Source: Rouxiella sp. S1S-2
GTDB taxonomy: Bacteria; Pseudomonadota; Gammaproteobacteria; Enterobacterales; Enterobacteriaceae
Assembly: GCF_009208105.1 (NCBI RefSeq)
Contig: NZ_WFKL01000001.1
Location: 1,798,001-1,862,000 of the forward strand
Length of the DNA: 64,000 nt
Direction: 5' to 3'
Shown here: piece after piece, positions 1 to 64,000 of the stretch
Position numbering within the stretch: the stretch's first letter is position 1
Layout of the letters: the number at the start of each line of letters is the position of its first letter
Made by a program: the position numbers and the translations under genes
The notes under the pieces: generated by a model
Database searches by the model: none
What the model was told of the DNA's origin: nothing
The model's input: the letters and a program-made list of their open reading frames with translations, nothing else

Positions 1-1
1 G

Positions 2-226
2 GACCACATCGTTCAAGCCAGCTCACGCGAAGGTGATGTTGTGGCCGACTTTTTCATGGGATCGGGAGCAACGATAAAGGCTGCCATTAAGCACCGACGA
101 AATTTTATTGGGGTCGAACTGGAGGCCGAGCGGTTCCAGCAAACACAGACTGAAATTCTTGAGGCCCATAGCGGGCCTTTTTCTTTTATGCGTTTCCAGC
201 AAGATGGCGACAGGCGGAGATCATGA
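2..226 (+). CDS. DNA methyltransferase, C-terminal fragment (gene begins before the window)
   Basis: Only the last 74 codons are present, because the gene starts left of the window. The segment carries the motif DFFMGSGAT, the F-x-G-x-G S-adenosylmethionine-binding signature that lies near the C-terminus in beta-class N6-adenine/N4-cytosine methylases, followed by the usual IGVELEAERF strand. The stop overlaps the start of the holin gene (ATGA). Phage late regions often carry such orphan methylases, which modify phage DNA against host restriction. The target base and sequence cannot be read from the fragment. Confidence 0.85.
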   Translation, partial: DHIVQASSREGDVVADFFMGSGATIKAAIKHRRNFIGVELEAERFQQTQTEILEAHSGPFSFMRFQQDGDRRRS

Positions 227-570
227 AAATGCAAAATAGCCCTTATACGTGGTCAGGATGGGTTGAATTATTCCAATCGTGGTGGCGGGGTGATGTGCCT
301 ATAGGTGGTGTGCTTTTATCCGTGGTCATGGCAGTACTGCGGGTGGCCTACACTGGAGGCGGATGGAAAAAAACATTTCTTGAAGGACTAATCTGCGGAG
401 GTCTGACCCTCACAGCAGTCTCTGCTCTCGATTATTTTTCACTGCACAAAGATTTGACTCCAGCTGTGGGCGGGTTGATTGGATTCATGGGGGTCGAGCA
501 AATCCGACGTTTGGCATTTCGTTTTGTCGGCAACCGATTAGATGGTGGGCATCGTAATGAAAATAAGTAG
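223..570 (+). CDS. phage holin, lambda-family type
   Basis: This is a 115-residue small membrane protein. It has hydrophobic segments at about residues 25-45 (GGVLLSVVMAVLRVAY) and 50-72 (GLICGGLTLTAVSAL), a third around 80-95, and a charged C-terminus. The pattern fits the lambda-family holin-3 group. Holins make holes in the inner membrane at a programmed time and release the endolysin. It starts at the overlapping ATGA of the methylase, with GGAG upstream, and is followed directly by the endolysin gene, as expected in a lysis cassette. Confidence 0.85.
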   Translation: MKMQNSPYTWSGWVELFQSWWRGDVPIGGVLLSVVMAVLRVAYTGGGWKKTFLEGLICGGLTLTAVSALDYFSLHKDLTPAVGGLIGFMGVEQIRRLAFRFVGNRLDGGHRNENK

Positions 571-982
571 CCAAGGGATCGGTTTGATTAAGCAGTTCGA
601 AGGCCTAAGGCTCTCGGCATATCGATGCAGCGCGGGGGTGTTAACGATTGGCTATGGCCACACATCTAATGTGCAGTCGGGACAAGTAATAACCAAAGCT
701 CAAGCCGAGTTGTTTTTAACAGATGATTTAGTAGTGGTAGAGCGGGCGGTTGGAAGACTCGTAAGTGTCTCATTAACCCAGAACCAATATGACGCAATAT
801 CATCGTTTGTCTTTAATCTCGGTTGTCGAAAATTCTCTCGTTCAACGCTCCTCAAGAAATTAAGCATAGCTGATTTTGACGGTGCTGCTAATCAGTTCGG
901 GCGCTGGGTGAGGGCAAAGGGAAAAGTGAGCGGCGGTTTGGTAGCACGTCGTAAAATTGAGGCGGAGTTGTTCCTGTTATGA
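557..982 (+). CDS. endolysin, T4/P1-type lysozyme (muramidase, GH24)
   Basis: The protein has 141 residues and cleaves the glycan backbone of peptidoglycan during lysis. Counting from the ATG at 557, the catalytic triad reads E15-x8-C24-x5-T30 within FEGLRLSAY and GVLTIGYGHT. Cys in place of the T4 Asp is also found in P1 Lyz, so the enzyme is probably active. There is no signal peptide or SAR segment, so export should depend on the upstream holin. An upstream in-frame ATG exists at 542, but the 557 start fits the family N-terminus better. The last codon overlaps the Rz start by 4 nt. Confidence 0.92.
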   Translation: MKISSQGIGLIKQFEGLRLSAYRCSAGVLTIGYGHTSNVQSGQVITKAQAELFLTDDLVVVERAVGRLVSVSLTQNQYDAISSFVFNLGCRKFSRSTLLKKLSIADFDGAANQFGRWVRAKGKVSGGLVARRKIEAELFLL

Positions 983-1503
983 AAACGATAATGATAGCTG
1001 CGGCGCTGGCGTTCGTTGCTGGTGGATGCTGGTGGGCAGAGAATTTGCACTGGACTAAAGAAGTATTCCGTTTGCAGAAGAATCATAGTGTTCAACTCAA
1101 GGCTATAAGTGATAGGGCATTGATAGATATCAGTGTTGTTTTAGAACGGACACAATTGGCGCAACGGCTAGCCGCTGAGCTTGATAAAAAATATACCAAG
1201 GAGCTGGCCGATGCGCTGGTCAAAAATGAAAAGCTCAAGGCTGATGTTACTAATGGTTCTCGGCGGGGGCTGTTCGCCCGCGCCAATCTTGCCACCTGTC
1301 AGCTTGCAAAAGATCGAGCCTCCGCAACCGGCAGCGTGGGCGATGCAGACCAAGTCGAACTCTCTGCAGCTGCTGGACGCACTGTTCTCGCTATCCGGGA
1401 AGGGATAGTGAAGGACCAAGCGAAATTGGAGTATTTACAGCGGTATCTGGAAATGGTCGCTACAAAAAATAGATTAAAAATACCGGCAAATACGCCAGTA
1501 TGA
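979..1503 (+). CDS. i-spanin, Rz-like inner-membrane lysis protein
   Basis: The protein has 174 residues. The N-terminus is a single membrane anchor (residues 3-22, IMIAAALAFVAGGCWW), followed by a long periplasmic helical domain rich in Lys, Glu and Leu. That is the layout of Rz-type i-spanins, which pair with an outer-membrane Rz1 lipoprotein to fuse the inner and outer membranes at the last step of lysis. The gene overlaps the endolysin by 4 nt and contains a nested out-of-frame lipoprotein gene (1226-1408), the classical Rz/Rz1 arrangement. The primary sequence is divergent from lambda Rz. Confidence 0.85.
   Translation: MKTIMIAAALAFVAGGCWWAENLHWTKEVFRLQKNHSVQLKAISDRALIDISVVLERTQLAQRLAAELDKKYTKELADALVKNEKLKADVTNGSRRGLFARANLATCQLAKDRASATGSVGDADQVELSAAAGRTVLAIREGIVKDQAKLEYLQRYLEMVATKNRLKIPANTPV
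1226..1408 (+). CDS. o-spanin, Rz1-like outer-membrane lipoprotein nested inside Rz
   Basis: A 60-residue product is read in the +1 frame inside the Rz gene from the ATG at 1226. It has a short basic N-terminus, a hydrophobic stretch (LMLLMVLGGGC) ending in the lipidated Cys, and then a Pro-rich stretch (SPAPILPPV, EPPQPAA). This is the hallmark of Rz1 o-spanins. An upstream in-frame ATG (1181) would place a long charged leader before the signal, so 1226 is preferred. It should partner the product of 979-1503. Confidence 0.85.
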   Translation: MKSSRLMLLMVLGGGCSPAPILPPVSLQKIEPPQPAAWAMQTKSNSLQLLDALFSLSGKG

Positions 1504-1511
1504 ATTTATAA

Positions 1512-2489
1512 TTATTGCCAAATTGGAGCAGTAGATGAATCATAAAATTCTATAACAATATTACGAGAGCTTAAAAATGCATTTGCATTAGCAATCGAGC
1601 GTAAGTTTGAGTGGGAATTCTCATCACCATAAATGCCAACAAAAATTTTCTCAACGTTACTTTCCTTAATTTTATCGAAAATATGCCTGTCATTTTCATC
1701 AATAGAGTGGCCATGGATAAAAAGATTACCGCTAAGCTTTTTTAAAGACAAATAACATGAATTTAAATAAGGGTTATGTTTTATTCGTTCGAGCTTTTTG
1801 TCAGCAGTTGGTTCTGAAACGAACAAAGGGAAGTTACCATTATTAAGATTTGTTCTTACTTGTTCAGAGATACTCTCATTTAAGTTACCATTGAAAGCTA
1901 TTTTATGAATAGATGTTCCGGTATCGTACAAATGAAGACCACCATGTAAAAAGAAGATGCTCTGTTCTTCACGAGCGATCCAAGTTGTACCCATAAAGCC
2001 ATCAGAATGGTTGTATCCTAATGGGTGTACTTCTGATTTGTTGATAATCCAATAAAGAAGAAGATCATAGTTTAAGGTAAATACTTTATCAAATTGTGAA
2101 ATAAAAGGCTTTGCTATAGAATATTGAGGGATAGATACTCTGCTAGATCTCGCTGGATGAGTATCTGAAATTACGTTAATTAACGAGTTTTTCAATTGAT
2201 TTTTATCTTGCTCAAACTCATCAACAAGGTTTAATTGAGGTCTGTAAATTTCACAAATACGTTTAGCGGAATCTAACGATAGCATTATTTTTTCAAAATC
2301 AAAAGTATCAAAAATACTGAAAATATGACGAATTGCAACATCACGTGGACCGAAGTTTGCTGAAGCTAACAGGTTTTTATAATTAAAAATAGCCGCATCC
2401 CACGATTGGGAAAAACCATTACCTAACAAGATTGATGGAACTGCACCCTCTAGTGAATCAATTTTTTGATCGAAACTTTCAAATGGCAT
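1512..2489 (-). CDS. DUF4917 family protein, SIR2-like; candidate phage-defence moron
   Basis: The protein has 325 residues. Three blocks match the SIR2-like nucleotide-binding fold as seen in DUF4917 proteins: ILLGNGFSQSWD near residue 20, VFTLNYDLLLYW near 135-146 and FFLHGGLHLYD near 180. A late LFIHGHSIDENDRHI block follows near 260. SIR2-like domains in bacteria often degrade NAD+ in abortive infection, but the catalytic role of this family is not established here. The gene is AT-rich, runs against all its neighbours and has its own promoter. It sits between the lysis cassette and the terminase genes, a common site for accessory lysogenic-conversion genes. No partner gene is adjacent. 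Confidence 0.85.
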   Translation of the reverse strand: MPFESFDQKIDSLEGAVPSILLGNGFSQSWDAAIFNYKNLLASANFGPRDVAIRHIFSIFDTFDFEKIMLSLDSAKRICEIYRPQLNLVDEFEQDKNQLKNSLINVISDTHPARSSRVSIPQYSIAKPFISQFDKVFTLNYDLLLYWIINKSEVHPLGYNHSDGFMGTTWIAREEQSIFFLHGGLHLYDTGTSIHKIAFNGNLNESISEQVRTNLNNGNFPLFVSEPTADKKLERIKHNPYLNSCYLSLKKLSGNLFIHGHSIDENDRHIFDKIKESNVEKIFVGIYGDENSHSNLRSIANANAFLSSRNIVIEFYDSSTAPIWQ

Positions 2490-2529
2490 TTTTATTCCTT
2501 AATCGGTTATATGGGAAGATTCTATTTAA

Positions 2530-2557
2530 ATAGTATATCTAAAATTTGATAAAACAA
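2530..2557 (-). promoter_or_regulatory. putative sigma-70 promoter of the DUF4917 gene
   Basis: On the minus strand, TTGTTT (2557-2552) and TACTAT (2535-2530) are separated by 16 nt. They lie about 40 nt upstream of the DUF4917 start, which has an AAGGAA ribosome-binding site. The gene therefore appears able to be expressed in the lysogen independently of the phage late transcript, as expected of a moron. Confidence 0.5.
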
Positions 2558-2578
2558 GACCTATAAAATAATTTCATC

Positions 2579-2955
2579 ATGATTGGTTTTTTCATTAATT
2601 CATTCCCAAGCCCCTATATATCGCAGGGGCTTCATAATGCGCAAGCAAAGCCGCTCAGCTTCCCCTGCCTGCTCACTCTGAGCTTGGTCGCTGGTGGCTT
2701 TTTTTATTCCCGCAAAACCTGCCGATTTCCACGGGTCCTCCCTGACATTTCAATTACCGAGAGGGGGAAACATCGCGGAAAGCGGCTGGTTTTTGAGTTT
2801 TTATCGCGACAGCAGCAGGTCCCGCAACCGGCTGTAAGCATTGAGGAATTTCTATTTTAACCTGTCGATTTATTGCTGCGGCCGACATCTCTCCCACCTC
2901 TACCATCATGATTTAATGAACAAATCTTGCAAATCACCTGTCAGCGTGAGGCGCT
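2579..2955. other. gene-free stretch before terminase; probable cos/packaging region
   Basis: No convincing gene is present. An open frame at 2579-2860 lacks a ribosome-binding site and has a low-complexity, non-protein-like composition. The stretch lies just upstream of a Nu1-like small terminase, where lambda-type phages carry cosN and the cosB terminase-binding repeats, and it contains GC-rich palindromic pieces. The exact cohesive-end cut cannot be assigned by eye. Confidence 0.4.
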
Positions 2956-3462
2956 ATGTCAACGATAAGCAATCTGGGGGATGCCTATCACTGGAGTGTG
3001 GCGAAGATTGCTGAAGCATTTGGATTAAACCGCAGCACGGTGAAAAAGCGTTTGCTGGATGCCAACACAACCATCGCCGCCACGGTGCGCGGCAATCCTG
3101 TTTACGCCCTGAAAGATATCGGCCCGATTTTGTTCGCCGCCGACGCGCCCGCCGGTCCTGAACGTCAGCACGACCCCTCGACGATGTCGCCCAAAGATCG
3201 CAAAGACTGGTTCCAGTCGGAAAATGAAAGGGTGAAGCTTGAAGCCTCGCTCAAGCAGCTGGTTCCTGCGTCGGACGTGCATCGTGAGATGGCGCTAATC
3301 CTGAAATCTGTTTCTCAGGTTCTCGACACCTGGCCCGACAAGCTTGAACGCGACCGGGGTTGGCTACCTGACCAAATAGCTGAAGCGCAGCGGGCTATCG
3401 ACGAGATCCGTGAGGTGATGGCGGCTGAAATCCTCACCGCCGAGGACGTAGACGATGAGTAA
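2956..3462 (+). CDS. phage terminase small subunit (Nu1-like, DUF1441 type)
   Basis: The protein has 168 residues. The N-terminus contains a helix-turn-helix (about residues 12-35, WSVAKIAEAFGLNRSTVKKR) of the kind used by Nu1 to bind cos DNA. It is followed by a linker and a helical C-terminal half (ERVKLEASLKQLVP onward) suited to oligomerisation and contact with the large subunit. The gene overlaps the large terminase by 8 nt. It should recognise the phage packaging site and recruit the motor. Confidence 0.88.
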   Translation: MSTISNLGDAYHWSVAKIAEAFGLNRSTVKKRLLDANTTIAATVRGNPVYALKDIGPILFAADAPAGPERQHDPSTMSPKDRKDWFQSENERVKLEASLKQLVPASDVHREMALILKSVSQVLDTWPDKLERDRGWLPDQIAEAQRAIDEIREVMAAEILTAEDVDDE

Positions 3463-5590
3463 TGACCCTTACGCCTCAGCAAGCGCGATTCGTCGGGACG
3501 TCTCCGCCTTGCTCAAAGCTCCGCGCCGCATGCCGGTGGCCGATGCAGTCTCAAAATTTATGCGCGTGCCCGACGGCGGCGGCAGTTCTTCACCATGGGA
3601 CGCCGCCTTAACGCCGTACATCATTGAACCGATGAACTGTCTGGCATCGCGCAGTTTTGATACGGTGGTATTCGTCGGTCCGGCGCGGACGGGCAAAACG
3701 ATTGGGCTGATCGACGGCTGGATCGTTTACACCATCGTCTGCGACCCGTCAGATTTTCTGCTGATCCAGATGACTGAAGAGAAAGCCCGCGAGCACTCAA
3801 AGAAGCGTCTGGACCGCACTTTCCGCGTCAGTAAAGCCGTTAAAAAGCGCCTGAGCCCGCGCACCAATGACAACAACGTTCACGATAAGACATTCCGTGC
3901 CGGTAACTATTTAAAAATCGGATGGCCGTCGATCAACATCATGTCGTCGTCGGATTACAAGTTTGTGGCGCTGACCGACTACGACCGCTGGCCAGATGAC
4001 GTCGACGGAGAGGGCGATGGCTACACCATTGCCTCAAAGCGAAACACCACCTTTATGTCATCCGGAATGACTCTGGTCGAAAGTTCTCCCGGACGCGAAA
4101 TCGTCGACGGTAAATGGCGGCGAAAATCACTCCATGAAGCTCCGCCGACCACTGGTATTTTGTCGCTGTATAACCTCGGCGATCGTCGGCGCTGGTACTG
4201 GCCTTGCCCGCAATGCAGCGAGTATTTCCAGCCGGAGATGGCTGCAATGACTGGCTACCGCGATATTGCTGACCCAGTAAAGGCCAGTGAGGCGGCAATG
4301 GTTGAGTGCCCACACTGTCACCTGCAGATCAAACCAAAGGAAAAGCGTCAGCTCAATCAGCAGGGCGTCTGGCTACGCGAGGGCGAGACTATCGATAAAC
4401 AAGGGCGGCGAGGCGGCGAGCCACGCCATTCCCGTATCGCCTCTTTCTGGATGGAAGGTCCCGCAGCGGCCTACCAGACGTGGGCGCAGATGGTTTACAA
4501 ATTGCTCTGTGCCGAGCAGGTTTTTGAGACCACCGGCAGCGAGCAAACCTTGCGCGCGATCATCAACACCGACTGGGGTCGGCCCTATTTGCCGAAGGCC
4601 GCCGGTGAGCAGCGCCGCAGTGATGAACTGATGGCGCGCGCCAAGGATTACGGCAAACGACTGGTGCCAGTCGAAGTGCGGTTTCTTATGGCCGCCGTCG
4701 ATGTGCAGGCCGGCAAGAATCGCCGGTTCGTGGTGCAAATTATCGGTTACGGCGAACAGGGGGAGCGCTGGCTGATTGACCGCTACAACATCAAGCAGTC
4801 CTTACGTTGTGACGATGCCGGCGAGTCTTTACCCATTCACCCTGGCGCATTTGCAGAAGACTGGGACCTGCTGATATCTGATGTTTTAAACAAATCCTAC
4901 CGGTTGGCTGATGATGATGAAAAACGCATGCCGGTGCTGGCGATGGCCGTCGACACCGGCGGTGAAGATGGTGTGACCGATAACGCCTATAAATTTTGGC
5001 GTCGATGTCGCAAAAACGGTTGCCATAAACGGGTCTATTTAGTGAAAGGCGACAGCAACCGCCGTCAAAAATCCGTCACCAAAACCTATCCCGACAACTC
5101 TGAGCGTAGCGACCGGCGGGCAGATGCACGCGGCGATGTGCCGGTGTATTTACTACAAACCGACATATTCAAAGACCAGCTTAAAAATTCACTGGATCGC
5201 GACGTCCCTGGCACAGGATTTATTCATTTCCCCGCGTGGATAGGCGAGTGGTTTTATGACGAGCTGACCTATGAAGAACGCGGCCTTGACGGCAAATGGA
5301 GTAAGCCGGGCAAAGGTGCTAATGAAGCGATGGATCTTTTCTGCTACGTCCACGCTATCGCCTTTCTGCGTGGCTATGAGCGAATTAAATGGGAAAAGCC
5401 GCCTGCCTGGGCCGAGATCCAGAGTCTTAACCCCAACGTATTTACCGAAAACGCATCCGGAGATCCGCACATCGTGACAACCCAAAATAGAAAACAATCG
5501 TCTGACCCCGCACCAGCCAAACAAGCCAGCAGTGGCGCATCCGGTTGGTTAACTGGCGGCAGTGGCGGCGGACAAGGCTGGCTTTCATGA
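3455..5590 (+). CDS. phage terminase large subunit (lambda GpA family)
   Basis: The protein has 711 residues, close to GpA-family size. A deviant Walker A motif, VGPARTGKT, lies at about residues 74-82. Downstream are the conserved LTDYDRWPDDVDGEGD block, a zinc-finger-like CPQCSEYF and CPHCHLQ pair, and a C-terminal nuclease region with AAVDVQAGKNRR and AVDTGGEDG. It is the ATP-driven motor and cos nuclease that packages DNA into proheads. The C-terminal tail is Gly/Ser-rich. The stop overlaps the gpW start. Confidence 0.95.
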   Translation: MSNDPYASASAIRRDVSALLKAPRRMPVADAVSKFMRVPDGGGSSSPWDAALTPYIIEPMNCLASRSFDTVVFVGPARTGKTIGLIDGWIVYTIVCDPSDFLLIQMTEEKAREHSKKRLDRTFRVSKAVKKRLSPRTNDNNVHDKTFRAGNYLKIGWPSINIMSSSDYKFVALTDYDRWPDDVDGEGDGYTIASKRNTTFMSSGMTLVESSPGREIVDGKWRRKSLHEAPPTTGILSLYNLGDRRRWYWPCPQCSEYFQPEMAAMTGYRDIADPVKASEAAMVECPHCHLQIKPKEKRQLNQQGVWLREGETIDKQGRRGGEPRHSRIASFWMEGPAAAYQTWAQMVYKLLCAEQVFETTGSEQTLRAIINTDWGRPYLPKAAGEQRRSDELMARAKDYGKRLVPVEVRFLMAAVDVQAGKNRRFVVQIIGYGEQGERWLIDRYNIKQSLRCDDAGESLPIHPGAFAEDWDLLISDVLNKSYRLADDDEKRMPVLAMAVDTGGEDGVTDNAYKFWRRCRKNGCHKRVYLVKGDSNRRQKSVTKTYPDNSERSDRRADARGDVPVYLLQTDIFKDQLKNSLDRDVPGTGFIHFPAWIGEWFYDELTYEERGLDGKWSKPGKGANEAMDLFCYVHAIAFLRGYERIKWEKPPAWAEIQSLNPNVFTENASGDPHIVTTQNRKQSSDPAPAKQASSGASGWLTGGSGGGQGWLS

Positions 5591-5802
5591 CCGTTACCGA
5601 AGTCAAAACCATGCTCGATTGCGTGCGGCAGGCCTATCAGGATTCACTGGACGGCAAAGCGGTTTCCTTCACCGGCCTCAACGGCCGCGCGGTCACCCAT
5701 CATGACCCGGTTGCCATGCGCAAGGAGCTGGAGTATTGGGAAACGCGCTATCAGCGGGCGATTAAACCTAGCGACACACATAAGCTGGCCCGATTTACAT
5801 AA
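5587..5802 (+). CDS. phage head-tail joining protein gpW
   Basis: The protein has 71 residues and starts at the ATG overlapping the terminase stop (ATGA). Its size and position between the large terminase and the portal match lambda gpW. The repeated gpW features are present: a short helical N-terminus, SFTGLNGRAVTHHDP, then an ELEYWETRYQRA helix. gpW plugs the portal after packaging and prepares the head for the connector proteins. Confidence 0.88.
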   Translation: MTVTEVKTMLDCVRQAYQDSLDGKAVSFTGLNGRAVTHHDPVAMRKELEYWETRYQRAIKPSDTHKLARFT

Positions 5803-5808
5803 GGCGAA

Positions 5809-7332
5809 ATGATGAACCTGTTAGAAAAGGGTATTGCGCTGTTCTCGCCTGGCTGGGCCTCGACGCGCGCCAAGCATCGCAATCTGGTGAACGCCTATGA
5901 AGCCGCCAGCCCATCGCGCCTGCACAAAGCCAAAAAAGAGACACAGTCAGCCGATAACGCGGTGTTTGCAGGCGGTGTGTCACTGCGCGAACAGGCGCGC
6001 TGGTTGGATGAAAACCACGACATCGTGATCGGCATTCTCGACAAGCTCGAGGAGCGAGTGGTCGGCGCGCGAGGTATTCAAATTGAGCCGCAGCCGTTGA
6101 CCTTTGACGGCAAGTTACATGAAGCATTCGCCTCGACGCTCTCTACGTGGTGGTCTGAGTGGTCAATAAGGCCAGAAGTTACCGGTCAATACACCCGTGC
6201 CGAGATGGAGCGAATGTTGCTACGTTCGGCATTACGCGACGGTGAAGTGTTTGAGCAACTGGTGCGCGGTCCTGTTGCCGGTCTCAATCATGCCACTAAA
6301 ATTCAACTCTCTATCGAAATGCTCGAAGCCGATTTTGTGCCGTTTACCGAAAGCCTCAGTGAGTCGACGCAGGTCCAGCAGGGCATTGAAATCAACAGCT
6401 GGGGCAGGCCCGTGGCCTATAGCGTTTACAAATATCATCCCGCCAGCACCGTGCGCATGACCTCCGGCGCCAAACGGGTACGGGCGGAGAACATGCTGCA
6501 TCTGGCGATGCGAAAACGTCTGCATCAGAAGCGCGGTGTCAGCTTGTTGCACGGCGTGATCACCCGACTGGCCGACATTAAAGATTATGAAGAATCCGAG
6601 CGCGTCGCCGCCCGTATTGCTGCTGCGCTGGGGTTTTATATCAAACGTGGCGATGCCGCGAGTTGGGAGCAGGGCGACGAGCAGGATGAAGAAACCAAAA
6701 ATCGGCTATTCGATATCTCACCCGGAATGATTTTTGACGGCCTAAAGCCCGGTGAAGATTTAGGCATGGTCGAATCCAATCGACCGAACGTACATCTCTA
6801 TGAGTTTCGCAACAGCCAACTTCGTGCCGTCGCCGGGGGCACACGCAGCAGTTATTCCAGCATTGCCCGCGACTACAACGGCACTTATTCCTCTCAGCGA
6901 CAGGAGCTGGTGGAGGGGTTTGAAGGTTACAACGTGCTGCAAAACTGGTTTGTGGGCCAGCACAGCCGACCGATTTATCGCAGTTGGATAGATATGTTCA
7001 AACTCTCAGGCATTCCCATTCCAGACGACGTTGACCCCGCCTCGCTTTATAACGCGATTTATCTTGGCCCGGTAATGCCCTGGATTGATCCGGTGAAAGA
7101 GGCGCTGGCGTGGAAGGCGATTGTGCGCGGCGGAGCCGGTACCGAATCTGAATGGATACGTGCCCGTGGCCAGTCGACGCAGGAAGTCAGGCGACAGCGC
7201 CTGCGTGAAATTGAATATAACCGCGAGCAAGGTCTGATTTTTGACTCTGATGCAGCCAACGACTCAGGAGCAAAAAGTAATGAGCTATCCGACGATGACG
7301 ACGAACCACCGAAGAAAAACAAGCCTGATTAA
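5809..7332 (+). CDS. phage portal protein, lambda family
   Basis: The protein has 507 residues. It contains lambda-family portal landmarks: an N-terminal region with GVSLREQARWLDENHD and ILDKLEERVVGARG, a central GRPVAYSVYKYHP, and YSSIARDYNGTYSSQR near residue 350. It forms the dodecameric ring through which DNA enters and leaves the capsid. Two ATGs are adjacent (5809 and 5812) and either may serve. The 3' end overlaps the start of the protease-capsid gene by about 50 nt. Confidence 0.94.
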   Translation: MMNLLEKGIALFSPGWASTRAKHRNLVNAYEAASPSRLHKAKKETQSADNAVFAGGVSLREQARWLDENHDIVIGILDKLEERVVGARGIQIEPQPLTFDGKLHEAFASTLSTWWSEWSIRPEVTGQYTRAEMERMLLRSALRDGEVFEQLVRGPVAGLNHATKIQLSIEMLEADFVPFTESLSESTQVQQGIEINSWGRPVAYSVYKYHPASTVRMTSGAKRVRAENMLHLAMRKRLHQKRGVSLLHGVITRLADIKDYEESERVAARIAAALGFYIKRGDAASWEQGDEQDEETKNRLFDISPGMIFDGLKPGEDLGMVESNRPNVHLYEFRNSQLRAVAGGTRSSYSSIARDYNGTYSSQRQELVEGFEGYNVLQNWFVGQHSRPIYRSWIDMFKLSGIPIPDDVDPASLYNAIYLGPVMPWIDPVKEALAWKAIVRGGAGTESEWIRARGQSTQEVRRQRLREIEYNREQGLIFDSDAANDSGAKSNELSDDDDEPPKKNKPD

Positions 7333-9337
7333 CCCGCGAGCCACACTGTCAAATGTGGCCAAAATCGAAAGCTGGTACCAGATTAAGGCCGCAGATCAAA
7401 CCGGCGGAATGGTTGAAGTGTACCTCTACGACCTGATCGGCTCGTGGGGAATTTCAGCCCAACAGTTTCTCAGTGATTGCAGGGACAGCGGCGTGTTTAC
7501 AGCCTCGGCGATTGAGTTGCACATTCACAGCCCCGGCGGCGACATCATGGACGGCTTCGCGATTTTTAATACTTTCGGTCGTCTCACCACACCGATCAAT
7601 ATCTATATCGACGGCGTCGCAGCCAGCATGGCCTCGGTGATTGCTTGCCTGCCGAATGCCACGCTCCACATGCCGGAAAATGCCTGGCTGATGGTGCATA
7701 AACCGTGGGGTGGCGTTGCTGGAGATGCGGACGAAATCCGCGATTACGCCGAGTGGATGGATCGCAATGAATCACTGCTGGTGTCGGCCTATGAGAATAA
7801 ATCCGGCCTCGGCCGCCAGGAAATTGCCGCGTTGTTAAAAGCGGAAACGTGGATGAACGGGGTGGAGGCCAAAGAGAAGGGCTTTGCCGACATTATCGAA
7901 CCGGCGCTGGTCGCGGCTGCTTCACTCAATACCAACAAATTAAAGGAATATAAAAATATGCCTCAGCAAATTAATGCCCTGTTTGGCGCGCGAGCCACCG
8001 CGCCAGAAATTCCGGTTCCTGTAGTCACCGCAGCGCTACAGAATATCGATATCAACGCGTTGGCAGTACAGCTGCAGCAGCAAATGCAGGTCGCCAACAC
8101 AGAACGCATTAGTAAAATCAACGCGGTGTTTGAGGCCTTTCCTCAATTTGGCGAGTTAAAAGCGGCATGCCTGGCTGACATTGTTTGTACCGACAGCGGT
8201 GCGCAGGAGAAATTGCTCAAAGCACTTGCCACGGGTACCACGCCAACTGCCGGGCACAATGCGCATATTCACGCCGGTAACGGCAATCTGGTGGGCGATT
8301 CTATCCGCGCATCAGTGATGACCCGCGCGGGTTACGCAGAAGCTGAAAAGGACAACGATTACAACGGCTTTACCCTGCGCGAGCTGGCCCGCGCGTCATT
8401 GACTGACCGAGGTATCAGCCTCTCTGGGCAATCTTCCCCAATGGCGATGGTCGGCATGGCATTTACCCATTCGCGCTCGGACTTCGGAAATATCCTGATG
8501 GACGTGGCGCACAAGGCAGCACTGCTCGGCTGGGACGAGGCGGACGAAACTTTCGATAAATGGACCCGCAAAGGCACGCTGACAGACTTTAAAACCTCGC
8601 ACCGCGTTGGCCTTAACTCGATTGCCTCGCTGCGTAAAGTTCGCGAAGGCGCGGAGTACAAATACATCACTGTCGGCGACAAAGCCGAAGAGATCGCGCT
8701 GGCCACCTATGGCGAATTGTTCTCCATCACCCGCCAGACCATCATCAATGATGACCTGCATATGCTGACTCGCATCCCGATGGGCATGGGCAGTGCGGCG
8801 CGTGCCACGGTTGGCGATTTGGTTTACGCCGTGCTGACCGGCAATATGAAAATGAAGGACGGCAAGCCGCTGTTCAGTGGTGACCATAAAAACTTGGTAG
8901 GCGCGGCGCTGGATATCGAGGGACTCGATCTGGCCCGTAAGACGATGCTGTTGCAGGAGTCGAATGGTCGCAAACTGAACATCCGCCCGGCGTATATGCT
9001 GGTGCCGGTGGCTCTGGAGTCTCGGGCCAATCAGCTGATTAAATCAACCAGTGTGCCCGGTGTTGATGCCAACAGCGGCATTGTTAACCCAATCCAAAAT
9101 TTCGCCACAGTGATCGCCGAGGCGCGGTTTGATTCCTTCAATAATAAGGAGTGGTATCTCTGCGCCGCGCAGGGACGCGACACGATAGAAATCGCCTATC
9201 TCGACGGTGTCGACGCCCCATACCTCGAACAGCAGCAGGGATTCACTATTGATGGCGCTGCTTTTAAGGTACGTATCGATGCCGGTGTCGCACCGATAGA
9301 TCATCGTGGATTAATTAAATCGACCGGTACTAAATAA
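7280..9337 (+). CDS. fused ClpP-like prohead protease and major capsid protein
   Basis: The 685-residue protein starts at the ATG at 7280, preceded by AGGAG. Residues about 30-210 are a ClpP-type (S14) serine protease, with Ser116 in DGVAASMAS and His140 in MVHKPWG. After a linker rich in Gln and Ala (about 235-300, the likely scaffold segment), residues about 350-680 resemble a Mu-type major head subunit (ETFDKWTRKGTL, FSITRQTIINDDL, KPLFSGDHKNL). A single reading frame thus supplies protease, scaffold and coat, which must be separated by self-cleavage. Such fusions are known in some phages. Confidence 0.9.
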   Translation: MSYPTMTTNHRRKTSLINPRATLSNVAKIESWYQIKAADQTGGMVEVYLYDLIGSWGISAQQFLSDCRDSGVFTASAIELHIHSPGGDIMDGFAIFNTFGRLTTPINIYIDGVAASMASVIACLPNATLHMPENAWLMVHKPWGGVAGDADEIRDYAEWMDRNESLLVSAYENKSGLGRQEIAALLKAETWMNGVEAKEKGFADIIEPALVAAASLNTNKLKEYKNMPQQINALFGARATAPEIPVPVVTAALQNIDINALAVQLQQQMQVANTERISKINAVFEAFPQFGELKAACLADIVCTDSGAQEKLLKALATGTTPTAGHNAHIHAGNGNLVGDSIRASVMTRAGYAEAEKDNDYNGFTLRELARASLTDRGISLSGQSSPMAMVGMAFTHSRSDFGNILMDVAHKAALLGWDEADETFDKWTRKGTLTDFKTSHRVGLNSIASLRKVREGAEYKYITVGDKAEEIALATYGELFSITRQTIINDDLHMLTRIPMGMGSAARATVGDLVYAVLTGNMKMKDGKPLFSGDHKNLVGAALDIEGLDLARKTMLLQESNGRKLNIRPAYMLVPVALESRANQLIKSTSVPGVDANSGIVNPIQNFATVIAEARFDSFNNKEWYLCAAQGRDTIEIAYLDGVDAPYLEQQQGFTIDGAAFKVRIDAGVAPIDHRGLIKSTGTK

Positions 9338-9431
9338 GACTATTTGCAGCCTTAATCAGCGAAACAGAGTCATTACTGATATGGATATTGCTGTAGGATG
9401 CATAAAGTAAAAATAATTATGAGAATTATAA

Positions 9432-9941
9432 ATGCTGGGTCATACGCATGATATTTTACATCACGAACTTCAAGGTTTTGATGTTTTTAAATATACGGAC
9501 ATACGATTCAATTTTTTTGGAGAAAAAAGTAGGGAGATTGTTTTTAAATTGGTTTTTTGTAAGCAAAATGAATTCTGTAATTCAATATTAAAACAGTTTT
9601 GTGGAGATGAACTAAAATCGCCCATAATTAGCGCTGTTAGTTTTTATAATGTTAAAGCGGAAGATAACGATCAATGTAATTCTTTATTTGAAAAGCCTCC
9701 GGATGCGCCAAATCTTTCCGCTTCTGAAGCATTATACGTCTATCATACGTTAGTTGACATAATACTCAGAATAGCTGATTATGAATCTATAGATATTTTG
9801 ACGTTCCAGGCATATAGCGAGAAACTCAGGCGAGTGTACGACAGGCTTGTTAAAAAATATGCTAAGTCCAAAAATCTCCAAGTACATGCCGAGGGGGCTT
9901 TTTATGTCATATGGACAAGAAAAAAATACGATGGACATTGA
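9432..9941 (+). CDS. uncharacterised AT-rich moron protein in the head operon
   Basis: A 169-residue protein with no recognised domain. The base composition is strikingly AT-rich compared with the head genes on both sides. The C-terminal half (LTFQAYSEKLRRVYDRLVKKYAK) is helical and basic. It overlaps a small downstream gene (9904-10047), and the pair is closed by a terminator at 10066-10087, so this looks like a two-gene cassette inserted between capsid and the DUF2190 gene. A toxin-antitoxin or lysogenic-conversion role is possible but not shown. Confidence 0.6.
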   Translation: MLGHTHDILHHELQGFDVFKYTDIRFNFFGEKSREIVFKLVFCKQNEFCNSILKQFCGDELKSPIISAVSFYNVKAEDNDQCNSLFEKPPDAPNLSASEALYVYHTLVDIILRIADYESIDILTFQAYSEKLRRVYDRLVKKYAKSKNLQVHAEGAFYVIWTRKKYDGH

Positions 9942-10047
9942 TTACAAAGCAATTCGTGAACAGAAAACAGCACAGTTCCTGCAATTTCTTGAAGCTAAGA
10001 AAAAAGCTGAGCAGAACGGTGAAGTCGTGACAAAACGAATTCAATAA
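9904..10047 (+). CDS. small uncharacterised protein, second gene of the AT-rich cassette
   Basis: A 47-residue product from the ATG at 9904, which has a strong GAGGGGG ribosome-binding site. A second in-frame ATG at 9931 would give 38 residues. The C-terminal part (IREQKTAQFLQFLEAKKKAE) is a charged amphipathic helix. It overlaps the end of the preceding gene in another frame, suggesting coupled translation. No family is recognised. The size and coupling are compatible with an antitoxin-like partner, which is only a guess. Confidence 0.45.
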   Translation: MSYGQEKNTMDIDYKAIREQKTAQFLQFLEAKKKAEQNGEVVTKRIQ

Positions 10048-10065
10048 ATCTTCATAAATATTGAA

Positions 10066-10087
10066 GGTCCCTGAATGGGGCCTTTTT
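10066..10087 (+). terminator. intrinsic terminator closing the AT-rich cassette
   Basis: GGTCCC and GGGGCC (one G-U pair) enclose a 5-nt loop and are followed by TTTTTG. It lies 19 nt after the small gene ending at 10047. Confidence 0.6.
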
Positions 10088-10110
10088 GTTTTATAGCACT
10101 ACATCCCTAA

Positions 10111-10136
10111 GGGACGGCTTCGGCCGTCCCTTTTTC
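10111..10136 (+). terminator. strong intrinsic terminator inside the head operon
   Basis: GGGACGGC-TTCG-GCCGTCCC is a perfect 8-bp stem with a UUCG tetraloop, followed by TTTTTC. It sits 20 nt before the DUF2190 gene, so late transcription must read through it. Confidence 0.8.
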
Positions 10137-10155
10137 ATTTCTATCGAGGTAAATC

Positions 10156-10506
10156 ATGGCAAAAAACCATTTGCAGGACGGCAATACGCTCGACTGGAGC
10201 AATGGCAGCGATACGAAAGTGTTCTCAGGACAGGCGGTTATCTTGGGTAGCATTGTCGGCGTGGCGTGTAGCGATGTTCCTGCCGGTAGCGCTGGCGTAT
10301 TGTTTATGTCGGGCGTGTTTACGCTGCCTAAAGTCCCGGCTGAAACCTGGAAAATTGGCACTTCGTTGTTCTTTCATCCTTCTGGCGCTCTGACCGTCAA
10401 TTCTAAGGAGGGAGCGGATAAGCCGGTTTGGTTCGCCCGCGCCGGAACCGCGTGGTCAGCACAGGAGGCGGGTGACTCGCAGGCATTCGTTCGCCTGGGA
10501 TATTGA
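10156..10506 (+). CDS. DUF2190 family phage protein (capsid accessory/decoration candidate)
   Basis: The protein has 116 residues and is Gly-, Ala- and Ser-rich with alternating short strands (GQAVILGSIVGVACSDVPAG, GVFTLPKVPAETWKIG). This is typical of the DUF2190 family found beside phage major capsid genes and thought to stabilise or decorate heads. It follows a terminator hairpin and precedes the head-tail connector gene, overlapping its start. Confidence 0.75.
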   Translation: MAKNHLQDGNTLDWSNGSDTKVFSGQAVILGSIVGVACSDVPAGSAGVLFMSGVFTLPKVPAETWKIGTSLFFHPSGALTVNSKEGADKPVWFARAGTAWSAQEAGDSQAFVRLGY

Positions 10507-10865
10507 TGAGCCGCTTCTTAATGAGAATGAAAACTGTCGACAGGCAGGTCGACCGGCAATTTGCCGAGCAGCAGCCGGTGTTTTTGCTTATAGATTCTGA
10601 GAGACGGCCAGTCACCGGCATTTTTGAGAGTCCGGATGCGTCAATGAAAATCAGCGGCGGTGGTGAGATAGAAGACTGTGCTCCGGCGTTCAGCCTCTAT
10701 ACCGCCGACATGAAGGGGCTGAAAAAGCGTCATCAAATCCTTATGGGGACCGAAAGTTGGTGGGTGACACATGTAGGCTCGGATGAAGCGGGGCGGACGC
10801 GCGTTCGGCTGGCAAACGGAGAGCCTGGCAAACCTGCCCCAGTGATAGATAGCTGGAGCAAATAA
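10506..10865 (+). CDS. head-tail attachment protein, gpFII-like
   Basis: A 119-residue protein. The core (RRPVTGIFESPDASMKISGGG, then ADMKGLKKRHQILMG, ESWWVTHVG, RVRLANGEPGKPAP) follows the order of elements in lambda gpFII: VxGVFDxP, a middle strand, FWVDRV and a terminal Leu-x-x-Gly. gpFII completes the head and forms the site where the tail docks. The ATG at 10506 overlaps the preceding stop. Confidence 0.7.
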   Translation: MSRFLMRMKTVDRQVDRQFAEQQPVFLLIDSERRPVTGIFESPDASMKISGGGEIEDCAPAFSLYTADMKGLKKRHQILMGTESWWVTHVGSDEAGRTRVRLANGEPGKPAPVIDSWSK

Positions 10866-10866
10866 G

Positions 10867-11523
10867 ATGTCCGGACGCGAGCGTCTATTACAGCGCAATT
10901 TGCCTGTCGATATCGATTTAGGCGCATTGCAAAAGATTGCGGTTTCGGTCAGAGCAACCCATAAACAGTATATGAGTGCCTACGGTCGCGCTCTGAGCCG
11001 AACAGCCGCCACGCTGCGCAAGCGGGCAATGGCCGACATTAAAACCGGCTTGGCACCGCGAAGTTTGGTAATGGTTCGCAAGCGCCTGCTGTCGTTTCGC
11101 TTGATGCGCGGCGCGGCGCTGGATGAAGGGAAAATCTGGTTAGGACTGAACGCTGTCAAAGTGAAAGACCTTAAAGGTCGCATCCGTGGACGAGTTCGCC
11201 CACATCATGACCTGCATTCACCAATAACCGGCCGTTTTATCGCTGGACGTCGCAAAACCACTGAGACAGGCTTCGATCCGAAAGGCAGCCTGCTGTCGTC
11301 ACAAAATTTCATCAATGGTGAAGTGGGGCGCACCCGCAGCGGCAGGCGAACGGTGGTAATACGCGATCCCCAAACTCGCCGTACCAAAGAAGCTGAAGTC
11401 GATATCTACGAGCCAATGCTTAACGTCATTGAAGACAACGCCTTCGCCGATGTCCCCGCGATTTTCCTTCATCATTTTGAAACCGATTTACGAGGCCGCA
11501 TTAAGGCCCGCATCTCTCTTTAA
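10867..11523 (+). CDS. minor tail / tail completion protein, lambda Z-like
   Basis: A 218-residue, very basic protein. The N-terminal helix (GRALSRTAATLRKRAMADIK) and the Arg/Lys-rich middle (VKDLKGRIRGRVRPHH) resemble the minor-tail-Z group, and the position directly after a gpFII-like gene agrees with lambda order. Such proteins act at the head-tail interface to make tails competent for DNA injection. The similarity is of overall pattern rather than strong motifs. Confidence 0.6.
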   Translation: MSGRERLLQRNLPVDIDLGALQKIAVSVRATHKQYMSAYGRALSRTAATLRKRAMADIKTGLAPRSLVMVRKRLLSFRLMRGAALDEGKIWLGLNAVKVKDLKGRIRGRVRPHHDLHSPITGRFIAGRRKTTETGFDPKGSLLSSQNFINGEVGRTRSGRRTVVIRDPQTRRTKEAEVDIYEPMLNVIEDNAFADVPAIFLHHFETDLRGRIKARISL

Positions 11524-11531
11524 GGAACCCT

Positions 11532-12101
11532 ATGGCCGAACCGCTGCTGCTGGGCGCTTATCACCGCGCCGTTCTCGGCTCATTGAGAAAATTATCATGG
11601 GTAAAAGATGCCGATACTTATCCCGAAAAGATCACCCAGCTGGTTACCCCAGCCGTTTACCTCTCGGTAGAAGGCTGGGACCCAGCTGCAACGTCAGCGG
11701 GGCAAACCAATGTTTCGCTGAGTGCTTCGCTTTATGTGGTCATCGACCGCTCCAGCGACATCGAAGAGAAACCGGATATTTACGTGCGTGCAGCAGCGGC
11801 GGACATCACCCAATGGATTGAGGGGCAACAGTTTGGGTTACCACACATTGAACCGGCGATTTTCATGGGAGCGTCTGAGGACAACTTTGATCCAAACATG
11901 GATGATTATCTGGTCTGGCGAATTTCCTACGAACAATTGGCCGCGTTTGGGGCAGATCCTACTGCTATCACTAGCGCGCTGATCAAAAAAGCTTATTTGG
12001 GCGTAGTACCCGATGTTGGAGAAGAACACGTTGCCGATTATCGATTGATTTATCAGGCTAAAATCGAGGCGCTGGAACAAGATGGAGCAACTGCTCGGTG
12101 A
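11532..12101 (+). CDS. putative tail terminator / tail accessory protein
   Basis: A 189-residue protein located where tail-terminator genes normally lie, between the Z-like gene and the baseplate spike. It has alternating strands (QLVTPAVYLSVEGW, NVSLSASLYVVIDR) and a helical segment (AAAADITQWIEGQQFG) compatible with the tail-terminator fold, which caps the growing tail tube and sets its end. It overlaps the next gene by 20 nt. No diagnostic motif is visible, so the function is inferred from position. Confidence 0.5.
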   Translation: MAEPLLLGAYHRAVLGSLRKLSWVKDADTYPEKITQLVTPAVYLSVEGWDPAATSAGQTNVSLSASLYVVIDRSSDIEEKPDIYVRAAAADITQWIEGQQFGLPHIEPAIFMGASEDNFDPNMDDYLVWRISYEQLAAFGADPTAITSALIKKAYLGVVPDVGEEHVADYRLIYQAKIEALEQDGATAR

Positions 12102-12699
12102 TTTACAGCGACGGCTGGCCAACATCGTTCGGCGAGGTGTGATCCACTCGGTTAAGCATGTCGGTATCCCCAAATGTCGCGTCACCATCGGCGAGCTAAT
12201 AACCGGCTGGCTGCCGCTGTGCCAGAGCTTCGCGGGCGCTAACCGTTCCGACTCCAACCCTTGCGCCGTTGGCGACCCTGTCACTGTGCTTTCAGAAGCC
12301 GGAGACCTTAAAAATGGCCGCGTTTTCCCAGGCTGGAACACCGGACAAATGCCAGTTCCTACCGGCAGTGAAAGCGAGCACATCACCCAATTTGCTGACG
12401 GCACTGAAATCCGTTACGACCGTGCCGCGCATGCGTTGACTATCAAACTGACTGAAAACGGGACTTATAAAATCACAGGCAAGGGCACGCTCGAGGGACC
12501 GGTCGAAATCACTGAAACCCTAACCGTGCAGGGTGAAACGAAGCTTAATGCCGATACTGCCGTGAAGGGGAAAATCGGTGCGAGCGGGGATATTTCTGAC
12601 GGTGAAGGGTCAATGGCGAAGGTTCGTGAAGTCTACAACAGCCATAACCACCCCGGAGATAGCGGGGGAACCACGAATAAACCGAACCAACCTATGTGA
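12082..12699 (+). CDS. baseplate assembly protein, P2 gpV-like spike
   Basis: A 205-residue protein. It has an N-terminal OB-like domain (VGIPKCRVTIGELITGWLPL, AVGDPVTVLSEAGDL), a repetitive beta-helix-like middle (TLEGPVEITETLTVQGETKL) and a C-terminal HNHPGDSGGTTNKP block. The H-x-H motif in the tip of P2 V and phi92 spikes binds iron. It forms the membrane-piercing tip of the contractile tail. Confidence 0.92.
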   Translation: MEQLLGDLQRRLANIVRRGVIHSVKHVGIPKCRVTIGELITGWLPLCQSFAGANRSDSNPCAVGDPVTVLSEAGDLKNGRVFPGWNTGQMPVPTGSESEHITQFADGTEIRYDRAAHALTIKLTENGTYKITGKGTLEGPVEITETLTVQGETKLNADTAVKGKIGASGDISDGEGSMAKVREVYNSHNHPGDSGGTTNKPNQPM

Positions 12700-12720
12700 C
12701 CTGCTGCGGCAGGTTTTCTA
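12700..12720 (+). terminator. hairpin between spike and sheath genes
   Basis: CCTGC-TGCG-GCAGG is followed directly by TTTTCTATTT, just after the gpV stop. It may act as a weak intrinsic terminator or processing site within the tail operon. Confidence 0.5.
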
Positions 12721-12748
12721 TTTCTGGCGCTTATTTACAGGAGGTCGG

Positions 12749-14215
12749 ATGGCCGAATTACATGGCGTTGAAACCATTGAGATTATTGCAGGTACTGTGG
12801 CCGTTACTACCATTGCGACTGCAGTGATTGGATTGGTTGGCACCGCGCCTAAAGCGTCGAAAGGTACTCAGGCGACCGGTTCGTACAGTACGCCGCTGCT
12901 GCAAAATCAGCTCTTATTTAAGAGCAAGCAGCCAGGCCGATTACGTAATCAAATGCGGGTGGTGGCTATCGGCGCTAAACCGGATGCCAAAATTCCAGCG
13001 CCAGTACCCACCGTCGCGGCTTATAAAGATGCGACGCTTACTGTCACGCTGGGTTGCGACGCCACTGGAAAAATCACGGCCACCGCCGCGCAGGTTTTTA
13101 ATACCGTAAATGGGCTAGCTGTGAGTGAGATTTTAATGGAGAGGACGGCGGCGGCAGGCATTGTTATGCCTTTTGCCTTAACGCTCTCCGGCGGCGAAGA
13201 TGAGCCTTTCCCACTTAACAAACCGGTGGCGATTGTCGGCACAACGCAAATGAAAAAGCTGGGTGAGGCCGGTACGTTGCATCAGGCGTTGACGGATATT
13301 AATGACCAGCGTACGGCGCTCATCATTGTGGTTCGAGTCATTGAAGACGCCGATGTTGCCAAACAGCGCGCTGCATTGCTGGCGGGTATGCAAAGCTGGT
13401 CTAAGACCAAGGCTTTAACCGGTTATCAACCCCGCGTGCTGATAGCCACCGGTTTTAGTGAAGACGACGTCATCGGCAAGGGGCTGGAAACAGCGGCCAA
13501 CAAGCTGCGCGCCGTTGCTTACGTTGACTGTGCACCAATGGCCACTGCGGCCGAGGTGGCGCAGCGTCGGCAAACGTTCGGTGCGCGCGTTGAACTTTTG
13601 CGCTCCCGAGTGTGTATCGCTAACGCCGCCGGAGAGCTGGTTTACCTGCCGTACTCTGCCCGTGCCGCCGGGCTACGCGCCCGCATCGATATGGAACGCG
13701 GCTGGTGGTGGAGTAAGTCGAATCAAGACATTTATAATATTCTTGGCGTCGAGCAGGTCGATGAATTCATTCTCGGTGAGCCAAATTGCCAGGCGAATCT
13801 GCTCAACATGGAAAACATCAGCACCATTATTCGCCGCGACGGCTTTAAGCATTGGGGAAACCGGCTTTGTACCTCTAATCCGCAATGGCGTTTCGAGTCG
13901 GTACGCCGCACGGCAGACGTTATCGAAGACAGCATCCAGGAAACGGTGATGCTCTACAACGACCGGCCGCTTGATAAGCAAAACGCTGATGACATTGTCG
14001 GCACTATTAATGCCTATATACGTCAGCTGGTGGGGCTTAAGGCGATATTTGGCGGCAGAGCCTGGCCGGACGAGGAGTTGAACACCGCCGAGTCACTGGC
14101 ATCGGGCGTTATCTATATTAATTATGATTTCGGGCCAAAATCGCCCACCGAGCGCATCTCTTTGCGAGTGCGTGTGAATAATGATTACGCCCTGCTGGAG
14201 ATGGACACTCAATGA
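12749..14215 (+). CDS. contractile tail sheath protein, P2 gpFI-like
   Basis: The 488-residue protein starts at the ATG at 12749, preceded by a near-perfect AGGAGG site. The N-terminus (MAELHGVETIEI) and the late domain (KHWGNRLCTSNPQWRFESVRR split over residues about 370-400, then EDSIQETVMLYNDRPLDKQ) are typical of P2-family sheaths. It surrounds the tail tube and contracts to drive the tube through the envelope. An in-frame extension upstream to 12578 overlaps gpV and is not supported. Confidence 0.94.
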   Translation: MAELHGVETIEIIAGTVAVTTIATAVIGLVGTAPKASKGTQATGSYSTPLLQNQLLFKSKQPGRLRNQMRVVAIGAKPDAKIPAPVPTVAAYKDATLTVTLGCDATGKITATAAQVFNTVNGLAVSEILMERTAAAGIVMPFALTLSGGEDEPFPLNKPVAIVGTTQMKKLGEAGTLHQALTDINDQRTALIIVVRVIEDADVAKQRAALLAGMQSWSKTKALTGYQPRVLIATGFSEDDVIGKGLETAANKLRAVAYVDCAPMATAAEVAQRRQTFGARVELLRSRVCIANAAGELVYLPYSARAAGLRARIDMERGWWWSKSNQDIYNILGVEQVDEFILGEPNCQANLLNMENISTIIRRDGFKHWGNRLCTSNPQWRFESVRRTADVIEDSIQETVMLYNDRPLDKQNADDIVGTINAYIRQLVGLKAIFGGRAWPDEELNTAESLASGVIYINYDFGPKSPTERISLRVRVNNDYALLEMDTQ

Positions 14216-14715
14216 ATAAAAACACGCTTCGTGTCTGGACTTTCTTCACCCAGCGTGGCCGTGTTGCCGGTGCGCATGAATACACACCACCCGAACTGTC
14301 TATCTTAAAAACAGATATTCGCACCGGTGCACAGGACGCCCCAACGCCGCTGGACGACGGTATGGAAGCGCTGAATTGTCAGGTTAAGTTCTACGGTATA
14401 GATACCGACGTGCTGGCCAGCTTCGGGTTCATCAGCGGACGTCGGCCACGCTTCACCGCCTACGAGGGTTATCTCAGCAACGGACTGGCGCTGGGCACGA
14501 TGGAAGAGATCGAAGGCTTTGTGCAGAAGGTATCGCGGGATCCGCGCGGTAATCAGGGGATGTCAGAGAACGCGGTCACTGTCGATATCGCCATCAGCTA
14601 TTACAAGCAAAGCCTTGAAGGCGTAGAGCTGTTTGAGATAGACACCGAGCGGTTTATCCGCCGCGTTAACGGCGTGAATCAGCTCGGTGGATTGGCGGCC
14701 AAGGTACGACTTTAG
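14212..14715 (+). CDS. major tail tube protein, P2 gpFII-like
   Basis: A 167-residue protein with P2 tube features: NKNTLRVWTFFTQRGRVAG at the N-terminus, PLDDGMEALNCQVKFYGID in the middle, and a C-terminal NGVNQLGGLAAKVRL. It forms the rigid inner tube inside the sheath. The ATG overlaps the sheath stop (ATGA). The operon is interrupted right after this gene by a 2.6-kb accessory block before gene E. Confidence 0.94.
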   Translation: MNKNTLRVWTFFTQRGRVAGAHEYTPPELSILKTDIRTGAQDAPTPLDDGMEALNCQVKFYGIDTDVLASFGFISGRRPRFTAYEGYLSNGLALGTMEEIEGFVQKVSRDPRGNQGMSENAVTVDIAISYYKQSLEGVELFEIDTERFIRRVNGVNQLGGLAAKVRL

Positions 14716-14757
14716 CTAATGGGTTTGACCTGCTCCCCGTGATACTACACAACTTGA

Positions 14758-15027
14758 TTATTTACTCAGCCTAAAGTCTGGGCGGGCCTTTCTGTCCTTA
14801 AGTAAACCCTCGTTATCAAAATAGCGGCTGGGCCAAATCTCCGAGGGATGAACGTTCAGGCGGTTAGCGATCAGCCATTCGCCCTTGGGCCAAGGGCGAA
14901 TTAACGCATTAGCCAGAGTGGAAGAACTTAACCGATTTTGACGAGAAAGTGCTGCTAAGGTGGTGTTTGCTTTGTGCAGTGCTGCAATGATGTCGGCATG
15001 ATGCCAGTTGTCCCTTTCCATATTCAT
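14758..15027 (-). CDS. Ner/Nlp-type HTH transcription regulator
   Basis: An 89-residue protein resembling the Ner/SfsB (Nlp) group of phage Mu-type DNA-binding proteins. It has WHHADIIAALHKANTTLAAL with a helix-turn-helix, then LSSSTLANALIRPWPKGEW and NRLNVHPSEIWPSRY, the family signature. Ner represses early promoters in Mu. Here the gene runs opposite to the tail genes and is divergent from an XRE repressor-like gene, with operator-like repeats between them. Confidence 0.85.
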   Translation of the reverse strand: MNMERDNWHHADIIAALHKANTTLAALSRQNRLSSSTLANALIRPWPKGEWLIANRLNVHPSEIWPSRYFDNEGLLKDRKARPDFRLSK

Positions 15028-15074
15028 CCTTAAAAACTGTTAACGATACACGTCCAAGTAACTTCAAAGTTGTT

Positions 15075-15131
15075 AAATATCCTAATTTGGGATATTTGGC
15101 TTTATGGAAGATATTCGATTTTGGGATATTT
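15075..15131. promoter_or_regulatory. two operator-like repeats in the divergent regulator intergenic region
   Basis: TTTGGGATATTT occurs twice (15086-15097 and 15120-15131), 34 bp apart, which is about three helical turns. Each is paired with an inverted half-site upstream: AAATATCC at 15075-15082 (good match) and AAGATATTC at 15108-15116 (weaker). The sites lie between the divergent Ner-like and XRE genes, so one or both proteins are likely to bind here. Confidence 0.55.
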
Positions 15132-15151
15132 TTCAAAGGGAGATTACTTGT

Positions 15152-15403
15152 ATGGCATCCGTTTACGCAGAAGACTATCAATATGTGATCAGCATGCTGA
15201 AAAAGGCGCGTAAAGACAGAGGAATTACACAGGTTCAGCTATCGGAAGCGTTTGGTCGACCTCAGTCCTTCATCGCCAAGGTTGAGAACGGCGAGAGAAG
15301 ACTGGATATCGTGGAGTTTTTACATCTGTCTCGGTTATTGAACCTCGAGCCGAGCGCGGTAATAGATAAGATCTACCGCAAACGCGAACCGCTTAAACTG
15401 TAA
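15152..15403 (+). CDS. XRE-family HTH transcriptional regulator
   Basis: An 83-residue protein that is essentially one lambda-repressor-like helix-turn-helix domain (residues about 14-70): ITQVQLSEAFGRPQSFIAKV, then ENGERRLDIVEFLHLSRLL. The ATG at 15152 has AAAGGGAG upstream. A longer in-frame extension to 15104 would cover the second operator repeat and is less likely. It has no C-terminal cleavage domain, so it is not a LexA-type prophage repressor. It probably controls its own divergent region and the accessory block. Confidence 0.85.
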   Translation: MASVYAEDYQYVISMLKKARKDRGITQVQLSEAFGRPQSFIAKVENGERRLDIVEFLHLSRLLNLEPSAVIDKIYRKREPLKL

Positions 15404-15473
15404 AAGGGCGGGAAGGGCGCAATCTGCTGATGATGATTGGCTGATGCTAATCGATTAATTCTTTATGCTGACA

Positions 15474-15534
15474 GCGTCATCCGGGCCAGTCAAAACCCTG
15501 TATCTTGGCAGTACTTCGGGGGACTATTTGTCAT
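15474..15534 (-). pseudogene. decayed DUF1737 gene start (frameshifted and truncated)
   Basis: The minus strand from the ATG at 15534 reads like the start of the intact DUF1737 gene at 28478-28675. It has one C fewer in the C-run after codon 4, which shifts the frame, and the similarity stops abruptly at about 15474 (after GGATGACGC). Only the first 20 or so codons of the gene remain. Confidence 0.75.
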
Positions 15535-15602
15535 GGACGGCTTCCTTGAGATTGATGTGCTCAATTGCAGCTAAGATATACGACGAGTTGAAAGTAACGT
15601 CT
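15474..15602 (-). repeat. about 130-bp segment also present at 28614-28743
   Basis: This stretch and 28614-28743 align along their length in the same orientation with scattered substitutions. It spans the 3' end of one small gene and the 5' end of a DUF1737 gene. Shared landmarks are CTGTATCTTGGCAGT, ATTGATGTGCT and GAAAGTAACGTC. Confidence 0.85.
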
Positions 15603-15847
15603 TGATAGGTTACCGGGGTAATGCTGCCCGTCTTTATAAACCTCTTATGAAACTCCTCTAACTCAGTTTGACGCAATGGGCGCTTATTCCCTTTGGAGTT
15701 TAGGATAAACAGTCGGCCATCTTCACTGTAAACCTTGAAAGGCTTCTTGCGGGCAGCGGTGAATAGCTCTACCGGGTTAACAAAGAAAGCGGTCATCATG
15801 CTTAAAAATTTATCTGAAGACAAATCACTGATTAACTTCATAGCCAC
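15524..15847 (-). CDS. uncharacterised protein, first gene of a DUF1737-linked pair
   Basis: A 107-residue protein with no recognised family. The N-terminus (MKLISDLSSDKFLSMM) is followed by a short beta-rich middle (FKVYSEDGRLFILNSKGNKR) and a helical C-terminus (FNSSYILAAIEHINLKEA). The last 25 codons also survive, truncated, next to the intact DUF1737 gene at 28.7 kb. This shows that the two genes form a conserved pair that once existed at both places. The role is unknown. Confidence 0.65.
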   Translation of the reverse strand: MAMKLISDLSSDKFLSMMTAFFVNPVELFTAARKKPFKVYSEDGRLFILNSKGNKRPLRQTELEEFHKRFIKTGSITPVTYQDVTFNSSYILAAIEHINLKEAVHDK

Positions 15848-15925
15848 CTCTAAAAATAAAACTGTTTTAATATAATTCGTAGGCTATCTAAGCCTTTTAA
15901 CATTCTATTAGAGCTATCAGCCATG

Positions 15926-16621
15926 TTAATCTCTAACCATCGAAAGAGCCGCTTTAACGTATGTTTCGTCTGGTTTAAATCTCGACATGTGACGTAGGCA
16001 GATCACTGGGATTTTTTTTCCGTTGATCGTTGCAATAAACGCGAACGTGGTGTGATAGCCCCTTGGTTGGGAATACTTTAGGGTAGAAATATCGCCAAAA
16101 TGTTTAAGCAAGAGACTGGCCGCTGAGAGGGAGGCAAGGCTGTTGCTGTAAGCGACAATCACGTCAGGAGAGCATAAGGACAGGGTTATATGCTCAAAGA
16201 AACCCATCGAGTTTTTTACTATATCTGGAAGTGTTTGATTGAAGCATAAAGCCTCTTTCTTCAGGGATGCCGCATTGGTTGAGCACATCAATAGAGCATT
16301 GGTATAGATAACATCTTGCCAGTCATAGCCCAGCCAAAAGGGAATTTGCTGCAACCTGTTTGCAAGATGCTTAATCCCCCAAGCTCCCTCTGTACCGCAT
16401 TGTACATTTGAGACATGCGGTGATGCGTGATCATTAATAATAGACGTCGAATTTGTCATTTTTGAATCTACGGACGAGCCATTGAATCCCATAATGACCA
16501 GTCTTTTTCTCGCAGGCTCGGAAGCCAGAACTTGGAAGGCGGTATCGTAGGGGCGTCCAGGCAAATCACTCAAGTTAAATTGGGCGAGACCATCCAATAT
16601 AAAATTCTTTGTTTTATTCAT
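15926..16621 (-). CDS. uncharacterised accessory protein; weak uracil-DNA-glycosylase-superfamily pattern
   Basis: A 231-residue protein. The order of elements resembles the uracil-DNA glycosylase fold: a RLVIMGFNGSSV strand-loop near residue 40, DVIYTNALLMC near 103, a helix, SPDVIVAYSNSLASLSAASL near 155-175, and a late KKIPVICLRHMSRF near 205, where family members have a His-Pro-Ser loop. The match is by pattern only and key catalytic residues are not certain. It lies in the tail-operon accessory block, opposite to the tail genes, so a DNA-related defence or counter-defence role is conceivable. Confidence 0.55.
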   Translation of the reverse strand: MNKTKNFILDGLAQFNLSDLPGRPYDTAFQVLASEPARKRLVIMGFNGSSVDSKMTNSTSIINDHASPHVSNVQCGTEGAWGIKHLANRLQQIPFWLGYDWQDVIYTNALLMCSTNAASLKKEALCFNQTLPDIVKNSMGFFEHITLSLCSPDVIVAYSNSLASLSAASLLLKHFGDISTLKYSQPRGYHTTFAFIATINGKKIPVICLRHMSRFKPDETYVKAALSMVRD

Positions 16622-16706
16622 AAATACCCAGAGTAATTGTTGGACATTGATTTATTTTTAATTATGCATATTTATATTAACTGCAATTAGTCCTAAAACA
16701 ACTTAA

Positions 16707-16734
16707 TTGTTGAGTTATTGCACACTTATATAAA
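16707..16734 (+). promoter_or_regulatory. putative promoter of the C4/ash-like unit
   Basis: TTGTTG (16707-16712) and TATAAA (16729-16734) have 16-nt spacing. They lie in an AT-rich stretch upstream of the structured RNA and its small genes. It would let this unit be transcribed in the lysogen. Confidence 0.5.
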
Positions 16735-16799
16735 TGGGTTGCTGTATGATTATCGTACTGCGGCATATCCGCAGTCGGAATTAGCGTTTCGAAAACTTC

Positions 16800-16970
16800 T
16801 TGATACCTAGCTTGGCCTTAAGGACAGGGTTACTATAGGTATGGCCTGTTACACCCCAATGGTGGCTCAGGCGGGGGCTTCGAAAGAAGCGCCGGTTTCC
16901 AAGAGGTCCGGTAACGCTAACTCCGCCTGGGCTACCACCAAAGAGATTAGCGTCTCTGGTGGTAGCTATT
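16800..16970 (+). ncRNA. C4-type antisense RNA candidate
   Basis: The transcript can fold into a long arm (TGGTGG...GGCTCAGGCGG at 16860-16874 with CCGCC...GGGCT around 16923-16932). This arm encloses GCTTC-GAAA-GAAGC (16877-16890) and a CCGG...CCGG hairpin (16892-16911). A terminal hairpin, CTACCACC...GGTGGTAG, lies at 16932-16965. The ACCACC segment (16934-16939) can pair with its own hairpin, with the 5' arm, or with the ribosome-binding regions of the two downstream small genes (GGTGG at 16987, GGTGGT at 17055). This matches how C4 RNAs of P1/P7 act, and the RNA overlaps an ash-like reading frame as in those elements. The exact ends are uncertain. Confidence 0.65.
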
Positions 16971-16972
16971 AA
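16841..16972 (+). CDS. Ash/Icd-like small protein overlapping the C4-type RNA
   Basis: A 43-residue frame. The stretch MVAQAGASKEAPVSKRSGNA, followed by NSAWATT, is the conserved N-terminal pattern of Ash / host-cell-division-inhibitor Icd-like proteins of P4- and P1-type elements. In those elements this coding sequence coincides with the C4/CI antisense RNA, so conservation may reflect RNA rather than protein. Here the frame stops after 43 codons and lacks the long C-terminal part of P1 Icd. No clear ribosome-binding site precedes the ATG at 16841, and 16859 is an alternative start. Confidence 0.45.
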   Translation: MACYTPMVAQAGASKEAPVSKRSGNANSAWATTKEISVSGGSY

Positions 16973-16995
16973 ACAATCCTTTTGGAGGTGGCTTC

Positions 16996-17073
16996 ATGGC
17001 TATCACACTTTTTTATCTATACCCACCATTTATTCGTACACATCCAGCCATTTGGGTGGTGCATTATGATTGA
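16996..17073 (+). CDS. 25-residue leader-like peptide downstream of the C4-type RNA
   Basis: The frame encodes MAITLFYLYPPFIRTHPAIW plus five residues. It has an excellent GGAGGT ribosome-binding site, 7 nt before the ATG. Its stop overlaps the next start (TATGATTGA), so translation of the next gene is probably coupled to it. The GGTGG in its ribosome-binding region is complementary to the C4-type RNA. It probably serves as the regulated entry point for ribosomes, like the target site of C4 in P1. Confidence 0.45.
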   Translation: MAITLFYLYPPFIRTHPAIWVVHYD

Positions 17074-17281
17074 TGCAACCCCGCTGACCGTTGAAGAAAT
17101 CCTCGAACAATGCCAATCCTTATCTCAAGCGATTATTGAAGTCACACATCCCAGGACGAGAGAATCACTGATATTTATTTTGTCTGAAAAAATCGATGAC
17201 TTAACTTGTTTGATGAGTGAAGAAGACATCTTAGACAAAACCCGGAGACAAGTTCTGATGGTTGAAGATATTAGTGTTTAA
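17067..17281 (+). CDS. uncharacterised acidic protein, end gene of the C4-regulated unit
   Basis: A 71-residue, acidic, all-helical protein (TPLTVEEILEQCQSLSQAI, SLIFILSEKIDDLTCLMSEE). The ATG at 17067 overlaps the stop of the preceding 25-codon frame, and the GGTGGT before it can pair with the antisense RNA. No family is recognised. By position it corresponds to the gene that C4 silences in P1 (the antirepressor), but it is far smaller than P1 Ant. Confidence 0.55.
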
Positions 17282-17400
17282 CTGCTATTAGCAGCTTATC
17301 TTAATTTAATTATATTCAAACTGACTAAATTAAAAGCATTATTTCAACACGCTAGGCTCACAAGCCCTGACGTTTATTGATTATCACAGCGATTTAATTT

Positions 17401-17424
17401 ACGGCCCTTATGGGCCGTTTTTTT
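17401..17424 (+). terminator. intrinsic terminator closing the accessory block, before gene E
   Basis: CGGCCC-TTAT-GGGCCG is followed by seven T. It separates the accessory block from the tail gene E, whose GGAGG site and ATG follow 14 nt later. The tail operon must read through it. Confidence 0.85.
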
Positions 17425-17437
17425 ATGGAGGAACATC

Positions 17438-17737
17438 ATGAATTATCCCGGCAGTTTGGAAACTATCACGCTTTATAGCCCTTTAACGCTCGAGAACGGC
17501 AGCGAGCTTAAGACGGTCACCATGCGTGAGCCGTTAGTGCGTGACCGGCTGGTTTATGCAAAAGATCGCGGCACTGAAGAGGCAAGAGAGGCGCGCATGC
17601 TGGCGTTGTTGTGCGGTATCAATGATAACGATATGGAGTCGCTCACGGCGGCCGACATGATCCAGCTGCAGGACACCTTCAATAATTTTATGTTACCGCC
17701 CGCCAAACGTCCGAAGCCGAAATCCAGCGATGTTTAA
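17438..17737 (+). CDS. tail assembly chaperone, P2 gpE-like
   Basis: A 99-residue protein with phage tail-assembly E-family features: a Leu/Thr-rich start (ETITLYSPLTLENGSELKTV), an MREPLVRDRLVYAKDRG segment, and a LLCGINDNDMESLTAADMIQ helix. It sits directly before the tape measure gene, where chaperones that guide tube assembly on the tape measure are encoded. The -1 frame is open past its stop and leads into the E' frame, as expected for programmed frameshifting. Confidence 0.85.
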   Translation: MNYPGSLETITLYSPLTLENGSELKTVTMREPLVRDRLVYAKDRGTEEAREARMLALLCGINDNDMESLTAADMIQLQDTFNNFMLPPAKRPKPKSSDV

Positions 17738-17766
17738 GGTTGCTCGGGCGGCGATTGAATTTCTCT

Positions 17767-17865
17767 ATGGCCGACTATCTGGCCATGCCTTTTAACGCAT
17801 TTTTCGAACTTTTATGGCAGGAAGCCGAGGCGGTGGAACGTGGGCGGACTCAGTCAAAACCTTAA
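17767..17865 (+). CDS. E'-like tail assembly extension (small frame before the tape measure)
   Basis: A 32-residue frame (MADYLAMPFNAFFELLWQEA, then EAVERGR). It has the short Trp/Glu pattern of GpE'-type proteins and overlaps the tape measure start. The frame is -1 relative to gene E and is continuously open back through the end of E. A fused E-E' product by ribosomal slippage, as in P2, is therefore possible. No canonical slippery heptamer is obvious, so it may instead be translated alone. Confidence 0.5.
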   Translation: MADYLAMPFNAFFELLWQEAEAVERGRTQSKP

Positions 17866-19555
17866 AGCTACGATAACCTTCGGCGGCAAGCTGGCCAGCA
17901 GTTGGACCCAGTCGACCGAGGGTATAAGGAAAGGCTTAAAAACGGTCGACCAGCAGTCGCAAAAACTGACCAAGCAACAAAAAGAGCTGGCTGCTCAGAT
18001 GAAAAAGTCGAAGCTGGCGGGCAAAGATATCGCCAGCTTGAAACGTGAATACAGCGGCATTACCAAAGAAATCAAAAAGGCCAGCGCGGCACAGGAGGCG
18101 CTTAACCGCGACCTGCAGCGCGTTGAAAAAATCAAACGGTACAAGGGGTTGGGGCGAGGAATGATGGGCAAAACGCTGGGCGCCGCGTCATCAATGTTTC
18201 CCGGTGGTTTATCTATGGGCGGAGTTGGGTTGACCGCCGCGGCAATGGGCACGCTACTTTCACCGGTTGCGCTAAACGCTCGGACAGCGGAAAAGGCGGG
18301 AAAGGCCAAAAGCTATGGCGTGGGCGTGGAGACCTACAATGCATGGGACTCGCTGGGAAAGAACTTCGGGCTGGACGGTGACCACTTTGGTGACCTGTTT
18401 GAGGAGTATTTGCATAAATCCGGCGAGTATAAACAGACCGGCAAAATGGGTTCGCTTGAAGACGCTTTTTCCACGCTCGGCTTTGGTGCCGGGGATTTTG
18501 CAGGCCTCAGCGACATTGAGCAATTCAATAAAATCATTGAGCGGGCGCTGTCCCTTAAAGACGAATCGAAGGGATCCTTTGCACTGGACTCACTGTTTGG
18601 CGGCGAAGCGAGCAAGGTGATGATGTTAATTAAGCGCTCAGGCAAAGGCTATCAGGACCTGATAAACGAGCAGAAACGCTACAACATCGTAACCCAGCAG
18701 GGGGCCGACGGGGCGCATCGCGGCAATATTGCGGTCAATAATCTCAGTACCGTTTTACGTTCTGGCGCAGAAGAGATAGCCGGTGCATTAGGCAACGAAT
18801 TGGCCCTGCAGGTGGTAAAGGTTGCCGCTGATCTTGCCGATTGGTTTAAAAATGGCGGGGTCAGCACCATAACCCGCGCACTTCGCGACGAGTGGTATCC
18901 CAAGGTGCTTACGTTTGGTAACGGGCTGGTGTACGTCGGCAAAATCGCTTTCGCGCTGGCTAAGAAACTCTCCTGGCTTTTGCCCAACGATAAAGAGAAT
19001 AAGAAAAGTATTCTCAAAAGCGTCGCGAGCGGCGGCTCGGTCGATATTGCCCGCATTCAGGCCGAGAGTAAGGGGCTGGGGGAATGGTTCGCTCAGAACG
19101 TCGATAAGCCTGAGGTCATTAACACTCTCCGTAACCAGTGGAATGACGTCGAGCAGGAGGCCGGTTTCTGGAAGTCCCACTTTATGCCGGACGAGTTGCA
19201 TGAGCGGACCAGCCAAACCCTGCTTGAATCGGTCGACGGCAAAGATAATGAGGCTTTTCCCTTCGATTTTGATGCGCAATTCAACAAGCAGCGCAACGAC
19301 CTGGGCGATCCCGCCCCCTCTTCCGAAAACATGTTAGGCCGTTGGCCATCACTGATGCAGACCCTGTCAAAACTGGAGAGCAACCACCCCGGGCCGCGCG
19401 TCGAAGACAACCGACGGCAGGAGCTGAACATCAATATTTATCCCTTGCCGGGACAAAGCGAAAATCAACTGGCAGAGGCGGCGTTAAGCAAGGCCAGGAG
19501 CGCAGACGTTTTCAACGGCAATAATGCCCTCTATGACTCGGGGAGCAACTGGTAA
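17840..19555 (+). CDS. tail tape measure protein
   Basis: The 571-residue protein starts at a GTG. It opens with a long coiled coil (residues about 20-95, KTVDQQSQKLTKQQKELAAQ) and has hydrophobic patches around 105-145 (SMFPGGLSMGGVGLTAAAMG) and again near 310-330 and 365-380. It fixes tail length and is ejected during infection. It is shorter than P2 gpT. At about 1.5 angstroms per residue it would specify a tail of roughly 85 nm. It is followed by gpU with a 1-nt overlap. Confidence 0.92.
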   Translation: MGGLSQNLKATITFGGKLASSWTQSTEGIRKGLKTVDQQSQKLTKQQKELAAQMKKSKLAGKDIASLKREYSGITKEIKKASAAQEALNRDLQRVEKIKRYKGLGRGMMGKTLGAASSMFPGGLSMGGVGLTAAAMGTLLSPVALNARTAEKAGKAKSYGVGVETYNAWDSLGKNFGLDGDHFGDLFEEYLHKSGEYKQTGKMGSLEDAFSTLGFGAGDFAGLSDIEQFNKIIERALSLKDESKGSFALDSLFGGEASKVMMLIKRSGKGYQDLINEQKRYNIVTQQGADGAHRGNIAVNNLSTVLRSGAEEIAGALGNELALQVVKVAADLADWFKNGGVSTITRALRDEWYPKVLTFGNGLVYVGKIAFALAKKLSWLLPNDKENKKSILKSVASGGSVDIARIQAESKGLGEWFAQNVDKPEVINTLRNQWNDVEQEAGFWKSHFMPDELHERTSQTLLESVDGKDNEAFPFDFDAQFNKQRNDLGDPAPSSENMLGRWPSLMQTLSKLESNHPGPRVEDNRRQELNINIYPLPGQSENQLAEAALSKARSADVFNGNNALYDSGSNW

Positions 19556-20034
19556 TGGCCATAACCGACAGAGTGATTGGCGCGGTCGAGCAAAGCGGAT
19601 TTTCGACCCGCCGCGCGCTGACCGCCAACGACCCGCCGCAGGTGATGCTGATGGTAGGCACCTTCGAATTTGCCATCGATACCGCCGCCTATAACCAGCT
19701 GGTTCGGGAAGCCAGCTGGCGCTGGAGTGGCCAGGAGCGCATCGGCAAACAGGATCTGCTGCAGTTCACCGGCAAAGAACCTCGCACCATCAAGCTGGCC
19801 GGTGAAGCCCATGCGTTTTTTCGCAAGGGCATGGCGGCGCTAGATGAACTCTACACCCTTGCTGACAAAGCCGAGCCGCAGCAGCTGGTCAGCGGTCATG
19901 GCGACGTATTGGGCTGGTGGGTGGTAACCGATTATGCTGACACAACGTCCACGTTTCTTCCGGGTGGCGTGCCGCGTCATAAAACTTTCACTCTGACGAT
20001 AAAACACTATGCCGACGAATTATCTAACCCGTGA
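19555..20034 (+). CDS. phage tail protein, P2 gpU-like
   Basis: A 159-residue protein of the gpU family, needed for completing P2-type tails. Family landmarks are MLMVGTFEFAIDTAAYNQL, REASWRWSGQERIGKQDLLQ, LIKLAGE-like strand KLAGEAHAFFRKG, and a late VTDYADTTSTFLPGGVPRHK. It overlaps the tape measure and gpX genes, indicating tight coupling in the tail operon. Confidence 0.92.
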   Translation: MAITDRVIGAVEQSGFSTRRALTANDPPQVMLMVGTFEFAIDTAAYNQLVREASWRWSGQERIGKQDLLQFTGKEPRTIKLAGEAHAFFRKGMAALDELYTLADKAEPQQLVSGHGDVLGWWVVTDYADTTSTFLPGGVPRHKTFTLTIKHYADELSNP

Positions 20035-20224
20035 AGGGGACGTGCTCGATGCCATTTGCTTCAAACATTACGGCGCGGTAAATGTCAGCCAGACGCTGGT
20101 TGCAGTGCTTGATGCCAATCCCGGTCTGGCCGAACTTGATGCGGTTTATCCCGCCGGTATTTCGATTCAACTGCCCATACTCGACTTACCTCTAGCCAGC
20201 TCAGCGATACAGCTGTGGGATTAA
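20009..20224 (+). CDS. tail protein X, LysM-like
   Basis: The protein has 71 residues. The gpX family is a single LysM-like unit: YLTREGDVLDAICFKHYG, then VLDANPGLAELDAVYPAG and IQLPIL. LysM folds bind peptidoglycan, and gpX sits in the P2 tail where it helps engage the cell wall. It overlaps gpU by 26 nt and shares its last base with the gpD start. Confidence 0.93.
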   Translation: MPTNYLTREGDVLDAICFKHYGAVNVSQTLVAVLDANPGLAELDAVYPAGISIQLPILDLPLASSAIQLWD

Positions 20225-21333
20225 TGATGCCGCAAACAACAGAGTTTCGGCCCGAGTTTAGCCTAGCCGCCGAGGGGAAAGACATCACCCAGGCACTGCG
20301 CACTAGCTTGATTGACTTGCGCCTGACGGATAACGGCGGCGCGACGGCTAGGGCCGATGAATTACACATCACTTTGCTGGCCGAGAGCCTGCCGCTACCG
20401 ACTAAGGGCGCTCGGCTAAATCTCGGCCTGGGATTTAACGGCGTACTGCAGGATAAAGGCTGGTTTGTGGTGAGCGGGGTGGCCAGCAGTGGGCCGCCGA
20501 GAAAAGTGGTTATCTTTGCCACCGCCGCGCCGATGAACAGCCAGAAGCAGGTCGGAAACGTGCAAAGCCATAAAACGCGCAGTTGGGACGCCGTGACGCT
20601 CGGCGACGTGGTGAAAACCGTAGCCACCGACAATGGCCTGAAACCTAAAATCACCACCAAACTCGCCGCCATCGCCATTGCTCATCTCGACCAGATTGCA
20701 GAGTCCGATGCCAACCTGCTGACACGACTGGCCCGTTCGTATAACGCGGTGAGCAAACCCAGCGGCGGATATTGGCTTTTCCTCGAGCAGGGAGAAGCAA
20801 CGACCGTCAGCGGTAAAGGTCTGGCCGCGATCACGGTGACACCCAGTGACGTCTCAAGCTGGAGTTACAGCGAAGGACAGCGCGGCGCGACCACCGGCAA
20901 GGCCACGAACAAGGGCAAGCAGGGAAAAGGTAAGATTGGCGTCGCCTATTATGATGAACAAACCGGTCATACCCGCGTGGTGCATAAAGAGCATGAGGGG
21001 CCAGATATCACCAATCCTTTCACTCAGTCCGAAGAATTGCAGGCAAGCCAACAGGCAACCGCCAAACAGACCCAGGCCAACCGCAACCAGCAGCGTATGA
21101 CTCTCAGCGGTGCCTGTCGACCGTGGCACCTTCCGTTAACTGCCGAAGCGCGGATCACAACCTACCGATTTGGCGAACGCGAGGACCGCAGTTGGCTGAT
21201 TGAGTCTATGACCTATCAACTGAACGCCGGCGGAATGTCAGTCGAGTTTGCACTGGTTGTTGATATTAATCCGTCGTCGAACCAAAAAAAGAAGAAAGCC
21301 AAAACAACGCCGGGGCCTGATTACTTCGGCTGA
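20224..21333 (+). CDS. late control / baseplate hub protein, P2 gpD-like
   Basis: A 369-residue protein of the gpD family, the baseplate hub equivalent of T4 gp27 that carries the spike. Visible signatures are SLIDLRLTDNGGATARADEL, then WDAVTLGDVVKTVATDNGL and RLARSYNAVSKPSGGYWLFL. The start is taken at 20224, since the 9-nt upstream extension would overlap gpX further, and a second ATG follows immediately. A Lys-rich tail (KKKKAKTTPG) ends the protein. Confidence 0.93.
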   Translation: MMPQTTEFRPEFSLAAEGKDITQALRTSLIDLRLTDNGGATARADELHITLLAESLPLPTKGARLNLGLGFNGVLQDKGWFVVSGVASSGPPRKVVIFATAAPMNSQKQVGNVQSHKTRSWDAVTLGDVVKTVATDNGLKPKITTKLAAIAIAHLDQIAESDANLLTRLARSYNAVSKPSGGYWLFLEQGEATTVSGKGLAAITVTPSDVSSWSYSEGQRGATTGKATNKGKQGKGKIGVAYYDEQTGHTRVVHKEHEGPDITNPFTQSEELQASQQATAKQTQANRNQQRMTLSGACRPWHLPLTAEARITTYRFGEREDRSWLIESMTYQLNAGGMSVEFALVVDINPSSNQKKKKAKTTPGPDYFG

Positions 21334-21357
21334 CAGAGCACCTAATCAGGAGTCTTT

Positions 21358-21708
21358 ATGCAGGGAGTTAGCGCTAAAACCGGAAAACGTCTTTCCGGTA
21401 CCGCCCATCTGCGGCAGTCAATTATCGATATTCTCACCACACCTAAAGGGTCCCGCGTACTGCGTCGCGACTACGGCAGTGACCTGCATGATCGGGTCGA
21501 TAACCCCCTAGATGAGAGCAATCGGATACGCATTATTTCCGCAACGGCCACCGCGCTGGCGAGATGGGAGCCGCGATTAACGGTGACGCGCATTCAGGTC
21601 ATAAAGCAGGAGGAGAGTGTCGTCGAAATTTCTATCGAGGGGACGCATAAAGAAACCGGCTTATCCATTACCTTCAACAGGATCCCGCTCAATGGCCATC
21701 AGTCCTAA
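21358..21708 (+). CDS. baseplate wedge protein, gpW/gp25-like
   Basis: A 116-residue protein with the gp25/GPW signature: HLRQSIIDILTTPKGSRVLR, then DYGSDLHDRVDNPLDE. It is the small wedge subunit linking the baseplate to the sheath, structurally related to T4 gp25. The start follows an AGGAG site. The 3' end overlaps gpJ by 17 nt. Confidence 0.94.
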   Translation: MQGVSAKTGKRLSGTAHLRQSIIDILTTPKGSRVLRRDYGSDLHDRVDNPLDESNRIRIISATATALARWEPRLTVTRIQVIKQEESVVEISIEGTHKETGLSITFNRIPLNGHQS

Positions 21709-22639
21709 AACCATAAATCTCTCTGAACTGGCCGTACCCGACGCGGTGCATGTACCTCACCCTGAAGTGATTTTCAATTCATGGTTAGCCAGGCTGCGCA
21801 GTCTCGACTCGCAGTTCGATGCGTTGGTTGAGTCCGACCCCGCATTTAAGCAGGGCGAGGTATTAACCTATCAAACCACGTTGTTGCTCCAGCGAGTAAA
21901 TGACTCGGTACGCGGCGTGTTGCTGGCCAGCGCACAAAAGGCCGATTTGGACCAGTTAGGGGCGGGGTTTAACGTCTCAAGACTGGAGATAATCGCGGCG
22001 CAACCCGAGGTCGTCCCTCCTGTTGCGGCCGTAATGGAAGACGATGAAGCATTCCGGACGCGTATTCAGCTCAGTTGGTCACAGCTCAATACCGCCGGAA
22101 GCCGTGATGCCTATCGCTTTCATGCAAAATCTGCCGACGCTGACGTTCTCGACGCCGAATGTTATGGTCCTGAAACTCATGGACGCCCCGGGGAGATAGA
22201 TGTTTATGTCTTATCCCGCACCGGCGACGGCGCAGCATCAGAGGCATTACTCAACAAAGTTCGCTCGGCGCTCAATGAAGATGAAACCCGGCCCTTGAGT
22301 GACTGTGTGATAGTCAGGTCGGCAACCATCAACCATTATGTTGTAGCCGCAGACCTGGAGATACCGGAAGGACCCGACCCGCAACTGGTGCTTAACAACG
22401 CCGCCAGCGCGCTTTTTATGTACATCAAGAAGATCCAGCGTATTGAAGCCGATATCCCGATGTCGGGAATTTATCGCGCATTGCATCAGCCAGGCGTCCA
22501 ACAGGTTCACTTGATGACGCCTGTCGAAGGGGTAAATGCGGCCACCGGAGTCGCGCCTTACTGTGACCAAATCACTATCCGGTTGTATCGGGGAGATAAA
22601 CAGGATGACCTTCACATCCCTCTTACCGCTGAACGCTGA
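21692..22639 (+). CDS. baseplate protein J
   Basis: A 315-residue baseplate-J protein (T4 gp6 homologue). Signatures: an N-terminal INLSELAVPDAVHVPHPEVI, a central VNDSVRGVLLASAQKADLDQ with LGAGFNV, RYRIQLSW-like RTRIQLSWSQLNTAGSRDAY, and GRPGEIDVYVLSRTG. It builds the outer wedge of the baseplate. The ATG at 21692 lies within the end of the gp25 gene, and longer upstream extensions are unlikely. Confidence 0.94.
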   Translation: MAISPKTINLSELAVPDAVHVPHPEVIFNSWLARLRSLDSQFDALVESDPAFKQGEVLTYQTTLLLQRVNDSVRGVLLASAQKADLDQLGAGFNVSRLEIIAAQPEVVPPVAAVMEDDEAFRTRIQLSWSQLNTAGSRDAYRFHAKSADADVLDAECYGPETHGRPGEIDVYVLSRTGDGAASEALLNKVRSALNEDETRPLSDCVIVRSATINHYVVAADLEIPEGPDPQLVLNNAASALFMYIKKIQRIEADIPMSGIYRALHQPGVQQVHLMTPVEGVNAATGVAPYCDQITIRLYRGDKQDDLHIPLTAER

Positions 22640-23162
22640 ACGTGCCGAACGCACGCTCGAGCAAGCCTCCGTTTCGACAATCATAAATATACCGGTGCTC
22701 GTTCGCCAGGCGAAGGATCCGCAAAAATGCCCCTACGCGCTGTTGCCGTGGTTAGCCTGGGAATATGCCGTCGACAGCTGGGAGGCCGATTGGAGCGAGC
22801 AACAAAAGCGGCAGGTGATACAGGACGCAGCCTACATTCATCAGCATCGCGGAACAGCGGGCGCGGTGCGGCGTTCTCTAAGTGCGGTAGGCTTCTCGAC
22901 CACGGTTATCGAATGGTGGCAAGACGCCCCGCGAGCGATGCCCTACACCTTTCGCGTGCAGGTTTACAGCACGACAACCATCTCCATACCCCTCTACGAC
23001 CAGATACGCCGACAGACCGATAAATCTAAAAACCTCCGCAGCTGGCTCAGCTCAATCGATGTGATTTCAGATATTGGCAGCACGGGCCTTTATTACATTG
23101 GCGGCGCGGTGACTGGGCATATTGATGTGGATATTCAAGGAAAGGAAACGGGCAATGTCTGA
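22605..23162 (+). CDS. tail protein I (baseplate)
   Basis: A 185-residue protein of the P2 gpI family: [19 protein letters not shown], then [20 protein letters not shown] and [19 protein letters not shown]. gpI contacts gpJ and the tail fibre in the baseplate. Its ATG (22605) lies inside the gpJ gene with AGGA upstream, and its end overlaps the tail fibre gene by 8 nt. Confidence 0.93.
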
Positions 23163-24585
23163 GTATTACAGTGTTATCACCCACGCGGGAAGACGTTTGG
23201 CGGCCGATGCCGTCGCCACAAGCGAGACGATAGTGTTGACGCACTTTGTAATCGGCGACGGAAAAGGTAAAGAGCAGGTTCCCAAACCTGAGGCGACGAA
23301 ATTGGTCAACGAAGTTTATCGCGGAGAAATTGCCAGCCTGTCGGTCTCGCCAGATCAGGATAACCAGATGATGGCGATGCTGGTTTTACCTACCGGCGTG
23401 GGAGGATTCACCGTCCGTGAGATTGGCTTATTAACCGACAGGGGCGAGCTATACGCTATTGCCAGCAGTGCCGCGCTTGAGAAACCGGTGTCCGGCGTGA
23501 GCATTAACCTGCAGTTTCGCCTGGCAGTCTCAGATTCCAAAAATATAACGCTGAAAGTGGCGACAGGAGACGGGCTGTTTTTACGGATAGACCAGAACGG
23601 TGCCGATGCGGCGGATAAAGACACGTTTTTGGCAAATATTGGCGGACTTCCAGTGATCCGGCAGGATTATTGGGGGGATTTGAATGAAATGGATCATCGG
23701 TGTCTTGGCATTTATCAGGTTACCCATGATGAATTCGCAACAACGGCCCTCAATTATCCCGAGGCGCTCGGCGGCTCTCTATCCGTGTTGCGGGGAGGAT
23801 TTGGGATGCAGCAGGAATATACGACGAGGAGAGGGACCAAATATGTGCGCGAGCTTAGCGGTGAATGGAAGGGTGAAAATGGGCCTTGGGGCGAGTGGGT
23901 GGCTTTCTATAACACCGCCAATAAGCCTAAAGCTGCCGATGTTATCGGCCTGCTGGGCAGTGAATATCCAATTGGCGCACCGATCCCGTGGCCCTCGGAC
24001 GTAGCGCCTGCCGGTATGGCGCTAATGGTGGGCCAACAATTTAATAAAACGGCCTACCCCCATCTTGCTATTGCCTATCCCTCCGGCGTTATCCCCGATA
24101 TGCGCAGCCAGGTCATTAAAGGTACGCCCGTAGGAGGACGCAAAGCGCTCTCCTTTGAGATGGACGCCATTAAGTCTCACGGACATAACGCCAGCGCCGA
24201 CAATACCGATTTGGGCCGTAAAACAACCAGTTGGTTTGATTATGGATCTAAGGTCTCAACCGGTTTTGACTATGGTTCGAAAACCACCGACGTGCAGGGT
24301 TGGCACGACCATCTGGGCGGAGTGGCTGCACCTGGCGGCAAATGGGGAGATTTTCGAACGGGAACGGACAACACGGGATGGTACGAGAAAAATAGAACCA
24401 GCTGGGAAGGAAGTCATGCGCACAGCGTTTTTATCGGCGGGCACGATCACTGGACCAATATCGGCGGGCACAACCACTACATCGATATGGGTGTACACAG
24501 CCACACCATCCGCATCTCCCCGAGCGGGCAAGCAGAAAACACCGTCAAAAACATCGCATTTAACTACATCGTGAGGCTCGCATAA
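23155..24585 (+). CDS. tail fibre protein, P2 gpH-like
   Basis: A 476-residue protein. The N-terminal baseplate-binding domain is conserved ([20 protein letters not shown], then [20 protein letters not shown]). The middle is short, and the C-terminal tip contains His-rich repeats ([33 protein letters not shown]) and near-tandem DYGSK units. Such H-x-H repeats usually coordinate metal in fibre tips. It recognises the host receptor, probably a surface polysaccharide. The fibre is shorter than P2 gpH, and the region between the domains is probably where host range varies. Confidence 0.92.
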
Positions 24586-25124
24586 TGTTTCAAATGACAG
24601 ATAAACCCCAAACCATAAAAATCTATAACCTGCGTGCCGATACTCAAGAGTATATCGGGGCAGGGGATGCCCACATTCCGGCTCACACGGGATTACCGGC
24701 GCATTGCACTGAGCTAGCGCCGCCCATAGCAAAGAAAGGGACTGTGGCGATCTTTAAAAGCGGCAAATGGATTATCAGTGAGGATTATCGCGGTACTAAG
24801 GTATATAGCACCGAGACCGGGTTATCCGTATACATCGAGACACCGGGAGCTCTGCCGGGCAACACAACGACGGTGGCTCCTGCAACAACGTGGGACCGAT
24901 GGGACGGGAAGGGCTGGGTGTTTGACGAGGTGGCAGAGCAGGTACATCTAACGGCTGAGGCTGAAAAGCAACAGGCAGAACAGATGCGAGCAGCCGAGGT
25001 AGAGATTACTCTGCTGCAAAGGGCTGAAAAGCACGGGATGGCGACAGAGGCAGATCTGGAAAGATTGGAGGCGTTGGAGAGGTGGACGGTGGAATTGGGG
25101 CGGATGTCGCTCATCCCTGGGTAG
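24585..25124 (+). CDS. tail fibre assembly chaperone
   Basis: A 179-residue protein of the tail fibre assembly (Tfa/gpG-like) group: TIKIYNLRADTQEYIGAGDA, PAHTGLPAHCTELAPPIAKK, IFKSGKWIISEDYRGTKVYS, and TTWDRWDGKGWVFDE followed by a helical tail. It helps the fibre tip trimerise and may stay attached to it. It overlaps the fibre stop by 1 nt and is the last gene of the prophage on this side. Confidence 0.92.
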   Translation: MFQMTDKPQTIKIYNLRADTQEYIGAGDAHIPAHTGLPAHCTELAPPIAKKGTVAIFKSGKWIISEDYRGTKVYSTETGLSVYIETPGALPGNTTTVAPATTWDRWDGKGWVFDEVAEQVHLTAEAEKQQAEQMRAAEVEITLLQRAEKHGMATEADLERLEALERWTVELGRMSLIPG

Positions 25125-25130
25125 CAGGCG

Positions 25131-25158
25131 AAAAAAAACCTCTGGGTTAGCAGAGGTT
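25131..25158. terminator. hairpin at the end of the phage late operon
   Basis: CCTCTG-GGTTAG-CAGAGG is preceded by eight A and followed by TTCATTCC. The A-run makes it a good terminator for minus-strand transcription. It would be weaker for the plus strand. Confidence 0.55.
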
Positions 25159-25287
25159 CATTCCTTCAAAGGAGCCGCGTATCTTTTACGTATCCTTTTC
25201 TGTCTCGATGGTGTCAGTGTGTAGTCCTTACCGCGCTCATAACTTACTGGTTTGTCTGAGTTTGTCCGGTCACTGTCCTATCTAATT

Positions 25288-25315
25288 TGGTGGAGCTGGG
25301 GGGATTTGAACCCCC
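25288..25315 (-). other. attachment-site remnant: 3' end of tmRNA (ssrA)
   Basis: On the minus strand, GGGGG-TTCAAAT-CCCCC forms a T-arm. It is followed by CAGCTCC (the 3' acceptor strand that pairs with GGGGCTG of tmRNA) and ACCA. Nothing upstream resembles the rest of tmRNA, so only the last 28 nt are present. Phages and islands that integrate in ssrA leave such a copy at the far end. It sits about 160 bp after the last phage gene and probably marks a prophage end. Confidence 0.65.
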
Positions 25316-25581
25316 GGACGGTTTAAGTGCGTAATTTCATCTGACATAGACTCCATTCGCATCTTAATTGACTGTCTGTTCGCAAACAATTTGACCACCT
25401 CCAGCAGAAAATTAGCGGTAAACCGGACTTCTCGCCACATGCATTGCTGACTGCTAAGTGCCAAGTATAGTCATTCGAACCCTGAGAGTTACACTTTTAA
25501 GTGATTCAGGTCAGCTGGTTTCCTTTTAAACCAAACTAATAGATTATGGATTCTCACCTTTGTTCTGAAAAGGATTAAAAC

Positions 25582-26619
25582 ATGAGTGTTCGATTTCCAC
25601 CCAAACTCATACCAGGAGATTTGATTGCGATAACAGCCCCATCCTCTGGTGTTCCTCAACACCTGCACCCCAGGCTGGAACTTGCGATAGGTAACCTTAA
25701 GAAAAAAGGTTTCAGAGTTCTCGAAGGAAGGTGCTTGCGTTCGCAGCACAAAAATAAAAGCTCTTGTAAAACCTCTCGCGCAGAAGAGTTAATGTCTTAT
25801 TTAACTGACCCGGAAATAAAAGCTGTTATGCCACCATGGGGAGGTGATCTTGCGATGGAGTTGCTTGAGTTGATTGATTTTAATCTGTTAGCTCAGTCTG
25901 AACCAAAATGGTTTGTGGGTTATTCAGATCTTAGTACGCTTCATTTTCCACTAACTACGCTTTCTGGTTGGGCCACTTTGCATGGACCCAATTTAATGGA
26001 TCTTGGTGCTCAAGAGTTAGACTCTACCACACAGGCTGTATGGGATATTTTGGGGTCTACCCGGGGAAGTGTAGTTAAACAGAACTCTTCAGAAGCATTT
26101 CAAACTGATGAAAATCAGTGGGGAACAGCGACAAATGAAGGTTTCAATCTGACTCAGAAAACGCAGTGGAAACACCTGGATGGAGTTACATCTTCAGCTA
26201 AGTTTAGTGGGTGCCTAATTGGTGGCTGCCTCGAAATAATATCCAGATTAGCAGGCACGCCGTTCGGAAATTTGCCTTTGTTTAAGGCACAAAATAGCGG
26301 ACAAGGAGTTATTCTCTATTTTGAAAATGTAGAAATGGCTCCCTGTGAATTAACGCGCGCATTATTCAGCTTACGCTTACAGGGTTGGTTGAATAATTTA
26401 AGCGGTATTCTTATAGGCAGAAGTGCGGCACCCGATGTAAACGATCCGACCAAACATAACTATATGGACGCCCTCAGGGCCGCTTTAGAAGATATTGCTG
26501 TGCCCGTGCTTTATGATGTGGATATTGGTCACATGCCGCCTCAACTTTCGCTGGTGAATGGGGCAAGTGCAACTGTTTTATTCACTGAAAATGGATGTTC
26601 AATAACTCAACAACTATAG
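25582..26619 (+). CDS. S66 family peptidase, LD-carboxypeptidase / MccF-like
   Basis: A 345-residue S66 peptidase. The N-terminal LIPGDLIAITAPSSGVP strand, the nucleophile motif WFVGYSDLSTLH (catalytic Ser), the ILYFENVEMAPCEL segment (Glu) and DIGHMPPQ (His) give the Ser-Glu-His triad. S66 enzymes are either peptidoglycan LD-carboxypeptidases or MccF-type enzymes that cleave microcin C-like nucleotide peptides and protect the cell. No microcin synthesis genes are nearby, so it would be a stand-alone immunity or recycling enzyme. It lies between the tmRNA and icd remnants. Confidence 0.88.
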   Translation: MSVRFPPKLIPGDLIAITAPSSGVPQHLHPRLELAIGNLKKKGFRVLEGRCLRSQHKNKSSCKTSRAEELMSYLTDPEIKAVMPPWGGDLAMELLELIDFNLLAQSEPKWFVGYSDLSTLHFPLTTLSGWATLHGPNLMDLGAQELDSTTQAVWDILGSTRGSVVKQNSSEAFQTDENQWGTATNEGFNLTQKTQWKHLDGVTSSAKFSGCLIGGCLEIISRLAGTPFGNLPLFKAQNSGQGVILYFENVEMAPCELTRALFSLRLQGWLNNLSGILIGRSAAPDVNDPTKHNYMDALRAALEDIAVPVLYDVDIGHMPPQLSLVNGASATVLFTENGCSITQQL

Positions 26620-26962
26620 GAAAAATAATTTCAAATGTAAAAGCGGGCGAGGCTGTATTTTGCATAAACGTCCGCTCCTCGCTCACAGCAGACTTTCAGC
26701 GTCACGTGTTTGTCTGCTGTGTGCCAAAAGCGGAAGTTCGCATTTGTCACAACTATCAGGATGTAGGGCTATTATGGGCATGTGTTAATCAATCGGGAGC
26801 AGGTCAGACCTCCAACAAAATTAACTTGTACGCCGGTACCAGAAGCGGAACGTTTATAAAACTTGTCAAAAGTGTTATAACTTCAACATTACTACTGCTT
26901 TAATATATTTAGCTAGCATTTAATTTAAACTTATGTAATCACTTTTATTGACGGAAAAGAAA
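26620..26962. other. gene-free stretch with an inverted repeat
   Basis: No convincing gene is present. A 102-codon open frame spans it but lacks protein-like composition. It contains CACAGCAGAC (26684-26693) and GTCTGCTGTG (26712-26721), a perfect 10-bp inverted repeat, and one copy of a 16-bp repeat (26670-26685) found again at 27869-27884. Confidence 0.6.
26670..26685 (+). repeat. 16-bp direct repeat, left copy
   Basis: GTCCGCTCCTCGCTCA is present here and, unchanged and in the same orientation, at 27869-27884. Together they bracket the AT-rich gene at 26963-27856. Confidence 0.75.
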
Positions 26963-27856
26963 ATGGAGCATAGTACATTTCATAAGAGCCTAAATTTTAA
27001 CAAGCTGATTATCCTCGATTGCCTGCCTGAAAATGATTACCAGACAGCAAGGCACCTTCATGAAAACCTAAGCGACAAAGGATTTGGAAGTGGTATTTCC
27101 TTGCTTAAAATTGAAAATGAAAAAAAATTTCGAGATATATTGCAAGATATAAAGGAGATGTTCAGTCCTGAGTTAAACATTGGTTTCCAACCAATTATTC
27201 ACATTGAAGCTCATGGTAATTCACTGTCAATGGAACTGCCAGATAAAAGTATCATTCCATGGAGTGATCTTGCTGATAACCTCAGAATTATTAATAAATT
27301 TATGTGCAATCAACTTATCACATTTATTGGAACCTGTCATGGTTACCACTTTATTTATAATAATCACACAATTAAAGAATTCGCACCTGTTTATTTTTGC
27401 ATTGCACCCCTAGAACAAATTCCCGCTATTGATATTGAAAATTCAGCACTTACTTTCTATAAAAACTTATTTGCAACAGGAAATTTAACACTTTCCGCTA
27501 AACTTTTGGATTCAAAAAAACTTTACACTTACAATTCTGATTATATGCTTCATCGAGCTTTTCATGAAACAATGCAAAAAAATCATAGAGGGATAGCCTT
27601 AAAGACAAGAAGAGAAACCTTAATCACTGAGGCAATTATGAGTTTGGGTGAAGCTTGGATTAAAATGAGTCCAAAAGATAAACATGATTATCTCAATAGA
27701 GCAAGAAAATTACTGGATGTTTCTTTGAAAAGTAAGGAATCGCTCAGAGCAGAGTTTGAAAAATTATCAATCGGTTACATGGGTTATGTAAATGGAGATG
27801 TTTTCGAAGAAATTTGGAAACATATGAATCATAACAAACAAGGGAAAATATATTGA
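26963..27856 (+). CDS. uncharacterised AT-rich protein with a caspase/CHAT-like His-Cys pattern
   Basis: The 297-residue protein starts at the ATG at 26963 (a TTG at 26948 is possible). A strand ending in IIHIEAHGNSLSMELPDK (His84-Gly85), a helix, then LITFIGTCHGYHF (Cys125) matches the spacing and setting of the His/Cys dyad in clan CD peptidases (caspases, CHAT). The N-terminal LIILDCLPENDYQTARHLHE fits the first strand of that fold. The C-terminal 120 residues are helical and basic. Bacterial relatives often act in cell suicide or defence. The assignment rests on pattern alone. The gene is very AT-rich, flanked by 16-bp direct repeats, and probably horizontally acquired. Confidence 0.6.
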   Translation: MEHSTFHKSLNFNKLIILDCLPENDYQTARHLHENLSDKGFGSGISLLKIENEKKFRDILQDIKEMFSPELNIGFQPIIHIEAHGNSLSMELPDKSIIPWSDLADNLRIINKFMCNQLITFIGTCHGYHFIYNNHTIKEFAPVYFCIAPLEQIPAIDIENSALTFYKNLFATGNLTLSAKLLDSKKLYTYNSDYMLHRAFHETMQKNHRGIALKTRRETLITEAIMSLGEAWIKMSPKDKHDYLNRARKLLDVSLKSKESLRAEFEKLSIGYMGYVNGDVFEEIWKHMNHNKQGKIY

Positions 27857-27868
27857 GACCGTCATTAT

Positions 27869-27884
27869 GTCCGCTCCTCGCTCA
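27869..27884 (+). repeat. 16-bp direct repeat, right copy
   Basis: Identical to 26670-26685. It begins 12 nt after the AT-rich gene. The bases flanking both copies are partly similar (CTCA-C/A-AGC), as in a decayed target duplication or a dispersed intergenic element. Confidence 0.75.
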
Positions 27885-28141
27885 AAGCTGCCGGTCAACT
27901 TGCCCTCAGATGTTTAAAATTTTGTTGTAAACGAAAAAATAATTTGCGAACAGGCCGTCAAGCAAAATGCGAATACCAATATAAGAAAATAAGCGGGGGC
28001 GGTGCACCAAAAGCCTTCTGCAAAACTAAATTTATTCCTTGTTAATTCAGTTGGTTACAAACTGCTTTTAAAGCACTTACTTCGATGCCGTTACCGGTGA
28101 TTTTATCATTTAATTCAATTAATTAACGTCATTACTGCCGC

Positions 28142-28309
28142 CTGCTGCTGCGTCATATGGAATGGTTCGAAGCGGCCGACCTGATTGTGAAGGGAATGGA
28201 AGCGGCGATTGCCAAGAAAACCGTGACCTACGATTTCGAACGTCTGATGGACGGCGCTAAGCTGTTGAAATGTTCAGAGTTTGGCGATGCGATGATCGCG
28301 AATATGTAA
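28142..28309 (+). pseudogene. icd: displaced 3' end of isocitrate dehydrogenase gene (icd), attachment-site remnant
   Basis: The frame reads [20 protein letters not shown], then [20 protein letters not shown] and [15 protein letters not shown], the last 55 codons of enterobacterial icd. Upstream of 28142 there is no icd coding sequence and an in-frame TAA occurs at 28124. E. coli e14 and phage 21 integrate at exactly this part of icd, leaving about 165 bp of the native gene end on the far side. The intact gene, carrying an element-supplied end, should therefore lie left of the window. Confidence 0.92.
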
Positions 28310-28333
28310 TGTCGGGAAACCGAGATGCATGAG

Positions 28334-28362
28334 ACGGGAGCCGAAAGGGTCCCGTTTTTTTT
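28334..28362 (+). terminator. native icd terminator
   Basis: ACGGGA-GCC-GAAA-GGG-TCCCGT is followed by eight T, 25 nt after the icd stop. It supports that this side is the original chromosomal flank. Confidence 0.85.
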
Positions 28363-28477
28363 AGGACAATATGAGCTTTCTGCAAAACTCCTGCAAAACC
28401 CTTCTGCAAAAAAACGACCCGTTTTCATTATGGCTTCGGTCCAAAAACTCCGATCGTGCGCACCTCTCAAGTTTTTT

Positions 28478-28675
28478 CTAACTCTTTTCACTTTTCCAAA
28501 TTATCGCTTGGGCAGCAATCACGGTTTTTTTATCAGAGTCGTAGGTCACTGCTGGATTTCCATAAAGCTCATATCCAAGATCGAGTGCAGCAGAAACACG
28601 ATGGCAGAAGGATGCGTCATCCGGACCAGTCAAAATCCTGTATCTTGGCAGTCCTTCGGGGGGATTATTCGTCAT
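28478..28675 (-). CDS. DUF1737 family protein
   Basis: A 65-residue protein matching DUF1737: PPEGLPRYRILTGPDDASFC, then HRVSAALDLGYELYGNPAVT and a VIAAQAIIW strand. The fold is small and its function is unknown. The start at 28675 has GGAG upstream and overlaps the truncated end of a second gene. The same gene pair exists in decayed form in the prophage tail block (15.47-15.85 kb), with opposite damage: there the DUF1737 gene is broken, here its partner is. Confidence 0.8.
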   Translation of the reverse strand: MTNNPPEGLPRYRILTGPDDASFCHRVSAALDLGYELYGNPAVTYDSDKKTVIAAQAIIWKSEKS

Positions 28676-28743
28676 GGCGGGTCTCCTTAAGATTGATGTG
28701 CTTAATAGACGCTAAGAGATAAGACGAGTAGAAAGTAACGTCG
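28614..28743 (-). repeat. about 130-bp segment also present at 15474-15602
   Basis: Same orientation and near-continuous similarity with the prophage copy. The similarity ends at 28743 at GTAACGTC, next to GCGACGCGCCC, which begins a small hairpin-like GC-rich stretch. Confidence 0.85.
28665..28743 (-). pseudogene. 3' remnant of the DUF1737-partner gene
   Basis: The minus strand reads DVTFYSSYLLASIKHINLKE, then TRHDE and stop, homologous to the last 25 codons of the gene at 15524-15847. The rest of the gene is missing beyond 28743. Confidence 0.7.
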
Positions 28744-28842
28744 CGACGCGCCCTTTTTGGGCTTAAAGAGTGTTGCTGTGAGCCTATACAGGTTGCCTGA
28801 ACTTTTCCAAGAGTGAAATCGATAATGAATGGAATTTAAAAT

Positions 28843-29256
28843 TCAGAGAACGTCGATCAGCTCAAACTCTTCTACAACCAGTTCCATATCGTAGGTATAA
28901 GTCCCCGCTCTTTCGAAAAACTCTTGGTGGCCGGTACTCCAATACTGAAGACTGAGATCTCCTTCGCCTTCTTTTTTAGCGATGTCTTCAGTGACATCGC
29001 AGAAACGAATCAGCCTCATGGCGATCGTTCTGATGACACAGACCGGCTTTTGTTCGCCGTTTAAAATAATGTTGTAACAGCCAATTGTGGGCGGTGTTTC
29101 TTCTGATTTTAAAGCAGTCAGTGAGCTACATCCTGCCGTTTTTATTCCTTTAATAACTAGATTTGATAATTCATTAGCCATTTCTGGGGTATCTCCAAAC
29201 TGCCATACAAGGGCATCAGGGTATTTTTGCTTGAGTATCGCCATTGTGTTTATCAT
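28843..29256 (-). CDS. ASCH domain protein
   Basis: A 137-residue protein of the ASCH superfamily, a PUA-like RNA-binding fold. Signatures: KYPDALVWQFGDTPEMANEL, IKGIKTAGCSSLTALKSEET, then PVCVIRTIAMRLIRFCDVTE and a terminal FERAGTY with a VVEEFELID strand. Some family members act as RNases or as amidohydrolases on modified cytidines. The exact reaction here is not known. It is a free-standing gene on the minus strand. Confidence 0.88.
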   Translation of the reverse strand: MINTMAILKQKYPDALVWQFGDTPEMANELSNLVIKGIKTAGCSSLTALKSEETPPTIGCYNIILNGEQKPVCVIRTIAMRLIRFCDVTEDIAKKEGEGDLSLQYWSTGHQEFFERAGTYTYDMELVVEEFELIDVL

Positions 29257-29524
29257 AAATTCCCATTAAATCAATCCATTAATTGAATAAATTATCATAC
29301 TAAAATGTGGCAATCCGAACAGATATTATGTTGGTTAGATGAGATGGCGATCAAAATTTTATGAAAGGTAGGGATCATGAGAGCAGGAATAAAGGAAAAA
29401 ATTATTAGGATCTGCGAGGCTAAAATTGCGGCAAATTCGAAAAGGCGACAAAGATAAAATCACTCATATTGTCGGCGTAAATTTGCATGCTTTAGGCCAT
29501 CGGTAATATCATTTTAAGCGGTGT

Positions 29525-30124
29525 TTACTCATTTATGAAGGTAAAAGAAGAGAAGGTTCCTCTCGTTTTTTGAATCATTTGATTTTTGGGGATCTCGTAA
29601 ACAGCAAATTCCCCGGATATTCTCTTCATGCCGGGTAACATGTTTCTTTTCATGTGCTGACTCTCTGATATGTCAATCTCACCATTTGGCATTATCGTTA
29701 TCTGTCCTTTTGCGCCCCGGTAATGCACGAAATTACTTCTTACCAGATAGCGATGGCCATCGGCGCCTGTCATCGGGACCTCAATAGCCGTACAGGTTAC
29801 TATTATATTTGTCTTTTCTGGATTTTTCATACCAATTAAGTGATTAATTAGTGCTGCTTCAAAAGGCGTGTCTTTTGCTTTAATAAGGTGAGTTTCTCCT
29901 GCAGCATATTTCTTATCAAGTCCAATAGAGTCCATGTAACAGAAACTATACTCACTGGATGTTTCTAATATATCTTTATATTTTGCGTAAATCGTGAACG
30001 GTTGCTTTATTACATTCATTACTTTATTAATTTTTTTAGTGAAATGGGAGGCTTCTCGGTTTTCGTTTTTAGTCCCTATGTGCTGAGTTAATACGTTATG
30101 TGCTGTTATGGCATCTGGATACAT
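29525..30124 (-). CDS. uncharacterised protein
   Basis: The 199-residue protein starts at the ATG at 30124, which has GGAAGAGG upstream. A longer frame from 30163 would begin inside a terminator hairpin and is rejected. No family is recognised. The protein appears soluble, with an alpha-helical first third (TAHNVLTQHIG, FTKKINKVMNVI) and a beta-rich remainder (NIIVTCTAIEVPMTGADGHR, GQITIMPNGEIDIS). No signal peptide. It is isolated from operons and closed by the hairpin at its 5' side belonging to upstream transcription. Confidence 0.55.
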   Translation of the reverse strand: MYPDAITAHNVLTQHIGTKNENREASHFTKKINKVMNVIKQPFTIYAKYKDILETSSEYSFCYMDSIGLDKKYAAGETHLIKAKDTPFEAALINHLIGMKNPEKTNIIVTCTAIEVPMTGADGHRYLVRSNFVHYRGAKGQITIMPNGEIDISESQHMKRNMLPGMKRISGEFAVYEIPKNQMIQKTRGTFSSFTFINE

Positions 30125-30154
30125 TTGACCTCTTCCTTGCCGGGTTAAAAAGTA

Positions 30155-30180
30155 AAAAACCAACCTTAGAAGGTTGGTTT
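30155..30180. terminator. bidirectional terminator hairpin
   Basis: AAACCAACCTT-AG-AAGGTTGGTTT is a long perfect inverted repeat with A and T runs on both sides, suited to stopping transcription from either direction. Confidence 0.7.
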
Positions 30181-30242
30181 GAGTAAAAGCATCACAGTAG
30201 AATTTTAAGGGCCAGCGGCTGAGTGGTGGCCCGATATTGTGA

Positions 30243-30461
30243 TTATTTCTGCGCTTCTGCTGCTTTCTCTTTTTTAGCTTTAGCCGCCATGTGATGGCCG
30301 ACTACGCAACCGCCAACAGCACCTAACACAGCGTGGTGGTGGGCAACGTGACCGGCCACAGCACCCACGGCTGCGCCTTTCAAGCAACCTTCTGCACGAG
30401 CCATAGAAGTGGCAGACATTAAAACCGCAAATACAGCAAAGCTACAGGCAATCTTACGCAT
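30243..30461 (-). CDS. small exported glycine-zipper protein
   Basis: The protein has 72 residues. A signal peptide (residues 1-23, MRKIACSFAVFAVLMSATSM then ARA) is followed by a Gly/Ala/His zipper (LKGAAVGAVAGHVAHHHAVL, GAVGGCVVGHH) and a charged KAKKEKAAEAQK tail. Glycine-zipper peptides of this type associate with membranes in the envelope. The role is unknown. The His cluster could bind metal. The gene is monocistronic, with AGGAA upstream. Confidence 0.7.
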   Translation of the reverse strand: MRKIACSFAVFAVLMSATSMARAEGCLKGAAVGAVAGHVAHHHAVLGAVGGCVVGHHMAAKAKKEKAAEAQK

Positions 30462-30774
30462 ATTTATATCCCCAAAGGAAGAATGAACTCAGTGTAAAAC
30501 ATGTCATAAGTCCTGGTAGGCTGTCATCGCCGCTTCTGTAAGCAAGTGATGCTTTTGTTACGAGCAAATTGGCGGTGCATTGGCGTCAGGCTGACAGTGG
30601 CAAAGTATGCAGCCTGACGCCGTTTACAATTAAGGGATTTTTCGGCGTAGTTTTATGGCAGTTTAAGATTGGTTTAATCAATATTTTGTTTTAAAGTGGT
30701 TTAAACTGTATAAATAACACTCAGTATGAGTCCGTGTTTCAGTTTTACTCTGCGAAACGAATAAGGATGCCGCT
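30462..30774. other. gene-free stretch between the glycine-zipper gene and the IraP-like gene
   Basis: It contains divergent regulatory DNA. An imperfect inverted repeat, GGCGTCAGGCTG...CAGCCTGACGCC (about 30581-30640), and two PhoP-box-like sites (30660-30703) are visible. No further gene is seen. Confidence 0.5.
30660..30703 (+). promoter_or_regulatory. two PhoP-box-like direct repeats upstream of the IraP-like gene
   Basis: AGTTTA-N5-GGTTTA at 30660-30676 and TGTTTT-N5-GGTTTA at 30687-30703 fit the PhoP consensus (T)GTTTA-N5-(T)GTTTA. A TATAAAT run follows at 30710-30715. PhoP activates iraP in Salmonella, so the sites fit the gene that follows. The spacing to a -10 element is not ideal for the second box. 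Confidence 0.45.
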
Positions 30775-31062
30775 ATGTCCAATCAAGAGCAGTTAGAGGC
30801 GCTGATGGCGCGTATCGAAGCGCTGGAACAACGCGAGAAGCAACTTACCTATGCCTCAAATGCCTATCAGGCTATTTTGACGACTCTGCTAGGTAATCTT
30901 GATAAAAACACCCGAGACAAAGTGATCCATATGGTCGATCAGGCCCATGATATTGCCTATGCCCGTGCCAACCTTGAGCAAAAGAGTAATATTCTCGGTG
31001 CAGATGATATCACGCAGCGTATTTTTCTGTTTGCTCAGGGGCGCGCTGCCCAGTCAAGATAA
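30775..31062 (+). CDS. IraP-like small protein (RssB anti-adaptor candidate)
   Basis: A 95-residue protein. An N-terminal coiled coil (EQLEALMARIEALEQREKQL) is followed by AILTTLLGNLDKNTRDKVIH and MVDQAHD. This parallels the EALEIIVTAMLRNMAQND and RLIDQVEGAL order in E. coli IraP, which blocks RssB-mediated degradation of sigma-S. The C-terminus differs. The gene has an AAGGA site and is preceded by PhoP-box-like repeats, consistent with PhoP-controlled iraP in Salmonella. The similarity is modest, and another small coiled-coil family is possible. Confidence 0.45.
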   Translation: MSNQEQLEALMARIEALEQREKQLTYASNAYQAILTTLLGNLDKNTRDKVIHMVDQAHDIAYARANLEQKSNILGADDITQRIFLFAQGRAAQSR

Positions 31063-31113
31063 CAACGCTTTTTTTTGATAGCACTCAGAATACCTTCCAT
31101 CGGCGTTCTCCTG

Positions 31114-31326
31114 CTATGAGCGCCGGTCTGTTCTCAACATGTTGATCGCCGCACCTATCAAAATGCGTTGTTGAACGCCGGCCGCGGCCAACTCGTGTTC
31201 GAGATATTTAACCAACGAATCTGCCGCGAGGGGTTCACCTCGATGCTGCAGCTGGATCACTGCCTCACCAATAATGCGGGCAACTTCGTCCCAAAGAGGT
31301 TGGATCTCGCTTTCCGAGAAATGCAT
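31114..31326 (-). CDS. AriR/YmgB-like biofilm and acid-stress regulator
   Basis: The 70-residue protein starts at the ATG at 31326. Its helical pattern (LWDEVARIIGEAVIQLQHRG, EPLAADSLVKYLEHELAAAG, then ILIGAAINML) follows that of YmgB/AriR: an AVLGQAVTNLML helix, a turn with N/D, a LIHSLE helix and a final LEIVLRY helix. AriR affects biofilm and acid resistance in E. coli, where it lies near the icd-linked element region. An upstream in-frame start at 31383 is less likely. Confidence 0.6.
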   Translation of the reverse strand: MHFSESEIQPLWDEVARIIGEAVIQLQHRGEPLAADSLVKYLEHELAAAGVQQRILIGAAINMLRTDRRS

Positions 31327-31496
31327 AGGGCCTCCCATCTGTACGAATAATCTCCAATTTATCATCTGAGTAAACAGAGGCAAGTTTAATAAATAAACAA
31401 TGCCTGAGGAGGGGAGGTTGTGAGGTGGTGATTTCAGAAATGAGCCCCGCCTTTCAGAGACTTGGCGGGGCTGTCTAGAGAAATGTAAAACTGAAC

Positions 31497-33140
31497 TCAG
31501 TGCTTAATCACATACAGATCTTTGGCATAAACACGGCCCTGCGGGTCATGATTATCAAATCCGCCGATAAAAGGTTTAACCAGTTTGGCACTCACGTAGT
31601 GATAAAGCGGCACTATCGGCGCCTGAGAACTCAGAATATCTTCAGCTTTCTGATAGTCTTTTTCGACCTGATCTTTGCTGGTGGCCGCCAGCGCATCGTC
31701 CAGAACTTTATCGTACTCCGCATTACTGAATTTAGGCGTATTCTCGCTGTTGTCAGTGCGGAAGGTGTTCAGGAAGGTTGAAGGCTCATTGTAGTCGGCT
31801 ATCCATGCATAACGCACCACGTCATAATTACCCTGATGCATCGTGTCGAGCATGGTTTTCCATTCCTGATTCTGCAGGACTGCGGTCACGCCCAGATTTT
31901 TCTTCCACATAGATGAGGCCGCGATGGCAATGTGCTGGTGGGACTCGCTGGTGTTATACAGCAGATTGAATTTTAGAGGGTGCTGGGGACCAAATCCAGC
32001 GTCTGCCAGCAGCTTGCGGGCCTCTTCGTTGCGCTGTTCCTGCGTTTGTTTTGCCATCGCTGACGGTTTAAACGTATAGCCACCGGTATTGTCAGGCGTG
32101 ATGGTATAAGCCGCCGTTTGACCCTGGCCCAATACCTTATTGGCAATAATATCGCGGTCTAATCCGAGGCTAAGCGCTTGTCGAACGCGCACGTCGTTGA
32201 ACGGTGGTTTCTGATTATTAAACGCATAGTAATAAACCCCAAGATAAGGGTTAGTGTGCACCTGCGAGCCGAGCTCTTTTTTCAACGAAGCAAACTGCAC
32301 TTCAGGAATGGTGAGGGTAATATCGATTTCCCCGGCCTTGTAGCGGTTGATATCCGCAGCCCCGGAGGCAATAGGCAAATAGGTCATCTGTGTGAGAACG
32401 GTGTGGGCATTGTCCCAGTATTTATCGTTTCTGACGGCGGTGACGCGTTCATTCACCGTCCAGCTGTTCAATTTGAAAGGGCCGCTGCTGACCAGATTGC
32501 CCGGCTGCGTCCATTTATCGCCAAATTTCTCGACGTTGGCCTGGCTTACCGGGAACAAGGAATAATGGGCAATCATTTGCAGGAAATATGACATCGGTCG
32601 CGTCAGTTCAACTTGTACGGTCTGGGCATCCAGCGCCTTGACGCCGAGCTGATCGGCTGGCATTTTCCCGGCAATGATGCTGTCGGCATTCACTACGTGC
32701 ACGGTGCCAAGATAGCTTTCATACGGAGAAACTGTTTTAGGGTCGATTAGGCGTCGCCAGCTGTAAACGACGTCCTGGGCAGTAATTGGAGAGCCATCAG
32801 ACCAGCGCAGTCCGGGACGCAAATGGAATATCCAGGTTTTGTTATCTTTGGTTTCCCAGCTTTCGGCCAGTTCCGGGCGCGCTTTACCGTTGTCATCAAT
32901 ACTGACTAAACCGACAAACAGGTCGCCGAGAATATTACTTTCGACGCTGCTCTCTGCCTTTTGCAGGTCCAGCGTTGCGGGTTCAGAACCATTATTACGC
33001 ACAACTTCCTGTTTCTGCGCCAGTTCGACCCCAGCAGGTACGTTGGCGGCGTTAACCATTAATGGAGATAAACAAAGACCTGTAATCAATAGTGCAAGAG
33101 GAAGTCGTTTAAATCCTGTGTTGCATCTTTGCATCGTCAT
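31497..33140 (-). CDS. periplasmic oligopeptide-binding protein, OppA/MppA family
   Basis: The 547-residue protein starts at the ATG at 33140. It has a signal peptide (RLPLALLITGLCLSPLMVNA, residues about 12-31). SBP family 5 signatures include EPATLDLQKAESSVESNILG, WIFHLRPGLRWSDGSPITAQ, DVVYSWRRLIDP, and YDVVRYAWIADYNEPSTFLN near residue 460. It captures peptides for an ABC importer. No permease or ATPase genes are adjacent, so it probably works with the opp system as MppA does. The 5' upstream frame extension to 33287 lies before the signal peptide and is not used. Confidence 0.88.
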   Translation of the reverse strand: MTMQRCNTGFKRLPLALLITGLCLSPLMVNAANVPAGVELAQKQEVVRNNGSEPATLDLQKAESSVESNILGDLFVGLVSIDDNGKARPELAESWETKDNKTWIFHLRPGLRWSDGSPITAQDVVYSWRRLIDPKTVSPYESYLGTVHVVNADSIIAGKMPADQLGVKALDAQTVQVELTRPMSYFLQMIAHYSLFPVSQANVEKFGDKWTQPGNLVSSGPFKLNSWTVNERVTAVRNDKYWDNAHTVLTQMTYLPIASGAADINRYKAGEIDITLTIPEVQFASLKKELGSQVHTNPYLGVYYYAFNNQKPPFNDVRVRQALSLGLDRDIIANKVLGQGQTAAYTITPDNTGGYTFKPSAMAKQTQEQRNEEARKLLADAGFGPQHPLKFNLLYNTSESHQHIAIAASSMWKKNLGVTAVLQNQEWKTMLDTMHQGNYDVVRYAWIADYNEPSTFLNTFRTDNSENTPKFSNAEYDKVLDDALAATSKDQVEKDYQKAEDILSSQAPIVPLYHYVSAKLVKPFIGGFDNHDPQGRVYAKDLYVIKH

Positions 33141-33253
33141 TTTCCCATTCAAATTAATATTCGATATATCAATAAGTAACAGGTCATAAATAACGCTATT
33201 AGGATAATTAATCAATACGTAATGAAGCGTTTTGATACAGCCTTCATTAAGTA

Positions 33254-33445
33254 TTAGAAGTCTGCATGAGTATGTGCCGGGATCCAATAGCCGTCGATAA
33301 ACTCTTCAATCGGATAGCATCCTGCCTGATTCAGGCCCTGCTGGCGCATGGCGACCCGACATTCTGTAACGGTGTTAAAGGCGTCTACCACTAAATCGTC
33401 ACAGCCTCCGCCGAGATAACATACGGTTAAAACCAGTGCGAACAT
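33254..33445 (-). CDS. yebW: YebW, DUF1482 family
   Basis: A 63-residue protein matching E. coli YebW: MFALVLTVCYLGGGCDDLVV, then GCYPIEEFIDGYWIPA. It has an N-terminal hydrophobic segment and conserved Cys residues, so it may be exported. The function is unknown. The ATG at 33445 has a strong AGGAGG site. Confidence 0.9.
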   Translation of the reverse strand: MFALVLTVCYLGGGCDDLVVDAFNTVTECRVAMRQQGLNQAGCYPIEEFIDGYWIPAHTHADF

Positions 33446-33564
33446 CTTTGCCTCCTTTCGTTTTACTCAATTAATCATAGAAGCTTTGGCGAGATTCAGC
33501 TGCGGCGTGTTATCCTTTGCGCCGTTTTTTTATGAATAATATTGAGTACCGAGGAGTTACGGGG

Positions 33565-33810
33565 ATGTCACAGAGCTTATCTAAAGAACAGGAACTTGAG
33601 TCAGATTTGGTTGCGTGCCAACTGGTAATTAAACAAATCCTGGATGTTATCGACATCATAGCGCCAACAGAAGTGCGTGATAAAATGTCACATCAGTTGA
33701 AAAACATCGATTTTAGTACGCATCCTGCGGGCGCCGATCCGGTAACTCGTCGTGCGATTGAAAAAGCAATTTCGTTGATCGAGCTTAAGTTTACCAAGCA
33801 CGACAGCTAG
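33565..33810 (+). CDS. small helical protein, DUF2594 (YecF)-like
   Basis: An 81-residue protein starting at the ATG at 33565 (GAGGAG upstream). Two helices ([20 protein letters not shown], then [13 protein letters not shown]) flank a segment, [14 protein letters not shown], in the pattern of the DUF2594/YecF family of small acidic proteins of unknown role. An upstream in-frame extension to 33517 is possible but unneeded. The similarity is modest. Confidence 0.5.
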
Positions 33811-33865
33811 GACGGGTCGCGAGAGAGCTTTTGCGGAGTACTCTCTATAACGCGTTGCCGAAAAA

Positions 33866-33890
33866 GCCCGCAGGCAAGCCTGCGGGTATC
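33866..33890 (+). terminator. terminator hairpin
   Basis: CCCGCAGG-CAAG-CCTGCGGG lies between the converging DUF2594-like and yobH genes. It is flanked by A residues on the left and a short T-rich stretch on the right. Confidence 0.6.
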
Positions 33891-33902
33891 TGTCTTTAAC
33901 GG

Positions 33903-34139
33903 CTAGGATTTGTCTACGACGTCACCTACTTGCTTGAAAATAGGGCAGTTAGCAACGCCAACAATGCCACTGTCACTGTGAATATATTGGGAGTCAACGA
34001 TCCCTCTCGCAGTGAGATAGTGGCATTTCAGGCCCAGACCCGCAGCATTTTCGCTACTGCCGACGGTCACACCGTAGCCTGAAAACAGGAAAACCGCGTA
34101 GATAACCGCTAATACAACAATTGTTTTAATCACGCTCAT
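33903..34139 (-). CDS. yobH: YobH family small membrane protein
   Basis: A 78-residue protein with YobH signatures: SGYGVTVGSSENAAGLGLKC, HYLTARGIVDSQYIHS and an N-terminal membrane segment (IKTIVVLAVIYAVFLF). Function unknown. Its place next to mgrB, divergently transcribed, matches E. coli gene order. Confidence 0.92.
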   Translation of the reverse strand: MSVIKTIVVLAVIYAVFLFSGYGVTVGSSENAAGLGLKCHYLTARGIVDSQYIHSDSGIVGVANCPIFKQVGDVVDKS

Positions 34140-34293
34140 TCCTTATTCTCTCTTAATGACTCTGACTAAAGTCACGGTAAAGTATAAACATAAATCGTAC
34201 ATCAACGCTTCTCTAATACTCTGAAAAAAATCATGAAAGATTGAGGAAACATTCCATGTTGTGCATTGGCTTTAGCCCAGATAGGGGCTTCTC

Positions 34294-34328
34294 CGTTTGA
34301 AGTTTGTTTAACTTATACAGAGTAGGAT
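34294..34328 (+). promoter_or_regulatory. PhoP-dependent promoter of mgrB
   Basis: CGTTTG (34294-34299), 5 nt, TGTTTA (34305-34310) is a good PhoP box on the plus strand. TAGGAT, 12 nt further (34323-34328), is the expected -10 position for PhoP-activated promoters lacking a -35. MgrB is the PhoQ feedback inhibitor, so PhoP control is expected. Confidence 0.75.
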
Positions 34329-34362
34329 AGATTGATGTTTTACTACGTCTTGGACGCAGATT

Positions 34363-34569
34363 TTGGGCATCAATAAGCGCGTGATAACTCCTAAGAGATC
34401 TGCCATCAAACTGAAAAAACCCCTTTTTAGCGTCAGGAAAGTCGTTGCTTTCGTCGTTTTCCTGTTGCTGTGTGTAGGGCTTTATCTCCTTGCTCTGAAT
34501 AGCTATTGCGATCAGGGAGGCAGCTTCGATCTTGGAATTTGCTCGGTCACATCATTTATCCCTTGGTAG
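34363..34569 (+). CDS. mgrB: MgrB, PhoQ inhibitor small membrane protein
   Basis: The C-terminal CDQGGSFDLGICSVTSFIPW aligns with E. coli MgrB, including the two periplasmic Cys and the terminal FIPW. It is preceded by a membrane segment (VVAFVVFLLLCVGLYLLAL). MgrB binds PhoQ in the inner membrane and damps PhoP signalling. No ATG exists in frame. The possible starts are TTG at 34363 (weak TGGA site), GTG at 34381, or a non-standard ATC at 34405, just where homologues would begin (KLKKPLFS). The start given here is therefore uncertain, while the gene identity is firm. Confidence 0.85.
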   Translation: MGINKRVITPKRSAIKLKKPLFSVRKVVAFVVFLLLCVGLYLLALNSYCDQGGSFDLGICSVTSFIPW

Positions 34570-34666
34570 GCTTTAAATCCCGTCAGAAGCGTCTGTTTTT
34601 TCGCGAATACCTTCCCTGTATTTCAGACAATGATAAGATAGGCGTCTGGTTAATCAAGTTGTAGGG

Positions 34667-34942
34667 TTGTCAATGTTCAGTGAAGTCATGGGCCAATCAA
34701 GCCTGGCCACCGTTGTGTTGGGTCTGCTATCCGCACTGTTATTTTTACTGGTGTGGTTCGTGGTTAACCGTGCCAGCGTTAAGGCAAATTTGCAGGTCCA
34801 GTTGTTGACTGAAATCGCTGAGCAGCAGCGCCGTCAAACTGAACTATTGGAAGTATTAGTCAAGGCGCAGGGCAATGAGACGCCTGAAACCGTTGAAGAT
34901 GACTCGGCCTTTGGATTGAGGGGCTTTATCCCCGAAAGATAA
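34667..34942 (+). CDS. yebO: YebO family membrane-anchored protein
   Basis: A 91-residue protein with an N-terminal transmembrane segment (ATVVLGLLSALLFLLVWFVV), the NRASVKANLQVQLLTEIAEQ coiled coil of the YebO family, and an acidic tail. Function unknown. In E. coli yebO follows mgrB, as here. A TTG/ATG choice near 34667-34673 does not change the domain. Confidence 0.88.
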   Translation: MSMFSEVMGQSSLATVVLGLLSALLFLLVWFVVNRASVKANLQVQLLTEIAEQQRRQTELLEVLVKAQGNETPETVEDDSAFGLRGFIPER

Positions 34943-34954
34943 TTGAGTTTATGA

Positions 34955-34983
34955 CAAAAAAGCCGCCTTTATGGCGGCTTTTG
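34955..34983 (+). terminator. yebO terminator
   Basis: AAAAGCCGCC-TTTAT-GGCGGCTTTTG, a strong stem followed by T, just after yebO. It also has an A-run on the left, so it may work in both directions. Confidence 0.85.
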
Positions 34984-35049
34984 CGTTCATAAAACTGTCT
35001 TAATTCTGATGTAGCTTGTCTCATGACAACTTGGCTGGGTGAAAGACAG

Positions 35050-35352
35050 ATGATTAAATGGTCTGAAGAACACGATAACGAACTGAATCACAACGTTGCT
35101 TTGCTGACAGGTGAAGAGCCTGATAAATGGTATCCCTACGGCGGCGTGAAAGGAAAAGACTACTGCAACAACCCCTCTGATGCGTGGCCGATTATATGCG
35201 CCAATAAAATCAGCATAAATTTCAATGAATTGCCAGAAAATAAAGACTGGTCTGCTCAAATTTCCAGTTCGGAAGGTCAATGGCAGGCAAGCTGTACGCG
35301 ACCTTTGCGCGCGGCAATGATTTGTTTCTTGTTAAGTAAGACTTGCGCGTAA
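35050..35352 (+). CDS. DUF2591-like protein (phage NinX-like)
   Basis: A 100-residue protein starting at the ATG at 35050. The elements DYCNNPSDAWPIICANKISI, DWSAQISSSEGQWQ and PLRAAMICFLLSK match the arrangement of DUF2591/NinX proteins found in lambdoid phages (NDPSDAWPIIxxHxIS, WxAxxxxG, NPLRAAMIVFL). Function unknown. It is probably a chromosomal remnant or domesticated copy of a phage gene, since no other phage genes surround it. Confidence 0.65.
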   Translation: MIKWSEEHDNELNHNVALLTGEEPDKWYPYGGVKGKDYCNNPSDAWPIICANKISINFNELPENKDWSAQISSSEGQWQASCTRPLRAAMICFLLSKTCA

Positions 35353-35488
35353 CAAAAAGCGCGGAGATACTCAATCTGTTACAAGCTATAAACAAAGCAG
35401 TGATTCGAATAAGCGTCGCATAAAGCGATGAGTATCAAGTGATTAATGTTTCCTCATTTCGACAGCAGTGTCTAAGGCGGAGTCCATT

Positions 35489-35725
35489 ATGAAGCGCATC
35501 ATTAAAGGTGATAAAACTCTCTCTCATCTGGTCGTGGCTCACGCAGCCATCGACAGTCATGAAAAAGCCTATGGCAAAAGACGCCAGGGCTGGCCCTCAA
35601 CTTACCTGATCAAATACAAAGACGCCCGTGTTGCCGTGGAAGTGGTAACGCGTCGGCAGTCCTACGTTGCGACTTTAATGATTGGAGCCCGAAACCTTAC
35701 CAAGCTTTGTGGGATGGCAGCCTGA
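35489..35725 (+). CDS. DUF4060-like small protein
   Basis: A 78-residue protein starting at the ATG at 35489, with GGCGGAG upstream. The pattern HAAIDSHEKAYGKRRQGWPS, then YLIKYKDARVAVEVVTRRQS and YVATLMIGARNL fits the DUF4060 family of small enterobacterial and phage proteins. Function unknown. Together with the preceding NinX-like gene it may be a short phage-derived pair inserted between yebO and the MBL gene. Confidence 0.6.
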   Translation: MKRIIKGDKTLSHLVVAHAAIDSHEKAYGKRRQGWPSTYLIKYKDARVAVEVVTRRQSYVATLMIGARNLTKLCGMAA

Positions 35726-35776
35726 AGTACGGCTGACAGTGTAGTCACATAACTAACCCTGTTTTTGTAATAGCTC

Positions 35777-35819
35777 AAAGACCCTGCCGACGTTAAAAGC
35801 GTCTGCAGGGTCTTTTTTT
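35777..35819 (+). terminator. intrinsic terminator
   Basis: AAAGACCCTGC and GCAGGGTCTTT form an 11-bp outer stem with an inner GACG/CGTC pairing, followed by a T-run. Confidence 0.8.
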
Positions 35820-35982
35820 GCAACTGAATACGCCTCAAAAATGCCTGATATTAGCTTAAGTGGCTGCGCGAACACCGGTTGCACTTTTTGTAGTGAAAAG
35901 CATTTAACCTTTATGATACTAAAGAGAGAGACGTTGAATAAATATTCAACCTTTGCCTGCAAAATTTTCGATAAGGGAAATC

Positions 35983-36969
35983 ATGGCTGAAAAAAATCCC
36001 TACTATGACCCGGCGAAGCCGCACCATACTCCCCAAGGGTTCACAAATCCCGAACCCGATGTGCGTCAGTCAGGCGACTTTAAGCGTTGGCGTAAAGAGC
36101 GTAAGGAGCAAGGTGTTCCTCGGCCTCCGCACAGCGGCTATGAGCAGTTTATAAACGAATGGTGTCAGACGCCGGATTTCAGTGGTACGGAAGACCGACT
36201 GTGGTTCTTGGGGCATGCGTGCCTGCTGCTGCGTGTGGCTGGACGCTATGTTCTGACCGATCCCGTGCTTTCTGAGCGCGCTTCTCCACTGAGTTTCTAT
36301 GGCCCGCGTCGTAAAACGCCTGCAGCAGTGAGCGTGGCGGACCTGCCCGTAATAGATTATGTGATGATTTCACACAATCACTACGATCATCTTGATAGAT
36401 CAACCATTCGTAAATTGGTTAAACGCTTTCCACAGGCCATTTTCCTGGTTCCCTTGGGGATGAAACCCTGGCTTGAACGTCAGGGTGCCCATTTCATCGA
36501 AGAACTGGATTGGTGGGATGCGCTTATTATGGACGGTGTGAGTTTTCATGCGGTACCCGCGCGCCACTGGAGTATGCGTACGCCCTGGGATAGAAATCGC
36601 TCATTGTGGTGTGGCTGGGTCGTTAAGCATCATGAATTGAGCTTCTACTTTTCAGGCGACAGTGCTTACAGCGAACAGTTTTCTCAAATCGGACAGCGGC
36701 TTGGCCCCTTTGATATTGCAGCGATTCCCATCGGGGCCTATGCACCAAGATGGTTCATGCAGTCTCATCATATGGATCCTCAACAGGCGGTAGAGGTGTT
36801 TAAAGAGACCCGATGTCATCGCGCTATTCCCATTCATTGGGGGGTATTCGAATTGGCTGATGAATCGTTGGACGAACCGCCAAAAGAATTAGTCAGTGCG
36901 ATTGAGCAGGGCGGATTGAGTGCAGAAAACTTCTCTCCGTTAAAAATAGGGCAACATATTTCGTTATGA
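35983..36969 (+). CDS. metallo-beta-lactamase-fold hydrolase, NAPE-PLD-like
   Basis: The 328-residue protein starts at the ATG at 35983 (AAGGGAAA upstream). The metal motif is HNHYDHLD (HxHxDH), with the preceding VDYVMISHN-type strand, and further ligands in VPARHWSMR, YFSGDSAYS and PIHWGVFELADE. The N-terminal region (PHHTPQGFTNPEP, FKRWRKERKEQG) and the RHWSMRTPWDRNRSLWCGW segment are typical of bacterial relatives of NAPE-hydrolysing phospholipase D. It may act on phospholipids or N-acyl amines. The substrate is not deducible. Confidence 0.88.
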   Translation: MAEKNPYYDPAKPHHTPQGFTNPEPDVRQSGDFKRWRKERKEQGVPRPPHSGYEQFINEWCQTPDFSGTEDRLWFLGHACLLLRVAGRYVLTDPVLSERASPLSFYGPRRKTPAAVSVADLPVIDYVMISHNHYDHLDRSTIRKLVKRFPQAIFLVPLGMKPWLERQGAHFIEELDWWDALIMDGVSFHAVPARHWSMRTPWDRNRSLWCGWVVKHHELSFYFSGDSAYSEQFSQIGQRLGPFDIAAIPIGAYAPRWFMQSHHMDPQQAVEVFKETRCHRAIPIHWGVFELADESLDEPPKELVSAIEQGGLSAENFSPLKIGQHISL

Positions 36970-38159
36970 AAATTGAGACGCGATATTTCTGGAGGATTAG
37001 AAATTAGCGTCTGAGTTTTTCGGATGAGACATTTTATCAATTAGAAACAGCACAATAAAACCTCCCTTGTTAATATCTTGTTAAGATAAACCCGCTAAAT
37101 TGTCTGTGCCAAACAAAAAATGTCAGTTCCGCTATACAGAACAATCACTCGTTAAATCTCATTAATCGAATGTCGGCCAGAGATAATTTGATTTTTAGCC
37201 TATATGGCAGATGTTTTGACCAAGGTTTGCGTATCCCTCTGCTGTAGCCTCCTTGCCAGACGGCATTGGTACTGGTTTGCAATGCGCTTACTGATGTGTC
37301 ACGGGGCAAATGCCTCTCGACCAACGGGGTAAAAAGCCGGTTGTGGAAATATTAAATAATAAAAATGCTAACTGGTTCACGGTTATTCTAAATTTGATTA
37401 TTGAATATGCTTTGCCATGTTTTGAATATATTGTTTGAATTTTACACATTCCGTTTAATATAAATTTCATCAAATTGTAAAATCATTGCTGTAGGGCAAT
37501 TTTTTACTGTCATCTTTTATAAAAACGGGGCTTGAAGCGGGGGAGGCGGTGAACTTCCTTATGACTCAGAACTTTATTTATATGTTTCAAAACCCGCACG
37601 CTTAAGGTGCAGTGGAATACGGGTTGATAGGACGTTTGCACCAGAGTAGTACCATTATGTCTGTATTGGTTACTGCATAATCAATCAATTTAGTCATTGA
37701 GGCAGATCAACTTTCGTACTGATGGCCTGCTTTCCTGTCAGTAGTGGGTTGGGGGAAAAATGACGCCTGGTAAACCTCAAGAACCCTGCTATGACTGCCT
37801 GAGTTGGTCCAAGAGACCGATTCTGTATTAGCAGCAGATACACTGAAACGCTTGCGTATTCGTGATTTCTGTTATATCAAATACAATAATAATTCAATTA
37901 AAGCTGATTTTAACTCTTACTGTTCGGCGTTTATTGATCAATAATCAGCGGTGAACGGTTATTGATTTGTTTGTGAGGCCCTGTTTTCTTCTGTGCAAAA
38001 AATAGCAGGGCTACCAACCTATTTTCGTCTGCATTGGCAGTAAGTGCCTTTAACCGGCTCAAATATGTGCGACAGGTCCATCACTGATTAAAAATGGCTT
38101 GCCATTAAATTCAGAGTATGTGATAACGCATCTGGGTAAAACGAGGTACAGTTCTGTAT
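36970..38159. other. 1.19-kb gene-free region upstream of yobF-cspC
   Basis: No gene-like frame is seen. The stretch is AT-rich with many short hairpins, for example GCCCTG...CAGGGC (37978-38012) and GGTGCA...TGCACC (about 37598-37650). It precedes the yobF-cspC operon, so it may contain its promoter and a long leader. A small RNA cannot be excluded, but none is recognised. Confidence 0.5.
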
Positions 38160-38276
38160 ATGTGTGGCATTTTCAGTAAAGAAGTTTTGAGTAAAGACGT
38201 TATCGTTGAATACCGCTTCTCTGCCGATTTTTATCTTAGTGCCTCAAGCAGTAACGACTCAAGTTTGTCTGTGTAA
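38160..38276 (+). CDS. yobF: YobF small protein
   Basis: A 38-residue protein. [20 protein letters not shown] followed by SADFY aligns with the first half of E. coli YobF ([20 protein letters not shown]). The C-terminus is Ser-rich and differs. In E. coli yobF is a heat- and stress-induced small protein co-transcribed with cspC, and here cspC starts 41 nt downstream. Confidence 0.92.
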
Positions 38277-38317
38277 CGCCGCAGGGCGGTTTAAACAATC
38301 CAAAGGAAATACTCAAA

Positions 38318-38527
38318 ATGGCAAAGATCAAAGGTCAAGTTAAGTGGTTCAACGAGTCTAAAGGCTTCGGTTTCATCACTCCAGCTGACGGCAGCAAAGA
38401 CGTGTTCGTACACTTCTCTGCAATCCAGGGTAACGGCTTCAAAACTCTGGCTGAAGGCCAGAACGTTGAGTTCGAAATCCAAGATGGCCAGAAAGGCCCA
38501 TCTGCAGTTAACGTAACTGCAATCTAA
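38318..38527 (+). CDS. cspC: cold-shock-like protein CspC
   Basis: A 69-residue protein nearly identical to E. coli CspC. The RNA-binding motifs KGFGFITP (RNP1) and DVFVHFSAI (RNP2) are intact. CspC is constitutive and, as an RNA chaperone, stabilises stress mRNAs such as rpoS and acts as a transcription antiterminator. It is in an operon with yobF and followed by a strong terminator. Confidence 0.97.
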
Positions 38528-38541
38528 GCAGCGTTAGCTGT

Positions 38542-38572
38542 AAAAAAAACCCGCCTTGGTGCGGGTTTTTTG
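38542..38572 (+). terminator. cspC terminator
   Basis: AAAAAACCCGC-CTTGGT-GCGGGTTTTTT is a symmetric hairpin with A and T runs on both sides. Confidence 0.9.
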
Positions 38573-38606
38573 TTTTTGTACTTTTAAGTGATTTTAAGCC
38601 CCTCTC

Positions 38607-39338
38607 TCAGTCGGGCAGGATGATTATTCCCGATTGCTGATTGCGGCCGCTGATGCCGGGTTTGGAAGGGTCTACTGCGCGTTGCAAACTATTGCGACGA
38701 AAGCTGGTGTACTTAAACTGGGCGTTCGGTGTCTGCTCTGTGACTGTTTCAGCAGTGTTGGGCGTGCAAATGGTGCAACTCCCAGTGAAATCCACCGCCG
38801 AAAAACCGGCCTGAATCAGTTTGGCATGGGCTATGGCGCCAAGGTCAAGATGCCGATAGGACGGCGAAATAAGCGCTGGCGGAAGACTCAAACCCTGTTG
38901 GAACTCATCGACCAACTCCTGGCTTACCTCATAGCAGCAGGCACCCGCAGCCGGGCCGATCGACGCAACCCAGTCCGCGGTTGAACCCTGTCGATTAATG
39001 CGCTGTGCCATTTGCTCGATAATGCCGTGGCGCAATCCTCGCCATCCGGCATGCACCGCCCCCACCGCGCCACCGTCTTTGCGGCTAAAAATTATCGGCA
39101 AACAGTCTGCGGTAAACACGGCCAGTAGAATTCCTGGCAATTCGGTATAAAACCCGTCAGCTTCGCCGCAGTGTTGTCGGGGTACGGTGACATCGACAAT
39201 ATTTAAGCCGTGAACCTGTTTTTTAGTGGGTAGGCTGTCGCTGTAGGGCCGCAACGAAATAGGTAACAATGCTTCTTTACTGCCAAATCCGTGTTGAATT
39301 CGCGGTACTTGGCTGAGCAGGGCAGAAAAATCACTCAT
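38607..39338 (-). CDS. laccase-domain / purine nucleoside phosphorylase family protein (YfiH/PgeF-like)
   Basis: A 243-residue protein of the multi-copper-oxidase-like YfiH/PgeF family. Signatures include KKQVHGLNIV, AVFTADCLPIIF, GAVHAGWRGLRHGI, GPAAGACCYEVS and the terminal FTGSCTICTP. Family members are Zn-dependent purine nucleoside phosphorylases/adenosine deaminases, and E. coli YfiH is also implicated in peptidoglycan editing. Standard yfiH lies elsewhere in enteric genomes (next to rluD), so this is probably a paralogue. It converges on cspC. Confidence 0.85.
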   Translation of the reverse strand: MSDFSALLSQVPRIQHGFGSKEALLPISLRPYSDSLPTKKQVHGLNIVDVTVPRQHCGEADGFYTELPGILLAVFTADCLPIIFSRKDGGAVGAVHAGWRGLRHGIIEQMAQRINRQGSTADWVASIGPAAGACCYEVSQELVDEFQQGLSLPPALISPSYRHLDLGAIAHAKLIQAGFSAVDFTGSCTICTPNTAETVTEQTPNAQFKYTSFRRNSLQRAVDPSKPGISGRNQQSGIIILPD

Positions 39339-39582
39339 GGCATCAAACGATCGCTATTGGTTGATAAGGTCGGTTAGGGAATAGAACCGGGCTAAAAATG
39401 ACTTCTTAGCAGTGTAGCCTTGGGCGAGGGCCGCTTGCTACCGTATTTTTTTGCCGTTTTTATAAGCCGCCGCTGCCGGGCAAAAGTTGCAACTGTCACG
39501 CTGCTTCTTTAGACTTGGACCCCGTAATTTTGCAAGACACCGGCGCCCAATTCCCTGGTGCATCACCTTTCTGGAAATATGC

Positions 39583-40416
39583 ATGACCTATCAATGTCCT
39601 CTTTGTCATCTTCCTTTGCAACGCCTTGATAAACAATGGCGCTGCGAAAACAATCATCAGTTCGACAATGCCAAAGAGGGATACGTAAACCTTTTGCCCG
39701 TGCAGCATAAACGGTCTAAACAACCGGGTGACAGCGCCGAGATGATGCTTTCACGCCGCACTTTTCTGGAAGGGGCACACTACCAGCCGCTGCGTGACAG
39801 AGTGGTTGCGCTGCTTGACCAGCATCTGAGTGCTGAAGCCGATGCGTTGCTGGATATTGGCTGTGGTGAAGGTTATTACACCTCGGCAATGGAGCAGGCG
39901 CTTAATGCCCGTCGTCGCATACAGGTTTATGGGCTTGATGTTGCCAAGGTTGCCGTCCGTTATGCCGCTAAACGCTATCCTGACGTGGCGTTCTGCGTTG
40001 CCTCAAGCCATCGCCTGCCTTTTGCCGACGCCTCTCTGGATGCGATTGTGCGCATATACGCGCCCTGCAAAGCCGCCGAGCTGCATCGTGCGCTTAAACC
40101 CTCAGGATTAGTGCTAACCGTAGCGCCCGGACCGCGGCATTTATATCAGTTAAAAGCCTGCATTTATTCTGAAGTTCAGCTTCACAGTGACGCAGAAGAG
40201 AGTTTGGAAGGTTTTGAGCGAGTGAGCACCGAGTCACTGGAGTACAGCATGAACCTTAATGGCAAACAGGCTTTTGATTTATTACAGATGACGCCGTTCG
40301 CCTGGCGAGCAACCGAAGCGGTGATGGCCGAGCTATCGCAGCGTGAGAGCTTTAGCTGTGAAACTGACTTCGTGATAAGCCTGTTTCGCCGTAAAGAGTC
40401 GGCTATTGGTAGCTGA
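39583..40416 (+). CDS. rlmA: 23S rRNA (guanine-745-N1)-methyltransferase
   Basis: The 277-residue protein starts at the ATG at 39583. It has an N-terminal zinc finger ([21 protein letters not shown]), the conserved [20 protein letters not shown], and SAM motif [13 protein letters not shown]. It methylates G745 in 23S rRNA. A longer frame to 39487 lacks a ribosome-binding site. The end overlaps yobD convergently by 14 bp. Confidence 0.95.
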
Positions 40417-40861
40417 CCATGACCTTATAAATTCTCTCAAGGTCATCAAGTTCACTCACCCTGACCAGCAATTTCTTCTGCTCAAGCTGTATCACCAGCA
40501 CGCCGTCTTCGGAGAGGTTCATCGTTTGGATCCGTGCGTAGTGGATGAAGATATTGGCGTAATAGAAGCCGGTGGGTTTCAACAGCATTTTAGGCCAGCG
40601 GATAAACGAAATATAAAACGCCACCAGGCCTAAGCTAATCAGCAGGTACGTAGTGATCGGACTGCCGTGTGCGTTAACGTTGTTGTAGAGCAGGATAGCC
40701 ACCAGGCCGATAAAAATGATCGCGTCAATTTTGTTTCTGCGTTGCAGATTAACCCTGAGCAAGGTTTTGCCGTTCTTTTTATCCATGATGAATTCATCAT
40801 AAACCGCATAGGCCAACAGCAAAAAAGTAAAAATAACCAGTGCGATATCTGTCAACGTCAT
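40403..40861 (-). CDS. yobD: YobD, DUF986 inner-membrane protein
   Basis: A 152-residue protein. Membrane segments are at about residues 3-22 ([20 protein letters not shown]), 46-66 ([17 protein letters not shown]) and 70-88. [20 protein letters not shown] is the family signature. Function unknown. It follows the manXYZ operon, as in E. coli, but is separated by a terminator. Confidence 0.93.
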
Positions 40862-40880
40862 GCCGAAATTTCCTCCTGAT

Positions 40881-40908
40881 AAAAAACGGGGGCTTGATTA
40901 GCCCCCGA
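40881..40908 (-). terminator. manXYZ terminator
   Basis: On the minus strand, CGGGGGCT-AATCA-AGCCCCCG is followed by TTTTTTATC, 15 nt after manZ. Confidence 0.9.
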
Positions 40909-40922
40909 TTGATGCTGAGCGA

Positions 40923-41765
40923 TTAGCGGCCTAATAGACCAATCCAATAGCCGAAAATACCCAATACGAAGAAGCCCATGATGATCCACAGCGCATTGAC
41001 TTTCTTACGCAGCAGCCACATACAGCCGAAAGTCAGCAGCAGCGGCACCAGGCCTGGCATTAACTGATCGAGAATGCCCTGTACGGTGGTCACCGTGGTT
41101 TTTCCGGTACTGTCGGTTATCTCTGAAACCACCAGCGGTATGTTAACGTGCGTCCACTTATTGACCAGCGCCCCCATCACAAAGAGGCCGAGAATTGACG
41201 CCCCCTCAGTCAGTTTTTGCAGGAATCCGCCGCCCATATCGTTAACGATATCAACACCTTTTTTGTAGCCATAGGCCACGCCGTAGTAACGGTTAAGCAG
41301 GCGTACCAGGTTAAACAGTACAAAGAACAGCAGCGGACCCAGCAGGCTCCCGCTCATCGCGATACCTGCACCCAATGCTGCAAACACCGGACGTACTGTA
41401 CCCCAGAAGATGGGGTCGCCCACGCCGGCCAACGGACCCATCAGACCCACTTTAAGGCCGTTGATTGCCGCATCGTCGATAGGCGCGCCGTTGGCACGCT
41501 GTTCTTCCATCGCCAGGGTTACACCAAGAACCGGTGCCGCCACGTAAGGATGGGTGTTAAAGAACTCCAGGTGACGTTTGATCGCCTGTTTGCGGTCGTC
41601 GTTGTTTTCAGGATAAAGACGGCGAATAGCCGGCACCATGCAGTAACAGAAGCCGAGCGCCTGCATGCGTTCAAAGTTCCATGACCCCTGGAACAGGTTT
41701 GAGCGCAGGAACACACCGCGAATATCGCCGGGTGTGAGTTTTTTCTCTTGAGTTTTATCAACCAT
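40923..41765 (-). CDS. manZ: mannose PTS permease IID component
   Basis: A 280-residue protein closely matching ManZ: LTPGDIRGVFLRSNLFQGSW, NFERMQALGF, LMGPLAGVGDPIFWGTVRPV, with C-terminal membrane segments. The start is taken at 41765 (MVDKTQEKK). ManZ with ManY forms the membrane channel of the mannose/glucosamine phosphotransferase system, which is also a receptor for phage lambda DNA entry and class IIa bacteriocins. Third gene of manXYZ. Confidence 0.97.
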   Translation of the reverse strand: MVDKTQEKKLTPGDIRGVFLRSNLFQGSWNFERMQALGFCYCMVPAIRRLYPENNDDRKQAIKRHLEFFNTHPYVAAPVLGVTLAMEEQRANGAPIDDAAINGLKVGLMGPLAGVGDPIFWGTVRPVFAALGAGIAMSGSLLGPLLFFVLFNLVRLLNRYYGVAYGYKKGVDIVNDMGGGFLQKLTEGASILGLFVMGALVNKWTHVNIPLVVSEITDSTGKTTVTTVQGILDQLMPGLVPLLLTFGCMWLLRKKVNALWIIMGFFVLGIFGYWIGLLGR

Positions 41766-41775
41766 TTCTCTCACC

Positions 41776-42576
41776 CTAGTCCAATTCGTTGTCGAGATCG
41801 TTAATACCCTGAGCCGGTCCGGCAGCCTGTGAAGACTTGTTGTACTTCGGACTCAACTGGATATACAGCACTGCCATCACCACACCAATTACGCCCAGCG
41901 CAACCAGGTTGAAGTTGGTGAATGCCGCGGTAACGAAGCCCAGATAGAAGAAGGGCATCAGGTATCCAGCGCGCATCATGTTGATGACCATGGCGTAACC
42001 TACTACCACGATCATGCCACCGGCGATGTTCAGACCGCTGGTAACGACTTCTGGGATGGCGCTCAGCATGCTTTGAACGACGCTGGTTCCGACTGAAACA
42101 GCAACAATCGCGGCAGGAATGGCAATACGCATCGCCTGCAGAATAAGCGCCGAAACGTGTATCCACGAAATGGCACTGAGATTGCCTTTTTCTGCCGCCT
42201 TGTCAGCTGCGTGCTGGAAAGCCACGGTAATAGTACGAACGATGATGGTTAATACCTGACCTGCTGCGGCCAGAGGGATGGCCAACGCGATACCTGCACC
42301 AATCGACTGCCCACCGGCAATAACCAGAATAGTTGAGATTATCGACGCGAGAGCGGCATCAGGCGCCACGGCGGCACCGATGTTCATCCAACCCAGCGCG
42401 ATCATTTCGAGGGTACCCCCGATAATGATCCCGGTTTTCATATCGCCGAGAACAATACCGATTAACGTACAGGCCACTAATGGACGGTGAAACTGAAACT
42501 CATCCAGAATGGATTCCATTCCGGCAATACATGCGACAATAAATATCAGCACAATTTGTAGTGTGGTGATCTCCAT
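41776..42576 (-). CDS. manY: mannose PTS permease IIC component
   Basis: A 266-residue membrane protein. MEITTLQIVLIFIVACIAGM, then ESILDEFQFHRPLVACTLIG and GTLEMIALGWMNIGAAVAPD identify ManY. It carries the sugar path through the inner membrane. The gene lies 95 nt after manX and 10 nt before manZ. Confidence 0.97.
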   Translation of the reverse strand: MEITTLQIVLIFIVACIAGMESILDEFQFHRPLVACTLIGIVLGDMKTGIIIGGTLEMIALGWMNIGAAVAPDAALASIISTILVIAGGQSIGAGIALAIPLAAAGQVLTIIVRTITVAFQHAADKAAEKGNLSAISWIHVSALILQAMRIAIPAAIVAVSVGTSVVQSMLSAIPEVVTSGLNIAGGMIVVVGYAMVINMMRAGYLMPFFYLGFVTAAFTNFNLVALGVIGVVMAVLYIQLSPKYNKSSQAAGPAQGINDLDNELD

Positions 42577-42671
42577 TGACCTTCTCCTATAAAAAAGGAA
42601 GCTGAGTAAAATAATGCCGACCTAAATCGTCCGCAGCATGAGCGCTAGCCGGACGCTTTGCGCTGGCTTCA

Positions 42672-43637
42672 TTAATTCATCTTGTTAATCAAATCCATCA
42701 TCTTCAGACGACTGTCCGAGGAAACTTTGCGCACTTCGAGTTCGATACCTCTATCATTTAATTTCTTAAATGCTTCAATATCTTTTTGGTCAACGGAAAC
42801 GGCATTGGTTACCTGCGTTTTACCCTGCTTAAACGCCATGCCCCCGATGTTGACGGTGCTAAGTTTTACGCCGCCTTCAACAACACGAACAACGTCAGTC
42901 GGGTTGGTGAACAGTAACATAACGCGATCGCCGGCATATTTCGGGTTGTCATAAACGCGAATAGCTTTCGCAACGTCAACAACGTGGGCCGTTACGCCTG
43001 GAGGCGCAACCTGAGTCAGCAACGTTTTACGCACCGTGTCGGCGGCGACTTCATCGCTGATAACAATGATGCGGTTTACGTTGGTCTCTTTGGTCCAGCG
43101 GGTCGCAACCTGTCCATGAATTAAACGGTCATCGATGCGTGCCAGGCCAATTTTCATGTGGTCATTGGGACCGAGTGGTTTAGCTGGCGCGGCGGGTTTT
43201 GCAGCCGGTGGGGGAGTAACGGGCTTATCACTCTCAGGTTCGTCATGCTTTAAGGCTCTAACGCCTAACCGACCTGTTTCGAGCGCAATACTGGTGAGCT
43301 CGGAAAGGGAAGGGTTGTCGTCGCGTCCCATAAACGTTTCGACCATCATTGGAATGTTAACTCCGGTGACGACCTCGTAATTTTCTTTATCGATGACGAT
43401 GCGGCTGGCGGCGTTAAACGGGCTGCCACCCCAGGTATCCACCAAAAACAGCACGCCGCTTTGGGTGTCTAAACCTTCAAGCTTTGCGGTGTATTTTTCA
43501 ACCAGTGTATCGGCGTTTTCCCCAGGGACGAAATCGATATAGGCAACGTTTTCTTGCTCGCCTATTAACATTTCCGTCGTTTTCAGCAGCTGTTCCGCCG
43601 CTGAACCATGAGTGCCGATGATAATAGCTATACTCAC
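42672..43637 (-). CDS. manX: mannose PTS EIIAB component
   Basis: A 321-residue protein starting at a GTG with a strong GAGGAGG site. The IIA domain (residues 1-120) carries the phosphorylated His in IGTHGSAAEQL (His10). An Ala/Pro linker (AAKPAAPAKPLG) follows, and the IIB domain has its His in DDRLIHGQVATRW. It relays phosphate from HPr to incoming mannose, glucose or glucosamine. First gene of manXYZ. Confidence 0.97.
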   Translation of the reverse strand: MSIAIIIGTHGSAAEQLLKTTEMLIGEQENVAYIDFVPGENADTLVEKYTAKLEGLDTQSGVLFLVDTWGGSPFNAASRIVIDKENYEVVTGVNIPMMVETFMGRDDNPSLSELTSIALETGRLGVRALKHDEPESDKPVTPPPAAKPAAPAKPLGPNDHMKIGLARIDDRLIHGQVATRWTKETNVNRIIVISDEVAADTVRKTLLTQVAPPGVTAHVVDVAKAIRVYDNPKYAGDRVMLLFTNPTDVVRVVEGGVKLSTVNIGGMAFKQGKTQVTNAVSVDQKDIEAFKKLNDRGIELEVRKVSSDSRLKMMDLINKMN

Positions 43638-44326
43638 TCGCTACCTCCTCTTTTAACCCGCTTTGCGGATTCTGCACATAAGTGATGGAGCTTTTATAAT
43701 TCACCAATGGTTTCCTTTGGCGAATGCTGTGTTCCCTACATTATTTTTGAGTTAAAAAAACTCTCCATTCCTTTTGTTTCTGAAAAATCAACAAACAAAC
43801 ATCAAAAATCGCGGCCGAAAGTCTCGACTCGATTTATTTTAGTGCGTGAAAAAATAAATTATGTGACGACAGTCAGTAATTCAGAGATGCATAAGGGCCG
43901 GATCGGCCTGATTTGAGCATTTAAATGATTTATCGCATAAAACAACTCTCAGCATAGGTGCAGTTAGGCTAATGCGCCTTAAAAGGAACTTTGCATCGAG
44001 AAGTAGACCTGTTACATTGTATTTCCAATTATTACACAGGAGTACCGGGCATCAGCCCACCTTATGGACCGTCACCGAAGACGCTTTACCTCGCTCGCAA
44101 CCACAATATTTTTGACTCCCCAGAAAGCGATATACCCAAGGCTTGGCCACTGCGCCAAAACGCCTGTTTCAGGAACAACAGCCTTTCTAAAACCGTGCTC
44201 ATTATTTTCCAATGGCTTACCGCCAAAGGTTGCTCCCGATCGCCTGTTTTTTGAACCCAAGTTACGCGTTAGTGGAAACGCTACTGACCGTGCCTTTCTT
44301 TCTGATTACTCAATGCGGAGTCTGAT
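43638..44326. other. gene-free region between divergent manX and yoaE
   Basis: No real gene is seen. Open frames here lack ribosome-binding sites. A CRP-like site, TGTGA-CGACAG-TCAGT, lies at 43862-43877, about 225 bp upstream of manX. This fits cAMP-CRP control of man operons, but the second half-site is imperfect. The yoaE leader contains several GC-rich hairpins. Confidence 0.4.
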
Positions 44327-45889
44327 ATGGAATTTTTAATGGACCCTTCGATTTGGGTCGGTTTGCTGACACTGATCGTGTTAGAGATTGTGCTGGGGAT
44401 CGACAACCTGGTATTTATTGCTATTTTGGCCGACAAACTGCCGCCAAAACAGCGAGATAAAGCACGCATTATCGGTTTGTCACTGGCGCTGATTATGCGC
44501 CTGGGACTGCTCTCTCTGATTTCGTGGATGGTGAAACTCACCACTCCGCTGTTTAGCATTGCACAATTCACCTTCTCGGGACGTGACCTGATCCTGTTGG
44601 TCGGCGGACTTTTCCTGTTGTTTAAAGCCACCAGCGAGCTGCATGAACGGCTGGAAGGGCACAATGACATAGGCGGTAATAACCGCGGATATTCCAGTTT
44701 CTGGTCGGTCGTGGCGCAAATCGTGGTGCTGGATGCCGTGTTTTCGCTCGATGCGGTCATTACGGCCGTGGGTATGGTGAACAACCTTGCCGTGATGATG
44801 ACCGCCGTGGTTATCGCCATGGGCGTCATGCTGCTGGCATCTAAGTCGTTGACGCGCTTCGTGAATGCGCATCCTACGGTCGTTGTATTGTGTCTTAGCT
44901 TCCTGCTGATGATCGGCCTTAGCCTGATTGCCGAAGGATTTGGCTTCCATATTCCGAAAGGATACCTCTACGCGGCGATTGGCTTCTCGGTTCTGATTGA
45001 GTTGTTTAACCAGATTGCGCGCCGAAACTTCCTGAAAAGTCAGTCACATCGCCCGATGCGTGAACGCACCGCCGAAGCAATTCATCGACTGATGGGCGGT
45101 AAGCGCGATAATCATCAGCATGAAGACGACAATCACGACGCCGCCAAGCCGAAGGATGAAACGTTCGCCGAAGAAGAGCGTTTTATGATAAGTGGCGTGT
45201 TGACCCTGGCCTCGCGCACACTGCGCAGCATTATGACGCCACGCAACGACATCTCATGGGTTGACTGTGAACGTTCTGCCGCAGATATCCGCGAACAGTT
45301 ACTGGATACGCCGCACAGTTTGTTCCCGATTTGCCGACAGTCTCTGGACGACGTCATCGGCGTGGTGCGAGCAAAAGATCTGCTGGTGGCGCTGGAAAAC
45401 GGTGAGGATATCGTGGCTTATGCCGAGAAAACGCCTCCCATCGTGGTGCCCGAAACCATGGACGTTATCAAGCTGCTGGCGGTTCTGCGTCGCGCGAAAG
45501 GGCGTTTAGTGGTGGTAAGCAACGAGTTTGGCGTTATTCAAGGTCTGGTGACGCCGCTTGACGTACTCGAAGCGATAGCCGGTGAATTCCCCGACGAAGA
45601 CGAAACGCCTGACGTAGTGGTTGATGGTGACGGCTGGATGGCAAAAGGCGGCACGGACCTGCACTCGCTTGAACAACTGCTTAACACCTATGACCTGGTC
45701 AGCCCGAATGCCGACTATGCAACCCTTGCAGGTCTGCTGCTTTCGCAATCCGGGCAGATGCCTGTTGAGGGGGAAATTATTGAAATACCCCCTCTGCGCT
45801 TTGAAGTGATTGAAGTGGCTGAATACCGCATCGAACGTGTGCGTATTACCAAAATCTCCTCCCACGATGGGCGAGACCAAGAAGAGTAA
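44327..45889 (+). CDS. yoaE: YoaE, TerC/CBS/CorC-domain membrane protein
   Basis: A 520-residue protein. The N-terminal TerC domain (residues about 10-225, seven membrane segments) shows [20 protein letters not shown] and [20 protein letters not shown] with the acidic residues typical of metal exporters. A His-rich loop follows near 265 ([13 protein letters not shown]), then two CBS domains ([30 protein letters not shown]) and a CorC/HlyC domain at the C-terminus. TerC relatives export manganese during membrane-protein metallation, so a divalent metal role is likely. Confidence 0.95.
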
Positions 45890-45898
45890 TCTGTAAAA

Positions 45899-45926
45899 AG
45901 GGCAGGCATTTTTCAATGCCTGCCCT
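45899..45926. terminator. terminator between yoaE and sdaA
   Basis: AGGGCAGGCATT-TTTC-AATGCCTGCCCT is a 12-bp perfect stem between the convergent genes. It is preceded by an A-run, so it can serve sdaA on the minus strand as well as yoaE. Confidence 0.85.
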
Positions 45927-45960
45927 CGTTGGCGCGAGCCTGCTTAACGCCCTTTAAGCA

Positions 45961-47325
45961 TTAATCACACTGAACTTTAATCGCCAACCCGCCACGGGAT
46001 GTTTCGCGGTATTTCGAGTTCATGTCTTTGCCGGTTTCATACATCGTTTCAATTACTTTATCTAACGATACGCGCGGCTCGCTGGTGCGACGCAGCGCCA
46101 TGCGCGATGAGTTGATGGCTTTCACCGACGCGATAGCATTGCGTTCGATACAAGGAACCTGAACCTGTCCTGCAACAGGGTCACAGGTCAGACCCAAATT
46201 ATGCTCCATACCAATTTCAGCTGCCACGCAAACCTGCTCTGGGCTGCCGCCGAGCAGTTCTGTGAGACCTGCCGCCGCCATTGAGCAAGCCACGCCCACT
46301 TCACCCTGACATCCGACTTCTGCTCCTGAAATTGACGCATTCATCTTATAAAGGATGCCGATAGCGCCTGATGTCAGGAAATAGCGTTGGTAAATGTCCG
46401 GGCTGACTGAGCCGATAAACTTGTCGTAGTAGGCCAGCACGGCGGGAACAATGCCGCAGGCGCCGTTGGTAGGTGCTGTTACAACGCGGCCACCTGCAGC
46501 GTTCTCTTCGTTTACCGCCAGCGCAAACATATTCACCCAATCAATCACTACCATGGGATCGTTGGAGAGCTTGTCGTTCGACACTAGCATGCGGCGCAAC
46601 GCCGAGGCACGGCGCGGAACGCGCAGCGGGCCAGGCAGCACGCCTTCAGTATTGAGGCCACGATCGATACAGGCCTGCATAGTCTGCCAAATCGTTTCGA
46701 AATAGCGGTCAATTTCGGCTTTGCTATGCTGGGCCAGCTCGTTTTTCATCATCAGGCCCGACAGAGAAAGGCCGGTTTCACGACATTTTTGCAGCATTTC
46801 ACTGGCCGAATTAAAGGCGTAGGGCACAGTCACCTGGTCTAAAACAGGTTGGCCAAAATGCTCGTCGTCGACGATAAATCCGCCGCCTACCGAATAATAA
46901 GTTTTGCTGTAAACCCTCTTTTCGCCAACGAATGCGTGGATCTGCATACCGTTTTCGTGACGCGAAAGATTCTCGCTGCGAAAGACCATGCCGCTGTCCC
47001 GAGGGAAGTCCACCTCATGCTGGGTATCGCCAACGGGCAAACGCTGGCGCTGTTCTACGTCTTTAATAAAGTGCGGAATGGCATCGATATCGACGGTATC
47101 AGGCTTGTTACCGGCGAGGCCTAATATAATGGCGACGTCGGTATGGTGACCTTTACCGGTCAGTGACAACGAACCGTAAACGTCGACGGCGATGCGCGTA
47201 ACGTCGTGCAACAGGTTTTTTTCCAACAGGTCGTCGGCAAACTGTTTGCCTGCTTTCATTGGGCCGAGGGTGTGGGAACTCGACGGGCCGATACCCACCT
47301 TAAACATGTCGAAAACACTGATCAC
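45961..47325 (-). CDS. sdaA: L-serine dehydratase 1
   Basis: The 454-residue protein starts at a GTG (47325) with AGGAG 7 nt upstream, giving the normal N-terminus VISVFDMFKVGIGPSSSHT. It is an iron-sulfur enzyme converting L-serine to pyruvate and ammonia. The cluster cysteines are in GCQGEVGVAC and CDPVAGQVQVPC. The active-site loop PTNGACGIVPAVLAYYD is intact. The frame continues upstream to 47388, but that start would add a non-homologous leader. Confidence 0.97.
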   Translation of the reverse strand: MISVFDMFKVGIGPSSSHTLGPMKAGKQFADDLLEKNLLHDVTRIAVDVYGSLSLTGKGHHTDVAIILGLAGNKPDTVDIDAIPHFIKDVEQRQRLPVGDTQHEVDFPRDSGMVFRSENLSRHENGMQIHAFVGEKRVYSKTYYSVGGGFIVDDEHFGQPVLDQVTVPYAFNSASEMLQKCRETGLSLSGLMMKNELAQHSKAEIDRYFETIWQTMQACIDRGLNTEGVLPGPLRVPRRASALRRMLVSNDKLSNDPMVVIDWVNMFALAVNEENAAGGRVVTAPTNGACGIVPAVLAYYDKFIGSVSPDIYQRYFLTSGAIGILYKMNASISGAEVGCQGEVGVACSMAAAGLTELLGGSPEQVCVAAEIGMEHNLGLTCDPVAGQVQVPCIERNAIASVKAINSSRMALRRTSEPRVSLDKVIETMYETGKDMNSKYRETSRGGLAIKVQCD

Positions 47326-47525
47326 GTAATGACTCCTGATTGGGGCAAATCGGCTGCAGGTCATTCTTGGGTGGCCAGACTTGCCCAAACTTTGTTTATT
47401 TATTGTTCACTTGTTAGATCTATAGTGTAAAAGGGCATGAGGGATAGCACAGCGGTTTTCGCATGAAATAAAGTAATTCGTCGCATTAGAGAAAAGCAAG
47501 ATGGGACGCAGCTCACAGAGTAATC

Positions 47526-48125
47526 TTACCGGCCAATCTGTTTCGCCAGCTGTAAAATAATTCCTGCGGTCATTCCCCATACAAACTGCTCTTCATACCA
47601 CGAAAGATAAACTCGGCGACTGACGCCGGCGCGGTGGAAATCAAGCGGATGATAGCGCGCCAGGTTGAGCGCTTCCTGAAGAGGAATTTCAAACAGTTCG
47701 GCCACTTCATCCTCATTAGGATGCAGCGGGACATCAACCGGCAGCAGTCCAACAATCGGCGTGACCTGAAATCCGCTGCTGCTGTCTACCGGATTCAACT
47801 GCCCCAGCACGCGCACCGAGGCGGGCGGAATCGCCACTTCTTCGTGAGCTTCACGCAAGGCAGTAAACACCAGCGACAGGTCTGACTCATCGACAGAACC
47901 GCCCGGGAACGCGACCTGGCCCGCATGCTTTCTGAGTTTATCCGATCGGCGAGTCAGCAATAGCGTAGGTTCTTCCCGACAGATAATCGGCACCAGCACG
48001 GCGGCTTGACGACGACCCGACGCCCTGTGGACAGTTTGTGTTGGAAGGTGTAACTGAAACTGACGCACAAACTCTTCCACCGCCGGAGGCAGCGGCTGAG
48101 AGTTGACGTCACCGAAGGCATTCAT
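47526..48125 (-). CDS. nudL: CoA pyrophosphatase, Nudix family
   Basis: A 199-residue Nudix hydrolase. The Nudix box reads GGSVDESD then [13 protein letters not shown] (G-x5-E-x7-REx2EE). [18 protein letters not shown] and the preceding VAFPGG fit the NudL/YeaB subgroup, which hydrolyses CoA and its derivatives. It overlaps pabB by 4 nt, as in E. coli, and is probably translated from the same mRNA. Confidence 0.95.
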
Positions 48126-49513
48126 TGCACGACGTCCTGGCCGAGCAACGGCAAAATGCGGGCGACTTTATCAAAGGTTTCCTGATATTCCGCCTGCTCC
48201 TGACTGTCGGCCACAATACCGCCACCGGCCCAGCAGAACATATTTCCTTGTTCGGTCAACAGCGTGCGAATGGTGATATTACTGTCCATGGTGCCGCAGC
48301 AGCTGATGTAGGCGATGCTGCCGCAGTAGCCATTTCGGCGCTGGGGTTCGAGCTGTTCGATAATCTGCATTGCTCTGATTTTTGGCGCGCCGGTAATCGA
48401 TCCACCCGGAAAACATGCGCGCAGCAGGCTGGCCGGATGACACGCGGCGGGCAGTCTGGCGGTGATCGTGCTCACCAAGTGATGCACGGCGGGGAAAGGT
48501 TCGACCACAAACAGTTCGGGCACTTTCACGCTGCCCGGCGTGGCTACGCGACCAATGTCGTTACGCAGTAAATCGACGATCATCAGATTCTCGGCGCGAT
48601 CTTTCTCTGAACGCGCCAGACGCTGTGCCTGAAGCCGGTCAGTTTCTGGATTTTCACTGCGTGGCAGAGTGCCCTTAATGGGACGCGTCTGCACTCTGTC
48701 CTGCTCCAGCCAGATAAAACGCTCCGGAGACAGGCTGAGAACCGCATTGTCAGGCAATCGCAGGAAGGCCGAAAACGGTGCACGGTTCGTGTTGTTCAGC
48801 CGCAGAAACGCCTGCCATTCATCACCTTCATATTCTGCTTTAAAACGCTGAGCCAAATTGATTTGATAACAGTCGCCGCTGTGTAAATACTCCTGCACCT
48901 GCCTGAATTTTTCACCGTACTCCTCGCGGGTCATGTTCGCCTGCCACGTTGAGGTCAGTCGGAAATCAACCGCAGATTTTTTGACCTGATGCTGCATTAG
49001 CCATTCATAACGCTGATTAATATCACCGTGAGACAGCAACGTCAGCCGCTGTAGCTTGTGGTCGGCAATCAGCGCCCAGTCATAGATGCCCATTGCCATG
49101 TCTGGCAGCGCGATATCTTTTTCAGCCTGCGAGGGCAGGGCTTCGACAGTTCTGCCAAGATCATAGCCCAACAGCCCAAGCGCACCGCCCTGAAAAGGCA
49201 AGTCAGGGGTAAACACAGCCTGCAGACCGCTACTCTCAAGCTCTTGTTGCAATAATAAGAAAGGATCAGCATGTCGGGTTTCGATTTGCGTCGGCGATGT
49301 CTCAAGACGTTCGATGTCAGTCGTCCCGTCGCGGGTTGTCAGCGTGACTATCGGATCGGCGACCAGGATATCAAAACGGTTATGCGCATGCCGGGCAGAG
49401 CCGGAGTGCAGCAGCATCGCCCAAGGCAAAGAAGAGAGTGGCGCAAAGCAGGTGAGCAACGCATCAGGCTGATAAGGTAAGACTTTACATTCAATGGATT
49501 GGGCGGCTGACAT
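48122..49513 (-). CDS. pabB: aminodeoxychorismate synthase component I
   Basis: A 463-residue protein. [11 protein letters not shown] contains the catalytic Lys of PabB, followed by [20 protein letters not shown] and [20 protein letters not shown]. With PabA glutaminase it converts chorismate to 4-amino-4-deoxychorismate for folate synthesis. The start at 49513 gives a normal-length N-terminus. The frame extends to 49594 without similarity. Confidence 0.96.
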
Positions 49514-49665
49514 GGTTTCGGCAAAGTTCCTGACGTGATGACAATGCAATTCTGGCGAGAGGATCCTAGCATAGATTTGATGCGGGTAGGTCATTGGAAG
49601 ATTAAGGCGTATAATGCTCGGCTAAGCTCGCAACATTTACGTTATTTGAAGACAGGAACACTCTT

Positions 49666-49848
49666 ATGCTCACTGGTATGCCTTCACTTTCACACAAAGA
49701 GCAGCAAGAAGCCGCAGATCGTATTCATGTATTAATGCAGGAAGGCATGAGCAGCGGTGAGGCTATCGCCACGGTTGCCGCCGAAATTCGTGAAACCCAC
49801 AAAGGTGACCGCGTGACGGTTATTTTTGATGATGAAGATGATGAATAA
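49666..49848 (+). CDS. yoaH: YoaH, UPF0181 family small protein
   Basis: A 60-residue protein. [20 protein letters not shown] then [20 protein letters not shown] and an acidic FDDEDDE end match YoaH. Function unknown. Divergent from pabB, as in E. coli. Confidence 0.94.
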
Positions 49849-50000
49849 ACTATTCTGAAAAGAGTGGCCGTTGCAGCGGACTTATCACTTTGCGTAAAGT
49901 ACCTTTTATTATGCAAAGTATTGTTTATGCCAAGTGCAACGGCCAGATAAATCTATTCAAAAGTCAGTGTGTAAGGTTCTACAGCACCAACCCTGCAAGG

Positions 50001-51179
50001 TTAGCCCTTTACGACTACCGCTGCGGCTGCCCTGATTGCCGTTTCAACGGCTTGCTCAACGGTATCGCCAATCGACAGCGCTACGCCTAAACGACGTTTG
50101 CCGACAATTTCTGGTTTGCCAAATAAACGCACCTGATTCGATCCTACCAAAGCCCGATCCAAACCGCTGAAGCTCACATTATTACTGGTCAGCTCAGGCA
50201 AAATTACGGCAGAAGCGGCAGGGCCGAACTGGCGAATAGTCCCGATTGGCAGGCCAAGGAATGCGCGCACGTGCAGCGCAAATTCGGAAAGATCCTGAGA
50301 AATCAACGTCACCATGCCGGTGTCGTGTGGGCGAGGGGACACTTCGCTAAACACCACTTCATCACCGCAAACAAACAGTTCAACGCCAAACAGGCCATGA
50401 CCGCCCAGTGCTTCAACGACGCTTTTGGCGATGTCTTTCGCGCGCTGTAACGCCAGTTCGGTCATTTGCTGCGGTTGCCAGGATTCGCGGTAGTCGCCGT
50501 CTTCCTGACGATGGCCAATAGGGGCGCAGAAGTGAATGCCGTCAACGGCGCTAATGGTCAGCAGGGTTATCTCAAAATCAAACTTCACCAGGCCTTCAAT
50601 GATTACGCGACCGCCGCCGGCACGACCACCCAGCTGCGCGTAGTCCCATGCTGCCTGCAGCGTTTCTTCGCCGCGGATCAGACTCTGTCCTTTACCAGAA
50701 GAACTCATTACCGGCTTAATGATGCACGGGTAACCAATTTCCTGCACCGCCTGCTTAAAGCTGGCTTCGTCATCGGCAAAGCGGTAGGTAGAGGTCGGTA
50801 ATTTCAGCGTTTCGGCGGCCAGACGACGGATACCCTCGCGGTTCATGGTCAGGCGGGTGGCTTCGGCGCAAGGCACCACGTTGTGACCCTGTTTTTCCAG
50901 CTCAACCAGCATGCTGGTGGCAATCGCTTCAATTTCCGGCACGATAAAGTCAGGGCGTTCGCTTTCAATTAGCTGTTTAAGCGCTTCGCCATCGAGCATG
51001 TTGACAACATGGCTGCGGTGGGCAACCTGCATTGCAGGCGCATCGGCATATCTGTCGACGGCGATGACTTCCAGACCGAGACGTTGGCATTCAATGGCCA
51101 CCTCTTTGCCCAGTTCGCCAGAGCCCAATAACATGACGCGGGTAGCGTCGGTGCGCAGTGCAGTTCCAATGGTTAACAT
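50001..51179 (-). CDS. purT: formate-dependent GAR transformylase
   Basis: A 392-residue ATP-grasp enzyme that uses formate and ATP to formylate glycinamide ribonucleotide, the folate-independent alternative to PurN. Landmarks: [20 protein letters not shown], the ATP loop [34 protein letters not shown] and [11 protein letters not shown] PurR operator lies in its promoter. In E. coli purT is in a different neighbourhood (near eda), so its position next to yoaH is lineage-specific. Confidence 0.97.
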
Positions 51180-51269
51180 AGCGGGATACCTAACTCGTTG
51201 TCAGTGATGATGATAGATTTGTTGCGGTTAATAACCTTATTTCCGGCGATCCCGGATCTGTTTCGGCGC

Positions 51270-51308
51270 ATTATATAGGAAAATCCTGTGCTACGAAAAC
51301 GTTTGCGT
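51270..51308 (-). promoter_or_regulatory. purT promoter with a PurR operator
   Basis: ACGAAAACGTTTGCGT at 51293-51308 is the reverse complement of the PurR consensus ACGCAAACGTTTTCGT. A TATAAT -10 (minus strand, 51275-51270) lies 17 nt downstream of its edge, so PurR with hypoxanthine or guanine would cover the -35 region and repress purT. Confidence 0.9.
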
Positions 51309-51405
51309 TGTTTCGTCACGATTTGCGTGCAGGCGCTGAATATGCGTTAATAGTTGGGCATCCGCGATCGAGGCGGCTGCTTTTTTTAAAGTAAAGGATA
51401 GTAAA

Positions 51406-51615
51406 ATGAGCAAGTTAACTGGTCAGGTAAAATGGTTCAACGAAAGCAAAGGTTTTGGTTTCATCACCCCTGCTGATGGTTCTAAAGACGTTTTCGTACA
51501 TTTTTCTGCAATTCATAGCGATGGTTTCAAAACTCTGGCTGAAGGTCAGAACGTAGAATTCACCATTCAAGACAGCCCACGTGGCCCGTCTGCTGCCAAC
51601 GTCGTCGCGCTGTAA
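51406..51615 (+). CDS. cold-shock-like protein, CspE/CspC type
   Basis: A 69-residue cold-shock domain protein with intact KGFGFITP and DVFVHFSAI motifs. It differs from CspC of this window mainly in HSDGFKTL and in the C-terminal [17 protein letters not shown]. It is an RNA/ssDNA chaperone. The exact orthology (CspE or a lineage-specific paralogue) is not resolved. The leader is short and lacks the long cold-box UTR of cspA, so cold induction is doubtful. Confidence 0.92.
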
Positions 51616-51685
51616 TCAGTTTTCTGACTTTCCAGGTCAGGCCGCCAAGGTTTTTGGCAACTGAAAATACAAGATAACGTTATTC

Positions 51686-51714
51686 TAAAACCCGCCTGCG
51701 TTGCGGGTTTTTTT
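51686..51714 (+). terminator. terminator of the cold-shock gene
   Basis: AAACCCGC-CTGCGTT-GCGGGTTT followed by TTTT, about 70 nt after the stop. Confidence 0.85.
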
Positions 51715-51835
51715 GACGCCGTGAAACAGCACTGAGGCGTAATTTCCCCTTCTCTGTTATTATCATCAGTAATACATGGCGCTGACTGTCTCGCGCCGCT
51801 TCGTTTTTATTCGCCTTATATAAAGAGTTATCGCC

Positions 51836-53218
51836 TTGAGCACGCATTCTTTCTCCACCCTGACTTTGCCATCTGAACAACTTTCCAACCTTGAAGAGCT
51901 GGGCTATGCCCAAATGACGCCTATTCAGGAAGCCTCGCTGCCTGCGATTTTGCTCGGGCAAGACGTTCGCGCCAAGGCAAAAACCGGCAGTGGCAAAACG
52001 GCCGCCTTTGGTATTGGTTTGCTGGACAAAATTACCGTTGGCGATTTCGTTTGTCAGTCGCTGGTGCTGTGTCCAACCCGTGAACTGGCGGATCAGGTCA
52101 GTAAAGAACTCCGTCGCCTTGCGCGTTTCACTCAGAACATTAAAATTCTGACCCTGTGTGGTGGCCAGCCTATCGCGCCACAGCTCGACTCGCTGGTGCA
52201 TCAGCCGCATATCGTCGTCGGCACGCCGGGACGCATTCAGGAACACCTGCGCAAGGGCACGCTCAAACTCGATAAGCTGAAAGTTTTAGTGCTTGATGAA
52301 GCCGATCGCATGCTCGATATGGGCTTTAGCGAAGACATCGAAGACGTGGTCAGCTACACGCCACCTTCTCGCCAGACGCTGCTGTTTTCCGCGACCTATC
52401 CGGAAGGCATCGATCGCATCAGCGGTAAGTTCCAGCGCCAGCCGCTGAACGTTGAAATTGAAGGCGGCGATGACGTGGCCGATATCGAGCAGGTGTTTAT
52501 TGAAGCCGATCGCCACAGCCGTTTGTCGCTGCTGGCCGCCGTGCTTTATCAGCATCAGCCGACCTCGTGCGTTGTATTCTGCAACACCAAGCGCGACTGT
52601 CAGGAAGTGGCCGACACGTTGGCCAGCAAAGGCATTAGCGTGCTGGCGCTCAACGGTGATTTAGAACAGCGCGACCGCGACCGGGTATTGATTCGCTTCT
52701 CTAACGGCAGTTGCCGTGTGCTGGTCGCGACCGACGTGGCCGCGCGCGGTCTTGATATTAAACAGCTTGGGTTGGTGATTAACTACGAGCTGTCCTTCGA
52801 CCCTGAAGTGCACGTGCACCGCGTAGGGCGTACCGGTCGCGCAGGCACCAGTGGCCAGGCAATTAGCCTGGTAGCGCCGCAGGAAATGGTGCGCGTTCAC
52901 GCACTCGAAGATTACCTGAATCAGAAATTCAAATGGCAGTCAGCCTCGCAAAGCCTGTCTGCCGCGGCAACGACGCTTGAGCCAGAAATGGTGACGCTGT
53001 GCATCGACGGCGGTCGTAAAGCAAAAATTCGCCCGGGCGATATCCTCGGCGCACTGACCGGTGATGCGGGCCTGACTGCTGCCGACGTCGGAAAAATTGA
53101 TATGTTCCCGATTCATGCCTATGTGGCAATCCGCAAAAATAGCGCCAAAAAAGCCTTACAGCGTTTGCAGGAAGGCAAAATCAAGGGCAAGAACTGTAAG
53201 GCCTTTTTGCTGCGTTAA
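51836..53218 (+). CDS. dbpA: ATP-dependent RNA helicase DbpA
   Basis: A 460-residue DEAD-box helicase with a TTG start. Motifs: AKTGSGKT (I), PTRELA (Ia), TPGR (Ib), VLDEADRMLDMGF (II), FSATYP (III), VATDVAARGLDI (V) and HRVGRTGRAG (VI). The C-terminal 75 residues (TLCIDGGRKAKIRPGDILGA) are the DbpA RNA-binding domain that recognises hairpin 92 of 23S rRNA, so it acts in 50S assembly. Confidence 0.97.
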   Translation: MSTHSFSTLTLPSEQLSNLEELGYAQMTPIQEASLPAILLGQDVRAKAKTGSGKTAAFGIGLLDKITVGDFVCQSLVLCPTRELADQVSKELRRLARFTQNIKILTLCGGQPIAPQLDSLVHQPHIVVGTPGRIQEHLRKGTLKLDKLKVLVLDEADRMLDMGFSEDIEDVVSYTPPSRQTLLFSATYPEGIDRISGKFQRQPLNVEIEGGDDVADIEQVFIEADRHSRLSLLAAVLYQHQPTSCVVFCNTKRDCQEVADTLASKGISVLALNGDLEQRDRDRVLIRFSNGSCRVLVATDVAARGLDIKQLGLVINYELSFDPEVHVHRVGRTGRAGTSGQAISLVAPQEMVRVHALEDYLNQKFKWQSASQSLSAAATTLEPEMVTLCIDGGRKAKIRPGDILGALTGDAGLTAADVGKIDMFPIHAYVAIRKNSAKKALQRLQEGKIKGKNCKAFLLR

Positions 53219-53233
53219 GTAAAATTGAGGAAA

Positions 53234-55282
53234 ATGAGACCCGTAATGATGACACCTCCAAAGGCTGAAAAACGTCCGTATCCTATAACTACGCACGGCG
53301 ATACGCGCGTGGACGACTATTATTGGCTGCGCGACGATGAGCGCAGCGATGAAGACGTGCTCAATTATCTTCAGGCTGAAAATACCTGGACCGAGCAGGT
53401 AATGCAGCCGCATCAGGCTTTGCGAGAGGCGCTGTATCAGGAAATGGTCGACCGTATTCCTCAGCAGGATCATTCAGTTCCTTATGTGAAGCACGGCTAC
53501 CGTTATCAGACTCGCTATGAGCCGGGTAATGAGTATGCTATCTACTTTCGTCAACCCGCAGCAGAATCAGAGCAGTGGCAAACGCTCATCGACGGCAACG
53601 AACGCGCGGCTGAAGGTGAGTTTTACACGCTGGGTGGATTAGACGTCAGTCCGGATAATGCCAAACTGCTGGTGGCCGAAGATTTTCTGTCACGCCGCCA
53701 GTATGATATTCGCGTTAAAAATCTGAGCGACGGCAGCTGGTCTGAGGAAGTTCTGAGTAATACCTCAGGAAGTGCTGAGTGGGCCAACGACTCAAAAACC
53801 CTTTTCTATGTGCGCAAACACAAGACCACGCTGCTGCCTTATCAGGTTTATCGTCATGAAGTAGGGACCGACCCGGTGGACGATGTGCTGATTTATGAAG
53901 AGAAAGACGATACTTTTTACGTCGGCCTCGACAAAACCACCTCCGAGCGCTATATCCTTATTCATTTAGACAGCACGACGACCTCTGAAGTGTTGCTGCT
54001 CGACGCCGATAATCCTTTGGCCGAGCCAAAGATGTTTTTATCGCGCCGCAAAGACCATGAATACGCTTTCGATCATTATCTGGGTAACTTCTATATTCGC
54101 TCCAATAAAGACGGCAAAAACTTTGGTCTTTATAAAAGTGAAACCGCCGATGAAGCCAGCTGGCAGACGCTGATCGCCGCGCGCGATGACGTAATGCTTG
54201 AAGGTTTTAGCCTGTTCCGCGACTGGTTGGTTATCGAAGAGCGTCAGGATGGGCTGACCCATTTGCGCCAGATCCACTGGAAGACCAGTGAAGAGAAATC
54301 GCTGACATTTGACGATCCAACTTATGTCACCTGGCTCTCATTCAATCCGGATCCTAATACTTCATTGTTGCGTTACGGCTATTCCTCAATGACCACGGCC
54401 AGCTCATTGTTTGAGTTAGATCTCGACAGCGGCGAGCGCACGCTATTGAAGCAGCAGGAAGTGAAAGACTTTGACTCGGCTAATTACCGCAGCGAACGCG
54501 TGTGGGTCACTGCCCGCGACGGTGTGAAAGTGCCCGTATCGCTGGTTTATCGCCATGAGCTGTTTAAACCTGGGCATAATCCTCTGTTGATCTACGCCTA
54601 TGGATCTTACGGCAGCAGCATGGATCCGGGCTTCAGTGGAAGCCGTCTTAGCCTGCTGGATCGTGGCTTTGTCTTTGCTTTGGCGCACATTCGCGGCGGT
54701 GCTGATTTGGGTCAACAGTGGTATGACGATGGCAAGTTGTTTAACAAAATGAACACATTCCACGACTTTATCGACGTGACGGAAGAATTGGTCAAACAGC
54801 AGTTTGGCGCGAAAGATAAAGTGTATGCGATGGGCGGCAGTGCAGGTGGGTTGCTGATGGGCGCTATTATCAATCAGGCACCCACGCTTTATCACGGCAT
54901 TGTGGCACAGGTGCCGTTTGTTGACGTGGTCACCACCATGCTTGACGAGTCTATTCCTCTGACTACTGGCGAATATGATGAATGGGGCAATCCAAATGAC
55001 AAAGCCTATTACGACTATATCTTGCAATACAGTCCGTACGATCAGGTTAAGGCGCAGGATTATCCGCACATGCTGGTGACAACCGGTTTACATGACTCTC
55101 AGGTGCAGTATTGGGAGCCTGCTAAATGGGTTGCCAAACTGCGTGACCTAAAAACGGATAATCACCAGCTGTTGATGTACACCGACATGGACTCCGGTCA
55201 CGGTGGTAAGTCGGGACGTTTTAAAGCGTATGAAGATATTGCGATGGAGTACGCGTTTGTGATTGCGCTTAATCAGCAGTAA
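53234..55282 (+). CDS. ptrB: oligopeptidase B
   Basis: A 682-residue S9 family serine peptidase cutting short peptides after Arg/Lys. It has an N-terminal propeller ([40 protein letters not shown]) and a C-terminal hydrolase with Ser in [11 protein letters not shown], Asp in GLHDSQVQ and His in [11 protein letters not shown]. The start is chosen at 53234, although ATGs at 53246 and 53249 are also possible. It is probably transcribed after dbpA. Confidence 0.96.
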
Positions 55283-55316
55283 TCAGAACTTCTTCATATA
55301 AAAATCAGTATAAAAA

Positions 55317-55342
55317 AGAGAGAGCCTGTGCTCTCTCTTTTG
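55317..55342 (+). terminator. ptrB terminator
   Basis: AGAGAGAGC-CTGT-GCTCTCTCT followed by TTT. Confidence 0.88.
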
Positions 55343-55375
55343 CCTCTGGCAGATTATGATTTACAGCCAAGCTGA

Positions 55376-56041
55376 CTACTTCTGCAGGAAGTAATTCAGG
55401 CTGTACTTCATGTCGGCACTCAGATCGGCGATAGACTTTAACATCCAACGCAAATATCCCGGGTCTTGCTGTGCGATTTCAGCAATCTTCTGCCCTCGGT
55501 ATTTCCCGAACTTCAGCGTGCGCAGCAGAGTAGGGCGCTCGGTGATAGCAACCATCTGCTCTGCCTCCCAACCCGATTCGTTGAGAATGCGCTGAAGCAG
55601 TGCCGCGGTGACATAGCAGTCGTATAATGCACGATGGGGATGTAAATGTTCAGGCGGGTAAGCCTCTAACGCAAGACTGCTGCGCAAGTTTTGCAGACTA
55701 TAGCTAGGCTGGTTTGGGAATAACTCGCGCGCCAGCTTGACAGTGCAGATCCATTGACCGTTCATTTCAGGCAGCATGGCGCGGTCGAAAGCCGCATTGT
55801 GCGCGACATAAAATGGATGATCCTGATACCTTCTCACCGCAACGGCAATCCGAGGCTTATCCTCAACCATCTCTTCAGTAATATGGTGAATTGCCATGGC
55901 CTGAGGACTGATTTCACGGTCTGGGCAGACCAAATCACTCATTGGCCGAGTGATGGCTCCGTTAACCACGTCGACCGAGGCAATCTCCACCACGCCGCCG
56001 TTGAACCCGCAGGTTTCTGTATCAATCACCCTGAAAGTCAT
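55376..56041 (-). CDS. exoX: exodeoxyribonuclease X
   Basis: A 221-residue DnaQ-like 3'-5' exonuclease. The DEDDh residues are seen in RVIDTETCG (D, E), YVAHNAAFDRAM (D) and LHPHRALYDCYVT (H, D). The C-terminal FGKYRGQKIAEIAQQDPGYL WM-type block is the ExoX-specific domain. It acts in DNA repair and recombination. It overlaps no other gene but is followed closely by yobB on the same strand (17 nt upstream). Confidence 0.96.
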   Translation of the reverse strand: MTFRVIDTETCGFNGGVVEIASVDVVNGAITRPMSDLVCPDREISPQAMAIHHITEEMVEDKPRIAVAVRRYQDHPFYVAHNAAFDRAMLPEMNGQWICTVKLARELFPNQPSYSLQNLRSSLALEAYPPEHLHPHRALYDCYVTAALLQRILNESGWEAEQMVAITERPTLLRTLKFGKYRGQKIAEIAQQDPGYLRWMLKSIADLSADMKYSLNYFLQK

Positions 56042-56058
56042 TTCTTTGCTCCTGTAAT

Positions 56059-56823
56059 TTAAATTCCCTGATAGCTTACCAGTTCAACGTGCCCCTTCCA
56101 TCCCTGTGGCGTCAGTGTGGCAATAGCCAGTGCGTCCTGATTGGCGGGTGCAACCACAATTTCATGCCCTAGCTCAGACCATATCGCGCTTTTTCCTGCC
56201 GGGATCCAGCCGCCGGTGGGGGCGCAGTGGTTTGCCATGATCACGGTCATTGCGTGTTTCTCGGCGTAGCAGCGCATCATTGCGCTCTCTTTGTCGTAGC
56301 TTGGCTTTGAAATTAATACCCCTGCACCATAAATATCGGCGCCATTATCAGCAGCAAATTGTGGGTGAGAAGGTACACCGATGTCCGCGCAGATAGCCAG
56401 GCCCAACGTTTTGTTGCCCAGGGGTAATAGAGGTCCACCTTGACCTGCAGTGAAAAATGCCTCTTCTGCACCGTGTAAATGTTGTTTGGTATAAGAGTAG
56501 AGAGTGCCGTCTGGCGAGAAAACGATCGCGCCAATAAACAGAGCATCACCGTCCGAGCAGCACAGAGGGGCACCAATAACAATCGTCATATCATGAGTTT
56601 TTGCCTGATTTCTCAGCGTTTCGAGACGTGGGTCCTGAAGCGTGATGCCAAGCTTACGAGCAAGCTCTGGCTCATAACCGGTCAGCGAAAGCTCTGGAAA
56701 AATGAGCAGTTTTACCTGCTGCTTGGCAGCAAGGGCCACAACGTGGGCATGGTGTTTAAGGTTTACGTCGATATTACCGGCCAGGCAGGTGATTTGCGCC
56801 GCAGCAATAATAAAGTGACTCAT
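56059..56823 (-). CDS. yobB: YobB, carbon-nitrogen hydrolase (nitrilase) family
   Basis: A 254-residue nitrilase-superfamily protein. The triad is Glu in LLIFPELSLTGYEPE, Lys in YTKQHLHGAEEAFF, and Cys in LGLAICADIGVPSHP. Such enzymes hydrolyse amides, but the substrate of YobB is unknown. It lies upstream of exoX on the same strand, so the two form a likely operon, as in E. coli. Confidence 0.92.
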   Translation of the reverse strand: MSHFIIAAAQITCLAGNIDVNLKHHAHVVALAAKQQVKLLIFPELSLTGYEPELARKLGITLQDPRLETLRNQAKTHDMTIVIGAPLCCSDGDALFIGAIVFSPDGTLYSYTKQHLHGAEEAFFTAGQGGPLLPLGNKTLGLAICADIGVPSHPQFAADNGADIYGAGVLISKPSYDKESAMMRCYAEKHAMTVIMANHCAPTGGWIPAGKSAIWSELGHEIVVAPANQDALAIATLTPQGWKGHVELVSYQGI

Positions 56824-56860
56824 GAAATGTTCTCGGATGATTGCAACTTAGGCCATTAAC

Positions 56861-56887
56861 AAAAAACCCGCGCTTGGCGGGTTTATT
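56861..56887 (-). terminator. terminator between the Lys-rich peptide gene and yobB
   Basis: On the minus strand AAACCCGCC-AAGC-GCGGGTTT is followed by TTTGTT. It closes the short gene at 56909-57010. Confidence 0.8.
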
Positions 56888-56908
56888 TTGCTGCGAATTC
56901 AGTATGTA

Positions 56909-57010
56909 TTACGCTGAGGTCTTTTTGGCACGTTTCTCAGCCTTTTTCTCGGCTGGGGTTTTCAGTGGCTTTTTCTTCGCATTCTTTTTGCTATCCATTC
57001 CTTTACTCAT
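56909..57010 (-). CDS. Lys/Ala-rich 33-residue protein
   Basis: The product reads MSKGMDSKKNAKKKPLKTPA then EKKAEKRAKKTSA. It has a good GAGAGG site and its own terminator, so it appears to be a true gene despite its size. Its composition is like that of nucleic-acid-binding tails. Similar short Lys-rich proteins occur at this position in related enterics. Function unknown. Confidence 0.7.
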   Translation of the reverse strand: MSKGMDSKKNAKKKPLKTPAEKKAEKRAKKTSA

Positions 57011-57261
57011 ATACGCCTCTCTAAATCGGGTGGATTGGGTTGCTATGCTATTTACTGCCTATTTACGCAAAGTTGCAATAGGGCACGTCAACTTTTCAGA
57101 CAATAGACTGTTAAACCAGACTTTTTGGTCAACGAAGAGGCAACTGGCGATTATCTGTGCGATGTTGATGAATTACTGTGCTCTTGGTCGAAATTTTTGG
57201 CCTTTTTTGTCCAGGAAGCGGGAAGGTGATTGACCCCCTTGTCCGGTTAGGCTGATAGTAA

Positions 57262-58266
<1,005 letters not shown>

Positions 58267-58306
58267 CAGAGTTCTGCTGTTTATCCCGTCTGCCCGATAG
58301 CCAAAA

Positions 58307-58537
58307 CTATTTTTGTTTGGGCTCGTAAGGCAGGCGGGAATATTTATGTGACTCTGCACGGTAAAAAGCCACGCGTTCACGAAAATAGTCGCGTAAATGC
58401 GCTTGCTGCTCACGTTCTACAATCTCCGAGACGACGGGCATATTGTAACGTTCCTTGAACGCAACGGCAGAGGCAGCCAGGTCTACGTTGATTTTATCCA
58501 TCTCGTCTTTGCTAATTTCCGCCAGATTACGGTTCAT
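58307..58537 (-). CDS. holE: DNA polymerase III theta subunit
   Basis: A 76-residue protein matching Hol[41 protein letters not shown] and SRLPYEPK. It binds the epsilon proofreading subunit in the Pol III core. The start is at 58537, and an extension to 58570 adds a non-conserved leader. Confidence 0.95.
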
Positions 58538-58952
58538 CTTTCTCTTCCTGCTAATCGATTCTTTCCACATTGTACAAGAGCGCGAGGCTCAGGTGAATGC
58601 TTGGCGTTAATGATTAAAAATCGAGTTAACGTAAATGAGATTACTAATCATTTATATTCATGGTTTGAAATTCCTATTAATTAACCTAAATAGAGCGGCT
58701 AATAAAAAACAATCGAAATAAGAATGATTCTTTTTAATGCGGTAAATTCAGTAAATAATTCTCAATAACAATATCTTGCTCAGTTTGTGTAAAATATAAA
58801 ACCATTTTTATCAGTATGTTATATTAATTCTTTGATTTTAATTCGATTAGTGAAAACAACCCTTTTTATTTCAAATAGAGTTGGGCATAATGCTCACAAA
58901 TAACGCAAACAAAACTAATTCAATTAAGAATATTAAATTCTGGAGACTCATC
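58538..58952. other. gene-free stretch upstream of ftnA
   Basis: Strongly AT-rich and without a gene. AATAAGAATGATTCTTTTT (about 58717-58735) has the AATGATT core of a Fur/iron-box-like palindrome, which would fit iron control of ferritin. The match is partial. Confidence 0.35.
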
Positions 58953-59459
58953 GTGCTTAAAGAAGATATGATCAAGCAGCTCAACGAACAACTGAATCTT
59001 GAATTCTACTCGGCTAATTTATATTTGCAGATGAGTGCCTGGTGCAGTGATAAAGGTTTTGAAGGTGCGGCTGCATTTTTGATGGAGCACTCTCGCGAAG
59101 AGATGGACCACATGCATCGCCTGTTCAAATATGTCAGCGACACCGGCGCACTGCCGCTGTTGGGCACTATCGAAGCGCCGCGCGCCGATTTTGAATCACT
59201 GTCTGACGTTTTCCATCTTGCTTACAAGCATGAGCAGCTGATCACCGAAGAGATCAACAAACTTGCCGACCTGGCAATGACCACCAAAGATTACTCTACC
59301 TTCAACTTCCTGCAGTGGTATGTCGCAGAGCAGCATGAAGAAGAGACTCTGTTCAAATCTGTGCTCGATAAACTCGGCTTGGTTAGCAACACCGGCAATG
59401 GCCTGTTCTTTGTCGATAAAGATCTGAAGAACATGGTCGGTCAATCGCCTGCAGCCTGA
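58953..59459 (+). CDS. ftnA: non-heme ferritin FtnA
   Basis: The 168-residue protein starts at a GTG with GGAG 7 nt upstream. The four-helix ferritin core has the ferroxidase ligands in [14 protein letters not shown] (Glu), [12 protein letters not shown] (Glu, His) and [14 protein letters not shown] (Glu, Gln). It stores iron as a 24-mer. Not at this site in E. coli K-12, where ftnA lies elsewhere. Confidence 0.95.
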
Positions 59460-59685
59460 GTTTTCTAAGTCTTGCATCAACGCAGAGCCTGATTATCATG
59501 CTCTGCGTTTTTATTTTATCCTTAGTATTCATAGGATTATTCCCGCGCCCTCTCTGAACTTTTCGTGCGAAATCTGCTCAATTCTTTAATTCAGTAATCA
59601 TTACCCATTAATTTTGACAGAATCTGGCGGCGGTTTGCGCTAAAGTTGCGCGTAAATTTCATGTTCAGCTAGCCAAGGATAAATT

Positions 59686-60069
59686 GTGTCTATTAAAAAA
59701 CTGATGCGTATGCGTACTCTCGGTACTGCCTGTGTTTTAGCTGCAGGTTTGATTTCACAACAGGCTTTTGCCCACGCCCATCTCAAAAGCGAGACTCCGG
59801 CGGCAGACAGCCAGGTCAGCGTTGCGCCAGGCGAACTGACATTAGGTTTCAGCGAAGGTGTCGAGCCAAACTTCAGCAAGGTTGAGGTTAGTGGTCCAGA
59901 TAATAAAGCCGTTAAAACCGGTGAGTTTAAGCTCGCCACCAACGACAATACTCAGGTTTTAATCTCCCTGCCTGTGCCGCTCACCAGTGGGAAATATGTC
60001 GTTTCATGGCACGTTGTTTCCGTTGATGGACATAAAACCCAAGGTAAATACACCTTTACAGTGAAATAA
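59686..60069 (+). CDS. yobA: CopC domain periplasmic protein YobA
   Basis: The 127-residue protein starts at a GTG. It has a signal peptide (residues 1-28, ending AGLISQQAFAHAH), and mature residue His begins the copper-binding CopC fold (HAHLKSETPAADSQVSVAPG, FSEGVEPNFSKVEV, WHVVSVDGHKTQGKYTFTV). It probably binds Cu(II) through the N-terminal His and the DGH site and hands it to YebZ. It is 4 nt upstream of yebZ. Confidence 0.94.
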   Translation: MSIKKLMRMRTLGTACVLAAGLISQQAFAHAHLKSETPAADSQVSVAPGELTLGFSEGVEPNFSKVEVSGPDNKAVKTGEFKLATNDNTQVLISLPVPLTSGKYVVSWHVVSVDGHKTQGKYTFTVK

Positions 60070-60073
60070 CGAC

Positions 60074-60958
60074 ATGAGTTTGGCGTCGCTTTTTGTTCTA
60101 TGCCGATTTGTGCACTTTGTTTCAGTTATGCAGCTGTTTGGTGCCTGCGTTTTTACCCGACTTTTATCGCCGGAAGGATTTTCGGCGGTTTTAGCGCGTA
60201 AAAACCAGACGCTAATTTTAACTTCAGCCTTCGTCTCGGCGTTTACCTCATTCCTGATGCTGGCAGTTCAGGCGGGAGTGATGGGCAACGGGTGGACAGA
60301 CACCATCAACCTTAATGTTTGGATGTTAGTACTGACTACCACTTTTGGTGATGTTTGGCGCTGGCATATGTTGATGTCAGTTTGCGCACTGTTACTGCTT
60401 CTCATCGACAGATTACCTGGGCGATATCTGCTAGTGCTGCTGCTTAGTGCGGGAATGCTGATAGGGCAGGCGTTGATTGGACATGCAGCCATGCGTGAAG
60501 GGGCGTGCGGATTTTTGCAACGCGCCAACCATGCGTTGCATCTGCTCAGCGCGGCATACTGGTTCGGCAGTCTGGTTCCTTTGTTGACCTGCATGGCATT
60601 GACTCATCAATCCGCTTATCGACCGGCAGCAATTGTGACACTGCTGCGCTTTTCGACCTGGGGTCATATTGCCGTAGCCGTAGTGATATTGACCGGTGTA
60701 ATTAATGGCGGACTGATTCTGCAACGTTGGCCCACCAATATGCATTCACCGTATGAATTACTGTTGGTGTGTAAAACCTTGCTAGTGGCAGTCATGGTCG
60801 TTGCGGCGGTCTATAACCGTTACCGGCTTGTACCGCAGCTTGCGCATCACTCGCCCCTTGCGCAGCAACGGACAATAGCCGTTTGCTGGTTAGAGCTGGG
60901 TTTAGCCCTTTTGGTCATTGCTTTGGTAAGCCTTTTTGCTACCCTGTCTCCCAATTAA
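60074..60958 (+). CDS. yebZ: CopD family inner-membrane copper protein YebZ
   Basis: A 294-residue protein with eight predicted membrane segments. CopD features: CRFVHFVSVMQLFGACVFTR, DVWRWHMLMSVCALLLLL, RANHALHLLSAAYWFGSLVP. It probably moves copper across the inner membrane together with YobA. It lies in the operon yobA-yebZ-yebY. Confidence 0.94.
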   Translation: MSLASLFVLCRFVHFVSVMQLFGACVFTRLLSPEGFSAVLARKNQTLILTSAFVSAFTSFLMLAVQAGVMGNGWTDTINLNVWMLVLTTTFGDVWRWHMLMSVCALLLLLIDRLPGRYLLVLLLSAGMLIGQALIGHAAMREGACGFLQRANHALHLLSAAYWFGSLVPLLTCMALTHQSAYRPAAIVTLLRFSTWGHIAVAVVILTGVINGGLILQRWPTNMHSPYELLLVCKTLLVAVMVVAAVYNRYRLVPQLAHHSPLAQQRTIAVCWLELGLALLVIALVSLFATLSPN

Positions 60959-61030
60959 GCATCCAGATAATGCGCCATGGATGAGACTGGCAACAAGATT
61001 GATTTTGAAAAAGTGAAACGAGGAAGAGTC

Positions 61031-61366
61031 ATGAAGAAAACACTGCTGGGGTGCCTGTTGTTCACCCTCTCTGCCAGCTGTTTTGCAGCCCCGCAAGTTG
61101 TTACCGTAAGCCGCCTGGAATATGGAAAAACATGGGCCTTTACCCGTGAAGAAGTCATGCTGCAGTGTCGACCTGGTAAAGCCCTGTTCGTGATTAATGA
61201 CAGCACGTTGGCTCAGTATCCTCTCAACGACGTTGCGACGCAGCGGGTCAAAGAGGGTAAGGTCAGTGCTCAGCCGTTGAGTATTATTCAGTTAGATGAC
61301 CCTAAAAATCCCGGGCATAAAATGAGCCTGACTCCGTTCATCGAACGCGCCGTTACGCTCTGCTAG
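61031..61366 (+). CDS. yebY: YebY, DUF2511 periplasmic protein
   Basis: The 111-residue protein starts at the ATG at 61031 (AGGAAGAG upstream). A signal peptide ([18 protein letters not shown]) is followed by the family block [20 protein letters not shown] and a Cys pair (LQCRPGK, terminal TLC). It is copper-associated through its operon with yobA-yebZ. Function not established. Confidence 0.93.
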
Positions 61367-61545
61367 TTTTGGACGACCCAGAGGCTGACCCGTCGGCCTC
61401 TGAAAACTCCCTAAACAACGCCCTCAGGGGCTCACACCGGCAATGTTAATATTATGTTTTGCGAATGTTGTCACAAAACGTTATTAATTCCGCAAAGTTA
61501 TTATCACCACGCGTCAAACTTGCTGGTAAAGCATCCATCCTCGGC

Positions 61546-61551
61546 TACGCT
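61546..61551 (+). promoter_or_regulatory. sdsR -10 element (sigma-S type)
   Basis: GGCTACGCTTTAAG, with TACGCT at 61546-61551, fits the CTAYRCT-type extended -10 used by sigma-S. The RNA start follows 8 nt after the hexamer. SdsR is one of the most sigma-S-dependent sRNAs. Confidence 0.75.
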
Positions 61552-61558
61552 TTAAGTT

Positions 61559-61662
61559 GTAAGGCTTAACCGCCTGCATCAATGCCAACTTTTAGCGCAC
61601 GGCTCTCTCCCAAGAGCCATTTCCCTAGACCGAATATAGGAATCGTATTCGGTCTTTTTTTT
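61559..61662 (+). ncRNA. sdsR: small regulatory RNA SdsR (RyeB)
   Basis: The central and 3' parts match enterobacterial SdsR almost base for base: AATGCCAACTTTTAGCGCAC, then GGCTCTCTCCCAAGAGCC and the terminator GACCGAAT-ATAGG-AATCGTATTCGGTC with a T-run. The length is 104 nt, as in E. coli. SdsR is an Hfq-binding, stationary-phase sRNA that represses targets including ompD-type porins and mutS. It follows yebY as in E. coli, and the antisense RNA RyeA may be encoded on the other strand. Confidence 0.96.
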
Positions 61663-61764
61663 ACTTACTGATTTTAAAGTGTTTTATTCTTTAAGCTCGA
61701 AATTTCCACGAAATATCATATCCGGTCTTTAAAGAATCACGTATTCCTTCCCTCGAGTATCCAG

Positions 61765-61953
61765 CTACTTATCGGTCATTTTGACTGACTTATGCCCTAA
61801 TAATTTCCTCGCGAAATCCTTCCCTTTTTCCGTATCATAAAGTCGACCCGCCAGGCTACGTATCTCGTGATAAGTCGGTGGGGATCCCTTAAAGATAAGC
61901 CCATTAACATTACATTCGCCTATACGATCCGTTTGCTCTGTCTTAGGGAGGGG
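61765..61953 (-). pseudogene. C-terminal remnant of a lambda-type tyrosine recombinase (integrase)
   Basis: The minus-strand frame reads NVNGLIFKGSPPTYHEIRSL, then AGRLYDTEKGKDFARKLLGH and KSVKMTDK-stop. It carries the HxxR (HEIR) and LLGHKS boxes of the lambda integrase family. It stops just before the catalytic Tyr (normally in a K-Y-R-D context), and everything N-terminal is missing beyond about 61953. The fragment lies about 100 bp after sdsR, which suggests that an element was once integrated at or near the sRNA end. Confidence 0.85.
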
Positions 61954-62170
61954 TCACCAGTGAAATGCATGGCTGGTGGGCTTTCAGGCGGCCTGAACTT
62001 TTGCGAGCGTGAAGTCAATTTTATACGTCTGACCCAAAATCTGCCCGCAGTTGCGCAACCCTAACGAAGGTAGCTTGGGCCTCCGAGTGGCTAACGTACT
62101 CTTAACCGCTTGTTGATCATCAAAAATCGGCAGATTATATCTGCAAGTTGAATTTCATACGGTAAGCATT

Positions 62171-62884
62171 ATGCTCATCAGCATTGAGGAGGCCCGTAAT
62201 AATAGCGCCGACAGTCGCTTGGCCTGTACTCTCGCTGCGGTTGCTGGAGCTTTAAATACGGCGGCATTTGAGGCCGTAGGTTTTTTCTCTGCCAATATGA
62301 CAGGGAACGTCTCTTCACTATCCGATCATCTCGCCAAAGCAAGCTTTGGTCCCGGCATGTTTTTTCTGTCAATCGTCGGTATTTTTATTGCCGGAGCGGC
62401 TTTCTCCACAACTCTCATCAATGCGGGCCGTAGGAAGAACATTCGTTCCATCTATGCGCTTAATATCCTGATTGAAGGCGCCGCACTCGTTCTGTTGGGC
62501 ATTGTTGAGACTTGGTCAACGCTGGTTTCACCTGGTGTCGTATTGATCCTGAGCCTTAGTTTTTTAATGGGGCTACAGAATGCGGTCGTTACACGAATAT
62601 CGAATGCGCGTGTAAGAACAACCCATGTCTCTGGGACGTCCACCGACATTGGCATTGAATTAGCCATGCTTTTCGATGTAGTGAGAAGGAAGGAATCACC
62701 CAAAGATGCGCCACTTTACCTTGAGCGTCTCAGGCTCCATTTTTTTACCCTAATGGCATTTCTCGTTGGCGGAGTGGGAGGGATATGGCTCTTTCGCTTA
62801 ATAGGCTATCGTTTTTTAATTTTAATTGGATGCCTGCTAATTTATTTAGCCTTGAACGCCACACTGCGAAAGCATCCTACGTAA
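62171..62884 (+). CDS. DUF1275 (YoaK-type) membrane protein
   Basis: A 237-residue protein with six predicted membrane segments. Family signatures are VAGALNTAAFEAVGFFSANM followed by TGNVSSLSDHL, and LMGLQNAVVTRISNARVRTT with HVSGTSTDIG. Function unknown. It is separated from sdsR by the integrase remnant and closed by a terminator, so it may have arrived with that element or be a native neighbour. Confidence 0.85.
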   Translation: MLISIEEARNNSADSRLACTLAAVAGALNTAAFEAVGFFSANMTGNVSSLSDHLAKASFGPGMFFLSIVGIFIAGAAFSTTLINAGRRKNIRSIYALNILIEGAALVLLGIVETWSTLVSPGVVLILSLSFLMGLQNAVVTRISNARVRTTHVSGTSTDIGIELAMLFDVVRRKESPKDAPLYLERLRLHFFTLMAFLVGGVGGIWLFRLIGYRFLILIGCLLIYLALNATLRKHPT

Positions 62885-62894
62885 ATAATTTGTA

Positions 62895-62916
62895 GCCGCC
62901 TGCGGGCGGTTTTTTG
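62895..62916 (+). terminator. terminator of the DUF1275 gene
   Basis: GCCGCC-TGCG-GGCGGT followed by TTTTTG, 11 nt after the stop. Confidence 0.88.
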
Positions 62917-63000
62917 TTGCCTGAAATTTGCCATAACTCTCTTATTGCACCTTTTTAAGCGCTGCTGTAGCATCCTTTTTTACCTGCACAGGAAGTAATG

Positions 63001-63693
63001 ATGAACCCGCAAATCCGTATTGCTTTGGTTGGTGATTTTCGTTCTGAAGTCGTTGCCCACCAGGCTATCCCTCTCGCTGTACAACTCGCTGCTGAATCTC
63101 TTCAACTCAACGTCTCTGCCCAATGGCTTCCCACCCCCAGCGTGATAGATGCTTCTGTACTGGCAGATTTTGACGCTATTTGGGTGGTTCCGGCGAGTCC
63201 CTATCTACACGATGCTGGTGCTTTTCTGGCAATCACCTGGGCACGCGAAAATAATGTTCCTTTTCTGGGAAGCTGCGGTGGTTTTCAGTATGCAACCGTT
63301 GAATATGCTCGCAATGTACTGGGCTGGGAAGATGCTGCGCATGCTGAAACTGACGCTGAAGGTCGCATGGTGATCCTTCCATTGGCCTGCTCTCTGATTG
63401 AGAAAACCGGTGACATTCGTATTAAAGAAGGTTCAGTTATTGCCAAGGCATACGGCCAGCTCTATACCCATGAGGGCTATCACTGCAGTTTTGGGGTAAA
63501 TCCAGATTTCGTCTCGGAGCTTGAGGACTATCAGCTGCGTATTAGTGCCTGGGACAGCGAAGGGGACGTGCGGGGTATTGAATTGCCTGACCATAAATTC
63601 TTTGTTGCTACACTGTTCCAGTCTGAGCGTGCGGCCCTTCGTGGAGAGCTTTCGCCGTTAGTCGTTGAGTTGATCAGAGCGGCCAGCCAATGA
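63001..63693 (+). CDS. CTP-synthase-like class I glutamine amidotransferase domain protein
   Basis: The 230-residue protein starts at 63001 or 62998 (AGGA upstream). It resembles the isolated amidotransferase half of CTP synthase. It has a first strand RIALVGDFRSEVVAH, the nucleophile elbow LGSCGGFQYA (Cys), and TLFQSERAALRGEL near the C-terminus, where the family has the catalytic His/Glu pair; here Gln-Ser-Glu stands in place of HPE. The missing His suggests altered or lost glutaminase chemistry. The role is unknown. Confidence 0.8.
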   Translation: MNPQIRIALVGDFRSEVVAHQAIPLAVQLAAESLQLNVSAQWLPTPSVIDASVLADFDAIWVVPASPYLHDAGAFLAITWARENNVPFLGSCGGFQYATVEYARNVLGWEDAAHAETDAEGRMVILPLACSLIEKTGDIRIKEGSVIAKAYGQLYTHEGYHCSFGVNPDFVSELEDYQLRISAWDSEGDVRGIELPDHKFFVATLFQSERAALRGELSPLVVELIRAASQ

Positions 63694-63791
63694 TCTAGGC
63701 GTTAGTTTTGGCATATTACAAGTGCCAATTCTCAGAGTGGGTAACTTTCATCACAAGACACACGCTTTTACCGTGTCCTGTGATGGAGGTG

Positions 63792-63998
63792 TCATATTAG
63801 GTCATCTGGCGTTTTATAAACGACGCTTTCAAGCGCATTTCTATAGACATCCAACTGCACGACATCTGTTTCAATCTCTAAAAGCTCAAGAAGTTTAATC
63901 ATAATCGCTTTATTACTGATGAGTTTTCCATGTGTGGAAAGCTCGATTTTTATATCTTGGATAACTTCTAATTCACTTTTAAGAACTTTTGCACGAAA
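63792..63998 (-). CDS. AriR/YmgB-like regulator, partial (continues past the window)
   Basis: The minus-strand frame from the window edge to the TGA at 63792 reads AKVLKSELEVIQDIKIELST, HGKLISNKAIMIKLLELLEI and ETDVVQLDVYRNALESVVYK, ending TPDDLI. This is the YmgB/AriR pattern of three helices with an NKAI turn and a YRxxLE helix. It is the second AriR-like gene of the window. The start lies beyond position 64000. Confidence 0.65.
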   Translation of the reverse strand, partial: FRAKVLKSELEVIQDIKIELSTHGKLISNKAIMIKLLELLEIETDVVQLDVYRNALESVVYKTPDDLI

Positions 63999-64000
63999 AG

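Follow-up and report, generated by a model that had tools for sequence, protein, structure and literature searches.

The prophage and its tail-operon insert

The window (the whole stretch of 64,000 nt analysed in this study) belongs to Rouxiella sp. S1S-2, whose genome comprises 5.36 Mb in two contigs. Its first 25 kb form a prophage that combines a lambda-type head (terminase GpA, lambda portal and a ClpP-capsid fusion, besides a phage lysozyme) with a P2-type contractile tail (base V, sheath, GPD, tube FII and TAC E). Between the tail tube gene and gene E we found a C4-type RNA followed by two small overlapping genes, which confirmed the placement given in a preliminary description of this DNA. 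The features of the locus are listed in Table 1.

Table 1. Features of the tail-operon insert and its C4 unit (window positions; energies in kcal/mol)
Feature	Position	Strand	Basis or remark
Tail tube FII	14212-14715
Insert (cargo) between FII and E	14716-17400	.	compact FII-E spacing elsewhere
Ner-like gene in insert	14758-15027	-
HTH gene in insert	15104-15403	+
Insert ORF, 107 aa	15524-15847	-	without Pfam or NCBIfam match
Insert ORF, 231 aa	15926-16621	-	without Pfam or NCBIfam match
c4-a1b1-like element (RF03163)	16744-16795	+	24.6 bits, below cut-off of 46.7
Possible -10 element TATGAT	16745-16750	+	by eye in relatives
isrK-like match (RF01394)	16757-16801	+	22.8 bits, below cut-off of 50; overlaps c4-a1b1-like element
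Site a1	16776-16786	+	pairs with a' at 10 of 11 positions
Site b1	16796-16802	+	pairs with b'; weak in window, -12.5 own vs -12.0 others
Ash-like frame, 43 aa	16841-16972	+	mostly on C4 RNA; PF10554 match
C4 antisense RNA	16855-16942	+	Rfam RF01695; own model R1, 92.9 bits
b', loop of hairpin 2	16896-16906	+	11 pairs with b2, -13.8
a', internal C4 segment	16915-16925	+	-11.6 with a2, -10.1 with a1
Alternative hairpin, C4 3' strand with GGTGGTAGC, a2 in loop	16931-16966	+	-18.5; minimum-energy fold
Site a2 (TTAGCG)	16947-16952	+	pairs with a'
Site b2	16978-16988	+	includes Shine-Dalgarno GGAGG of leader ORF
Icd-like leader ORF, 25 codons	16996-17073	+	position, start site and overlap shared with relatives
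71-aa protein, phrog_16030, presumed payload	17066-17281	+	profile match; leaderless relatives
Terminator-like hairpin before gene E	17401-17418	+	similar hairpins at other FII-E junctions, by eye
Tail gene E	17438-17737

A search for gene E in 382 family genomes yielded 14 places in 13 genomes, the window being one of them. In ten of the 13 other E loci FII and E are separated by 41-86 nt, and in one locus (L105) by about 0.9 kb; in two (L101, L102) FII was not found within the 1.5 kb examined beside E. Since FII and E nearly adjoin in most of the other loci, we regard the stretch from 14716 to about 17400 as an insert. Among the five of its proteins that were scanned with PADLOC, the HTH gene product alone matched models. 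The 231-aa ORF had no match in PHROG or in phage records, and the best phage-side match of the 107-aa ORF in the same searches reached an E value of only 0.072. The idea of a satellite embedded in its helper, taken from part of PMC10111431, was dropped, as no integrase match occurred among the insert proteins scanned. By eye, a hairpin with a T run precedes E in seven of the ten compact FII-E junctions (L093-L099); together with the hairpin of the window, these place a terminator-like structure of P2-type tails amid late genes. Elsewhere in the prophage, between the lysis and terminase genes, a DUF4917 protein (1512-2489, minus strand) matched the PADLOC candidate defence system PDC-S21 with 384.8 bits.

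The preliminary description considered this setting unusual. It is modestly so, and less singular than supposed, as a C4 unit also precedes the tail sheath gene in 14 of 24 viral-contig loci (L058-L081; tblastn), all 14 with the C4 upstream of the family gene. Sheath and tube were confirmed by a scan of one representative (L075), and in a further locus (L078) the C4 unit follows genes for P2-type gpI, a tail fibre and fibre assembly. A same-genus genome (G115) carries a copy of the C4 unit behind an FII ORF that lacks its beginning, with other genes in between.

The C4 RNA and its pairing contacts

A multi-branched RNA with a GAAA-capped hairpin had been described upstream of the small genes, and a covariance search with the Rfam C4 model had been suggested. 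This search, run over the whole window, identified the RNA as C4 (RF01695) with 73.2 bits against a cut-off of 45 and an E value of 2.3e-12. The C4 RNAs of P1, P4, N15 and Gifsy-1 all matched the same model above the cut-off (4/4). In an alignment of 18 C4s, which was drawn from Rfam matches and is therefore biased toward the structure, 98.1% of the cells in the three-stem structure were paired. Compensatory change was found as well: 11 of the 27 pairs had changed on both sides, with 43 such cells compared with 13.0 in shuffles. The computed fold of 16745-17010 had an energy of -113.8 kcal/mol (z -6.9; no shuffle was as good), and in this minimum-energy fold a' and b' are bound in cis by a1 and b1, respectively, and the 3' hairpin is formed as well. 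The C4 RNA and the run-on RNA thus appear to be alternative folds. Pairing of the C4 3' strand with GGTGGTAGC averaged -14.3 kcal/mol with the own partner and -12.3 when partners were swapped (0 of 20,000 permutations as good), the value of the window being -18.5.

Other elements of the 5' region were less clear. A promoter-like element had been proposed, which we regard as weak: a consensus promoter scan listed none at the 5' region of the unit, and the -10-like TATGAT was recognised by eye, several relatives having TATAGT, TATACT or TATAAT in its place. The upstream element stayed below the cut-offs of both c4-a1b1 and isrK, and we do not file it under either family, although it probably works in a similar way. 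The proposed ash/Icd-like frame on the RNA has to be divided in two. The frame over the RNA is Ash-like, with a match to Phage_ASH (PF10554; 50.6 bits, cut-off 26) over positions 46-85 of the 107 of the profile. The likeness to Icd belongs to the leader ORF farther downstream.

The naming of a', b' and their sites follows sections of PMC5320573. As is typical for C4, a' and b' have complementary sites both at the ribosome-binding site of the downstream ORF and farther upstream. Partner specificity was analysed in related leaders. Our own C4 model found 75 copies in 84 sources, of which 38 leaders were kept after leaving out those at least 92% alike or with less than 70 nt downstream. Mean pairing energies with the own target were compared with those for the targets of other leaders in 20,000 partner permutations. 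The b' loop paired with the Shine-Dalgarno region of the leader (b2) at -16.1 kcal/mol compared with -11.2 for others, and a' with the site just downstream (a2) at -10.5 compared with -7.3. For the upstream sites the values were -12.1 and -9.3 (a' with a1) and -15.2 and -13.7 (b' with b1). None of the 20,000 permutations was as good for any of these four contacts; b1 was the weakest of them, with an own mean of -15.21 and a best permutation of -15.17. The permutations ignore kinship among the 38 leaders, yet mismatched control pairings, which share this kinship, stayed flat (12,645 and 6,139 of 20,000).

The own target was the best or tied-best in 12, 6, 8 and 4 of the 38 leaders for b2, a2, a1 and b1, respectively, and the own partner of the window ranked behind 6, 6, 8 and 10 others for the four contacts. 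These ranks are modest because addresses are shared or similar among leaders. The 38 leaders contained 30 loop strings and 11 segment strings, one of the latter possibly counted twice through an alignment shift (CTGTCAA, TGTCAAC). Both halves vary separately, as eight segments occur with several loops and four loops with several segments. In the same-genus copy loop and target differ jointly (loop CCAAGAGG and target CCTTTTGG vs CCAAGGGG and CCCCTTGG). Similar results were obtained for a second set of C4s from eight genomes (44 of the 52 listed, eight having no locus), in which the loop paired at -16.2 with its own target compared with -12.8 in other genomes, and the segment at -9.6 compared with -7.0. 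A sharper separation of addresses within one genome was considered and rejected: mean energies were -25.9 for own, -20.1 for same-genome and -19.8 for other-genome partners, and good cross-pairing was seen in 61 of 266 combinations within and 297 of 1626 between genomes. The partner-specific contacts are b' with b2 and a' with a1 and a2, all outside the ACCACC motif. The RNA most likely recognises its target by an address of two parts, which varies between copies.

The leader ORF and the phrog_16030 family

The two overlapping small genes of the preliminary description exist, as a leader ORF of 25 codons and an ORF for a 71-aa protein that overlap by 8 nt. The same arrangement was computed for relatives: of 29 with both a C4 and a family gene, the window not counted, 27 have a leader ORF of 19-66 codons whose overlap with the next start is 1-11 nt. 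In the remaining L004 and L031 no leader ORF is present and the C4 faces the start of the family gene itself, for which reason the phrog_16030 protein looks like the payload. The leader of the window is short compared with the 65-66 codons of full forms; short leaders are common in relatives and keep their pairing intact.

A homology search, as had been suggested, assigned the 71-aa protein to phrog_16030 (E 3.8e-7, residues 1-49), and all 23 of its aligned relatives matched this profile as well. It had no PADLOC match and is thus not assigned to a known defence system; no similarity to a known toxin was found in Pfam or NCBIfam. The protein is predicted to form a two-helix hairpin (mean pLDDT 82). 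An attempt to name it by fold failed, as the best Foldseek E value was 1.3 and none was at or below 0.001, and P4 epsilon was discarded as a homologue since there was no detectable sequence similarity.

Relatives of phrog_16030 were found in 52 of the 392 genomes searched, our own included, with up to nine matches per genome. Two small Pectobacterium plasmids carry them too, whereas tblastn with two queries found none in 50,697 records of isolated phages. Besides 47 viral-contig loci, we collected 49 loci in named genomes, mostly of Pectobacterium and Brenneria and also of Dickeya, Serratia, Rahnella, Samsonia, Edaphovirga and Candidatus Symbiopectobacterium. Of 83 family copies, 59 had a C4 at most 500 nt upstream and 24 had none; one of the latter (L003) is a circular record that wraps round and would be one more with a C4. 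L002 and L005 (the window) were excluded from the survey of neighbouring genes, which leaves the window outside the 83 copies. In the named-genome draw the C4 was present in 15 of the 49 loci and missing in 34. As many copies have no C4, the family protein does not need it. In 24 of 78 loci the 3.5 kb behind the family gene contain a primase-like gene, and the one representative checked had primase zinc and Toprim domains. A sheath gene was found downstream in 13 loci by ORF clustering.

Several C4-less copies of leader and phrog_16030 gene (L015, L023, L025, L160) have a different 5' region, with symR-like antisense matches upstream that score 34.6-38.3 bits and do not reach the cut-off of 61; in one set of C4-less loci one of seven showed such a match. 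One genome (G022) held 16 C4 matches, 14 of them over the cut-off, and another (G304) C4-like RNAs with no evident downstream target or leader (L137, L140, L143, L145). The Rouxiella genome itself contains a second C4 (L001, L091; G000:C1:4513340-4513427) with an address unlike that of the window; the element around it carries an AlpA gene and, as judged by eye, a primase of P4 type.

A probable C4 switch as tail-operon cargo

The unit contains a C4 RNA of a known family in a modestly unusual setting, with a payload from an uncharacterised family. We consider it likely that the unit is cargo of the prophage tail operon and acts as a C4 antisense-RNA switch, which keeps the 71-aa protein off by way of the leader ORF. 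The leader transcript would start near 16755-16760 and would either fold and be cut into the C4 RNA or form the alternative hairpin and run on. Cutting by RNase P is assumed here by analogy with P1/P7, for which sections of PMC5320573 and PMC12197685 describe C4 processing and silencing, the former including RNase P processing and blocking of the ribosome site. The processed RNA would use b' to pair with the Shine-Dalgarno sequence of the leader (b2) and a' to pair with a2, which lies shortly before it, so that translation of the leader would stop and with it synthesis of the 71-aa protein, the latter because the two ORFs overlap by 8 nt. The upstream sites a1 and b1 could hold a' and b' in cis. 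According to part of PMC4825925, the upstream RNA IsrK of Gifsy-1 activates rather than silences, and the role of a1 and b1 may therefore differ from this scheme. Since the address formed by a' and b' differs between elements, silencing by a resident C4 would mostly be confined to elements whose address matches.

For the 71-aa protein our best guess is an anti-repressor or trigger role, judged from its position, as its gene occupies the place of P4 epsilon and Gifsy-1 AnrP. The Ant protein of P1 occupies the same operon position. That the protein is indeed an anti-repressor we consider somewhat less likely than not.

The preliminary description had also proposed that C4 acts as a switch on a small overlapping gene, with the ACCACC segment pairing with both ribosome-binding regions. 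A missing C4 covariance match together with a lack of compensatory changes in relatives would have refuted this proposal; here the match and such changes were both found. The C4 identity and the switch are supported by our analysis, whereas targeting by ACCACC may occur in the window but found no support in relatives, and it is highly improbable that this segment is the main silencer. GGTGG at 16987 and GGTGGT at 17055 lie where they had been located, and pairing is strong in the window, with -14.2 kcal/mol at the ribosome-binding region of the leader, more than with other leaders (mean -9.55), and -12.2 at that of the 71-aa gene. No partner-specific signal was detected in relatives, however: own and swapped pairings averaged -7.98 and -8.01 at the leader site (10,505 of 20,000 permutations as good; 38 leaders) and -8.98 and -8.65 at the family-gene site (2,030 of 20,000; 29 leaders, window excluded). 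GGTGG near the leader start occurred in one of 38 leaders, namely the window itself, and GGTGGT near the family-gene start in none of 29. Moreover, the second site of the window is generic, as the ACCACC segments of the 29 other leaders pair with it equally well (mean -12.1). The segment is required for the C4 stem and also takes part in the alternative hairpin just downstream.

Other readings give the same parts a different use. If the 71-aa protein harmed the cell as a toxin or in abortive infection, the C4 would be its RNA antitoxin. The number of family copies in a single genome, the cargo site, the toxin-antitoxin genes that adjoin some loci (RelE, MqsA/HTH) and the symR-like matches upstream of C4-less copies would fit such a function; we regard it as unlikely, given that these matches are all sub-threshold and infrequent and that the protein resembled nothing in PADLOC and no known toxin in Pfam or NCBIfam. 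It is less likely still that the prophage C4 is directed, in trans, chiefly at P4-like satellites that would exploit the prophage and whose C4-type operons it would silence. C4 does control P4, primase-like genes follow the family gene in 24 of the 78 loci, and the genome holds an AlpA-bearing element with a C4 of its own. Yet the address of this resident element is a different one (TTCCTAC, CCATAGTT), short-leader cassettes such as L017, L134 and L032 make up most of the best cross-targets of the window C4 among 82 leaders (their contexts examined in part), and C4s within one genome are no less cross-reactive than those between genomes. Equally improbable is a relic, in which the C4 persists but regulation has been lost with the shortening of the leader and the drift of the sites. 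The leader length, the partial Ash frame and the sub-threshold a1b1 match point in this direction; against it, the window pairs still fit their own partners, with 11 pairs at b2, the same-genus copy changed loop and target together, and relatives with short leaders retain their pairing.

The proposed C4 switch, which would guard the 71-aa protein, can be compared with several known systems. It shares with C4 of P1/P7 (icd-ant) the RNA fold, the a'/b' contacts, two sets of target sites and a leader overlapping the next gene, and differs in its payload (phrog_16030 instead of Ant), in a leader cut to 25 codons and in the tail-cargo site. The CI RNA immunity system of P4 (seqA, seqB, seqC) belongs to the same Rfam model, and its epsilon gene, annotated as encoding a helper derepression protein, overlaps the preceding CDS by 8 nt as the 71-aa ORF does. 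In contrast, P4 works by transcription termination, as stated in part of PMC4825925, and epsilon is unrelated in sequence. The isrK-orf45-anrP region of Gifsy-1 also has a C4 match and a short ORF coupled to the next gene; sections of PMC4825925 describe orf45 and anrP as coupled, with anrP overlapping orf45. It differs from our locus in the activating IsrK, the window's isrK match being below the cut-off, and in AnrP, which is another protein. Small variable cargo between two conserved phage genes recalls the defence hotspot of P2-like phages, which lies between genes A and Q according to part of PMC9122126, compared with FII and E here. A literature search by titles and abstract openings, in which the name phrog_16030 was not a query term, returned nothing on phrog_16030 or on tail-operon C4 units.

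So far C4-type control has been described with few known payloads, and our comparison links it to an uncharacterised family of small proteins. If the silencing is real, the unit makes it possible to test directly how RNA-based immunity distinguishes between many resident elements and what the guarded protein does. As a more speculative extension, to which we give little probability, C4, leader and phrog_16030 gene might form a portable self/non-self cassette of prophage tails, P4-like satellites and small plasmids. Its address halves would be exchanged independently, a resident copy would silence only like-addressed newcomers, and the protein made by a foreign copy would attack a resident repressor or the cell. 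Elsewhere in the window, two cspA thermoregulator elements and an SdsR/SraC pair were noted (38143-38574, 51238-51666 and 61520-61665).
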